A stretch of DNA of 35,878 bases from a virus. Below the pieces are notes generated by a model that had not been told where the DNA came from, made no database searches, and was given only the letters and a program-made list of their open reading frames with translations. The stretch spans positions 1 to 35,878 of IMG/VR virus record IMGVR_UViG_3300032286_001057. One strand, written 5' to 3'. This document shows, one piece after another, positions 1-35,878 of this stretch (positions are counted from its first letter, which is position 1; the number at the start of each line of letters is the position of its first letter). A program made the translations under genes and the position numbers.

Positions 1-228
1 ACTGGGTATGACTGCACATTCAAAACTGAGTCTCGCTGCACATTCAAAACTGGGTCTGACTGCACATTCAAAACTGGGTCTGACTGCACATTCACAACTT
101 TGTATGACTGCACATTCACAACTTTGTCTGACTGCACATTCAAAACTGGGTCTCGCTGCACATTCACAACTGGGTCTGGCTGCACATTCACAACTTTGTA
201 TGACTGCACATTCAAAACTGGGTCTGGC
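1..228 (+). repeat. 24-bp in-frame tandem repeat, right part of the array
   Basis: The consensus unit is tgcacattcaMaactKKGT plus four or five variable bases, 24 bp in all and eight codons long. Together with 35688-35771 it makes 13 full units. The units differ mainly by cac/aaa (T or K), ggg/ttg (G or L) and the last two codons. The array spans the contig join, so the true copy number is uncertain. Confidence 0.95.
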
Positions 229-747
229 TGCGTTATTCTAAATAACAATGTTTTCGAGATCATACAGCCAAAACAAGGGCAGGTCATTCAGATTTGTCCT
301 TACGAAGTCGCAGGTCATTTAGTTGATGGTAATTTAGACGGAGTGCCGCATATAATTGCAGATGGAATTTTATCTAGAATTATCAGCCAGAAAGCAAATG
401 TTTATAAAATAATTAATCATGGACAAACTGAGCAAAGCTATTTGATTAAGGAAGGCGATGTTTATTCACATGGTAAGACTTTGAGAGAAGCCAGAGATAG
501 CTTAGTTTACAAGATTGGCAATAGAGATACTACAGCATACCAAGGACTTACTTTAGATTCGGTCTTAACAAAAGAAGAGTGTATTAAAGCTTATAGAGCA
601 ATAACTGGGGCTTGCGAACAAGGAACTAAATACTTTGTTGAAAATCAGAAGAAGGTTAAGAAGAGTTATACTATCGCGGAAATTATTGAATCTACAAAAG
701 GACAGTTCGGAAATCACGGTTTTAGGGAATTTTTTAATAAAAAATGA
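1..747 (+). CDS. Octapeptide-repeat phage protein, 3' part (gene begins at 35547)
   Basis: This is the downstream part of a gene interrupted by the contig ends. The frame is open from base 1 and is the same frame as the gene starting at 35547; after removing the 107-bp overlap the protein is 323 residues. Bases 1-228 encode tandem units of the form CTFxTGxx. The rest is a non-repetitive domain of about 170 residues with the motifs SHGKTLREARDSL, IGNRDTTAY and RAITGACEQGT, ending in FREFF. I recall similar C-terminal domains in uncharacterised environmental phage proteins, but no function is known to me. Cys, Thr and Phe recur every eight residues, which suggests a beta-solenoid stalk carrying a globular domain. 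No signal peptide is visible. Confidence 0.85.
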   Translation, partial: TGYDCTFKTESRCTFKTGSDCTFKTGSDCTFTTLYDCTFTTLSDCTFKTGSRCTFTTGSGCTFTTLYDCTFKTGSGCVILNNNVFEIIQPKQGQVIQICPYEVAGHLVDGNLDGVPHIIADGILSRIISQKANVYKIINHGQTEQSYLIKEGDVYSHGKTLREARDSLVYKIGNRDTTAYQGLTLDSVLTKEECIKAYRAITGACEQGTKYFVENQKKVKKSYTIAEIIESTKGQFGNHGFREFFNKK

Positions 748-754
748 GGAACAA

Positions 755-1021
755 ATGGTAATTATTGAAACTAATAACTGGGGTGAGTTTGAAGCCCCAA
801 CTTTAGAAAAAGCTAAAGAAAAAATGGTTGAGTGTTTAGCTCAACATGAAGAAACTAATTGCGACATTAGCAATATTTTTATTGATGATTTTAAAAGTAG
901 CGAAAGTGAAACAAACCAAATTTCTGCTGACATTGAACAAGAAATTTACGAATGGCTTGCAGTAGCTAAAATTGAAAGCGAAGGATTAAGACGCGCTCAA
1001 CAAGAATCAATAGAGCGATAA
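755..1021 (+). CDS. Hypothetical protein, 88 aa
   Basis: It starts at an ATG preceded by ATGAGGA, just after the repeat-protein gene, and ends one base before the next start. The N-terminal sequence GEFEAPTLEKAKEKMVE looks like a small strand-helix fold, and the C-terminal half is acidic and helical. I do not recognise a family. Position and spacing put it in the same early operon as the repeat protein. Confidence 0.7.
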   Translation: MVIIETNNWGEFEAPTLEKAKEKMVECLAQHEETNCDISNIFIDDFKSSESETNQISADIEQEIYEWLAVAKIESEGLRRAQQESIER

Positions 1022-1201
1022 ATGTCAAATATGTCTTACTGCCGCTTTGAGAATACTTGTAATGATCTACAAGATTGTGTAAGAGCTTTATCAAATTCTG
1101 ATTTAGAAAAATTATCTGATTCAGAAAAAAAGTTTGCAAAAAGAATGATTAAACTTTGCAAAGAATATTTACGATTAACTGAAAAGGAGGTTGATGCCTA
1201 A
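1022..1201 (+). CDS. Small Cys-rich phage protein, 'MSYCRFENT' type, 59 aa
   Basis: The frame encodes a protein beginning MSNMSYCRFENTCNDLQDC; the likely native start may be the second Met at 1031. From memory, short proteins with an MSYCRFENT start, a DL..C segment and a K(R/L)MIKLC-like helix recur in environmental and gut phages. Their function is unknown. The four cysteines are C7, C13, C19 and C45, and the C-terminal half is a charged amphipathic helix. The stop overlaps the next gene's start by eight bases, so translation is probably coupled. Confidence 0.75.
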   Translation: MSNMSYCRFENTCNDLQDCVRALSNSDLEKLSDSEKKFAKRMIKLCKEYLRLTEKEVDA

Positions 1202-1382
1202 ATACAAAATACAAATCACCAAGTACATCGAGCATTTTGACACAGTAGAAGTCGAAGCTGTTAATGATTTGGAAGCTAAAAGAATTGTCCGCGCTATGGC
1301 TATTCAAGAGGATAGAGATGGCGATAAAAAACTGGATTGGGTAGAGGGTGAGAAGCCTAGACTTAAGCTAGAGGTTTTATGA
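1194..1382 (+). CDS. Hypothetical protein, 62 aa
   Basis: ATG 1194 is chosen because AAAAGGAGG lies directly upstream; a TTG one codon earlier is the alternative. The N-terminus KYKIQITKYIEHFDTVEVEA is typical of a beta-strand pair, followed by a helix rich in Ala and Arg. No family is recognised. The stop overlaps the tiny frame at 1379 by ATGA. Confidence 0.65.
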   Translation: MPKYKIQITKYIEHFDTVEVEAVNDLEAKRIVRAMAIQEDRDGDKKLDWVEGEKPRLKLEVL

Positions 1383-1438
1383 ACGACAACGATTCGCAAG
1401 AATATTATTACTACTACGCAAGTCAAATTAACAAATAA
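1379..1438 (+). CDS. Possible 19-aa microprotein
   Basis: An ATGA overlap with the previous stop and a GAGG five bases upstream make translation plausible. The product is MNDNDSQEYYYYYASQINK, with five consecutive tyrosines. It ends just before the leader of the annealing-protein gene. It could be a coupling peptide that carries ribosomes to the next gene, or chance. Confidence 0.3.
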   Translation: MNDNDSQEYYYYYASQINK

Positions 1439-1453
1439 ATGAGGTAAAACATG
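1437..1453 (+). promoter_or_regulatory. AAATGAGGTAAAACATG translation-initiation leader
   Basis: This is one of four near-identical leaders (also 29335, 29506 and 35532). GAGG serves as ribosome binding site for the ATG at 1451. The leader also contains a complete two-codon frame, ATG AGG TAA, at 1439-1447. Confidence 0.7.
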
Positions 1454-2167
1454 ACAGAAAAAACAAAGAATTATTTTGAAGAATTAAACGAGATTAACGT
1501 AAGCGACAAGATTGAGAAAAAGAACGGCTTATCTTACCTTTCTTGGGCTTGGGCTTGGGGAGAGTTGAAAAAGAAATATCCAAGAGCTGAAAAAGTAGTT
1601 TATAAGAATGAAAATGGCTGGCTTTACCACACCGACGGCAAAACTTGCTGGGTAGAAGTGGCTGTCATTATACCAATGAATGATAATCCTAACGCTGATA
1701 TTAAAGAGGTAGAATATTTGCCAGTGATGGATTTTAAGAATCAAGCAGTGCCTCTTGAAAGGATTACATCAACCGCAGTTAATACAACAATTCAAAGGGC
1801 TATCACTAAAGCAATTGCTCGTCATGGTTTAGGACTTTATATTTATGCTGGCGAAGATTTACCAGAAGGTGAAGAAAAGCTAGAGAAAAAAGAAGTTAAG
1901 AAAAATGCTTCTGGCCTTTCTAATGAAGGCAGCCTTGCAAACGGTGAAGACATGAAAGAAATGCAAAAGAAAATGAACCAAGATGATTTTGCAGGCCTTA
2001 AAACTATCATTGAGAACTGCGGGGGTATTGAAGAGCTGCAAGCAGTTTGGACAGATAAAAAGAACGTGGCTATTGTAAACAAGCTTAAAAAATATGAACC
2101 AATATTGCATGATTTGCTGATTCAGGCTAAAGATGCGATGAAGGCAGAATTAACTAAGGGGGAGTAG
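1451..2167 (+). CDS. DUF1071 / Sak-like single-strand annealing protein
   Basis: Predicted to anneal complementary single strands in phage recombination, in the Rad52/Sak-like superfamily that includes DUF1071. The diagnostic part is residues 24-45 (GLSYLSWAWAWGELKKKYP), followed by a strand-rich core with DGKTCWVEV and the segment RITSTAVNTTIQRAITKAIARHGLGLYIY near residues 105-135. The C-terminal 100 residues are charged and helical, resembling tails that contact SSB in other annealing proteins. It lies upstream of SSB and RusA genes, which supports a recombination role. The start follows the shared ATGAGGTAA leader. Length, 238 aa, is normal for the family. Confidence 0.85.
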   Translation: MTEKTKNYFEELNEINVSDKIEKKNGLSYLSWAWAWGELKKKYPRAEKVVYKNENGWLYHTDGKTCWVEVAVIIPMNDNPNADIKEVEYLPVMDFKNQAVPLERITSTAVNTTIQRAITKAIARHGLGLYIYAGEDLPEGEEKLEKKEVKKNASGLSNEGSLANGEDMKEMQKKMNQDDFAGLKTIIENCGGIEELQAVWTDKKNVAIVNKLKKYEPILHDLLIQAKDAMKAELTKGE

Positions 2168-2476
2168 ATGAGTTTTTTCCTAGAAGAAATTATAAGAACG
2201 ACAAAGTTTAGAACTTTTTGCAAATATAAGGATTTACCAGACCCATTAAGAGGCGGTCTTTCCGAACTTTTTGATGAAGGCTTTTGTAGAACTTTGTCAG
2301 AATTAGACGTTGATGGAAATGAAAATGGGTCAGTTAAATTGGAGCGAATAGAAATTGGTCATATTGCAAAGGCTTTAGATTCTGGTGAATTTAGCGAGGA
2401 GAAAGAATCTATTTTACAATTATATTATGATTTTATGAAGAAGATGAACATTGAATTTATTGAGGATTTTGAATGA
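2168..2476 (+). CDS. Hypothetical protein, 102 aa
   Basis: It begins immediately after the annealing protein's stop, with AAGGGGGAG upstream as ribosome binding site. It is acidic and mostly helical, with two central cysteines, and ends MKKMNIEFIEDFE. No family is recognised. Its stop overlaps the next start by four bases, placing it inside the recombination operon. Confidence 0.65.
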   Translation: MSFFLEEIIRTTKFRTFCKYKDLPDPLRGGLSELFDEGFCRTLSELDVDGNENGSVKLERIEIGHIAKALDSGEFSEEKESILQLYYDFMKKMNIEFIEDFE

Positions 2477-2661
2477 AAGTAAAAGAACTAATAGCAAAGC
2501 TACAAGAGTTTGACGAAGAATTGTTGATATCAATTCCATTAGAATTAAATGTGAATGGTCAGACAATTGCAAAAGATATGAATATTTTACAAGTAATAAA
2601 ATGTGGCGGAACGTTTCTAAGCGAGAGGCGCCAAGAAAAAGTTTTATTAATATCAGAATAA
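2473..2661 (+). CDS. Small hypothetical phage protein, 62 aa
   Basis: The start ATGA overlaps the previous stop. The N-terminus MKVKELIAKLQEFDEEL resembles a widespread class of short phage proteins that open with an amphipathic helix and continue in beta strands. No function is known for them. Confidence 0.65.
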   Translation: MKVKELIAKLQEFDEELLISIPLELNVNGQTIAKDMNILQVIKCGGTFLSERRQEKVLLISE

Positions 2662-2709
2662 AATTTATACCACAAAAAACCCAAATTATTAACAATTAAA
2701 ATTAAATAT

Positions 2710-3102
2710 ATGAATATTGACGATTTAACTTTAGGACAGATTAAACAATTAAAATGTTTATTTGGAAGCGATAATAAACCAAATCATTCAAGCGACCAAG
2801 CGGGGGGTTTGAATTGTTTTATTGGTAAAAAAGTAATTATCCGTACTTATTCTGCTGGGGTATTCTTTGGAACTTTAATAGAAAAAGCTGGCAAAGAAGT
2901 AATCCTTAATGCAGCTCGCAGATTATGGTATTGGGACACAGCAGATAAAGGAATTTCTCTAAGTGATGTAGCTATTGGAGGAATTGGAAAAGAAACTAAA
3001 GCTTGCGCTGCCGTAGATATTTGGCTAGAAGCCATTGAGATTATTCCTTGTTCTGATATTGCGATTAAATCTATCGAATCAACCTCTGTTTATAAGGCTT
3101 AA
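2710..3102 (+). CDS. DUF6948-like phage protein, 130 aa
   Basis: Residues about 38-80 carry the pattern IGKKVIIRTYSAGVFFGTL followed by GKEVIL and ARRLWYW, which I associate with the phage family DUF6948 (name from memory). The first 35 residues form an added helical segment (LTLGQIKQLKCLFG). Function is unknown; the strand-rich core resembles small SH3-like barrels. The gene sits after a 48-bp AT-rich gap and directly before the hexamer-repeat gene. Confidence 0.7.
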   Translation: MNIDDLTLGQIKQLKCLFGSDNKPNHSSDQAGGLNCFIGKKVIIRTYSAGVFFGTLIEKAGKEVILNAARRLWYWDTADKGISLSDVAIGGIGKETKACAAVDIWLEAIEIIPCSDIAIKSIESTSVYKA

Positions 3103-3103
3103 T

Positions 3104-3411
<308 letters not shown>

Positions 3412-3415
<4 letters not shown>

Positions 3416-3936
3416 AATTCACATTTATAGGTAAATCAGGTAATTTTGCAGAGTTATTAACTGAAATTCAAAGATCGGATTGCGAGGTGACGGTTAAAAC
3501 TTTGGCTAGTAAGTCTTATGAGCAAGTAAAGGCGATTCATTTACTTTGCTCATTACTCGCCAAGAGATTAACAGATACTCAGGGCAAAAGATTTGATTTA
3601 GAAAATACAAAAGAAGTGGTTAAGTACCGCTTTGATTATGTGGAGCTTGCAAGTTACACAGAATGTTTCGGAGAAGCTTTAAAGATGCGTTATCAAAAGG
3701 AATTACTTGGTCAGAAAATGACTATGGCAGATTTTGACTATCTTTTAGAGAATTTGCAAAAAACATTTTATGTCCCTAAATCTTTTGCTCATTCCAGCAA
3801 AGAGGAGATGATAAATCTTATTGAAAACATAGAAGAATGGGGCATTAAAATGAATTGGAGTGAAATTAGGCTAGAATCAGCAGACAAAAAGGCTTTGCTT
3901 GAATACTACGACAATTTAGGAAAAAAAGGAGAATAG
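3412..3936 (+). CDS. Hypothetical early protein, 174 aa
   Basis: It starts by overlapping the repeat gene's stop. The sequence near residue 34 (SYEQVKAIHLLCSLLAKRL) faintly resembles the opening of NinB-type recombination proteins, where a short S.EQ motif precedes a helix, but I would not assign it. The rest is helical and charged. Its place among recombination genes makes a DNA-metabolism role reasonable. Translation would have to pass the G-rich tract or initiate afresh; GGTCTGCCAA just upstream is not a good ribosome binding site. Confidence 0.6.
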
Positions 3937-3938
3937 CT

Positions 3939-4163
3939 TTGCTAACTAAAAACGAAGAATCGGTTTACAATGTTTTAAATCTTTTATGCGCGGAGGATGG
4001 ACATTGCGTGACTGATTTTTCATTTTACAAAATCGGAGAAATCGCTGGCATACATACTGCTCAAACAGTAGCTAATGTCATTGAGGAGTTGGAGAAAAAA
4101 GGATATGTTGAAATGAAGGCAAGACCCGGAACTTCAATAAAGGAAATTAAAATTTTAAAATAG
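3939..4163 (+). CDS. Winged-helix DNA-binding protein, 74 aa
   Basis: A TTG start is chosen because AAAAGGAG lies eight bases upstream and no ATG fits. The pattern of an N-terminal helix (TKNEESVYNVLNLL), a second helix with G-IHTAQTVANVIEELEKKGYVEM and a final strand pair is a winged helix-turn-helix. It may regulate phage transcription, possibly at the shared operator described at 4946 and 35484, but no direct link is visible. Confidence 0.65.
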   Translation: MLTKNEESVYNVLNLLCAEDGHCVTDFSFYKIGEIAGIHTAQTVANVIEELEKKGYVEMKARPGTSIKEIKILK

Positions 4164-4169
4164 GACAAT

Positions 4170-4595
4170 ATGCAAATAATCGGTAAATGTAAAATCGCTA
4201 ATCAATGGAAGGACGGTGCAGTTGATAAAAATTCTTTTGATTTTGAAAATAAGGGAAAGGTAGCAAAAGGTCGCTTAACTTGGAGCGATGTAATAAAAGG
4301 GAAAGACGGTGCGAAAGATACTTTTGTTTCAACAACTAAGAAATTCCTATGCTTTGGTGCTAATATTGATTTTATTGAGCAGAATCTTGGACAGCAATTT
4401 GAAATTGTGGCTAATTTAAAAACAACTCAATTTACAAACAATGAAGGTAAGGTTGTTAAGTTTGATGAGATTGTGATTAATGAAATTAAATTGGCCGAAA
4501 AGTCAGTTTCTAAACATTCTCAGGATAAATCTAATGGATATGCTCCTCAAAGTAATTATGTTGAGGAAGAGCTAGATTCCGAAATTCCTTTCTAA
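4170..4595 (+). CDS. ssb: Single-stranded DNA-binding protein
   Basis: A 141-residue protein with a strand-rich N-terminal region, a short disordered linker (KHSQDKSNGYAPQSN) and the acidic tail EEELDSEIPF, which matches the canonical SSB C-terminus that recruits partner proteins. It should coat single-stranded DNA during replication and recombination. The N-terminal OB domain is divergent, so the call leans on the tail, the length and the neighbours (DUF1071 annealing protein and RusA resolvase). Confidence 0.75.
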   Translation: MQIIGKCKIANQWKDGAVDKNSFDFENKGKVAKGRLTWSDVIKGKDGAKDTFVSTTKKFLCFGANIDFIEQNLGQQFEIVANLKTTQFTNNEGKVVKFDEIVINEIKLAEKSVSKHSQDKSNGYAPQSNYVEEELDSEIPF

Positions 4596-4599
4596 CTTT

Positions 4600-4941
4600 A
4601 TGCAAATCGTAAAGAAAATAAAGCCACTAAGTGTTAATCAATGCTGGCAAGGAAAAAGGTTTAAAACTCAGATTTACAAGAATTATGAATCAGAACTTTT
4701 ATACACATTGCCAGCACAAATATTACCTTCTCCACCTTATGAAATATTTATAGAGATCGGCTTTAGTAATAAGGCTAGTGATTTGGATAATGTCATGAAG
4801 CCTCTTTTAGATATTCTACAAAAGAAATATGGTTTTAATGATAAGGAAATTTACAAAATGGATTTAACAAAACTCTTAGTGCCAAAAGGTGAGGAGTATT
4901 TTAAAATAAAAATGCAGCATTATAAATTATTAAATAAATAA
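4600..4941 (+). CDS. rusA: RusA-family Holliday-junction resolvase
   Basis: Cleaves four-way junctions formed in recombination and replication. The 113-residue protein has an N-terminal strand with SVNQCW and the family motif SDLDNVMKPLLDIL at residues 60-73. Asp61 and Asp63 correspond to the paired catalytic acids, Lys67 fits the conserved lysine, and Asp81 in GFNDKEIYKM the third acid. Length matches phage RusA. It follows ssb by four bases and closes this recombination operon before a new promoter. Confidence 0.85.
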   Translation: MQIVKKIKPLSVNQCWQGKRFKTQIYKNYESELLYTLPAQILPSPPYEIFIEIGFSNKASDLDNVMKPLLDILQKKYGFNDKEIYKMDLTKLLVPKGEEYFKIKMQHYKLLNK

Positions 4942-4945
4942 GTTA

Positions 4946-4979
4946 TTGACAAACTAAAAATAGGACGTATATTAAGCGT
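4946..4979 (+). promoter_or_regulatory. Sigma70-type promoter with palindromic operator
   Basis: TTGACA (4946-4951), 16 bases, then TATATT (4968-4973). The sequence ACGTATATTAAGCGTA overlaps the -10 box, with inverted ACG/CGT ends nine bases apart. The same arrangement recurs at 35484. A transcript starting about seven bases after the -10 box would begin at or next to ATG 4980, so the message may be leaderless. Confidence 0.7.
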
Positions 4980-5243
4980 ATGAAAATAAACAAAACTACT
5001 GAAAAATTCTCTGATTCTGACAATTATAAATCATCTAGTTGGCACGAAGAAGAAAGTTTTCTTGATGTAATAATAAGCGAAGAGGATGAAAAAGACTGGG
5101 AAAAAAAGAAACAAAACAAGTTTACGATTTCTGTTAAAGACGAGAAGCTTTATAAAAAAATCTGTGAATACAGGATAAATGAAAAAGCTAATTTGTCGGA
5201 TATTTTTTGTAGAAGAATGAAGGTAATTTTAGCTAAGAAGTAA
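4980..5243 (+). CDS. Small acidic protein, possible ribbon-helix-helix regulator
   Basis: 87 residues. The first 45 are acidic and polar (SDSDNYKSSSWHEEES). The last 40, starting KFTISVKDEKLYKKICEYR, show a strand followed by two helices, reminiscent of a ribbon-helix-helix domain, although the fit is loose. It is the first gene after a strong promoter with a palindromic operator, so autoregulation would be reasonable. No Shine-Dalgarno precedes ATG 4980. The structured RNA at 5249 starts six bases after its stop. Confidence 0.6.
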   Translation: MKINKTTEKFSDSDNYKSSSWHEEESFLDVIISEEDEKDWEKKKQNKFTISVKDEKLYKKICEYRINEKANLSDIFCRRMKVILAKK

Positions 5244-5248
5244 TTATT

Positions 5249-5573
5249 GATAGGGCTGTAGCTTAATGGTTAAGTCAGTCCTATCAAATATTTTTAAATG
5301 GTTTCGTGGATTTTTAATCTTGTAGGGAAAATTAATTTCCACGGAACTTTTGGAAAATATTTTTCTGGCAACGCTGTGGCGGAATAAGACGCAATCTGTT
5401 GAGCAATACCAAACCTTTAGGTCAGGTGATCAGATAATTGCTCGTGCAGACTGAAATTGTCTGCCAGCGTTGCTTTAAAAATATTTGCGGTGACTTCAGA
5501 ACACAACGTAAGTATTCCAACCCCCACAGGCTTCATCTGGGAAGATGTGACTTTTAGTTAGTCTGTGGGGGTT
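5249..5573 (+). ncRNA. Structured RNA of about 325 nt, family unknown
   Basis: No convincing gene lies in this interval, but it is full of exact complementarity. A 5' hairpin pairs 5249-5258 with 5276-5285 (10 bp, one G-U), capped by CTTAA-TGG-TTAAG. A 14-bp helix pairs 5285-5298 with 5474-5487 and stacks directly on a 9-bp helix, 5368-5376 with 5465-5473. Inside lie GAGCAAT/ATTGCTC (5401-5407, 5437-5443) and GCAGAC/GTCTGC (5446-5451, 5459-5464). A side hairpin begins CGTGGA at 5305. An 11-bp 3' stem pairs 5519-5529 with 5563-5573. It is probably transcribed from the 4946 promoter. It lacks recognisable tRNA, tmRNA, RNase P or group I core signatures. Confidence 0.75.
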
Positions 5574-5591
5574 AATTTAAAATGAGGGTAT

Positions 5592-5840
5592 ATGAAACCA
5601 ACCAGTAAAGTAGTATCAGTTTCAACCAGCCAGCTTCAAAATTATTTAATTACTACTGTTGTTTGTGAAGATGGTAGCGTTTGGTATTTAGATCACGGCT
5701 GTATTTCAGCAGGTTGGATTTGCATTCTCGAAGCCCCAACACAACCTAAGTCTGAAATTCAACTACAATCTGAATGGCAGCCAATAAATCCAACTTATTG
5801 GAGGCCATTGCCAAAATTACCAACCTTAAACAATAACTAA
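5592..5840 (+). CDS. Hypothetical protein, 82 aa
   Basis: It starts 18 bases after the structured RNA, with ATGAGGG upstream as ribosome binding site. The core VCEDGSVWYLDH is a strand-turn-strand pattern seen in many short phage proteins with one beta meander. The C-terminal 30 residues are Pro- and Trp-rich (PINPTYWRPLPKLP) and probably unstructured. Function unknown. Confidence 0.65.
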   Translation: MKPTSKVVSVSTSQLQNYLITTVVCEDGSVWYLDHGCISAGWICILEAPTQPKSEIQLQSEWQPINPTYWRPLPKLPTLNNN

Positions 5841-5841
5841 T

Positions 5842-5946
5842 ATGAAAATACTAAATTGGTGCTGGCACAAATGGACAATTTCTAAAAAAGAGGGTGATAT
5901 TCAAACCTGTGTTAAATGCGGCAAAAAACGAAGATTTTTTTTATGA
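5842..5946 (+). CDS. Tiny zinc-ribbon-like protein, 34 aa
   Basis: The product is Trp- and Cys-rich: WCWHKW at residues 6-11 and CVKCGKK at 23-29. From memory, small phage proteins combining a C/H..W motif with a later CxxCG are common and look like one-finger zinc knuckles. It begins one base after the previous stop. Function unknown. Confidence 0.55.
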   Translation: MKILNWCWHKWTISKKEGDIQTCVKCGKKRRFFL

Positions 5947-6069
5947 AACTCAAATAATAACTAACATGAAAATGTATAGATCAGAACTTATATGGATTTC
6001 TTGCTAAAAAATTAATCAAAACGAAGAAACACAAAACGGTGATTATATACTTATTTCCCCTAAAATCTC

Positions 6070-6097
6070 TTGACAAGTTGTTCTACACCTTTATTCT
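6070..6097 (+). promoter_or_regulatory. Promoter of the transposase / restriction-modification operon
   Basis: TTGACA (6070-6075), 16 bases, TATTCT (6092-6097), 28 bases before the transposase ATG. This is the only good promoter match between 5.95 and 8.6 kb, so the three genes probably share it. Confidence 0.65.
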
Positions 6098-6125
6098 GTA
6101 GGCATTAACAACAAAAAGATTTTTT

Positions 6126-7055
6126 ATGAGAAATTTTAAAAACTTAATGGACTTCACAACTTTCTTCAAAACAGAAGAAAAATGTCATAAGTATTTGAAG
6201 TCTATTTTGTGGCAAGAGGGTAAATACTGCCCCTTCTGCGGCGCTGATAAAATCCACGAATACGAATCCAATTTTAAGAAAAATCGCTGCTACTCTTGCA
6301 AACAAGATTTCTCAATTCGCAAAGGAACAATTTTTGATTCTTCTCGCATAAGCCTGCAAAAATGGTTCATGTGCATTTATTTGGTTAATTCAAATAAAAA
6401 AGGCATCTCAAGTTGTCAGTTAGCTAATCAAGTTGGAATTACTCAGAAGTCAGCTTGGTTTGTTTTACAAAGAATCAGAGAGGCTTGCCAATCTAATGAT
6501 TTCACTAATCCATTTAACGGCATCACCGAAATTGACGAGGCTTACTTAGGCGGCAAAGAAGAAAACAGACATGCAAAAGATAAGAGGCTCACAGGCAGAA
6601 AAGAAAAGGCGGTTATAATTGGCTTGGTGAATAGAGATACAAAGCAGGTTAAAGCATTGAAGGTTGTTAGCTCGGAAGCAGAATATCTATTGCCTAAAAT
6701 TTACATGAATGTTGCCGACAACTCAACTATCATCACCGACACTTTACAGGCTTACAAACCATTGAAAAAACACTACACTCACAAAACAGTAAAACATTCA
6801 ATGGGCGAATATGTTAAGAACGATTCGCGCGTAGCTTTCAAGATTCACACTAACACGATTGAGGGATTTTGGGGTGAGTTAAAACGAGGCATAAAGGGAA
6901 TTTATCACTGGGCAAGCCACAAACATATTCAAAAATATTGCAACGAATTTGCTTATCGCTATAACAATAGAGAAATGAAAAATAATGAAAGATTTGTAGA
7001 TTTTCTTAGTGGTGTAGCAAATACGAAATTAACTTATAAAACTTTAACAGCGTAA
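6126..7055 (+). CDS. IS1595-family (ISXO2-like) transposase
   Basis: A 309-residue DDE-type transposase. An N-terminal zinc ribbon has C35, C38, C55 and C58 (CPFCG ... CYSCK). A helix-turn-helix stretch follows around residues 95-115. The ISXO2-like catalytic domain shows EIDEAYLGG (D137), IITDTLQAY (D205) and HTNTIEGFWGELKRG (N243/E246). The gene looks intact. I found no convincing terminal inverted repeats, so it may be a domesticated phage gene or part of a larger element rather than a simple insertion sequence. It is separated from the methyltransferase by only three bases, which suggests one operon. Confidence 0.92.
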   Translation: MRNFKNLMDFTTFFKTEEKCHKYLKSILWQEGKYCPFCGADKIHEYESNFKKNRCYSCKQDFSIRKGTIFDSSRISLQKWFMCIYLVNSNKKGISSCQLANQVGITQKSAWFVLQRIREACQSNDFTNPFNGITEIDEAYLGGKEENRHAKDKRLTGRKEKAVIIGLVNRDTKQVKALKVVSSEAEYLLPKIYMNVADNSTIITDTLQAYKPLKKHYTHKTVKHSMGEYVKNDSRVAFKIHTNTIEGFWGELKRGIKGIYHWASHKHIQKYCNEFAYRYNNREMKNNERFVDFLSGVANTKLTYKTLTA

Positions 7056-7058
7056 ACT

Positions 7059-7982
7059 ATGAAACAAAGAGCTATAAGGATTCCTGAGCTTCAGGATAGG
7101 CAAATGAATTTTGGTCAAGTTATCCATATTTTAACCAATTCAGCAAAAAAACCTGCCAAACCAAAATTCACTTTTATTGATTTATTTGCTGGAATCGGAG
7201 GTTTTCATATAGCTGGTTCTGAAAATGGCGGCAAGTGCGTTATGGCTTGCGAGATAGACAAGGCAGCAAGGGAAACATACCAAGCCAATCACAAAATAAA
7301 AAATTTTGTTGAAGATATAACAAAAGTAAAAGCAAAAGATATTCCTGACCATGATTTGCTTTGCGCTGGCTTTCCTTGCCAACCATTCTCACAGTCTGGA
7401 TTTAAGAAGGGATTTGATGATATAAGAGGAACCCTATTTTTTCATATTGCCGAGATCATTAGAGTTAAAAAACCAAAAGTTTTTTTTCTTGAGAATGTGA
7501 GGCATTTACTAAATCACGATGACGGAAGAACTTTTGCCAAAATAAAGCAGGTCTTAGAAGAGCTAGGATATTCTTTTTCTTATAAAATAGTAAAAGCGTC
7601 TGATTTCGGACTGCCTCAGCATCGCCCTAGGCTTTTTATGGTAGGCTTTAAAAACAAAAAAACCAAATTTGAATTTCCAGAAAAAATCCCGCTAAAAAAG
7701 ACGATGTCAGATATTTTTGGTAAACCCTGCAATAAAACAGTTGGCTTTACCCTTAGAGTAGGTGGCAGAGGTTCTAAAATTGACGATAGGCACAATTGGG
7801 ACAGATATTTAGTCGCTGGTAAAGAATACAAAATACAACCGAAAGATGGCGTAAAAATGATGGGATTTCCTACTGATTTCAAATTTCCAGTTTCTGAAAC
7901 TCAGGCAATGAAGCAGTTAGGAAACAGCGTTGCAGTTCCGGCAATCAGTAAAACAATTGAAGCAATTACTAAATATCTATGA
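7059..7982 (+). CDS. DNA (cytosine-5) methyltransferase
   Basis: Transfers methyl from S-adenosylmethionine to cytosine C5 in a short DNA target. All main motifs are present: I DLFAGIGG (41-48), IV GFPCQPFSQ with catalytic C107, VI ENV (145-147), VIII QHRPR (187-191) and X QLGNSVAVP (286-294). The target-recognition region lies between VIII and IX and includes RVGGRGSKIDDRHNWD. At 307 residues with a 37-residue N-terminal extension, it is of normal size. Its stop overlaps the following nuclease gene by ATGA, the usual layout of a type II restriction-modification pair. The specificity cannot be read from sequence alone. Confidence 0.95.
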   Translation: MKQRAIRIPELQDRQMNFGQVIHILTNSAKKPAKPKFTFIDLFAGIGGFHIAGSENGGKCVMACEIDKAARETYQANHKIKNFVEDITKVKAKDIPDHDLLCAGFPCQPFSQSGFKKGFDDIRGTLFFHIAEIIRVKKPKVFFLENVRHLLNHDDGRTFAKIKQVLEELGYSFSYKIVKASDFGLPQHRPRLFMVGFKNKKTKFEFPEKIPLKKTMSDIFGKPCNKTVGFTLRVGGRGSKIDDRHNWDRYLVAGKEYKIQPKDGVKMMGFPTDFKFPVSETQAMKQLGNSVAVPAISKTIEAITKYL

Positions 7983-8581
7983 GCAAGATTTTTGAGGTTT
8001 TAAATCTAGGGGACAAGCCGCTACACACTCTATTCAAAGAAATTGTAAGTGGCGCAACCTACACAACGCCTAGTCAGTTAATTAATGATTGCTGGTCTGA
8101 ATACGAAAAACGGACAGAAAGCAAATCGGCAGATTCTGCTAAGAATAGAAACGGACAATTCCTAGAGCTGCTAGTTCAATACATACTTTGCAAAAATGAT
8201 ATTTTACCTTTTTATAAGCAGGCAAAAGTTGCCTTCGTTCCCAATGTAAATTTTGACGCGCTGCTTTACACAAAAGAAATTGGTTCAATAGTTCTAAGTA
8301 TAAAAACCTCGCTAAGAGAGCGATATAAACAGGCTGATTTAGAAGCTATGGCCTTAAAGCAAGTTCATCGCAGATCAAAAACTTTCTTACTTACACTTTC
8401 GGAGGAGTATTTGAGCATTAACAAAAAGATAGCCAAGGGTGATGTTGCTGGCTTGGAAAAGGCTATAAATTGCCGCAATACGGATTTTGATTCGTTTATT
8501 GAAGAGCTGAAACAATACACCATTGTTGAAGCTGGAAGCGTTGAAATTGTTACTGGAAATTTAATCAAACAGGGGAAATAA
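7979..8581 (+). CDS. Probable type II restriction endonuclease
   Basis: A 200-residue protein translationally coupled to the C5 methyltransferase by ATGA. It has a plausible PD-(D/E)XK core: E63 in NGQFLELLVQYIL, D93 in NFDALLY and the S-x-K strand IVLSIKTSLRERYKQ (K109). The TSLRER segment resembles one seen in some type II nucleases, where it follows the catalytic lysine. Together with the methyltransferase it would form a restriction-modification system able to exclude other phages while sparing methylated phage DNA. It could also be an inactive relic; no frameshift is visible. Confidence 0.75.
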   Translation: MSKIFEVLNLGDKPLHTLFKEIVSGATYTTPSQLINDCWSEYEKRTESKSADSAKNRNGQFLELLVQYILCKNDILPFYKQAKVAFVPNVNFDALLYTKEIGSIVLSIKTSLRERYKQADLEAMALKQVHRRSKTFLLTLSEEYLSINKKIAKGDVAGLEKAINCRNTDFDSFIEELKQYTIVEAGSVEIVTGNLIKQGK

Positions 8582-8611
8582 GTATATAATCACCCACAAA
8601 ACTTATAAAGT

Positions 8612-8893
8612 ATGAAAAGTTCTTTATTTATTAGAACCGAATGGGGAAATCAATTAGAAACGCCTCTTTTTCACAAAGGAGATATTGCAGAGTTCTCGCC
8701 AGAGCAAGAATATAAACTATCTAGGGTTTGGGTGCGATTACCTGACGCAATTAAAACCAAGAAAAATATAAAATCACTTCAATTGATTGGAAATGAGCAA
8801 TTAGCTATTGAGAGCGTTGAAGGTTTTTTATATTTTTTAAAATCTAATAGAGAATGGAACAAAACAAACCTAAAAACATCATCATTAAAATAA
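8612..8893 (+). CDS. Hypothetical protein, 93 aa
   Basis: It begins 30 bases after the nuclease; a TATAAT at 8584-8589 may supply a weak -10 box. It is strand-rich with no recognised domain. Past the TAA stop, the +1 frame continues open for 24 codons with a coiled-coil-like sequence (see findings), so the C-terminus may be extended by recoding or may have been altered by an indel. Confidence 0.55.
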   Translation: MKSSLFIRTEWGNQLETPLFHKGDIAEFSPEQEYKLSRVWVRLPDAIKTKKNIKSLQLIGNEQLAIESVEGFLYFLKSNREWNKTNLKTSSLK

Positions 8894-8968
8894 CTTAACC
8901 GACTTCATCAACTCCTTCGAGCAAATGCAAAAAGACATTGAAGAACTTAAAAAGGGGAGGAAATAATT

Positions 8969-9286
8969 ATGGCAACATTGCAAGAAATCCAGCAAGAAAA
9001 TCGCAAGTTAATAATCAAGGCATGCAATCCAGATTTTGATCCTGAACGCTTTAATTATCCGGCTTATCAGATCAGGCTAAGTAAGGTGTTGTTGGCTTTA
9101 GGCAAAACAAAAAACAAATTTATGACAACTTCTGGCGGCTATATTTGTAAACTCGATCAATTTATTGGTGGGGAAGAATGGCAGAATTACAGCTTTTGGG
9201 ACTTAACTAAAGAAACCCTTGAGGCGCAAAGCGAAGAAACACAAAGGGCTATTAATCAACTATTAAAAAATGAAAATAAATCTTAA
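8969..9286 (+). CDS. Hypothetical phage protein, 105 aa
   Basis: It has a strong ribosome binding site, GGGGAGG, 10 bases upstream. A helical N-terminus is followed by RLSKVLLALGKTKNKF, a strand pair, and WDLTKETLEAQSEETQRAINQLL. I recall the motif WDLT..TLE.QSEET in other phage hypotheticals, with no assigned function. It overlaps the last plus-strand gene of the block. Confidence 0.65.
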   Translation: MATLQEIQQENRKLIIKACNPDFDPERFNYPAYQIRLSKVLLALGKTKNKFMTTSGGYICKLDQFIGGEEWQNYSFWDLTKETLEAQSEETQRAINQLLKNENKS

Positions 9287-9425
9287 AAAAATTGCCACCA
9301 TCACCGCCCTTTGCATAATCTTAGGTGGTCTAATACTTTACGTTTATAACAGTCAGAAAACAGTTGTGATTAATCTTGTGCCTGCCGTTAAAAAAACTGA
9401 GCAACCCAAAGTTACTAGAATTTAG
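9270..9425 (+). CDS. Single-span membrane protein, 51 aa
   Basis: A short basic N-terminus (MKINLKK) is followed by one hydrophobic segment at about residues 8-26 and a polar C-terminal tail. It overlaps the preceding gene by 17 bases and runs 11 bases into the 3' end of the convergent endolysin gene. It is the last gene of the plus block. A role in lysis or membrane modification is possible but unproven. Confidence 0.55.
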   Translation: MKINLKKIATITALCIILGGLILYVYNSQKTVVINLVPAVKKTEQPKVTRI

Positions 9426-9846
9426 GCTTATAAGCTAATCTGTAAATGACAAAAGGAGGGTTTTTATCGCGAATTTTTCCGCCGTACATAGCTGCTAGGG
9501 GTAATTTAGATCCACCAGTTACTTGTTTAAAATCTGAAATCCAGCCTTCAGCAGTAAAAACGCAAATATGTCCGTGAGGCAGATATTGAATAATAGCCAC
9601 ATCGCCTAGTTCAGGTTTATAATCTTCTTTTCTTTGTTCAGGAAAACTAAAAACTTTTTTAAAGCCAAGTGCTTCGTATGCGGGAGCGCAGTCTTTTGCG
9701 CTAGGGAATTTTTTTACACTAACCCCAAAACCAAAATCAAAGGCAGACCTTACAAAAGCGGCGCAATTCCCGCAAGTATCTTTGTTGTAAGAGGGGTAAG
9801 CTTTAGTTATTAAATATGTGCAGGCTTTTTCTAATCTTGTGTCCAT
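9415..9846 (-). CDS. Endolysin, CHAP/NlpC-P60-like cysteine peptidase
   Basis: A 143-residue single-domain enzyme predicted to cut peptidoglycan peptides or amide bonds. NCAAFVRSAF (C28 the likely nucleophile) is followed by LGDVAII and HGHICVF, where H91 or H93 would be the catalytic histidine, the order expected of CHAP or NlpC/P60 folds. There is no signal peptide, so release would need a holin. It is the final late gene, next to spanins and holin candidates, which supports the lysis call. The exact subfamily is uncertain. Confidence 0.75.
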   Translation of the reverse strand: MDTRLEKACTYLITKAYPSYNKDTCGNCAAFVRSAFDFGFGVSVKKFPSAKDCAPAYEALGFKKVFSFPEQRKEDYKPELGDVAIIQYLPHGHICVFTAEGWISDFKQVTGGSKLPLAAMYGGKIRDKNPPFVIYRLAYKPKF

Positions 9847-9847
9847 C

Positions 9848-10078
9848 TTAATCTACGCAATAAGTTTGTTCTTCATAAGTAAGGCTATCAATACATTTTC
9901 CGCAGAAAAAATCATTACTTGCAATTTTATTTTCTTTTTCTTCCCTAGTATAGGTTGAGCTTGCATAAAAATATTCTAAATGCGCGCCGTAACACAAATC
10001 TTTACTTGGTTCTTTTTGTGTATTTACGCACCCGCTTATCAAGCTCAACATCAGAAAGCTTGCGTGCTTCATCGACAT
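9848..10078 (-). CDS. Outer-membrane spanin lipoprotein (Rz1-like)
   Basis: ATG 10078 is preferred over the upstream one at 10117 because it gives MSMKHASFLMLSLISGC, a short lipoprotein signal with lipobox LISGC. The mature part is Cys-rich and polar. The gene's first 77 bases overlap the inner-membrane spanin gene in another frame, the arrangement typical of Rz/Rz1. Spanin pairs fuse inner and outer membranes in the last lysis step, so the host should be Gram-negative. Confidence 0.7.
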   Translation of the reverse strand: MSMKHASFLMLSLISGCVNTQKEPSKDLCYGAHLEYFYASSTYTREEKENKIASNDFFCGKCIDSLTYEEQTYCVD

Positions 10079-10211
10079 ATTTATTCTTTTCTTGAATTTG
10101 TTCAGATGCTTTTTCATTTTCTAAAATTTCAATTGATTTTTTACCTTTTACAAAGCCATAAGCCAAAGCGGCTAAAATTGCGCTAAGGATTGCTAAAATT
10201 TGATTTATCAT
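10002..10211 (-). CDS. Inner-membrane spanin (Rz-like), 69 aa
   Basis: The N-terminal hydrophobic segment (residues 3-22, INQILAILSAILAALAYGFV) is a signal anchor. It is followed by a charged coiled-coil-like helix, KKSIEILENEKASEQ onward. The protein is short for an Rz. Its 3' half encloses the start of the lipoprotein gene in another frame, which identifies the pair. It overlaps the upstream gene by four bases. Confidence 0.7.
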   Translation of the reverse strand: MINQILAILSAILAALAYGFVKGKKSIEILENEKASEQIQEKNKYVDEARKLSDVELDKRVRKYTKRTK

Positions 10212-10432
10212 AGTAAAGTTAGAATATATTTAGCACCTTCAATACAATCTGCAACAGTTACATGTGCTGAAAAAAGCATGATTGCACTTGAAATAGACAA
10301 AACAAAAAGCGTGGAATGAAACTTGGATTTAAAAACTAATTTCATAAATTCACGCCAGAAACAAAGCCATTCATGGAAGATTTTATAAACTATCTCTGCA
10401 TTAGTTGGTGGTCTATCACAATGATTTGTCAT
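10208..10432 (-). CDS. Small membrane protein, holin candidate, 74 aa
   Basis: It has a polar N-terminal 40 residues, one clear hydrophobic segment near 43-60 (TLFVLSISSAIMLFSAHV), and a short second hydrophobic end (AKYILTLL). Size and position just upstream of the spanins suggest a holin, but no family signature is visible. Both ends overlap neighbours by ATGA. Confidence 0.55.
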   Translation of the reverse strand: MTNHCDRPPTNAEIVYKIFHEWLCFWREFMKLVFKSKFHSTLFVLSISSAIMLFSAHVTVADCIEGAKYILTLL

Positions 10433-10731
10433 TTGATTTTTTCCTCAATTGCTTCAAGATGGTTTAAAATAGATAATGAAATAGCGTTATCGTTCTTACT
10501 TTGATGGTTAAGTGCTTCCGTAAAAATGGATTTAAAGTAAATGCGAGATTCAGGAGAATAAATAACATTCTTAACAATCTTTTCTACAAATTCGCCAGTT
10601 TCAATTTTTTCAATTTTCTTTTCAAGTTTTGCTAACTCATCTTTTGTTTGGTCTTTAAAACTCAAAAAGATATAGCTTATAGTGACTTGAATAACTGCAA
10701 TTAAGTAAATCAAAAGTTCTTTGTATTCCAT
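10429..10731 (-). CDS. Membrane-anchored coiled-coil protein, 100 aa
   Basis: An N-terminal transmembrane helix (residues 5-25, ELLIYLIAVIQVTISYIFLS) is followed by a basic/acidic coiled coil (DELAKLEKKIEKIETGEF) and a second helix to the end. It is the first gene of the lysis set and may be a holin, antiholin or accessory lysis protein. No family is recognised. Confidence 0.55.
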   Translation of the reverse strand: MEYKELLIYLIAVIQVTISYIFLSFKDQTKDELAKLEKKIEKIETGEFVEKIVKNVIYSPESRIYFKSIFTEALNHQSKNDNAISLSILNHLEAIEEKIK

Positions 10732-10755
10732 TATTTGCCTTCTAAATTATATTAA

Positions 10756-11364
10756 TTATCTAAATCTTATTGCTGTAATTGAACCATAACCCGTTAGAGT
10801 TGAAATTGTAAATGTTGCAGTTCCTACTAAATAATAAGTTGTTGGAGTAGTAATGTTAATTCTGGTTGGTGGCAAAGTTAAGACATTAGTGCTTGCAGTT
10901 GCTAAAGTAGATTCTAATTGTGAAAAACCTCCTCCATTTGGAGAGGTAGCTTGAGTATTAGTTGTTGCACTAATACTAGCAATTAATTTTGTTGGAATTG
11001 TTGTTGCTGCTGCAATAAAGCCAATATTCCCACTAACTAACCAATCACCCGCAGTTAAACTCAAAGTAGTAATATTTTTAGCAGTATTAGTTACTAAACT
11101 TGTTGCTGAACCAATTGCTATTGTAGATGAAATAACTTCTCCAACAATTCCAGAAGAAGCGTTAGAACCACTTGTTACTCCAAGAGAAGTAATTGTTGAA
11201 GCAAAAGTTCTAGCAGTAGCTAAAAATTGAGCAAAAATATTTGTTAATGTGATTTTTTTACTTGTTCCAACAGCACTTGATGTTGTATCTGATATGTCAA
11301 CAATATGTACTAAGTCGCTATCTGCAGCTGCTGTTAATTCTGTTTTATCGGTTAATTTAGGCAT
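10756..11364 (-). CDS. Tail-fibre-like structural protein, 202 aa
   Basis: The N-terminus MPKLTDKTELTAAADSDL and following VDISDTTSSAVGTSKKITL resemble the virion-attachment start of many phage fibre proteins. The body is rich in Ser, Thr, Ala and Ile strands. The end (YYLVGTATFTISTLTGYGSI...IRFR) matches jelly-roll-like C-terminal receptor-binding domains I have seen in other phages. It probably forms a trimeric fibre or accessory fibre. Confidence 0.75.
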   Translation of the reverse strand: MPKLTDKTELTAAADSDLVHIVDISDTTSSAVGTSKKITLTNIFAQFLATARTFASTITSLGVTSGSNASSGIVGEVISSTIAIGSATSLVTNTAKNITTLSLTAGDWLVSGNIGFIAAATTIPTKLIASISATTNTQATSPNGGGFSQLESTLATASTNVLTLPPTRINITTPTTYYLVGTATFTISTLTGYGSITAIRFR

Positions 11365-11369
11365 AAAAT

Positions 11370-11708
11370 TTAATTAAATTCAAATTGAGTATTATCTTGG
11401 AAAGAAAATTGCGTTCCATCTTGGAATAAATAATCATTATCGATTGCACCTAGACTCAAATCATTAATTGAGTTTACGTTTCCATCAAAATGAAGTTGGG
11501 AATATTCAGCTAGTAAGTCGTTAATATTGGTTTTGGAGCTTGACAGAACCAAGCGCAAGTATTCAATAAACGCACCATTAAATTCTGTATTTGTTATTCC
11601 TTCTTCTTGGAACAGAGTAAACAAAGCCTCGGTATAAGTAATGTTAGGATTAGATAAACCAAACTTAGCATTAATCGCTGAAATGATGTTTTCTTGGTTA
11701 GTAGCCAT
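11370..11708 (-). CDS. Tail-associated hypothetical protein, 112 aa
   Basis: Helical in its first 85 residues, with a C-terminal repeat of FQDGTQFSFQDNTQFEF in which F-x-F-Q-D-x-T-Q recurs. It is linked to the upstream gene by a one-base TAATG overlap and sits between fibre genes, so a fibre adaptor or chaperone is likely. No family is recognised. Confidence 0.6.
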   Translation of the reverse strand: MATNQENIISAINAKFGLSNPNITYTEALFTLFQEEGITNTEFNGAFIEYLRLVLSSSKTNINDLLAEYSQLHFDGNVNSINDLSLGAIDNDYLFQDGTQFSFQDNTQFEFN

Positions 11709-12283
11709 TAGTTTTCATAAACTTTATTAATATCAAAAGCATTAACAGCATCAATATTTGTTAATAAACTAACTTCAGCTCTTCTTAAATCACATAAATT
11801 ATATTCTTGATTTTTACGAACTTCATAATGATTTGCAATAGAAAGAAGTTCTGCTTTTGTAAGTTCTATTAATACTTTTTCTCCCTCGTAGAAGCAGCCC
11901 CAAATTCTAGTAGCACTTTCTTCCATCAAGATTGCCGAAGAAAATAAATTAATCTCAGGATCAGTTTTAACGTAGTAACTTTTACCATCAATATTTTTAG
12001 CTAAAATATCCGCAGCAAGAAGAGATGTTCTTAGATTTTTAATTTCAATTTTTTTAGCTTCTATAGCTTCTTTTAAAAGTTCAGAATCTGGTTTTATATA
12101 TTCTTGAAAAATTCCATTAATAATACAGAAAGTTTTTCCTAGAGATTCTTTTTCTAGTGCTTCTTTGTATTCATCTAGAGAAATTTCAATGTATGGCTCT
12201 GGTATTGAGGCATAATTTACTGAATCAGGATAATATCCTTTTACTATAATTGTTTCTAAATCGTAATGTACTTTTATTTTCAT
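11708..12283 (-). CDS. Tail-fibre region protein, DUF4376-like
   Basis: 191 residues. The middle and end fit the pattern I associate with DUF4376: a helix with KIEIKNLRTSLLAADIL, then KSYYVKTDPEINLFSSAI, then a segment with LTKAELLSIANHYEVR and a final helix of polar residues. Proteins of that kind usually accompany fibre genes and may help fibre assembly or cap the fibre. The call is from pattern memory only. Confidence 0.65.
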   Translation of the reverse strand: MKIKVHYDLETIIVKGYYPDSVNYASIPEPYIEISLDEYKEALEKESLGKTFCIINGIFQEYIKPDSELLKEAIEAKKIEIKNLRTSLLAADILAKNIDGKSYYVKTDPEINLFSSAILMEESATRIWGCFYEGEKVLIELTKAELLSIANHYEVRKNQEYNLCDLRRAEVSLLTNIDAVNAFDINKVYEN

Positions 12284-12286
12284 AAA

Positions 12287-13642
12287 TTAATATCCTAATG
12301 CAATATAATAAAATTGATTTCCAGTCCCAGCACTAACAGTTCCCCAAGTAAACCCGGATGCAGTAAAAGAGACTACATAGCGATTTGTAGTATTATTATT
12401 AGATAAAGCTATTCCATAAACTCCTAAACAGGCATTTGGAAATGTCATTGCAAAATTAGAAGTAGCGCCAGCAGTAGTATTATTAACAAAACCTTGTTGT
12501 AGAATATAATCATTAGCTAAATAGGTAAATCCAGTTGTTGCTTTTGAGTTTGCAAAATTTGTTGCTAAATATTTTGATGGATTGGAAAATAAAGATGTAG
12601 CATTTGAAGCCCAAGTTCCCGCAGTTGCTTCAGTAATGTTAATTATTCCTATTAATCTTACTGGCACATTTGACCTAGCTGTAGTGGAATATAAAACAGT
12701 TCCTGAATCAGCAGCACCTGCACCACCTTCAGCAGTAGAACTTTGAATAGAGTTATCTTGAAATAAATATGAAGAAACTCCAAGTTCTACTGTGCCAGAA
12801 TTATCTAAAGCATAAACATATAACCTTGTTGGAACGGCACTAGAAGTTCCAAGAGTAGAGCCAGAACTTACAACAAGGGAAGTTGCTGCGCTTACATTTC
12901 TAGTATTATAAGTGCCCGATGTTGCGGTAGAGCTTCTAAAAGAAATTCGTATTGGTTCTGAAGTGCTAGGATCATTGCCTGCCTTTGTTTTTAAAGCTAT
13001 AGTAAGGGCATTTGATGCAACGCTAGTGCTAATTGCAAGATTGCTAATCAAATCACTATCTACAGTACCCGTTGCAATTGGGTTTTCTGGATTTAAAATA
13101 ATAAAGGCAGTATTCGTAGAGTTTCTTTGGAATTCATAAATGCCATTTGCAACCATATCACCAATAACAACCGCGACTTCTGATTTATCAGCAGCAAGTT
13201 TTTTAATTACCGCATTACTTGCAGGCGTTCCAATTCCACTAATTTGTAAATAAGGAGTTGTAGTAGCATTTGTAGCCGCAATCTTTGCGCAAAAATGCAT
13301 CGTAGCAACATAGGCAGTAATAGATGGAGATGGACTTAAGGTATAAGCATCCGCAGAACCACCAGTAGTTCCTAAGTAAGTAAATTGACCATCTTGAACT
13401 TGACCAATATTGATCGAATCAGTACGAGCAGAGCCAGTAGATAGGTCAGTAAACTTATGACTAGCCATTGGAATATTATTTGTTATCGTAGTTTGACCAT
13501 CTTTTGTAATGCAGTTAGAAAGTCCAGTTGCAAATCCATCCATTTCAGTATCCATGCGAGAGGCTGTTATTGCTACTGAATTAGTTTTATCAGTTAACCA
13601 GTTATATAATCTTGTGAATGTACCTGTTCCATTAAATGCCAT
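12287..13642 (-). CDS. Tail fibre protein, 451 aa
   Basis: The N-terminal 60 residues (FNGTGTFTRLYNWLTD, then RMDTEMDGFATGLSNCITKDG) are characteristic of podovirus tail-fibre or tail proteins that dock to the tail. A linker with HKFTDLSTGSARTDSI follows, a pattern found in many fibres. The remainder is low-complexity Ser/Thr/Ala/Asn strands, as expected for a fibrous or jelly-roll receptor-binding shaft. Its start overlaps the previous gene's stop by one base. Confidence 0.85.
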   Translation of the reverse strand: MAFNGTGTFTRLYNWLTDKTNSVAITASRMDTEMDGFATGLSNCITKDGQTTITNNIPMASHKFTDLSTGSARTDSINIGQVQDGQFTYLGTTGGSADAYTLSPSPSITAYVATMHFCAKIAATNATTTPYLQISGIGTPASNAVIKKLAADKSEVAVVIGDMVANGIYEFQRNSTNTAFIILNPENPIATGTVDSDLISNLAISTSVASNALTIALKTKAGNDPSTSEPIRISFRSSTATSGTYNTRNVSAATSLVVSSGSTLGTSSAVPTRLYVYALDNSGTVELGVSSYLFQDNSIQSSTAEGGAGAADSGTVLYSTTARSNVPVRLIGIINITEATAGTWASNATSLFSNPSKYLATNFANSKATTGFTYLANDYILQQGFVNNTTAGATSNFAMTFPNACLGVYGIALSNNNTTNRYVVSFTASGFTWGTVSAGTGNQFYYIALGY

Positions 13643-16200
13643 TAGCGATAATACCTTTTTTTAATTTTTTGAGCTTCAGTTTGAGGATTAATGCCACTCA
13701 TAAGGAGTGGCTCTTGTTGCTGACGTTGAATAAGTTGATTGCGGATTTGCTCTTCTGTCATGTTTTCTGTATCTGCTGCTTGTGCGTCGTTATTGCCTCG
13801 CATAGATGATTGAGTTGCAAGATTCGTCGTGACAATCTTTTGCATAAAATTATCGACTATTTCTTTTTGAACTTTCTTTTCGCTGCTAGCTATAGTTCTA
13901 AGCATTTGTTGGCCTTCTGAAGTAAATAAACCGTTTACAAATTCCCTTTGGACTTCTGGGCTAGAGACAAGTCTATTTTCGATAAACTCGAACACTCTAT
14001 TAACAGCAGATGTTTTTCCGGTGGGAATTCTGACCGATCTCGCTTGACTCTCCATTGCAGATTTGGTTATTTTATTTTTTTGGAATCTAATATCTAAGTT
14101 TTCTACTAGGTTTTTGAATCCTTTTACTATAGCTTTATCTCCACCAACTGCAGCTTCTAAATTCTTCCCACTATCTGAAAAGAACGCCTTCGTAAACGCT
14201 CTAGGATTTATAACGCCATCATCTAGCGGCTGAATTGAGGCAATTCTGTTTTCAATTGAAAATCTTAATAGCTCGCTAAATTCTTGTGGGTTAGCTTGTC
14301 GTGCTTTTGCAATTTTATTAGTTGGTAAATCCAAAATATTCATGGCAGCTTTAGCAAGCTCGTCTGTGCGTCCTTCATTGTAATATTTAGCATATTTTCC
14401 GATCAGGCTATTTTTGGCGAAGGCAAGATTTTCAGTGTCTTTTCTCCATAAATTACGAGCTTTTGCTAAATCACTATTTGAATTATCCAAAAGATTACCA
14501 ATTGATTTTCTAACAATTCCTAATGCTGTTTGTTCCTTACTTGCCCCAGTCTGTGCAATTTCACTAATTCTGTCATAAAGAATATTATCAACTGCATGTA
14601 AAACCCTAATGTCATTATCTGGTATTTTGTATTGAGCGGGTTTTGCCAAAACTGTTTTTGTAGAATACTCTGGCACAATATCTCTTGCGGCAGCTCCTAA
14701 ATCTACATTCCGTTGCATAGGCGAATAAAATCCATCTGTCCTTTGCGTGATTGGATTAGAAATAATATCTTTCCGCTCGGTAATTGTTTTATAAACTGGT
14801 TTTGTTTTTTGGTAAATCCTACCATAAATATCTTCTGCGGGAGATTTAGCAAATTCTAATGATTTAGCTCTTGCTTGGGAAATAGAATTTTGAATTACTG
14901 GAGAATTTAATAGACTTTTAAGAGTTAGTTCTTTTCCTTCAACTCCTAGCAAATCACTAATTTCTGCCGTGTTTTGAGTTAAGACAGTGTTTAAATCAAC
15001 CTTAGTGCCACTTTCTAAACCTCTGCGATACAATGGCGCTGCTTTTGCTCTTCTAGCTTGCAAAGCCTCTGTAAAAATCTTTTGAGAATTTCTGCCTAAA
15101 ATTTCTCCAGCTTGGTCGGGACTTATTTTCTTGTCAGAGATTAAATTCACGATTTTGTTTTGAAGCTTGTTTGTTGTGTCAGTTATTCTGGCTAAAGATT
15201 GATCGGCAATCTTTATTGTTTCTGGGCGATTTAGATTTTTTAAGCCCTTATTTAAGGTTGCAAATCTAGGGTCTAAAATATCAACTAAATCTTTACCCTC
15301 TTGGCTGGTTTGTTTTAAGGCTTCAGAAATATCTACGCCTTCCTTAGCTAGGCCGCTTTTTAGTTGTTCTGTAGCGATCTTTTTAGAAACCTCGTTGTTG
15401 CCTAATTCTGATCTTACTCTGTCAATCAATGAAGAAGTGAATTTTGAAATGGGTTTAGTAGCTCCTAACAACTTACTGCCAACACCCAACGCAGTACCGA
15501 AGGCAGCGCCAGTTGCTGCTCCTTTTGCTGTTTCCATGGTTCTATTTCCTAATCCAGCTTTTTCTTGTGGAGACAAAGCAGAAATTTCTGCACCACCAAC
15601 ACCACCTCCAACAGATAGTCCAACAATTGGAGCAACTGCTTGAGCTATTTTTCCTCCAGTTGCTAATCCTTCAGATACTACCTTGCCAGTAGTTGAACCA
15701 GCAGCTAAAAATGGAACCATTTTTGTTGCCTCTTTAATAGCTTTAAATCCAAAAGAATTATTAGCCTCAGCAGCATTTTTTACTTTTTGTTTATCAGCTA
15801 ATATTTGAGAAATATCTTCGGAAGTTAGTGATTGTATCTGTTCTTTTAAATCAGGTCTTATCATAGATAAAACCTTCTTTGCTCCACTAAAATTAACTCC
15901 TAAATCAGCAGCAGTTTGATAAATTCCAGTTCCTAAATCTTCTGCTCCTGAATAAATGGCGCTAATCATTGTTTTAGCATCTTCTGCTGCACTTCTCCTA
16001 TAAGGCTTTATTTGATCTTGAAAAGATTGTGGTTGTTCTTGAGCTGGCTGTGGAACTTCAGGGGCTTGTGGGGCAGAAGGTTGTTGTGCGAATTCTGGTT
16101 GGCTCATTACAAAACTTTCAATTTCTTGAGGCGTAGCACCTTGGGGAATCTCTATGTCAGCTATCTTTCCATTTGGAAGTTGGACAGTTGCGATAGGCAT
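13642..16200 (-). CDS. Large internal virion / ejection protein, 852 aa
   Basis: It begins with ATVQLPNGKIADIEIPQGAT, a small domain common at the start of podovirus internal proteins. A Pro/Gln-rich linker (residues 35-65), a Gly/Ala-rich hydrophobic region near 170-245 that could insert into membranes, and long helical segments follow. It lies between nozzle-side genes and the fibre, where short-tailed phages encode proteins ejected with DNA. It probably helps form the DNA path across the host envelope. No lytic domain is evident. Confidence 0.7.
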   Translation of the reverse strand: MPIATVQLPNGKIADIEIPQGATPQEIESFVMSQPEFAQQPSAPQAPEVPQPAQEQPQSFQDQIKPYRRSAAEDAKTMISAIYSGAEDLGTGIYQTAADLGVNFSGAKKVLSMIRPDLKEQIQSLTSEDISQILADKQKVKNAAEANNSFGFKAIKEATKMVPFLAAGSTTGKVVSEGLATGGKIAQAVAPIVGLSVGGGVGGAEISALSPQEKAGLGNRTMETAKGAATGAAFGTALGVGSKLLGATKPISKFTSSLIDRVRSELGNNEVSKKIATEQLKSGLAKEGVDISEALKQTSQEGKDLVDILDPRFATLNKGLKNLNRPETIKIADQSLARITDTTNKLQNKIVNLISDKKISPDQAGEILGRNSQKIFTEALQARRAKAAPLYRRGLESGTKVDLNTVLTQNTAEISDLLGVEGKELTLKSLLNSPVIQNSISQARAKSLEFAKSPAEDIYGRIYQKTKPVYKTITERKDIISNPITQRTDGFYSPMQRNVDLGAAARDIVPEYSTKTVLAKPAQYKIPDNDIRVLHAVDNILYDRISEIAQTGASKEQTALGIVRKSIGNLLDNSNSDLAKARNLWRKDTENLAFAKNSLIGKYAKYYNEGRTDELAKAAMNILDLPTNKIAKARQANPQEFSELLRFSIENRIASIQPLDDGVINPRAFTKAFFSDSGKNLEAAVGGDKAIVKGFKNLVENLDIRFQKNKITKSAMESQARSVRIPTGKTSAVNRVFEFIENRLVSSPEVQREFVNGLFTSEGQQMLRTIASSEKKVQKEIVDNFMQKIVTTNLATQSSMRGNNDAQAADTENMTEEQIRNQLIQRQQQEPLLMSGINPQTEAQKIKKRYYR

Positions 16201-17192
16201 TATTTGTTCCTCACATTTAAGACTTTAAAGCCACCTTGTGAAGCAGGAGCTTGACTAGATCCAATGGTGGTTGAGAAATCAACAATGACGTTTTGAGGAT
16301 CTAGTCTGTTTCTTTTGGCGATGTCTGTATATTGATTAGCAAGTTTTGTTTGTGAGGCATTGGCGCGGTCGTAAAGCTCTCTTGACTTGATTACGATGTC
16401 ATTTCTTTGGCTTGGTGTTAATCTTTGACCCTTCCAAACATTCTCTAGGTTTTGTAAGCCATATTTTTCAAGCAATGGTTTGGCATTAGAAAGTTGAGCA
16501 AACTCTCCTTCTCGCACAGTTGATTGAGGATCAAGGGTTTTCATGTAAGCAAACACGGTAGAAATATCACCAGCGGGGCTTGGGTTTTTTACTGACTCAC
16601 TCACTTTCTCAAAACCTTCTTTCACTCCAATAAAGTTCTTGCTTTTATCTGAATATTCAGTGCGGAGCTGCGTTTCGTTTTTAAATCCTTGTTGCTCACC
16701 TACGTTTACAGTAGTTGAAGATGGTTTTTGAGGTTTAATTATTTGCCCATCAGCTCCCATTATTGGTTGAGCTTTGGCGCTGGGGTTGTTTTTATCAACT
16801 GAGAAATAGCCACCCTCACCAGAAATAATTTGGTTTTCAGCAGCTTTTGGCAGAGAGGCTTTGATAGTCTCTAGAGTGTAAGCTTCGCGAGTAGCAGGAG
16901 AGAGGGTTGAAGCAATATCGGCTAAATGAGGAAACTGTTTTGCAAATTGAGCTTGAGAAGACAATTCTTGCTCTGTAATGTCTTTTTGGGCTTTGTATTG
17001 AGTGTAAGCTCCAATTCCAGCAGTTGCAAGTTGTGCGGCAAGACCAATACCACGTGCTTGACCTCCTCCAAAATTAGAAGAGTCCATTGCAAACTTGGAA
17101 ATGTCTTGGCCTGTTTGAAGGCTTTGAGCATTAGCCCCTTGAGGGGTTGCGTTGGCGAGGGCTTGGGCTAGAATTTGTCTATTAACAGCCAT
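16200..17192 (-). CDS. Internal virion / ejection protein, 330 aa
   Basis: Helical and rich in Gln and Ala. The N-terminal third is low complexity with a Gly-rich hydrophobic patch (GIGLAAQLATAGIGAY, residues 48-63). It is joined to both neighbours by TAATG overlaps, so it should be made in register with the other ejection proteins. No enzymatic motif is visible. Confidence 0.65.
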   Translation of the reverse strand: MAVNRQILAQALANATPQGANAQSLQTGQDISKFAMDSSNFGGGQARGIGLAAQLATAGIGAYTQYKAQKDITEQELSSQAQFAKQFPHLADIASTLSPATREAYTLETIKASLPKAAENQIISGEGGYFSVDKNNPSAKAQPIMGADGQIIKPQKPSSTTVNVGEQQGFKNETQLRTEYSDKSKNFIGVKEGFEKVSESVKNPSPAGDISTVFAYMKTLDPQSTVREGEFAQLSNAKPLLEKYGLQNLENVWKGQRLTPSQRNDIVIKSRELYDRANASQTKLANQYTDIAKRNRLDPQNVIVDFSTTIGSSQAPASQGGFKVLNVRNK

Positions 17193-18283
17193 TAACGAAT
17201 CCTCTTGAATTCAACGTCAATCAATGAATAATCAACGCTAAGGATACCGCTGCTGTCTGATAATACGGCTTCTGGCTTACTATCTAGTAAGTCTTGTGCC
17301 ATCACACCTTGGTAAGTTCCTTCACCTAAGTTTTTATTTTTATATTCAAATTCGTAGATGTCAAAACCTTTTTCACTAATTCCAATTCTTTTTATATTTT
17401 CTTTTAAATTTCTATCAGATTTTGCAGCAGCTCCAATTCCAGCTCCACCCAATGAACCAAGCGCCCCATAGATAGCATTTTTATTCGACTGTTTAAGCTG
17501 TTGAGATAGCTGACTTTGTTGGAAGTTTCTATTTAATTGTTGTTGTTCTGCACCAAACAAATCCAAGCCACTAAATCCAGAGCCTTGCGTTTGTCCAAAT
17601 GAAGCGCCAGCACCAACTTGGGAACGACCAAGAAGAGAGGCAATTTCATTAAATCTTTGACTTCTAACCGCTTCGCTTGTTTGAATTGAAGCTTGGCTTA
17701 AATCGGTGTATTGACGAGCAATTGAATCATCTAAACGATTCATTGCTTCATTATATCCTTCAGAGCCAGCAGGAATTCCTTGATCAGCTAGTTGGGTTGC
17801 TAAATCTCTTCTTTGTTGTTTTACAATAGGATCAATTTGAGCTTTACCACGATTAAAAGTAGCATCTTGAATAGCTTGACCATTATTTGAGAAATCACCA
17901 TTTAATGAACTACTTAATTGAGAAGCTAGACCTTCTTGCCTTAATCTTTCAGATTTGGTAAAATCGCTTTCATTTAAATTAACAGAATTAGTCAAAGGAT
18001 CATAAGTTTGCGAACCTTCAGGCGTGTAAATATTAGGATTATTTAATAATAAATCTTTTTTTTGCGCTTTGCTTAAACTTTTAAACAAATTTGCAGTTGT
18101 AATTTCCTGTGATGTATAAGGATTACCAGTAGTTGGATTTTTGCCATATCCTAAATAGCCGCCAGTATAAGTATTGCCTAAATTCTTGGTGTAAGCCTTC
18201 AGATCCCCGAATTCTCCCGTAGCCGCACCAAAAGTTGCTGCGCCAACAACGCCTTTTGCAAAGTTTTTTAAACTAAATCCCAT
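17192..18283 (-). CDS. Internal virion protein with short C-terminal S74-like domain
   Basis: 363 residues. The first 280 are Gln/Asn/Ser-rich and helical, like ejection proteins. The last 78 start SDRNLKENIKRIG and continue with GFDIYEFEY and GVMAQDLL, ending in LSVDYSLID. That is the pattern of the S74 intramolecular chaperone, including the Ser and Lys of the SDR.LK motif used in self-cleavage. The domain is shorter than a typical S74 chaperone. It may trimerise or process the protein during assembly. Confidence 0.75.
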   Translation of the reverse strand: MGFSLKNFAKGVVGAATFGAATGEFGDLKAYTKNLGNTYTGGYLGYGKNPTTGNPYTSQEITTANLFKSLSKAQKKDLLLNNPNIYTPEGSQTYDPLTNSVNLNESDFTKSERLRQEGLASQLSSSLNGDFSNNGQAIQDATFNRGKAQIDPIVKQQRRDLATQLADQGIPAGSEGYNEAMNRLDDSIARQYTDLSQASIQTSEAVRSQRFNEIASLLGRSQVGAGASFGQTQGSGFSGLDLFGAEQQQLNRNFQQSQLSQQLKQSNKNAIYGALGSLGGAGIGAAAKSDRNLKENIKRIGISEKGFDIYEFEYKNKNLGEGTYQGVMAQDLLDSKPEAVLSDSSGILSVDYSLIDVEFKRIR

Positions 18284-18290
18284 TTTCTAC

Positions 18291-19850
18291 CTATAAAATA
18301 CTGCTTACAGTTACGCTGTAATCCGTTCTGTACCAATTTACTTGCTGGCCGCTTAAGCTAGTCTTGAGTCTCATTCCGACATCAACACCTTGACCAGACG
18401 CGATTACTAATTCATTTCTTGTTAATCCTTCGGGACTCCATAAAGCTACATCCCAAAAGCTAACATCCCAGAAAGACCCACCAGCAGCACTTGAATTCAC
18501 GTTTTGACTTGTATTTTCTTTTCCATAATCAAAATTTACTATTGTGTTAATTGCTACGCTTCCATCGGCTTTTATGATATTTCTAAAAGCATTTACTGTC
18601 TTTTCTTGGGGGCTTCCTAAGTTTGAATAAGCAGATTGGCAATCGCAAACAATGAATTCTCCATTATCATTGAAACCATCATCAGCTTTATAAACTTTAC
18701 CATTTCCACCAAAATAAAGATTATTATTGTAATTGCCCCAAGTGCAGGAGTTCATGCCTGTAAATTTCGTAGCAGCTCCTGTAATTGTATTGATTACATA
18801 TTGCACATAGGTTGAATTTGTTGCTACTGGAACATTAATTAAAAGCCAGCCACCTTTAGGATAAAGCACAACTTCCCAGCCATAATTTGAAGCATAAGAA
18901 TTAACAGCATCAATTGCTGCGCCTGAAAGCTTTCCTCTTTGAGTTACTGCACCATCGTTTTTAAATACTTCTGAAAAGAAAACAAAATCTTGATCGGTAA
19001 TCATAACAATATCACCAGCAACCTTTTTAGCTCCACGAATAGCAATTGGACGACCTATTTTATAAGTTCCAAGCAAAGACCAAGTTGCAGGATCTGAGCC
19101 TTGATAAAGTAAAACATCGCCAGAAGACATAAGAAACACAGCATAATCATCAACACCATTTCCGCCGTCTAAATTCCAAGTCATCATTGAAACAAGGTTG
19201 CCTCCAAAAGGAGCTACGCGTGAGAGTTGAAATTTAGTAAAAGCGCCACCAATTGCGTTTGTTGCGCCATACCAAACATCTTGAGCATTTGAATCCCAGA
19301 CATACACGCGGTTTTTATGAACATTGATGCCATTTAATTGGGTGACGGTCAACCCACTACCTGAAATGGTGCTTGCTGCTAAAGTAGTGCCGTCAAACGT
19401 TTGGGGAGTATCTGCCCCATTTACCATCAAGACATAAGCATTGAAGTTGGCCCATTGCCATCTAGCATTGGAAAATCCAGTTCCCAAACTTACTATGCTT
19501 GCAGGGTTGGAAATATTGTTAATTTCATCATTATTGCAGCAAATGAATTTACGAATTGCTCCCGCATTATATTCAATCAGAGTTTCAACATAACCATCTA
19601 AGCCAGTAGCATATTCGGTAAATCCTTTGCGTGTAGAAACTGAACCCTGTCCTGGAAACCAATTTTCCATAATTATAGCATCGGTTGCCTCCATTGTGCT
19701 TTCTGCATCTCTAGTATTAAGACCACCAGTCGGAGCAGGAACATTTGAGCGCAAAGCAGAACCAGACCTTTCTTGATTTAGTCCAAGATAGTTTGAATTC
19801 TGGTTTGACTCACTTGTAAGTCTTGCATTTTTAGTTATATTTAAAGGCAT
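18291..19850 (-). CDS. Tail nozzle / stabilisation protein (P22 gp10-like)
   Basis: 519 residues. Near residue 40 the segment GGLNTRDAES leads into DAIIMENWFPGQGSVSTRKG, the signature I associate with podovirus tail nozzle or head-stabilisation proteins that close the portal vertex. The remainder is strand-rich with repeated W/Y/G motifs expected of a beta-propeller. It sits directly downstream of the head-tail adaptor gene, as in other short-tailed phages. Confidence 0.8.
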   Translation of the reverse strand: MPLNITKNARLTSESNQNSNYLGLNQERSGSALRSNVPAPTGGLNTRDAESTMEATDAIIMENWFPGQGSVSTRKGFTEYATGLDGYVETLIEYNAGAIRKFICCNNDEINNISNPASIVSLGTGFSNARWQWANFNAYVLMVNGADTPQTFDGTTLAASTISGSGLTVTQLNGINVHKNRVYVWDSNAQDVWYGATNAIGGAFTKFQLSRVAPFGGNLVSMMTWNLDGGNGVDDYAVFLMSSGDVLLYQGSDPATWSLLGTYKIGRPIAIRGAKKVAGDIVMITDQDFVFFSEVFKNDGAVTQRGKLSGAAIDAVNSYASNYGWEVVLYPKGGWLLINVPVATNSTYVQYVINTITGAATKFTGMNSCTWGNYNNNLYFGGNGKVYKADDGFNDNGEFIVCDCQSAYSNLGSPQEKTVNAFRNIIKADGSVAINTIVNFDYGKENTSQNVNSSAAGGSFWDVSFWDVALWSPEGLTRNELVIASGQGVDVGMRLKTSLSGQQVNWYRTDYSVTVSSIL

Positions 19851-20551
19851 TAAGGAGCTACAATTAATTGTGGAAAGCCAATTTTAACGTCGAAATTACT
19901 ATAATTATGCCTTACTTTACGCCTTGCTCCATTTACACGAACACGTTCCGCAATTGCATTATTTGCTGTTCTTTGTTCTTCAGAATAAGGACGACCATTC
20001 TTTTCTAACCATCTCCAAGTTGCATCTAGACGCACAATGTATTCATCAATAACTGGAACATCAGTATCAGCAAGCCAAGCTGTTTGACCTGAGCCATCAG
20101 AACTATTGATGATATTATTGGTGATATACTCATAAATGTAAGAGTCTGTAGAAGAAGTAGGGATTGGGAAAAGTAGTGTCTGGCCTTGACGAATTCGGAA
20201 ATATTCAGTTGTAGCACCGCCTGAGATAGTAGAGTTTTTTAAGATTCTCCATTCTTCTGGAGTCATTGGGCCTTTTACGGGCCACATCTCGCTAGTATTC
20301 CAAAAAGTATCATTTACGAATCGGTCAAAATCAGTAGGTAAATTGTAGCCCTCGGTAGAAGCAACAGAAGAGAAGGTTCTTTCCTTCTGAAGCTCCTGCC
20401 AATCATAAGAGCGGGCAAGTTCAACCATTGATACCTTTAGGACTTCAAGAATCTGCATAGCAACATCTTGTGTATTCCCAATAATAGTCGTTGGGATGCT
20501 GCTGTTTTTAGTTTCTTTTAGAACTGATTGTGCAATGGTTAAAAGTGTCAT
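19850..20551 (-). CDS. Head-to-tail adaptor protein
   Basis: 233 residues. The helical N-terminus with LKVSMVELARSYDWQELQKE, the strand segment YNLPTDFDRFVNDTFW, and the C-terminal helices (RLDATWRWLEKNGRPYSEEQ) follow the pattern of podovirus adaptors that bind beneath the portal, such as T7 gp11 or P22 gp4 equivalents. The one-base overlap with the nozzle gene and the gene order support the assignment. Confidence 0.75.
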   Translation of the reverse strand: MTLLTIAQSVLKETKNSSIPTTIIGNTQDVAMQILEVLKVSMVELARSYDWQELQKERTFSSVASTEGYNLPTDFDRFVNDTFWNTSEMWPVKGPMTPEEWRILKNSTISGGATTEYFRIRQGQTLLFPIPTSSTDSYIYEYITNNIINSSDGSGQTAWLADTDVPVIDEYIVRLDATWRWLEKNGRPYSEEQRTANNAIAERVRVNGARRKVRHNYSNFDVKIGFPQLIVAP

Positions 20552-21012
20552 TACTCAGTTACCTCTTCTTTAACAGCGGGTTTTCTGCCTCTCTTAGATG
20601 CGTTTTCAAGTGCAGTAATATTTTCAGCTTTAACTTCAATTTTAGCTTCAGCAGCAGCTAATTTCTTTTTAAGTTCTTCAATTTCTGCTTGTGGATTAAA
20701 AGTTATAGCATTTTTTAAAGATAAATATTTTTCATAAGCTCTTGTATATAACTCAGTCTCAGAAACCCAGCGAACATCATCACCATCCATAATTCTATCC
20801 TCTCTAACTGGTCTTTCGACAATAGTTGTTGTATCAGATGGTATTTCGATATGGATAAATAATTTAACAACCTCATCAGAACTAATTATGCGGTCTTTAT
20901 CATCGCGTTTTACATTAACTTTGCATACTCTATCAAAAAAGGCTACTTTAAGAGAGCCATTTTTACTAAGAACTAATTGCGAAGGTTTAACATCTAAAAC
21001 TAAGTTAGTCAT
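20551..21012 (-). CDS. Hypothetical virion-module protein, 153 aa
   Basis: The N-terminal 95 residues are strand-rich. Residues 108-140 form an Ala/Glu/Lys coiled coil (EIEELKKKLAAAEAKIEVKA), and the end is basic then acidic (KRGRKPAVKEEVTE). It lies between the capsid/decoration pair and the adaptor and follows a hairpin that could attenuate transcription. It may be a minor head protein. Confidence 0.6.
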   Translation of the reverse strand: MTNLVLDVKPSQLVLSKNGSLKVAFFDRVCKVNVKRDDKDRIISSDEVVKLFIHIEIPSDTTTIVERPVREDRIMDGDDVRWVSETELYTRAYEKYLSLKNAITFNPQAEIEELKKKLAAAEAKIEVKAENITALENASKRGRKPAVKEEVTE

Positions 21013-21038
21013 TTTTTTGTTTTTTTAATTAATAAATA

Positions 21039-21061
21039 GAGGGGGTGTTTTAAGCCCCCTC
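21039..21061 (-). terminator. Hairpin after the decoration gene, partial terminator
   Basis: GAGGGGG (21039-21045) and CCCCCTC (21055-21061) form a 7-bp stem with a 9-base loop. Read on the minus strand it is followed by TATTTATTAATT, a weak U-rich tract. It could reduce readthrough and so favour capsid and decoration over downstream genes. Confidence 0.6.
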
Positions 21062-21076
21062 CTTTTCTCACAAAGA

Positions 21077-21580
21077 TTAAGCAGCTAAGCCGTCATCCAT
21101 ATAAGGGTATTGCAATTCAATTTCAGCTAAGCCAGTTGCAGGAGTGTCGATAGCAGATGCACCTTTCATGCATTTTACTCTGTCACCAGCAACAACAGCA
21201 TCGTCGATTGAGCCAGCGGTAGCTGTAGCGTAGCAATTCGCATTATCAGCAAAGCCAGCTAATACTTTAGCAACACCTTTACCGTAGATTTGATACCAGC
21301 CATAGCTAGAAGCTACGTTGATTGACATAGACAAAGCTACTGGATCGATTGCATTAGCAACCAATAAAGCAGTTGAATTATCATCTTGAGAGAAAGTCAC
21401 AACACTACCTAAAACAGTAGAAGCAACACCTTTCAAGTAGATAAATTCACCTTCACCATAAGCGGTAGAGGCAACATCCCAAGCTCTAACTCTAGTACCT
21501 AGTGGCAAAAGTTGAACTGTTGAAGTATCGGCAATAGCTTGCGGGATTACCAAGCCATTTACAGGAACGAAAGAAGACAT
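21077..21580 (-). CDS. Capsid decoration protein candidate, 167 aa
   Basis: Strand-rich with little charge: LLPLGTRVRAWD, then YGEGEFIYLKGVAST and VTFSQDD. From memory, proteins of this pattern stand next to the major capsid gene in many podoviruses and decorate the head surface. AAAGGA eight bases before the start gives a good ribosome binding site, in keeping with high expression. It is 25 bases downstream of the capsid gene. Confidence 0.65.
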   Translation of the reverse strand: MSSFVPVNGLVIPQAIADTSTVQLLPLGTRVRAWDVASTAYGEGEFIYLKGVASTVLGSVVTFSQDDNSTALLVANAIDPVALSMSINVASSYGWYQIYGKGVAKVLAGFADNANCYATATAGSIDDAVVAGDRVKCMKGASAIDTPATGLAEIELQYPYMDDGLAA

Positions 21581-21605
21581 ATTTAATCCTTTAAATTTAA
21601 GTTAA

Positions 21606-22562
21606 TTAAGGGTGCATAACACCATGAACTCTTGCGTTATCAATGGTCATGTTGCCAGTGAAAACGATTGGAGTTACGTAAGCATTTTGGTTTACTGGAC
21701 GCATAGTTTCGCCTACTTCAAGCAAGTCTTTTCCTAAGTATTTCAAGAAAACGTGATTTGTGTTGATAAAGTACGCATGTGAAGCAGGGCATTCAGGATC
21801 ATAGAACACGTCAGCATTCTTGTATTTATAGCTAGAGAAGCCAGTTGCGCCAATGCTTGGATCAGTAATTCTTTGAATTGATTGCAAAGAAGACTCGAAG
21901 TAAGAGAAATATACAGAGTCAGCAGCGATTAAATCAGGAAGTTCCCCAGCTTGAGCTTGGCAACGAGTCCAAAGAGTATTGAAAGCAGCTTGGATAGTTG
22001 AAGAAGAAGCAGTTACTGATTCAACTGAGAAGTCATACAACTTGTTTTGCCATATTGAGTAGTTAGCACGGTTAATTGAACCAACAGTTCCAGTAGTAGG
22101 AGCATCAGCAATCAAAAGTTGCAAACCACCAATTTCTTTACCGCCAGAACCAGTACCATCAGCGTAAATTTGAGAACCAAGATAGTTCTTCAAAGATTCG
22201 ATAAGTACTTTTTTCTTAGCTTCAGCAAGGTTAATAAAAGCTTCTTTGCCGCTGTTTTGCTTCATTTCAAGATCAGTCATGGTCATAGTACCAGTAATGA
22301 TTTTTTGAGCGAAGGTAGCAGTTGAAAGAACGTCTTGAGGAGTAGTATTAAAAGTGTCGTATTCACCTTGTGATTGAACAGTTCCATTAGAAGCGTAAGA
22401 AATCTTTTCTTGAAAAGTCGCACCACCAGATGCTTTAACGATGTTACCTTTAGCTTGTAGACGATTTAACAACGGGTGGTTGTTAATAATGTTGCTGATA
22501 ATCTCTGGTTTATAGTTGTCCAGAGTAGTAGTCAACAATTGTGATACGTTTGGATTTGGCAT
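21606..22562 (-). CDS. Major capsid protein
   Basis: 318 residues with the features of HK97-fold capsid proteins: an N-terminal helix (NYKPEIISNIINNHPLLNRL), a beta-rich E-loop-like section near residues 40-80, a long spine helix (GKEAFINLAEAKKKVLIESLKNYLG), and a C-terminal strand domain ending VTPIVFTGNMTIDNARVHG. Its position between scaffold and decoration genes is standard. No protease is encoded nearby and the N-terminus is short, so assembly with a separate scaffold is likely. Confidence 0.88.
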   Translation of the reverse strand: MPNPNVSQLLTTTLDNYKPEIISNIINNHPLLNRLQAKGNIVKASGGATFQEKISYASNGTVQSQGEYDTFNTTPQDVLSTATFAQKIITGTMTMTDLEMKQNSGKEAFINLAEAKKKVLIESLKNYLGSQIYADGTGSGGKEIGGLQLLIADAPTTGTVGSINRANYSIWQNKLYDFSVESVTASSSTIQAAFNTLWTRCQAQAGELPDLIAADSVYFSYFESSLQSIQRITDPSIGATGFSSYKYKNADVFYDPECPASHAYFINTNHVFLKYLGKDLLEVGETMRPVNQNAYVTPIVFTGNMTIDNARVHGVMHP

Positions 22563-22602
22563 GTTAATTCTCTATTTAATTGTTTTAAATAGATATTAAG
22601 TC

Positions 22603-23604
22603 TTACAAATTACCAGCAACCCAAGAATCATAAATACTAGATAAAGCATCTTTGGATGAAGCAGGTTTAACGCCAGCAGATGGAGAGCGGCCCATAAATT
22701 TTTTAAGCTTTTTGGCTTTTTCAATTTCAGCAGTTCTTTTTACTTTTGCTTTTTCTAAAAGTTCCGCATCTCTTTCAGCTACTAAGTCATCATCTAGCAA
22801 AATTGCTTTTTGATAAGCTTTTAACAATCTTTGTTGGCGTTCTGCCGCATTTTTAGGAGATCCAAGCTTTTGCTTTTCAATTCCTAAAATATCAAAGATT
22901 GAATCTTGCAGCTTTTCGAAATGAGGATATTTTAAATTTCCTTCTTCATCAGCACTATCAGCAAAAGAATTAATCTCTTGCTCAATAGTTAAGAGTTCAT
23001 CTTGTGATTTTTGACCTTTTAAATTCTGTAATTCGCGCTTAATATCTTCTAACTCTTTGTCTCTGGCCTTCTCTTCAGGGGTGCGATAATCGTAATCATC
23101 CTCATTCTGAACAGTAGCATCAACGAGACTGCCTAAGTCAATTTTAGTGACTTTGGCAATATGTTTTAGAGCGGCAACGGGATCACGATCAATAAATTGA
23201 ATCAATTCCTTAGTTGAACCATACTCTTTTTTAAGATTTCCGAGTTCAAGACTAAGTCTATCTTCTCTGGCACGGACTATTTTCCCTGCATCCAAAATCT
23301 TAGTTTGTAGCTCTTTGTCTTGTACCGATTTGACGAGTTCTTTAAACTCTTTAGGTTGCCCTGAAAGCTTCCTATTAAGTTCTTTTTCTTCCTCAATTTC
23401 AGGATTCTTTTTTTCATCTTCAAGCTCATCTTCAGTTTGCTCATCCTCAATTTCTTCTTCGAACTCTTCAAGCATTGGATTAGCTACTGCCTTTTTTGGC
23501 TCAACTATTTCCTTTATTTCTTCTTTTACTTCCACAGTTTCTACTGGGAAAAATTCGTTTAACTTTTCAGATAAAACTTCATTTGAACTTTTTTCTTGAG
23601 GCAT
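22603..23604 (-). CDS. Scaffolding protein
   Basis: 333 residues, strongly acidic at 44-75 (runs of E and D) and then almost wholly charged helix, ending in a short basic region (KVKRTAEIEKAKKLKKFMGR) and SIYDSWVAGNL. Highly charged helical proteins directly upstream of the capsid gene are the scaffolds around which podovirus heads form. The basic segment may contact the capsid, as in P22, though homology is not evident. Confidence 0.75.
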   Translation of the reverse strand: MPQEKSSNEVLSEKLNEFFPVETVEVKEEIKEIVEPKKAVANPMLEEFEEEIEDEQTEDELEDEKKNPEIEEEKELNRKLSGQPKEFKELVKSVQDKELQTKILDAGKIVRAREDRLSLELGNLKKEYGSTKELIQFIDRDPVAALKHIAKVTKIDLGSLVDATVQNEDDYDYRTPEEKARDKELEDIKRELQNLKGQKSQDELLTIEQEINSFADSADEEGNLKYPHFEKLQDSIFDILGIEKQKLGSPKNAAERQQRLLKAYQKAILLDDDLVAERDAELLEKAKVKRTAEIEKAKKLKKFMGRSPSAGVKPASSKDALSSIYDSWVAGNL

Positions 23605-23642
23605 ATATAATTTTAACTATTAATAGTATCTTGCGCCATAAT

Positions 23643-23665
23643 TTGACACAACATTTAGTTGTCAA
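23643..23665. promoter_or_regulatory. Divergent TTGACA pair upstream of the scaffold gene
   Basis: TTGACA at 23643-23648 on the plus strand and TTGACA on the minus strand at 23665-23660 form an inverted repeat with an 11-base centre. The minus-strand copy would suit a late promoter for scaffold and capsid, but no strong -10 is seen (TATGGC after 19 bases, or GATACT further on). Confidence 0.4.
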
Positions 23666-23668
23666 GTG

Positions 23669-23896
23669 TTATTTATAGTCTTTAATATGACAACCTGCCG
23701 CCTTTATTCCATCCATATAAGACTGTTTAGAATAGTGGATTTTACTGTCAGCATGGCTAAAAATACCACCATGCTTGTTTATGTATCCATCAACCGTTAA
23801 ATCCTCTTTTCCTTCAATGCGTTTAGGAGTTAATGAATCAACTTCGATCCATTCGTATTTCCCAGCTTCATTTTTGATTAATTTCTGAATTGTCAT
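23669..23896 (-). CDS. Small hypothetical protein, 75 aa
   Basis: It has a strand pair at the N-terminus (EAGKYEWIEVDSLTP) and near the end KIHYSKQSYMDGIKAAGCHI, a helix that I recall from short proteins between portal and scaffold genes in podoviruses. It begins two bases after the stop of the 17-aa frame upstream. Function unknown. Confidence 0.6.
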   Translation of the reverse strand: MTIQKLIKNEAGKYEWIEVDSLTPKRIEGKEDLTVDGYINKHGGIFSHADSKIHYSKQSYMDGIKAAGCHIKDYK

Positions 23897-23898
23897 AA

Positions 23899-23952
23899 TT
23901 AACAGCCTTTTCCGCCTTTTTTAGTTCCTTTTTTTACAGGTTTTTTAGCCAT
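23899..23952 (-). CDS. 17-aa Lys/Gly-rich microprotein
   Basis: The product is MAKKPVKKGTKKGGKGC. A near-perfect ribosome binding site, TAGGAGG, lies five bases upstream, stronger than most in this genome. It is strongly basic (8 of 17 residues are Lys) with a terminal Cys. I recall tiny MAKK...GG..C proteins at this place in other podoviruses. It may bind DNA, scaffold acid patches or capsid, but nothing is established. Confidence 0.65.
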   Translation of the reverse strand: MAKKPVKKGTKKGGKGC

Positions 23953-23961
23953 TTTATCCTC

Positions 23962-26106
23962 CTAAATATTTGTTGTTTGATTAGCATTACGAATTTGATC
24001 GTTTAGAACTTCAGTACGCGCTTTAACAATCATATCAAGACGTTTTGCCTCTCGATCTGCTTGGCGGTTTACGTCTTCAAACTCTAAATTATCTTGATGT
24101 TTTTCCATCTCGAAAAGTTGAGTTGCTTTTGCAATATCAATTTCCTGTTGTTTTAAACTTGCTTCAGATTGAATTTTTTGTGCGTCTAGTTGTAGTCTTT
24201 GTTGTTCTAATTGAATTTGAGCTTGAGCAAGCATTTCTTCAGCAGAAGGCTGTTTTTCTTCTGGCTGTTGGTCTTTAGTGCTTAAAGCTTCTTCTACATT
24301 ACGACCAACTTTAAATGGCTTGCTAACAAACATCAAGAATTGTTGAAAAGCTTCTGGCGTAATGATTTGACTTTGAACTAGTGGGAAGAAAGCAGAAGAG
24401 AAATTACTAATTGCAGTAATATATTCAATGCGATCTTGTTTTTCTTGTTGTTGGTCAATTCTAATCGTAGAATCAGTTTCGACATCAATTGAGAAAGTAC
24501 GCATCTTATCATTCTTAATAAGAGCAGCTATTTCTTGTATTTGTTCGGGAGTCGCGGCATATCCTTTTAAAGCTTCTAGAGGCCCTTTCATAGTTTCTTT
24601 GAAGCCTTTTTCTGCTTGCTGTTTAAGCATGTCCATCTTTTCTTGAGCATCAGGATCATTTAGGTCAATTTGTCTTTGTGCTTCCATCATTAACAATCTT
24701 AGTCTGTCTTGTGCCTGTGCTGCGATTGTGTTAATATCTACAATCTTCAAGCTAGTCATCTCAACTAATTCTTCGATACTGTAATTTTCAACAGTCATCT
24801 CAATCAACATGCGAATCAAATCTCTTGACCAAAATTCGATTTCTTTTTGAAGTGGTTGGATGCGAGATATTGCAAAGTTTCCTTTTAGTTGTTGAGCAGT
24901 TGCAGTTTCAGAAGCCATTGAAACGCCGCGAACAATATCAGAGATGCCTGTGATGTCTCTAATTGCGTTGATGATTTCAATCTTGTGTTGTTGTAACTCT
25001 CTGATTGTTAAGATAATCTCTTGCAATGGTTTGAACAATACCATGTCAGAAGCTTTCTGTAATCCACCAGTTCCCTTAAGTGGGGTAAAAGTTCCATCCT
25101 CGCCATTAAATAAAGCTTCGATGTCAGAACCTTCAGCAATTGAGTTATAAATACCAGTTGCTTTACATTGTTGAATTAGTGATTTAATTCTTGCATCAAC
25201 TTGATTTAATTCTTCCGCTTGTGATTTGTAATATCTATAAAGCGGAATCGGTATCAAAGAGCGTGGATCAGATCTAGAGCCAAGAGGTGCTGGTATTGGG
25301 AAGAATCCACGTAATTTGTATGGGTCTTCTTCTTTTGACAATAGAACGCCGTCACCACCAAGTGTTGCAAAGATTACTTCTTCAGCTTCTTTGTCCCAAA
25401 TCTCCCACACTTCGGCCATTTTAAAGATTTCGCTTTCGTTTGGCTTGTCTAGTGAATCAAGGCGACTTTTGTTTAATGAGACAGCTTTGCCTTTAGGACC
25501 AAAGTCTTCAATTAATTCTTCGCGGGTTTTGTAATGTCTAAATGCAATCCATCTCACCTTTGTCCATTCTTTTTCAGTTGACATTCTGAAATCTTCCCAA
25601 GGCCAGTATTCAATGCGACATTTCTTATCAGTTGGGTCAAATTCTTCCGTACCATCTTCCATTTCAATTACTTCCTCTGGATCGTAGCAAACACGAGCAA
25701 CACCACGCCCACCAACTAAATAATCATCACGGCATTTACCGATTACATCTTCAGCATCAGTATCGTTTAAATAAAGGCTGACTACGCGCTCCATCATTTC
25801 CGAAGCTATTTTAGCAACTTCGTTTTCATCTAGGAAACGTTGGGCAATGTTTGGTTTTGGTAGTTTAGAGAATACTAAAGGGCGTAGGGTTTGAGTATTA
25901 GCCCAGAATACATTATAACGTTTGGAATCAGAGCCATCATTATTGAATTCATCTTTGTAAATCTTGAAATATTTATCAGCCTCGTCACGCCAGTTTTTCT
26001 CGTAATTATTAGCATTTTCAAGCTCTTTGGTCCATATTTCAACTAAACCAGCATTGCCTTTAGAGAGCGATAAATCTTCTTTGGTTTCAACTTGGTCGGC
26101 TTGCAT
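23962..26106 (-). CDS. Portal protein, P22-like size (714 aa)
   Basis: Forms the dodecameric DNA channel at one head vertex. The N-terminal half has helices and strands with RYNVFWANTQTLRPLVFSKLPKPN, DVIGKCRDDYLVGGRGVARVCY and CRIEYWPWEDFRM, typical of large podovirus portals. SLIPIPLYRYYKSQAEELNQ and MASETATAQQLKGN are the conserved wing and stem segments. The C-terminal 130 residues are Gln-rich coiled coil, like the barrel of P22-type portals. It follows the large terminase by about 100 bases with its own promoter-like sequence. Confidence 0.88.
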   Translation of the reverse strand: MQADQVETKEDLSLSKGNAGLVEIWTKELENANNYEKNWRDEADKYFKIYKDEFNNDGSDSKRYNVFWANTQTLRPLVFSKLPKPNIAQRFLDENEVAKIASEMMERVVSLYLNDTDAEDVIGKCRDDYLVGGRGVARVCYDPEEVIEMEDGTEEFDPTDKKCRIEYWPWEDFRMSTEKEWTKVRWIAFRHYKTREELIEDFGPKGKAVSLNKSRLDSLDKPNESEIFKMAEVWEIWDKEAEEVIFATLGGDGVLLSKEEDPYKLRGFFPIPAPLGSRSDPRSLIPIPLYRYYKSQAEELNQVDARIKSLIQQCKATGIYNSIAEGSDIEALFNGEDGTFTPLKGTGGLQKASDMVLFKPLQEIILTIRELQQHKIEIINAIRDITGISDIVRGVSMASETATAQQLKGNFAISRIQPLQKEIEFWSRDLIRMLIEMTVENYSIEELVEMTSLKIVDINTIAAQAQDRLRLLMMEAQRQIDLNDPDAQEKMDMLKQQAEKGFKETMKGPLEALKGYAATPEQIQEIAALIKNDKMRTFSIDVETDSTIRIDQQQEKQDRIEYITAISNFSSAFFPLVQSQIITPEAFQQFLMFVSKPFKVGRNVEEALSTKDQQPEEKQPSAEEMLAQAQIQLEQQRLQLDAQKIQSEASLKQQEIDIAKATQLFEMEKHQDNLEFEDVNRQADREAKRLDMIVKARTEVLNDQIRNANQTTNI

Positions 26107-26167
26107 TGGTCTTTTAGTTGGTTTTCACATTTGTTTGGAACTAAAGACGCTTTGCAAGCCTCGGTTT

Positions 26168-26198
26168 ATTATACTGAATTTAAATTTTATCTTGTCAA
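26168..26198 (-). promoter_or_regulatory. Promoter candidate for the portal gene
   Basis: On the minus strand, CTTGACAAG contains TTGACA (26198-26193) and a perfect TATAAT follows (26173-26168). The 19-base spacer is longer than ideal. The portal start is 62 bases downstream. It lies in the only intergenic gap of this block near a large gene. Confidence 0.5.
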
Positions 26199-26202
26199 GC
26201 TT

Positions 26203-27657
26203 TTATTCAAAGCTTTCATTCATTTTCTTTTTAAAAGCGTTCTTTTTCACATTGTGAGGGTTGAAATCTTTCCACCATTGGTCACCAATTTCAGGTGGCG
26301 TTGATTTAATGTTTACAACGATTGGACGGCTCATACAGATATATCTGCAAACATCGAGGGCATGGTCTTCCAAGTCTGAATCTAAATCTTCTGGTTTGCT
26401 TGCGTCATATTGCATAATCGGCAAAGTACGAATTAAGTTTTTACAATCTTTAGTAAAATAAATCAAGGGCTTTCCATCCTCACCGATCAATCTTCCTCGT
26501 ATTTGCTGCCAGCCATTAATTCTTTTATTGTCAGCTTTACTGTAATAGCAACCATATTCTGCTAATTCCTCAGCAATTGATTTGCCGCGTGAAACATCAA
26601 ATATAGATGGATCAGCCACCATGTCACTCATTTTCTCGCTTTCTTGCATTTGCATTGTAGTTTCTGCGATTTCTTTATTGCTTATCTTTAAGCCTTCATT
26701 TGCTTTACCCGTGCAGCCATAATACTCACGGTAAAAAATTAATGAACCACGGGGGAAGCTTCGCTTAATTCCATTACATATAACAGAAGAACCATCACTA
26801 ACAGCAGCCCAATGTGTAGAAAACGGTCTTGAATAACCCCAGTCAAAGCCCCTAATTCTAGCCCAGTCTGGCGGAATCAAGAAAGGCTCAACCACATGAA
26901 TATCTTTATTGAACTGGTCAAAGTAAGCTCCTTCAATAGCGTCCCAATCACCATCCAACATTGCTTTTGCTAAAGCGCCACCAAGTCCAATCAATTTGTT
27001 AGCATAAAGTGGGTCATTCTGCATCATCGTAGGATTATCTTGTAACTTAGCAGGTATGAATTGTCTCAGCATTCCACCTTCTTCTGGCTGCATTTGTCTT
27101 ACTTGCATCGGGTCACAGTTATCAATGAATGTCTCTTTTACAAATTGATGACCAATTCCTCCCGGATTTGAACCGGCAATAATTAATGGCAACTTAGCTT
27201 TATATTTGTCAGACACGATAAGCGAACCAATGCGGCAGCGACCACGAAGGAATTTATAAATCTTTTCTGAGAAGTGGGTAAGTTCATCAATTAACAACAC
27301 ATTAATCTCCGCCCCTTGGTATTTAGTCACATCCTTTTCATGCTGACAATGGCACAAGTAAATCTTCGAGCCGTTCTTAAAAGTTATCTCACTATCAGAT
27401 AAGCGAACGAATCTTGAGTTGATAAGCGGAGCAAGTAGAGCAGCAAATCCAGAAGGTCCTTCGATATGGTTTTTAGCTAAGTCAGCAAATAATCTACGAA
27501 ATAAATAGATTTGAATGTTTGGAATGTCGAGAGCAAGGATGATTGCAATTACTCGCATTGTGTGAGATTTACCACCTCCCGCCGCTCCTCCGTAAAGTAT
27601 TTCAGTTGCGGGGCTTAGGAAGCATTGGGTTTGGCGAAGGTGAAGGCTAAACTCCAT
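26203..27657 (-). CDS. terL: Terminase large subunit
   Basis: The 484-residue packaging motor. Walker A is GGAAGGGKS (residues 23-31). Walker B is VLLIDEL with D124 and E125. The coupling motif region includes IIAGSNPGG near 165. The RNase H-like nuclease domain carries GFDWGYSRPFS (about 270), MVADPSIFD (about 350) and DHALDVCRYI (about 450), giving the expected acidic triad. The start overlaps the tiny frame upstream. Confidence 0.95.
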   Translation of the reverse strand: MEFSLHLRQTQCFLSPATEILYGGAAGGGKSHTMRVIAIILALDIPNIQIYLFRRLFADLAKNHIEGPSGFAALLAPLINSRFVRLSDSEITFKNGSKIYLCHCQHEKDVTKYQGAEINVLLIDELTHFSEKIYKFLRGRCRIGSLIVSDKYKAKLPLIIAGSNPGGIGHQFVKETFIDNCDPMQVRQMQPEEGGMLRQFIPAKLQDNPTMMQNDPLYANKLIGLGGALAKAMLDGDWDAIEGAYFDQFNKDIHVVEPFLIPPDWARIRGFDWGYSRPFSTHWAAVSDGSSVICNGIKRSFPRGSLIFYREYYGCTGKANEGLKISNKEIAETTMQMQESEKMSDMVADPSIFDVSRGKSIAEELAEYGCYYSKADNKRINGWQQIRGRLIGEDGKPLIYFTKDCKNLIRTLPIMQYDASKPEDLDSDLEDHALDVCRYICMSRPIVVNIKSTPPEIGDQWWKDFNPHNVKKNAFKKKMNESFE

Positions 27658-27739
27658 TCAAACATTTATTTAGTTTTGCGATTAAGCTTAGAATATCTGA
27701 GTTCTCATAAATCATAAAAAGTTGATTCTCATTATACAT
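27647..27739 (-). CDS. Possible 30-aa protein before terL
   Basis: It begins immediately after the previous gene's TGA, with AAGGAAGGG about five bases upstream, and ends 11 bases inside terL. The product is an amphipathic helix (QLFMIYENSDILSLIAKL). It may serve mainly to couple translation into terL, which lacks its own ribosome binding site. Confidence 0.4.
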   Translation of the reverse strand: MYNENQLFMIYENSDILSLIAKLNKCLNGV

Positions 27740-27982
27740 TCAATCCCTTCCTTCGCAATTTAATTCAATCGGATAACTTGCGCCTTGCTCAATCATTTTA
27801 GAAAATCTATCGCTAGATTCGTTTGAATCGCCAGCTTGAAAACTTTTAATATCTTGTGAAAAAAAATCTATACCGCAGTTTTCGCCTTTTATCTCAATAT
27901 CACCTATTGTTTCAGGCTTGCACTTTGCAAACAAAGTTCCTTTTGGAAGTTTTAAAAATGTTTTTAAATTTACTATTTTCAT
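27740..27982 (-). CDS. Hypothetical protein, 80 aa
   Basis: Strand-rich: KTFLKLPKGTLFAKCKP then IEIKGENCGIDFF. From memory, a LP.GTLF opening occurs in small phage proteins of unknown role. Its ATG overlaps the stop of the terS 3' relic (TAATG), so it once followed a terminase reading frame directly. Confidence 0.6.
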   Translation of the reverse strand: MKIVNLKTFLKLPKGTLFAKCKPETIGDIEIKGENCGIDFFSQDIKSFQAGDSNESSDRFSKMIEQGASYPIELNCEGRD

Positions 27983-28017
27983 TACTCAGTCTTTAAATTA
28001 ATAGTAATCGGTGGCAT
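27982..28017 (-). pseudogene. Relic copy of the terS 3' end
   Basis: Read on the minus strand this encodes MPPITINLKTE and stop. The intact terS ends in LPPITINLKTE. Over the shared ten codons the two copies differ at four third positions, all synonymous. The relic frame stays open upstream through KYKFVHK before losing continuity beneath the gene at 28031. It shows that a terminase frame once ended here and that the 85-aa gene was placed between the copies. Confidence 0.75.
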
Positions 28018-28030
28018 CTTATGCACAAAC

Positions 28031-28288
28031 TTATACTTCTTTATACTGGCCGTAGAACCCGTAATCAGGCTCTACAACTAAAGTGCATTCGTTAATTCCA
28101 TCAAAATCTTTTTTTATTTTTCTAAATCCATCTTCATAAATTGAATGTTCTTCTAAAAAGTTAGCTAATTTATCCATCGTTTCTTTTTGACTTGAATAAA
28201 CATAAGGTTTATGCGTTCCGGCTGAACTTTGACCCACGTGAATTCCCGTTTTGCATTTAGTACAAACTAAAAAGATATCTATAGACAT
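28031..28288 (-). CDS. Hypothetical protein with CxxC, 85 aa
   Basis: The N-terminus VCTKCKTGIHVGQSSAG resembles half a zinc ribbon, and a helix KETMDKLANFLEEHS and an acidic C-terminal strand region follow. Similar CP.CK...(L/V)GQ proteins occur in other phages without assigned function. The gene is enclosed by two copies of the terS 3' end, which suggests it moved in as a unit. Confidence 0.65.
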   Translation of the reverse strand: MSIDIFLVCTKCKTGIHVGQSSAGTHKPYVYSSQKETMDKLANFLEEHSIYEDGFRKIKKDFDGINECTLVVEPDYGFYGQYKEV

Positions 28289-28294
28289 TATTAA

Positions 28295-28756
28295 TTACTC
28301 CGTTTTTAAATTAATAGTAATTGGCGGCAATTGTTGAGCTGAATTATCGTCCTTTTCTTTGTAGTTTAAATCAAGTTCTGCTCTGTTTTTAGTCTTAGCA
28401 AGATAGGCTTTAAATTGCGAAAGCTCGCTGCATCTACGCACTTTGGCACTTGTTGCATCGTCAGACATGTCGTGCAAATGATTCTCGGCCTCTTGCAATA
28501 AGTAGTAAGACGCTGATTGTTGTGCAGATTTAGCGCGCGTGCGATACTCAGTGTTGTTAGTAAAGTCAACAATATACATCACATGTACCCCATACTTTTC
28601 CGCAATATCAACATAACTCTTCCCCTCGCTCATCATCTCAATCACATCATTACCATTAGCGCACAACACTTCTAGTTGGGTAAAGCCTTTCTTTTTAGCT
28701 TCCTCTTTTGTCCATTTTTTCCCTACTAGTTCTTTTTTTATTTCTACTTCTCTCAT
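28295..28756 (-). CDS. terS: Terminase small subunit
   Basis: 153 residues. A helix-turn-helix at about 38-62 (VIEMMSEGKSYVDIAEKYGV) would bind the packaging site. The central helical part (SAQQSASYYLLQEAENHLH, KVRRCSELSQFKAYLAKTKN) fits the oligomerisation domain of podovirus small terminases, and the conserved tail PPITINLKTE is the usual contact region for the large subunit. Position ahead of terL agrees. Confidence 0.8.
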   Translation of the reverse strand: MREVEIKKELVGKKWTKEEAKKKGFTQLEVLCANGNDVIEMMSEGKSYVDIAEKYGVHVMYIVDFTNNTEYRTRAKSAQQSASYYLLQEAENHLHDMSDDATSAKVRRCSELSQFKAYLAKTKNRAELDLNYKEKDDNSAQQLPPITINLKTE

Positions 28757-28757
28757 A

Positions 28758-28907
28758 TTAATTGCAAATTGCTGGTGGACAAATAGGCTTAATGTTTAAA
28801 GGCCCTGAACAAATTGGTTGATTTACTCCGTCAATGCAAGCGCAAAAACAACTCGCTCTTGCATTTGTTGAAGCTAAAAACAATATAACAAATAAAAGTT
28901 TCTTCAT
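28758..28907 (-). CDS. Secreted Cys-rich peptide, 49 aa
   Basis: A clear signal peptide (MKKLLFVILFLASTNARA, cleavage after ARA at residue 18) precedes a 31-residue mature peptide with six cysteines: C20, C22 and C24 in SCFCACIDGVNQ, then C33, C42 and C48. Pro-rich PICPP is near the end. I recall short phage peptides with CxCxC(V/I)(N/D)G and PICPP patterns, with no known role. It is the first gene of the late block and ends one base before terS. Confidence 0.7.
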   Translation of the reverse strand: MKKLLFVILFLASTNARASCFCACIDGVNQPICSGPLNIKPICPPAICN

Positions 28908-28930
28908 GTTTTAATTTTGTAAGTAATATT

Positions 28931-28986
28931 TCGCGATTCTTTTATCGCGAGACTAACGCACACAGCAGTAGTCTAATAAGCTTATT
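28931..28986 (-). promoter_or_regulatory. Leader hairpin and palindrome upstream of the late block
   Basis: TCGCGAT (28931-28937) pairs with ATCGCGA (28944-28950) around a 6-base loop. AATAAGCTTATT (28975-28986) is a perfect 12-bp palindrome. Both lie in the likely 5' leader of the minus-strand late transcript. They may be operator or RNA-stability elements. Confidence 0.45.
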
Positions 28987-29016
28987 GCTTAACCCCCCTT
29001 CCCCCCTAAATTTAGG

Positions 29017-29056
29017 TTATTTGTCAAGTTATTTATTTTATTTTATTAGTCAAGTT
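29017..29056. promoter_or_regulatory. Direct repeat TTATTNGTCAAGTT in the divergent region
   Basis: Copies at 29017-29030 and 29043-29056 match in 13 of 14 bases, 26 bp apart. On the minus strand each contains ACTTGACA or ACTTGACT, a -35-like core also found at 23665 and 26198. They may be tandem promoters, activator sites or iterons. I found no good -10 box for either. Confidence 0.4.
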
Positions 29057-29073
29057 TATCAAAAATTTTACGG

Positions 29074-29179
29074 TTTTCTTCCAAATCTTTTTTAATTTAT
29101 TTTTTCACTTTCCCAACTTCCTTTTCAACAAACCCTACAACCTCAACTAATTCCACCCCTCAATTCCCCTTCTCCTTAC
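29074..29179. other. 106-nt tract without a single G on the plus strand
   Basis: From 29074 to 29179 the plus strand contains only A, C and T and is strongly pyrimidine-rich, with a run of Cs near 29155-29170. No gene lies here. It is the turning point between the divergent blocks, so coding bias changes strand nearby. It is a candidate origin, Rho-utilisation region or purine-only leader for the minus strand. Confidence 0.6.
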
Positions 29180-29276
29180 GCTGTTAAGCATTTGTTTAGT
29201 ACATACATAATTAAACCCTTGCAATTATTAGCTCCACAACTCTTAATATTTCTTTAATAATTACTTAACAATATGG

Positions 29277-29305
29277 TTGACAGTTAAGAAGTTGGGGTCT
29301 AAGAT
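29277..29305 (+). promoter_or_regulatory. Main early promoter of the plus block
   Basis: TTGACA (29277-29282), a 17-base spacer, and TAAGAT (29300-29305), 43 bases ahead of the first plus-strand gene. An AT-rich stretch upstream would act as an UP element. Confidence 0.7.
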
Positions 29306-29334
29306 GAGTTCACACCACAAATAAATAATAACAC

Positions 29335-29351
29335 AAATGAGGTAAAAAATG
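29335..29351 (+). promoter_or_regulatory. AAATGAGGTAAAAAATG leader, copy 2
   Basis: Ribosome binding site and start of the gene at 29349. It contains ATG AGG TAA at 29337-29345 and is identical over 17 bases to the leader at 29506. Confidence 0.7.
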
Positions 29352-29507
29352 ACATTATCAAACAAATATTTTGAAAAAATCACAATCACCGAAACTTTAA
29401 TCGAATTCGATCAATACAAATTTGGCGAAGATCAAATCATGGATGCCGAAAAATCAGCGCAAGAATTAGCTGAGGCTTTGGGTCGTGAATATGTAATCAA
29501 CTACTAA
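29349..29507 (+). CDS. First early protein, 52 aa
   Basis: A small acidic protein with a strand pair (KITITETLIEFDQYKF) and a C-terminal helix (DAEKSAQELAEALGREY). It is the first gene after the strongest early promoter, a position typical of host-takeover proteins in phages, but I do not recognise it. The next leader begins inside its stop codon. Confidence 0.65.
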   Translation: MTLSNKYFEKITITETLIEFDQYKFGEDQIMDAEKSAQELAEALGREYVINY

Positions 29508-29522
29508 ATGAGGTAAAAAATG
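29506..29522 (+). promoter_or_regulatory. AAATGAGGTAAAAAATG leader, copy 3
   Basis: Ribosome binding site and start of the gene at 29520. Same 17 bases as the leader at 29335, with ATG AGG TAA at 29508-29516. Confidence 0.7.
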
Positions 29523-29612
29523 AGAAACTTACAATCGCAAGAAATACTAATAATTTTCGGAATGGTTAGCTATGCAATCGGATTTCCAGCAATTTGGATA
29601 TTATTTGTTTAA
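29520..29612 (+). CDS. 30-aa single-span membrane peptide
   Basis: The product begins MRNLQSQE and then is hydrophobic to the end (ILIIFGMVSYAIGFPAIWIL), enough for one membrane span. The shared leader makes translation likely. It overlaps the next possible gene in another frame, and its stop lies at the base of a hairpin. Confidence 0.6.
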   Translation: MRNLQSQEILIIFGMVSYAIGFPAIWILFV

Positions 29613-29826
29613 AGCCCTACTAGTGCCACTTCAAGTCAGGCGGCACAATGAGGGGCTTTGGTCAGGCTTCCCGATGCTCAGAGTGTTTAACCCCGATTGC
29701 TTTGATATTCAATCAGCAAGACCGCTAAATGATTATTCGGGAAGATATTTAATCGTTCCTAATGTTCACAAATCCAATTTATTCAAATTAGAAGATTTAT
29801 TAATTAAAATTAAACTATGGGCATGA
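29572..29826 (+). CDS. Hypothetical protein, 84 aa or shorter
   Basis: The longest frame starts at 29572 and overlaps the membrane peptide by 41 bases; a second start at 29674 gives 50 residues (MLRVFNPDCFDIQSARPLND). The C-terminal half, with SGRYLIVPNVHKSNLFKLEDLL, looks protein-like. The N-terminal part spans the hairpin at 29611 and is less convincing. Its stop overlaps the next gene by ATGA. Confidence 0.45.
   Translation: MQSDFQQFGYYLFKALLVPLQVRRHNEGLWSGFPMLRVFNPDCFDIQSARPLNDYSGRYLIVPNVHKSNLFKLEDLLIKIKLWA
29611..29659 (+). other. Hairpin between early genes
   Basis: AAAGCCC (29611-29617) pairs with GGGCTTT (29653-29659), and inside GTGCC (29623-29627) pairs with GGCAC (29642-29646), with small internal loops. 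No T-run follows, so it is not a standard terminator. It may be an attenuator or processing site. Confidence 0.45.
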
Positions 29827-30203
29827 AAGAAGAATTTAACACAACCAGCACCGAAAATTTGATTTGCCCTTATTGTGGAGCAGAACAAGAAGAAGCAAGA
29901 GAGCAAGAAGATTGGGGAACTCCTGAATCTTGGACTTGTTGCGATTGCACAAGAGATTTTCTTTACACAACCGAAACAGTTTTAAAATTCACTAGTGAGG
30001 ATTTAGGGGAATATTTAGACGATAAATTAGCCCAAGAAAATTACTGGCTTAAAGTTTTGGAAAAAGAACTAGTCGAACTTGAAAAGCCAGAGCAATTAGA
30101 AAAACAGAAAATGAAAATAGAAAAGTGTAAGCAGAAAATTAATGATCTAGAGGAAAGATTTAAGATATTTGCCGCACAATGCTTTGAACCAATTGAGGAA
30201 TAA
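29823..30203 (+). CDS. Zinc-ribbon / coiled-coil protein, 126 aa
   Basis: ATG 29823 is preferred to ATG 29817 because it forms an ATGA overlap with the previous stop. CPYCG (residues 15-19) and CCDC (about 39-42) form a four-Cys zinc ribbon. The remainder is a long charged coiled coil (KVLEKELVELEKPEQLEKQ onward). Such small ribbons in early operons may bind nucleic acid or host polymerase. No family is assigned. Confidence 0.65.
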   Translation: MKEEFNTTSTENLICPYCGAEQEEAREQEDWGTPESWTCCDCTRDFLYTTETVLKFTSEDLGEYLDDKLAQENYWLKVLEKELVELEKPEQLEKQKMKIEKCKQKINDLEERFKIFAAQCFEPIEE

Positions 30204-30208
30204 TTAAA

Positions 30209-30412
30209 ATGAAAATAAACGAACTTTACAAAAAAATGATTGCCGAAAACCTAAGTTATCGACAACTTGCCGCATTAATTAAGCCAGCAATTACCCACGT
30301 TGGCCTTTATTATCATATAAAGCGATATTGCGTTCAAAACAATTTAGCTTTACCAAAAAATAAAGCAGGTCGGAAAGTTATTGACAGAAATTTTGAATTA
30401 AATAATAGGTAA
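30209..30412 (+). CDS. Small DNA-binding-like protein, 67 aa
   Basis: The helical arrangement YKKMIAENLSYRQLAALI then HVGLYYHIKRYC resembles a compact helix-turn-helix, ending in a basic tail KNKAGRKVIDR. It may regulate early transcription. It is five bases after the zinc-ribbon gene. Confidence 0.55.
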   Translation: MKINELYKKMIAENLSYRQLAALIKPAITHVGLYYHIKRYCVQNNLALPKNKAGRKVIDRNFELNNR

Positions 30413-30415
30413 TTA

Positions 30416-30547
30416 ATGAACTTTGATAGCTTTGAAGATTATATTTTGCGATCACCAAAAAGAACAGTTCTTTTTAGCTTATTTTTAGGATTGTTGATTT
30501 ACTGCTTAATTTGGTTCTTTGCCTTTTTAGAATTTATTTTTGCTTAA
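30416..30547 (+). CDS. Membrane protein, 43 aa
   Basis: A polar N-terminal 16 residues (MNFDSFEDYILRSPKR) is followed by about 25 hydrophobic residues (LFSLFLGLLIYCLIWFFAFL). It starts three bases after the previous stop and ends five bases before the next ATG. No family is recognised. Confidence 0.55.
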   Translation: MNFDSFEDYILRSPKRTVLFSLFLGLLIYCLIWFFAFLEFIFA

Positions 30548-30551
30548 GAAA

Positions 30552-30764
30552 ATGGAAGAAATTTTTGACATGAAAAAACTGGTTAAACAAACCGACAAAG
30601 AAATTGAAAAGTTGGCAAAGAATACCAACATGATTGCTTTTTTTGAACAGTTTAATTCTAGATTTAGCAATTATTACATGAAGCACGGGAAGTATGGTAA
30701 TTTGCATCCTTCTTTTGAAGAAAAGGAGTCATATCAATCTTTAAAAAATAAAAGCAATGTTTAG
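30552..30764 (+). CDS. Hypothetical helical protein, 70 aa
   Basis: ATG 30552 avoids overlap with the membrane protein; a TTG at 30540 would add four residues. The first 50 residues are helical and charged (KKLVKQTDKEIEKLAKNTN), and the end is polar. It overlaps the next gene by eight bases. Confidence 0.55.
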   Translation: MEEIFDMKKLVKQTDKEIEKLAKNTNMIAFFEQFNSRFSNYYMKHGKYGNLHPSFEEKESYQSLKNKSNV

Positions 30765-31137
30765 AGCAGCTTGTTTGAATTGTAAAAAATACTATGAGAC
30801 TGACGGTTCAGCCGATGAATGCGGTCAATGTCATGTTTGTAATTACAAAGATACACAATATTTTTTAAGCTTAAAGCCATCAACAACTGATGATTATAAA
30901 TTGAAGAGAAGAAGAAAGCAAATGAGACGAATTATGCCTTCTTGGCTTTCTGATGAGCAACTTAGAAGAATCAGAGTGTTTTTTTATAATAATTTCAACG
31001 TTAAATTTACCATGAAGAAACAAGCTCATTTTGCTATTAATGAGGAATTCGGCTTTAATTTAACAAGTGAAGAAGTGCTTGCAATTTGTACACATCCCAT
31101 CATGTGCCGCGAAGGGCTTGATTATAACAATAAATAA
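30757..31137 (+). CDS. Zinc-finger-like early protein, 126 aa
   Basis: Four cysteines at the N-terminus (CLNCKKYYETD, then CGQCHVC) could bind zinc. A basic stretch (KLKRRRKQMRRIMPSW) and a helical C-terminal half follow, with FGFNLTSEEVLAICTH. The pattern suits a nucleic-acid-binding protein. No family is recognised. Confidence 0.6.
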   Translation: MFRAACLNCKKYYETDGSADECGQCHVCNYKDTQYFLSLKPSTTDDYKLKRRRKQMRRIMPSWLSDEQLRRIRVFFYNNFNVKFTMKKQAHFAINEEFGFNLTSEEVLAICTHPIMCREGLDYNNK

Positions 31138-31144
31138 AATCTTT

Positions 31145-31303
31145 ATGAAAAAAGAAAAAAAAGAAACTCTTAGTCAAAAGTACTGGCGTTTAGATAATTC
31201 AGAGGAATGTGTCATTAAACAAATCAATTATTTACGCCGCGAATTAAAGAAACTTCGTGATGAGAAAGCGGAAACTAAATTAAAATTGCGAGGTTCAAAA
31301 TGA
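31145..31303 (+). CDS. Basic helical protein, 52 aa
   Basis: ATG 31145 follows the previous stop by seven bases. The whole protein is a charged helix (ECVIKQINYLRRELKKLRDE), probably a coiled coil. Its stop overlaps the next start by ATGA. Confidence 0.55.
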   Translation: MKKEKKETLSQKYWRLDNSEECVIKQINYLRRELKKLRDEKAETKLKLRGSK

Positions 31304-31464
31304 AAACAACTGAAGCTGTATTTATTGCCGTCATTTTCTTTGTTTTAGGAATGTTCTTAGCAAGCGCGCTTTTAATGAGATCAAACCATTCAAAGGAAGT
31401 CGATTGCTTCGGCGAATCAATAAAAAATTCTTTAATGAGCGGGAATAAAATGGTTGATTTGTAA
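31300..31464 (+). CDS. Membrane protein, 54 aa
   Basis: GAGG lies nine bases upstream and the start overlaps the preceding stop. One hydrophobic segment at residues 5-27 (EAVFIAVIFFVLGMFLASALL) is followed by a polar tail with one Cys. It is the last small gene before the long structured RNA. Confidence 0.6.
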   Translation: MKTTEAVFIAVIFFVLGMFLASALLMRSNHSKEVDCFGESIKNSLMSGNKMVDL

Positions 31465-31465
31465 A

Positions 31466-31493
31466 TTAACAAATTTACTTTAATCTTTATCTA
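31466..31493 (+). promoter_or_regulatory. Candidate promoter for the long structured RNA
   Basis: TTAACA (31466-31471), 16 bases, TATCTA (31488-31493). The spacer length matches the promoters at 4946, 6070 and 35484. The predicted start, about 31500, is 20 bases before the first strong hairpin of the RNA. Confidence 0.5.
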
Positions 31494-31499
31494 GTAAAT

Positions 31500-32399
31500 T
31501 TTCATCGAATTACTACTTGGCGGGGAAGTTAACCTCATTCTCTTCCCCGCTACCAATTCATTTCAATTGGTTAGATTTTTAAGCACCTGAATCTTTGAAA
31601 ATGTAACTTATTGAGCTGAAAGGCTTATTGCTTGGAATCACTGCGTAGCGGGGGTTCTGAGAATCACGCTTCCTTAAAAAAGAAGTGTGCCTTGATTATT
31701 TCAAGGCTAGAGGGGAAATTTGAGGGCAAGTTTTAGCGGTTCGGTTTCGAGTCGTGATATGCAGTTCGCCTGAAAAGGAGTATGAAGTGCGGGGCTAAAA
31801 CAATAAACCCAGAAAGTCCAATACTGCTAATGCCTCTTGAGGGCTTAAAATTCTCAAGTAATTATCGCGGCACGGCTTCTGGGTTAAGTCGCAAGACAAA
31901 CCGTGGGAGTAAAGACCAGCCAGAAATGGAAACTCGGGCTAGGGGCGTTTAAAGAATAAGGCGGGTCATTCCCGCAAGTGTTATCTGGAAGCCTCTTAAT
32001 AATGCTGACTAGCTAGATAGTGCTATACCGATTGAAAGTAATCTAGGCGATTAGACGCTGAAAATTCGGGTGGTTTCTAACTTGGTCGCTCGAGCCAACC
32101 TAGCCTAGGTAAAGAAGAAGGCAGAAACAACTAGTGTAGATCTGGTCGCACGGAATTGGGAGCAACGACTTAGTATTTGCTAAGTTAGTATTAGAGGGTG
32201 TCAATACTCTAAACTTCTCATGTAAGGGTTGGTTCAAATCCAACTGTTCAGTTAGCCTTCTGTAAAAAGGCGCTTGATTCTTAGAAACAGGGGTTGAGAG
32301 TGGTGGAACAACTCGTTCGGGAAAGTGAGTTGGTAGAATTCTTTTTTATGGTAGAGGAGACCCGAACCTTCTCTACCGCCAAACCAAGTTCGGGGAATC
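31500..32399 (+). ncRNA. Very long structured RNA (about 0.9 kb), GOLLD/ROOL-like in size and context
   Basis: The interval between two gene blocks has no convincing coding sequence but holds many exact stems: 31520-31528 with 31542-31550 (9 bp); CCAATT/AATTGG at 31553/31565; 31806-31814 with 31877-31885 (9 bp over 62 nt); CTTGAG/CTCAAG at 31836/31853; CACGG/CCGTG at 31871/31901; GTC-GCAA-GAC, a GNRA tetraloop, at 31888; GCGGG/CCCGC at 31961/31971; AGTATT/AATACT near 32200; a T-arm-like hairpin at 32228-32244; GCCTT/AAGGC at about 32254; and stems at 32309 and 32350. It is more GC-rich than its flanks. Phages are known to carry giant ornate RNAs of this size (GOLLD, ROOL). Membership is unproven because I cannot run a covariance search. 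Confidence 0.75.
32309..32394 (+). promoter_or_regulatory. Alternative pseudoknot / loop pairing before the replication gene
   Basis: Hairpin GGTAGAG/CTCTACC (32350-32356, 32371-32377) has CCCGAAC (32361-32367) in its loop. That heptamer is exactly complementary to GTTCGGG at 32388-32394, just before ATG 32400, and also to GTTCGGG at 32315-32321 in the loop of hairpin CAACTC/GAGTTG (32309-32314, 32327-32332). The two pairings exclude each other, and one covers the translation start region. Confidence 0.6.
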
Positions 32400-33323
32400 A
32401 TGTCAATTGGCTTCATAAAGCTACATCGAAAAATAATAGAATGGGAATGGTATTCTGACGTTAATGTTTGTCGGGTATTTCTTCACCTTTTGCTCACAGC
32501 TAACTTTGAAAATAAGAAATGGCAGGGCATAGACATATCAAGGGGTCAGGTAATTACATCACTTGAGAAGCTAGGTAAATCAACCACTCTTACAATTCAA
32601 CAAGTGCGTACTGCACTAAATAAGCTAAAATCAACACACGAAATAACAATCAAAGCAACAAAGCTCCACACCTTCATCACGCTTACAAACTACAATCTCT
32701 ACCAAGACAGAATAATTGAGAGCAACACACCGGATAACACACCGGATAACAATTCATCAACAAACGATCAACAAAGAATCAACAAAGGAGCAACAACTAC
32801 TAAAGAAGGAAAAGAATTAAAAGAACGTGAAGAAGTTAACAATTTAAAATCTCAATTTGAAGAAATTTACAGACTTTACAATCAAGGTAAAAATCTAAAA
32901 GTAATTCCATTCGATAAACAGAAAGCAAAATTTCAGAACTGTTTAAAAAAAATTAGCTTTGATGAACTAAAACAAAACATTGAAGATTATTTAAAGTATC
33001 TCTCAACAGCGACTTGGAGACAAAAGAAATCATTTGATGCGTGGATTAACTCTAGCGAATTTTTTGCTAACGATTGGAAGAGTGAAGGAGCTTTGTCTGG
33101 CAATGATAATCTAACTCTTTCTTCACTAATAGTTAAATTGAATTCAATTGCTGGTAAGCAGTTATTCACAAAAACCGAAATAAGTTATGATGATGTGGTG
33201 CTAAAATGTGAATCTTCTGCTTTAGCTAAAGAGGCTAGAGAACTATCGCAAGATATAAAAGACGAAATCAAGAAAGAAGTTCTTATTGCCCATCCTGGTA
33301 AAAATTTAAGAGTGAGTTATTAA
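32400..33323 (+). CDS. Replication initiator / helicase-loader-like protein
   Basis: 307 residues. The N-terminal 100 (GFIKLHRKIIEWEWYSDVNV, LHLLLTANFENKKWQGIDI, GQVITSLEKLGKSTTLTIQQ, VRTALNKLKSTHEIT) match the winged-helix domain of phage replisome organisers. A polar linker (105-145) with Asn/Thr/Asp follows, then a C-terminal helical domain with FDAWINSSEFFANDWK. It overlaps the DnaB gene by one base, a classic initiator-helicase pair. Initiators of this kind often bind repeats inside their own gene; direct ACACCGGATAAC repeats at 32729-32751 are a candidate. Confidence 0.8.
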   Translation: MSIGFIKLHRKIIEWEWYSDVNVCRVFLHLLLTANFENKKWQGIDISRGQVITSLEKLGKSTTLTIQQVRTALNKLKSTHEITIKATKLHTFITLTNYNLYQDRIIESNTPDNTPDNNSSTNDQQRINKGATTTKEGKELKEREEVNNLKSQFEEIYRLYNQGKNLKVIPFDKQKAKFQNCLKKISFDELKQNIEDYLKYLSTATWRQKKSFDAWINSSEFFANDWKSEGALSGNDNLTLSSLIVKLNSIAGKQLFTKTEISYDDVVLKCESSALAKEARELSQDIKDEIKKEVLIAHPGKNLRVSY

Positions 33324-34603
33324 TGGAAGTTAAATATTCTAATATCGAGGCAGAGCAAGTAATACTTGGTGAAATAATCATGAATAACGATAAACTTTCT
33401 TTTGTTATTGATTTTCTTGAACCAAAGCACTTTTCAGTTCCTCAGCACGAAAAACTGTATAAACATATTCTTCAGGTAATAGCCGGCATCAAAGTTGATG
33501 CTGTTACTTTGAAGGAGTTTTTTAAATATGAAAAATCAATGCAATTGCTAGGTGGCTTAGACTATCTCAAAGAGCTTTTAGGGTCTATATCTAGCTTCGT
33601 AAGTGTAAGAGATTACGGAAAGCAAGTAGTAGAGCTTTGGAAGAAAAGAGAGATTGATAAATTGCTTTCTGAATCTTTAAGTAATCTTGGAAGTAATAAA
33701 TTTGAGCCATTAGTTTCTAATTTAATGAATCAAGTTGCTGGACTTTCTATTGAATCAGAGGTTCATAAAACAATCAGACTTAGCGATGTGGCTGCAAAAG
33801 TTAACTCAAATAGGGAACTAGGCATTAAACCTAAAATAATACCTTCTGAGCTTGCATTATTGGATAAAAAGTTAAATGGAGGATTTTACGCAAAAAGATT
33901 GTATGTTTTAGCAGCCGGGGCTGGAACTGGAAAAACCAGTTTGTCAGTTCAATTGCTTTTAACAGCTGCTCGGCAAAATAAAAGCTGTTTGTTTTTCTCA
34001 ATGGAAATGGATGAAACGGAGATTTATTTTAAGTCCATTGCTCACATGGCAAGCATATCGCCCTGGAAAATGCAAAGGGATTTACCTTTAAATCAAGCAG
34101 AAACCGAGGCAAAAATTAGAGCAGACAACGCTTTAGCGTCCTTGCCTATATACGTTAATGGCACAGATAAAGCCAGAGTTTCTTCTTTGGAAACTCTTTT
34201 AAAGAGACAACTCGCCGTAAGTCCAGTTGACTTGGTTATTGTTGATTATATCCAAATTATTGATACTGACCAAGATAAAAACGTGAATCAAGCCGACCTG
34301 ATTAAAAGAAACACTACTGCGTTGAAAAATATGGCAAAGAAATATGATGTTGCTGTAATTGCTCTTTCTCAGATCAAAAGAAATGATAACAAAGAACCAA
34401 CCCTCGAAGATTTAAAAGGTTCTGGTGGTATTGGTGAAGATGCTGACATGGTAATGATTCTTTACTCGCCAGATAAAGATGCCAAAGATAATATCCGCGA
34501 TATAAAAATGGTAATAAGAAAAAACCGTTGGGGGGCATTGGGTGAAACCGAAATGACTTTTGACGGAGAATTTGGGCGATTTAACGAAACTAATAATTTT
34601 TAA
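33323..34603 (+). CDS. dnaB: Replicative DNA helicase (DnaB family)
   Basis: 426 residues. The N-terminal domain (EAEQVILGEIIM, HFSVPQHEKLYKHIL) is the DnaB primase-contact domain. The RecA-like domain has Walker A AGAGTGKTS (198-206), FFSMEM after the next strand, Walker B LVIVDYIQII, and ALSQIKR followed by DLKGSGGIGEDADMV and the arginine-finger region KNRWG. Family order and spacing are complete. Somewhat short at the N-terminus compared with bacterial DnaB. It would unwind phage DNA after loading by the upstream gene product. Confidence 0.95.
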   Translation: MEVKYSNIEAEQVILGEIIMNNDKLSFVIDFLEPKHFSVPQHEKLYKHILQVIAGIKVDAVTLKEFFKYEKSMQLLGGLDYLKELLGSISSFVSVRDYGKQVVELWKKREIDKLLSESLSNLGSNKFEPLVSNLMNQVAGLSIESEVHKTIRLSDVAAKVNSNRELGIKPKIIPSELALLDKKLNGGFYAKRLYVLAAGAGTGKTSLSVQLLLTAARQNKSCLFFSMEMDETEIYFKSIAHMASISPWKMQRDLPLNQAETEAKIRADNALASLPIYVNGTDKARVSSLETLLKRQLAVSPVDLVIVDYIQIIDTDQDKNVNQADLIKRNTTALKNMAKKYDVAVIALSQIKRNDNKEPTLEDLKGSGGIGEDADMVMILYSPDKDAKDNIRDIKMVIRKNRWGALGETEMTFDGEFGRFNETNNF

Positions 34604-34605
34604 TT

Positions 34606-34791
34606 ATGGAACGCGCAGAAAAAACAAAACTATTTGAAAAGGTGCGGTCTGATTTGATTGATTGTCATTTAGAAATAAAATGTACCGAACTAACCAGCGA
34701 AGAACTAGATGCCGCCAAAAATCTTATAAATTTTTGTAGAGTAATTTGCGAACAATTTGAAGGCGAGTTCCAAAGATTTACTGAAATTTAA
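34606..34791 (+). CDS. Small protein with EGEFQxF tail, 61 aa
   Basis: It starts two bases after dnaB. It is helical and acidic, ending EQFEGEFQRFTEI. The neighbouring gene ends with a similar FEGEFQKFSK, so the two may be diverged duplicates or share a partner-binding tail. No family is recognised. Confidence 0.6.
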   Translation: MERAEKTKLFEKVRSDLIDCHLEIKCTELTSEELDAAKNLINFCRVICEQFEGEFQRFTEI

Positions 34792-34805
34792 TTTTTAATA
34801 AAAAA

Positions 34806-35030
34806 ATGAAACACGTTAAACAAATTTTAGCCAAAACACTAGAACATGCCAGCAAAGCAAAGTTCTATCACAATAACCAAGATATATTCCTGCGCTATTT
34901 TCCAAATTTAGCAACGTACCAAGCAATGATTGCGGCTGGTAATTTTGATAAAATGGAAAGAGTAATTAAGGAAAATACTGTATTTACTTTTGAAGGTGAA
35001 TTTCAAAAGTTTTCTAAAAATAATTTTTAA
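34806..35030 (+). CDS. Small protein with EGEFQxF tail, 74 aa
   Basis: Begins MKHVKQILAKTLEHASKAKF, helical and basic at first, and ends TFEGEFQKFSKNNF, echoing the end of the previous gene. It contains RYFPNLATYQAMIAAG in the middle. No known family. Confidence 0.6.
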   Translation: MKHVKQILAKTLEHASKAKFYHNNQDIFLRYFPNLATYQAMIAAGNFDKMERVIKENTVFTFEGEFQKFSKNNF

Positions 35031-35039
35031 AAGGGAAAT

Positions 35040-35315
35040 ATGAAAAACGAATTACTTAATCTAATAAAAAAGTTACTAGCTTTCGACCAGCAACATCTTG
35101 ACGTATTGCTAACACGCGAACCAGTTGAGAAAGAGAATATTGAGTTAGTGAAAAAACATATTCAGCAATTGCACAGCTTGATGGCTAAAATTATTCTTGG
35201 AGAGTTTACCCCAACTTATGAAGCGGAATTATTCACCGAGATTTCGGAAGAATTAGCTAATTGTGAGAAGATTGTTAATAAAATTAACATGGAGGTTAAG
35301 GTAAATGCAAAGTAA
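35040..35315 (+). CDS. Hypothetical helical protein, 91 aa
   Basis: AAGGGAA about four bases upstream gives a ribosome binding site. It is nearly all helix (NELLNLIKKLLAFDQQHLDV, then VKKHIQQLHSLMAKIILGEF). It may be a third, more distant relative of the two preceding genes, since GEFTPTYEAELF sits in a similar position. It overlaps the next gene by 11 bases. Confidence 0.6.
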   Translation: MKNELLNLIKKLLAFDQQHLDVLLTREPVEKENIELVKKHIQQLHSLMAKIILGEFTPTYEAELFTEISEELANCEKIVNKINMEVKVNAK

Positions 35316-35487
35316 ATACAAAGCTAAATGTAAAACTTTTTTATATAATTGGAAATTAAGAATATTTGGAACTTTTATTGAAAAATATTTAATTGTTTGG
35401 GATGATACAACAACTGTCAAAATATCTCACTACATCTACAGGGGCAAGATTTGGTCGATTGAAAAAATAATTAAAAAAAAGATTTGA
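35305..35487 (+). CDS. Small basic protein, 60 aa
   Basis: Strand-rich and basic (QSKYKAKCKTFLYNWKLRIF, then IVWDDTTTVKISHYIYRGKIWSI). No family is recognised. Its 3' end overlaps the -35 box of the promoter at 35484. Confidence 0.5.
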   Translation: MQSKYKAKCKTFLYNWKLRIFGTFIEKYLIVWDDTTTVKISHYIYRGKIWSIEKIIKKKI

Positions 35488-35519
35488 CAAAATAAAAGTG
35501 ATACGTATATTGCGCGTAT
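35484..35519 (+). promoter_or_regulatory. Promoter and operator of the repeat-protein operon
   Basis: TTGACA (35484-35489), 16 bases, TATATT (35506-35511). ATACG (35501-35505) and CGTAT (35515-35519) form an inverted repeat around the -10 box. It shares ACGTATATTnnGCGTA with the promoter at 4946, the only two copies I found. Confidence 0.75.
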
Positions 35520-35531
35520 TGATTAAATAAA

Positions 35532-35549
35532 AAATGAGGTAACAAAATG
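35532..35549 (+). promoter_or_regulatory. AAATGAGGTAACAAAATG leader, copy 4
   Basis: Ribosome binding site and start of the repeat-protein gene, with ATG AGG TAA at 35534-35542. The transcript from 35484 would have a leader of about 30 bases. Confidence 0.65.
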
Positions 35550-35878
35550 AATAAATTAGAAGTCCAACAAAGAGTATTGCATGGTGGTAAACCACTTGCT
35601 TTAGATAAATTTGAGTGGAATGAGAAAGCTAAATCATTTTCAAGCAATGCGGATAATTTGGTTCTAGATTTCACAACTTTGTCTCGCTGCACATTCACAA
35701 CTGGGTCTGACTGCACATTCACAACTGGGTCTTACTGCACATTCAAAACTGGGTCTGACTGCACATTCACAACTGGGTATGACTGCACATTCAAAACTGA
35801 GTCTCGCTGCACATTCAAAACTGGGTCTGACTGCACATTCAAAACTGGGTCTGACTGCACATTCACAACTTTGTATGA
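35547..35878 (+). CDS. Octapeptide-repeat phage protein, 5' part (continues at base 1)
   Basis: The gene starts at ATG 35547 behind a good promoter and leader. Residues 1-40 form a unique head (MNKLEVQQRVLHGGKPLALD), then DFTTLSR leads into tandem CTFxTGxx units from 35688. It runs off the contig end in frame and resumes at base 1, with 35772-35878 equal to 1-107. Joined, it encodes 323 residues: head, 13 octapeptides, C-terminal domain. Proteins of this build are probably beta-solenoid spacers, but no function is known to me. Confidence 0.85.
   Translation, partial: MNKLEVQQRVLHGGKPLALDKFEWNEKAKSFSSNADNLVLDFTTLSRCTFTTGSDCTFTTGSYCTFKTGSDCTFTTGYDCTFKTESRCTFKTGSDCTFKTGSDCTFTTLY
35688..35878 (+). 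repeat. 24-bp tandem repeat, left part of the array, with 107-bp terminal overlap
   Basis: The 24-bp units begin at TGC 35688. From 35772 to the end the sequence is identical to bases 1-107, which marks a circular or circularly permuted genome. The overlap lies wholly inside the repeat, so an assembler could have joined unequal units. Confidence 0.95.

Follow-up and report, generated by a model that had tools for sequence, protein, structure and literature searches.

GOLLD and ROOL are large phage RNAs that assemble through kissing loops; in GOLLD the 3' region is universally conserved and the 5' region less so (PMC12286853). For large phage RNAs of this kind, the leaders of ca. 130 nt described below offer a direct handle on function. 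In the rep leader of IncI-type plasmids (repZ of ColIb-P9), a pseudoknot arises when a hairpin loop pairs with sequence ahead of the replication gene; the pseudoknot activates, and its competitor is an antisense RNA. The preQ1-I and SAM-II riboswitches are H-type pseudoknots with an A-rich third loop, and the ribosome-binding region is base-paired to one of their loops.

The locus described here belongs to a phage, i.e. a virus of bacteria, whose IMG/VR record is the whole window analysed, 35,878 bases. Its RNA resembles GOLLD and ROOL in size (ca. 0.9 kb), in being phage-borne, in having related arrays in tRNA islands, and in its complementary loops. Unlike them, it has no Rfam model match, no constant fold and a variable module content, and its 3' end lies directly against a gene's start codon and makes contact with it. 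Its most constant part is a hairpin (X) with an element before the start codon (S); the rest varies, and there is no match to the GOLLD model. As in the ColIb-P9 repZ leader, a hairpin loop is complementary to the region before a replication gene, but here the competitor lies in cis, as a second copy of the target in the loop of the preceding hairpin. As in preQ1-I and SAM-II, a loop is complementary to the ribosome-binding region and the third loop is A-rich, but the sequence that pairs is free to vary, no pocket for a ligand was recognised, and there is a competing hairpin, that of S1. The region is rather likely to serve the replication cassette as a long leader, in which an exchangeable RNA array is followed by a translation switch between a kissing loop and a pseudoknot. 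Such a leader would probably control the timing of viral DNA copying.

The region before the replication gene

A small upstream ORF stops near 31465, and the gap after it runs to the replication gene (32400–33323, + strand), which encodes a DnaD-like helicase loader (PHROG 2514, E 1.2e-25). Apart from ORFs entering from the flanks, none between ca. 31466 and 32400 is longer than 56 amino acids. The G+C content of the gap is 0.41–0.47, compared to ca. 0.31–0.34 in the flanking DNA, and the GC skew is positive. The initial annotation, which had described the gap as more GC-rich than its surroundings and without convincing coding, was correct on both points. The minimum free energy of the fold is −285.5 kcal/mol (z −3.0), and none of 20 shuffles was as low. 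The promoter that had been proposed for the region was not recovered – promoter-like matches were at the level of chance (12 vs 13.7 in shuffles), with none on the + strand near 31500. The gap is a structured RNA on the + strand, and the structure extends as far as base 32399, directly before the replication gene's AUG. The description of a giant structured phage RNA beside replication genes stands as to large size, structure, phage origin, covarying stems and replication setting.

In the whole window no Rfam family reached the gathering score, and at E ≤ 10 the segment 31300–32500 gave chance matches only (best mir-1, E 0.15). The suggestion that this RNA is a member of GOLLD or ROOL was therefore not supported; as these are modelled in Rfam, it belongs neither to them nor to group I and group II introns, tmRNA or OMEGA RNA. 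Rfam searches of six related contigs found tRNAs only. Against isolate phages, blastn of the window returned nothing except one 30-base match (E 1), the modules of contig L036 had no match, and one array of contig L130 matched tRNA-Gln genes only. A T-box was also considered, and was dropped because the T-box sequence is absent.

Modules and their exchange among phages

Relatives were collected from IMG/VR using the replication gene and the DnaB gene as queries, and island pattern scans then enlarged the set to at least ca. 25 contigs with a replication-linked array, plus others with parts of one. The gaps of the relatives have only short islands in common with the window, partly reordered. 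Profile searches showed that discrete modules of 20–120 nt recur in different combinations upstream of replication-cassette genes in at least ca. 25 IMG/VR contigs. Total array length ranges from ca. 0.13 to 2.3 kb, the longest being that of L036, and the minimal loci (L003, L030 and L033) have X and S within ca. 130 nt, with most modules missing. The module order in the window is R5c-A-B-I-K-C-PK2-D-pseudoknot-tRNA-like-M15-X-S; a common order is kept in most contigs, while the presence or absence of each module is independent. On this comparison of sequences, the region is a chain of modules, a mosaic, and not one conserved giant fold. The new class of giant RNA suggested for it is correct in part: conservation lies in a group of interchangeable modules, varying in number and partly in order, with a 3' leader, and not in a single 0.9-kb fold.

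The first module of the window, R5c (31517–31624; all parts of the window array given here are on the + strand), was recognised by its profile match and its fold. It consists of a G+C-rich hairpin (31517–31556) and then a stem-loop common to L008. Module B (31665–31709) is made of two adjacent hairpins and has profile matches to L028, L036, L056 and L075. Module I (31722–31802), closed by GUUUUAGC/GCUAAAAC, is defined by its fold and profile matches to L026 and L036. Module K (31802–31890; profile matches to L070 and L086) holds the previously described stem 31806–31814/31877–31885, which is exact (AACCCAGAA/TTCTGGGTT). In its homologues one A-U pair is replaced by C-G, a compensatory double change, and another A-U by G.U; this comparison covers 3 sequences only. 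Module C is partial in the window (31884–31949; profile match to 7 other contigs) and contains the GNRA hairpin that had been pointed out before – GUC-GCAA-GAC, ca. 31888–31897 – which is conserved, with a change of GUC/GAC to GCC/GGC. PK2 (31960–31980), a hairpin with the stem GCGGG/CCCGC, is represented in L102, L107, L122 and L130 by related forms whose stem pairs differ, and by inspection only, its loop may pair with a downstream AGUG as a pseudoknot. Module D (32027–32097) has profile matches to L004, L021 and L025.

Between R5c and B lies the A hairpin (31631–31661), with an invariant apex, UCACUGCGUAGCGGGGG, and a freely changing stem. The top has the form UCA-CUGC-GUA-GCGG-GGG, and the stem below it varies. 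Its 28 distinct instances contain 55 two-sided cells, compared to 18.7 in shuffles. Among the matches listed, the hairpin is found in roughly twelve groups of virus contigs that blastn does not otherwise show to be similar, and in several of these it is trailed by a terminator-like T run. Contigs with the apex are L044, L048, L049, L050, L062, L066, L068, L074, L089, L090 and L094. Within L040–L097, the pattern forms the hairpin in the L049 cluster; in the L041 cluster there is no hairpin, and the pattern hits are probably chance matches in coding sequence. The apex is almost absent (1 match) from 398 genomes of the phylum of the Rickettsiales MAGs mentioned below, its matches in isolate phages and plasmids were weak (E ≥ 1), and no Rfam family covers the hairpin. 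A literature search found no relevant paper with the A or the M15 sequence. The apex would seem to be a separate, new RNA motif of phages. RNA-domain exchange between phages, together with an apex invariant across unrelated viruses, would suggest a common binding partner.

Module C moves: it stands before D and M15 in the window, and after M15 or X in L031, L036 and L056. In several contigs X-like sequence is found on the flanks of module C, and in L002 an ORF, which we take to read like an HNH protein, lies between modules. These last two features would suit a mobile intron, or a ribozyme, that carries a gene for an endonuclease in one of its loops. The L002 ORF has no Pfam match, however, no group I or II family was matched, and there is neither an interrupted gene nor a constant core, all of which leaves a mobile element of this kind very unlikely.

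tRNA-like units and mixed arrays

Module D is followed by an H-type pseudoknot (32098–32122), ACCU-A-GCCU-AGGU-AAAGAAGA-AGGC, of which there are 17 distinct forms. It is 25 nt long and built from four pairs, one nucleotide, four pairs and a third loop, AAAGANNA. The register is fixed – 36 sites qualify, compared to 0–6 with the partner slid – and 7 of the 8 pairs have two-sided changes. Instances were chosen for pairing, so that 100% paired is built in; the evidence comes from the slides and from the changes on both sides of pairs.

The interior of this pseudoknot unit (32124–32247) has a tRNA-like 3' part, with a T arm at 32228–32244. The sequence GGTTCRANYCC at 32231–32241 makes a perfect T arm (0.13 occurrences expected in the window), and tRNA calling on 32124–32247 returned no tRNA. 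Next is the M15 element (32249–32271), CAGUUAGCCUUCUGUAAAAAGGC. Its segment GTTAGCCTTCTGTAAAAAGGC is found exactly in at least 33 IMG/VR stretches and in 3 contigs of two Rickettsiales MAGs, and these MAG contigs are phage-like. In other contigs, units of pseudoknot and M15 recur between genuine tRNA genes, in tRNA islands. Genes with an Acb2/Tad1-hairpin domain are found among the modules of L046/L129 and L130 (above the curated Pfam cut-off) and of L061 (below it); by their Pfam assignment they would belong to the anti-CBASS or anti-Thoeris sponge family.

Because pseudoknot/M15 units stand between genuine tRNA genes elsewhere, and the T arm of the window unit is perfect, it is possible that the upstream modules are separate small RNAs, perhaps tRNA-like decoys. 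In its full form, this explanation would make the whole region a polycistronic series of small stable RNAs, cut tRNA-like at the module borders, some of them tRNA-like decoys or other anti-defence RNAs, and the Acb2/Tad1-hairpin genes among the modules of L046/L129 and L130 also speak for it. Most modules of the window are not tRNA-like, however, the processing sites at module borders are putative, and the putative switch at the start codon is left unexplained; as an account of the entire region, it is rather doubtful. For the upstream part, it can be compatible with a leader that ends in a switch.

A number of other tRNA-like units were seen in these contigs. Module T1, ca. 150 nt long and tRNA-like, has a bulged acceptor stem with compensatory changes, a T arm and an encoded CCA, and its anticodon-like loop carries the palindrome GGUCGACC. 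It is found at L036:5357–5510 and L130:2356–2510, and in L112 and L114. In the pseudoknot unit at L130:3380–3540, the T arm and the 3' part of the acceptor precede the other tRNA-like parts, and the unit is possibly a permuted tRNA. Arrays mixing tRNAs, pseudoknot units and M15 with small genes of the Acb2/Tad1-hairpin domain are found at L130:2100–3960 and in L046, L061 and L129. In L118, a contig with an M15 copy, TGA is seemingly a sense codon near 6753–7000. The use of TGA as a sense codon occurs in some Patescibacteria and their phages.

Complementary sequences before the start codon

The X hairpin (32273–32298), CUUGAUUCUU-AGAAAC-AGGGGUUGAG, is near-invariant and rich in G.U pairs. Across its 19 distinct forms 94% of cells are paired, compared to 37–71% when the arms are slid, and covariation is almost nil, with little two-sided change. 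A search of 84,980 species genomes of bacteria and archaea gave no match to X. It occurs without the S element in L004, L022, L025 and L039. Since no other part is as conserved, and since X can be present with no modules upstream, it is the best candidate for a sensing site.

The most informative part of the locus, absent from the initial annotation, is the putative S1/S'/S2 switch at the start codon. The first hairpin, hp1 (32309–32332), carries the copy S1, GUUCGGG, in its loop (32315–32321). The second, hp2 (32350–32377), has the 7-nt loop S', CCCGAAC (32361–32367), and is followed by a third loop, GCCAAACCAA (32378–32387), and by S2, GUUCGGG (32388–32394), with 5 nt between its end and the AUG at 32400. 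S' is complementary to both S1 and S2. Pairing of S' with S2 gives hp2 the geometry of a classical H-type pseudoknot, while pairing of S' with S1 would make a kissing complex, and the two are mutually exclusive. Their predicted energies are equal in 7 of 9 elements. The third loop is 10 nt in the window and 12–14 nt in most relatives, with GCCAAA..CUACA conserved in other elements.

The complementarity of S1, S' and S2 is kept in 12 elements, among which there are ten different S sequences, and in every S element S2 ends 0–5 nt before the AUG. For hp2 and S':S2 together, two-sided changes are found at 14 of 14 counted pairs (7 of 7 each), with a score of 1.018, compared to 0.280 when shuffled and 0.218 for the best slide. 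S1:S' has two-sided changes at 7 of 7 pairs (0.907, shuffled 0.258). The helix arms were hand-cut around the complementary segments and concatenated, because MAFFT misaligned the whole S elements, and the percentage paired is thus partly by construction. Complementarity between a hairpin loop and the ribosome-binding region, kept by compensatory change, is what marks a pseudoknot-controlled leader, and S':S2 has it across the 12 elements. The two S elements of L002 carry different S sequences, an indication that the pairing takes place inside each element. The putative switch is not universal, given the contigs with X and no S and the loss of S2 in L028, and in L003 S1 pairs only with a bulge. 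A scan for S elements by the third-loop motif returned at least 103 stretches, which, known members aside, were mostly one unrelated coding family.

The genes after S are non-homologous and mostly involved in replication: DnaD-like loaders, primosomal proteins, an O-like initiator and a helicase. In L008 and L030 the element precedes a nuclease-like gene, and in L002 a small ORF. Direct and inverted copies beside a replication gene could also be a DNA-level element, with S1, S' and S2 acting as replication-origin iterons bound by the replication protein. This is very improbable: the hairpin that carries S' as its loop shows covariation of its own, including G.U pairs, and G.U pairs are retained in the modules. 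The S sequences differ among the window, L002 and L003 despite similar replication proteins, and one S sequence, AGGGGAC, stands before unrelated genes.

The kissing loops, the size, the phage setting and the related arrays near tRNA islands would all agree with a free-standing giant noncoding RNA, a multimer like GOLLD or ROOL, in which S1 kisses the S' of the next molecule and S2 is a side effect. A cage requires a constant fold, whereas module content differs between contigs; S2 lies at the AUG and all of its pairs covary, and Rfam gave no match. A multimer of this kind is an unlikely explanation of the locus.

For the preferred reading, a replication leader ending in a switch, comparison among contigs established the modules and their exchange, showed that hp2, S1:S' and S':S2 covary, and placed the element before replication genes. 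The leader would have two layers. The first (31517–32271) would be a series of independently folding modules – hairpins, pseudoknots and a tRNA-like unit – swapped among phages. The second (32273–32399), made of X, hp1, hp2 and S2, would be a translational switch of the replication gene. Both are presumably co-transcribed with the early genes of the + strand. In the putative OFF state, the S':S2 pseudoknot would hinder initiation at the ribosome-binding position; in the putative ON state, S' would kiss the hp1 loop S1 and free the start region. A protein, RNA or ligand at the X hairpin could shift the balance. The three mutually complementary 7-mers at the start codons of replication genes make the function of at least one part testable with a simple reporter.

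A wider reading, advanced tentatively, is that uncultivated phages have a combinatorial RNA platform, with more than 20 interchangeable modules, arrays of up to 2.3 kb, and a terminal switch tied to replication control. If so, its arrays would be found both in leaders of replication genes and in tRNA islands, with sponge genes of anti-defence type among them, and its parts would include a new pseudoknot, a new hairpin apex and tRNA-like units. Phages would then evolve RNA by module exchange, as they otherwise do proteins, and RNA building blocks would be cargo that phages trade.

The terminase of the window shares 45–48% identity with terminases from phages of Acinetobacter and Pseudomonas; neither this identity nor the presence of M15 in Rickettsiales MAGs settles the host. 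An IS1595-type transposase gene is found within the phage record, at 6126–7055 of the window.
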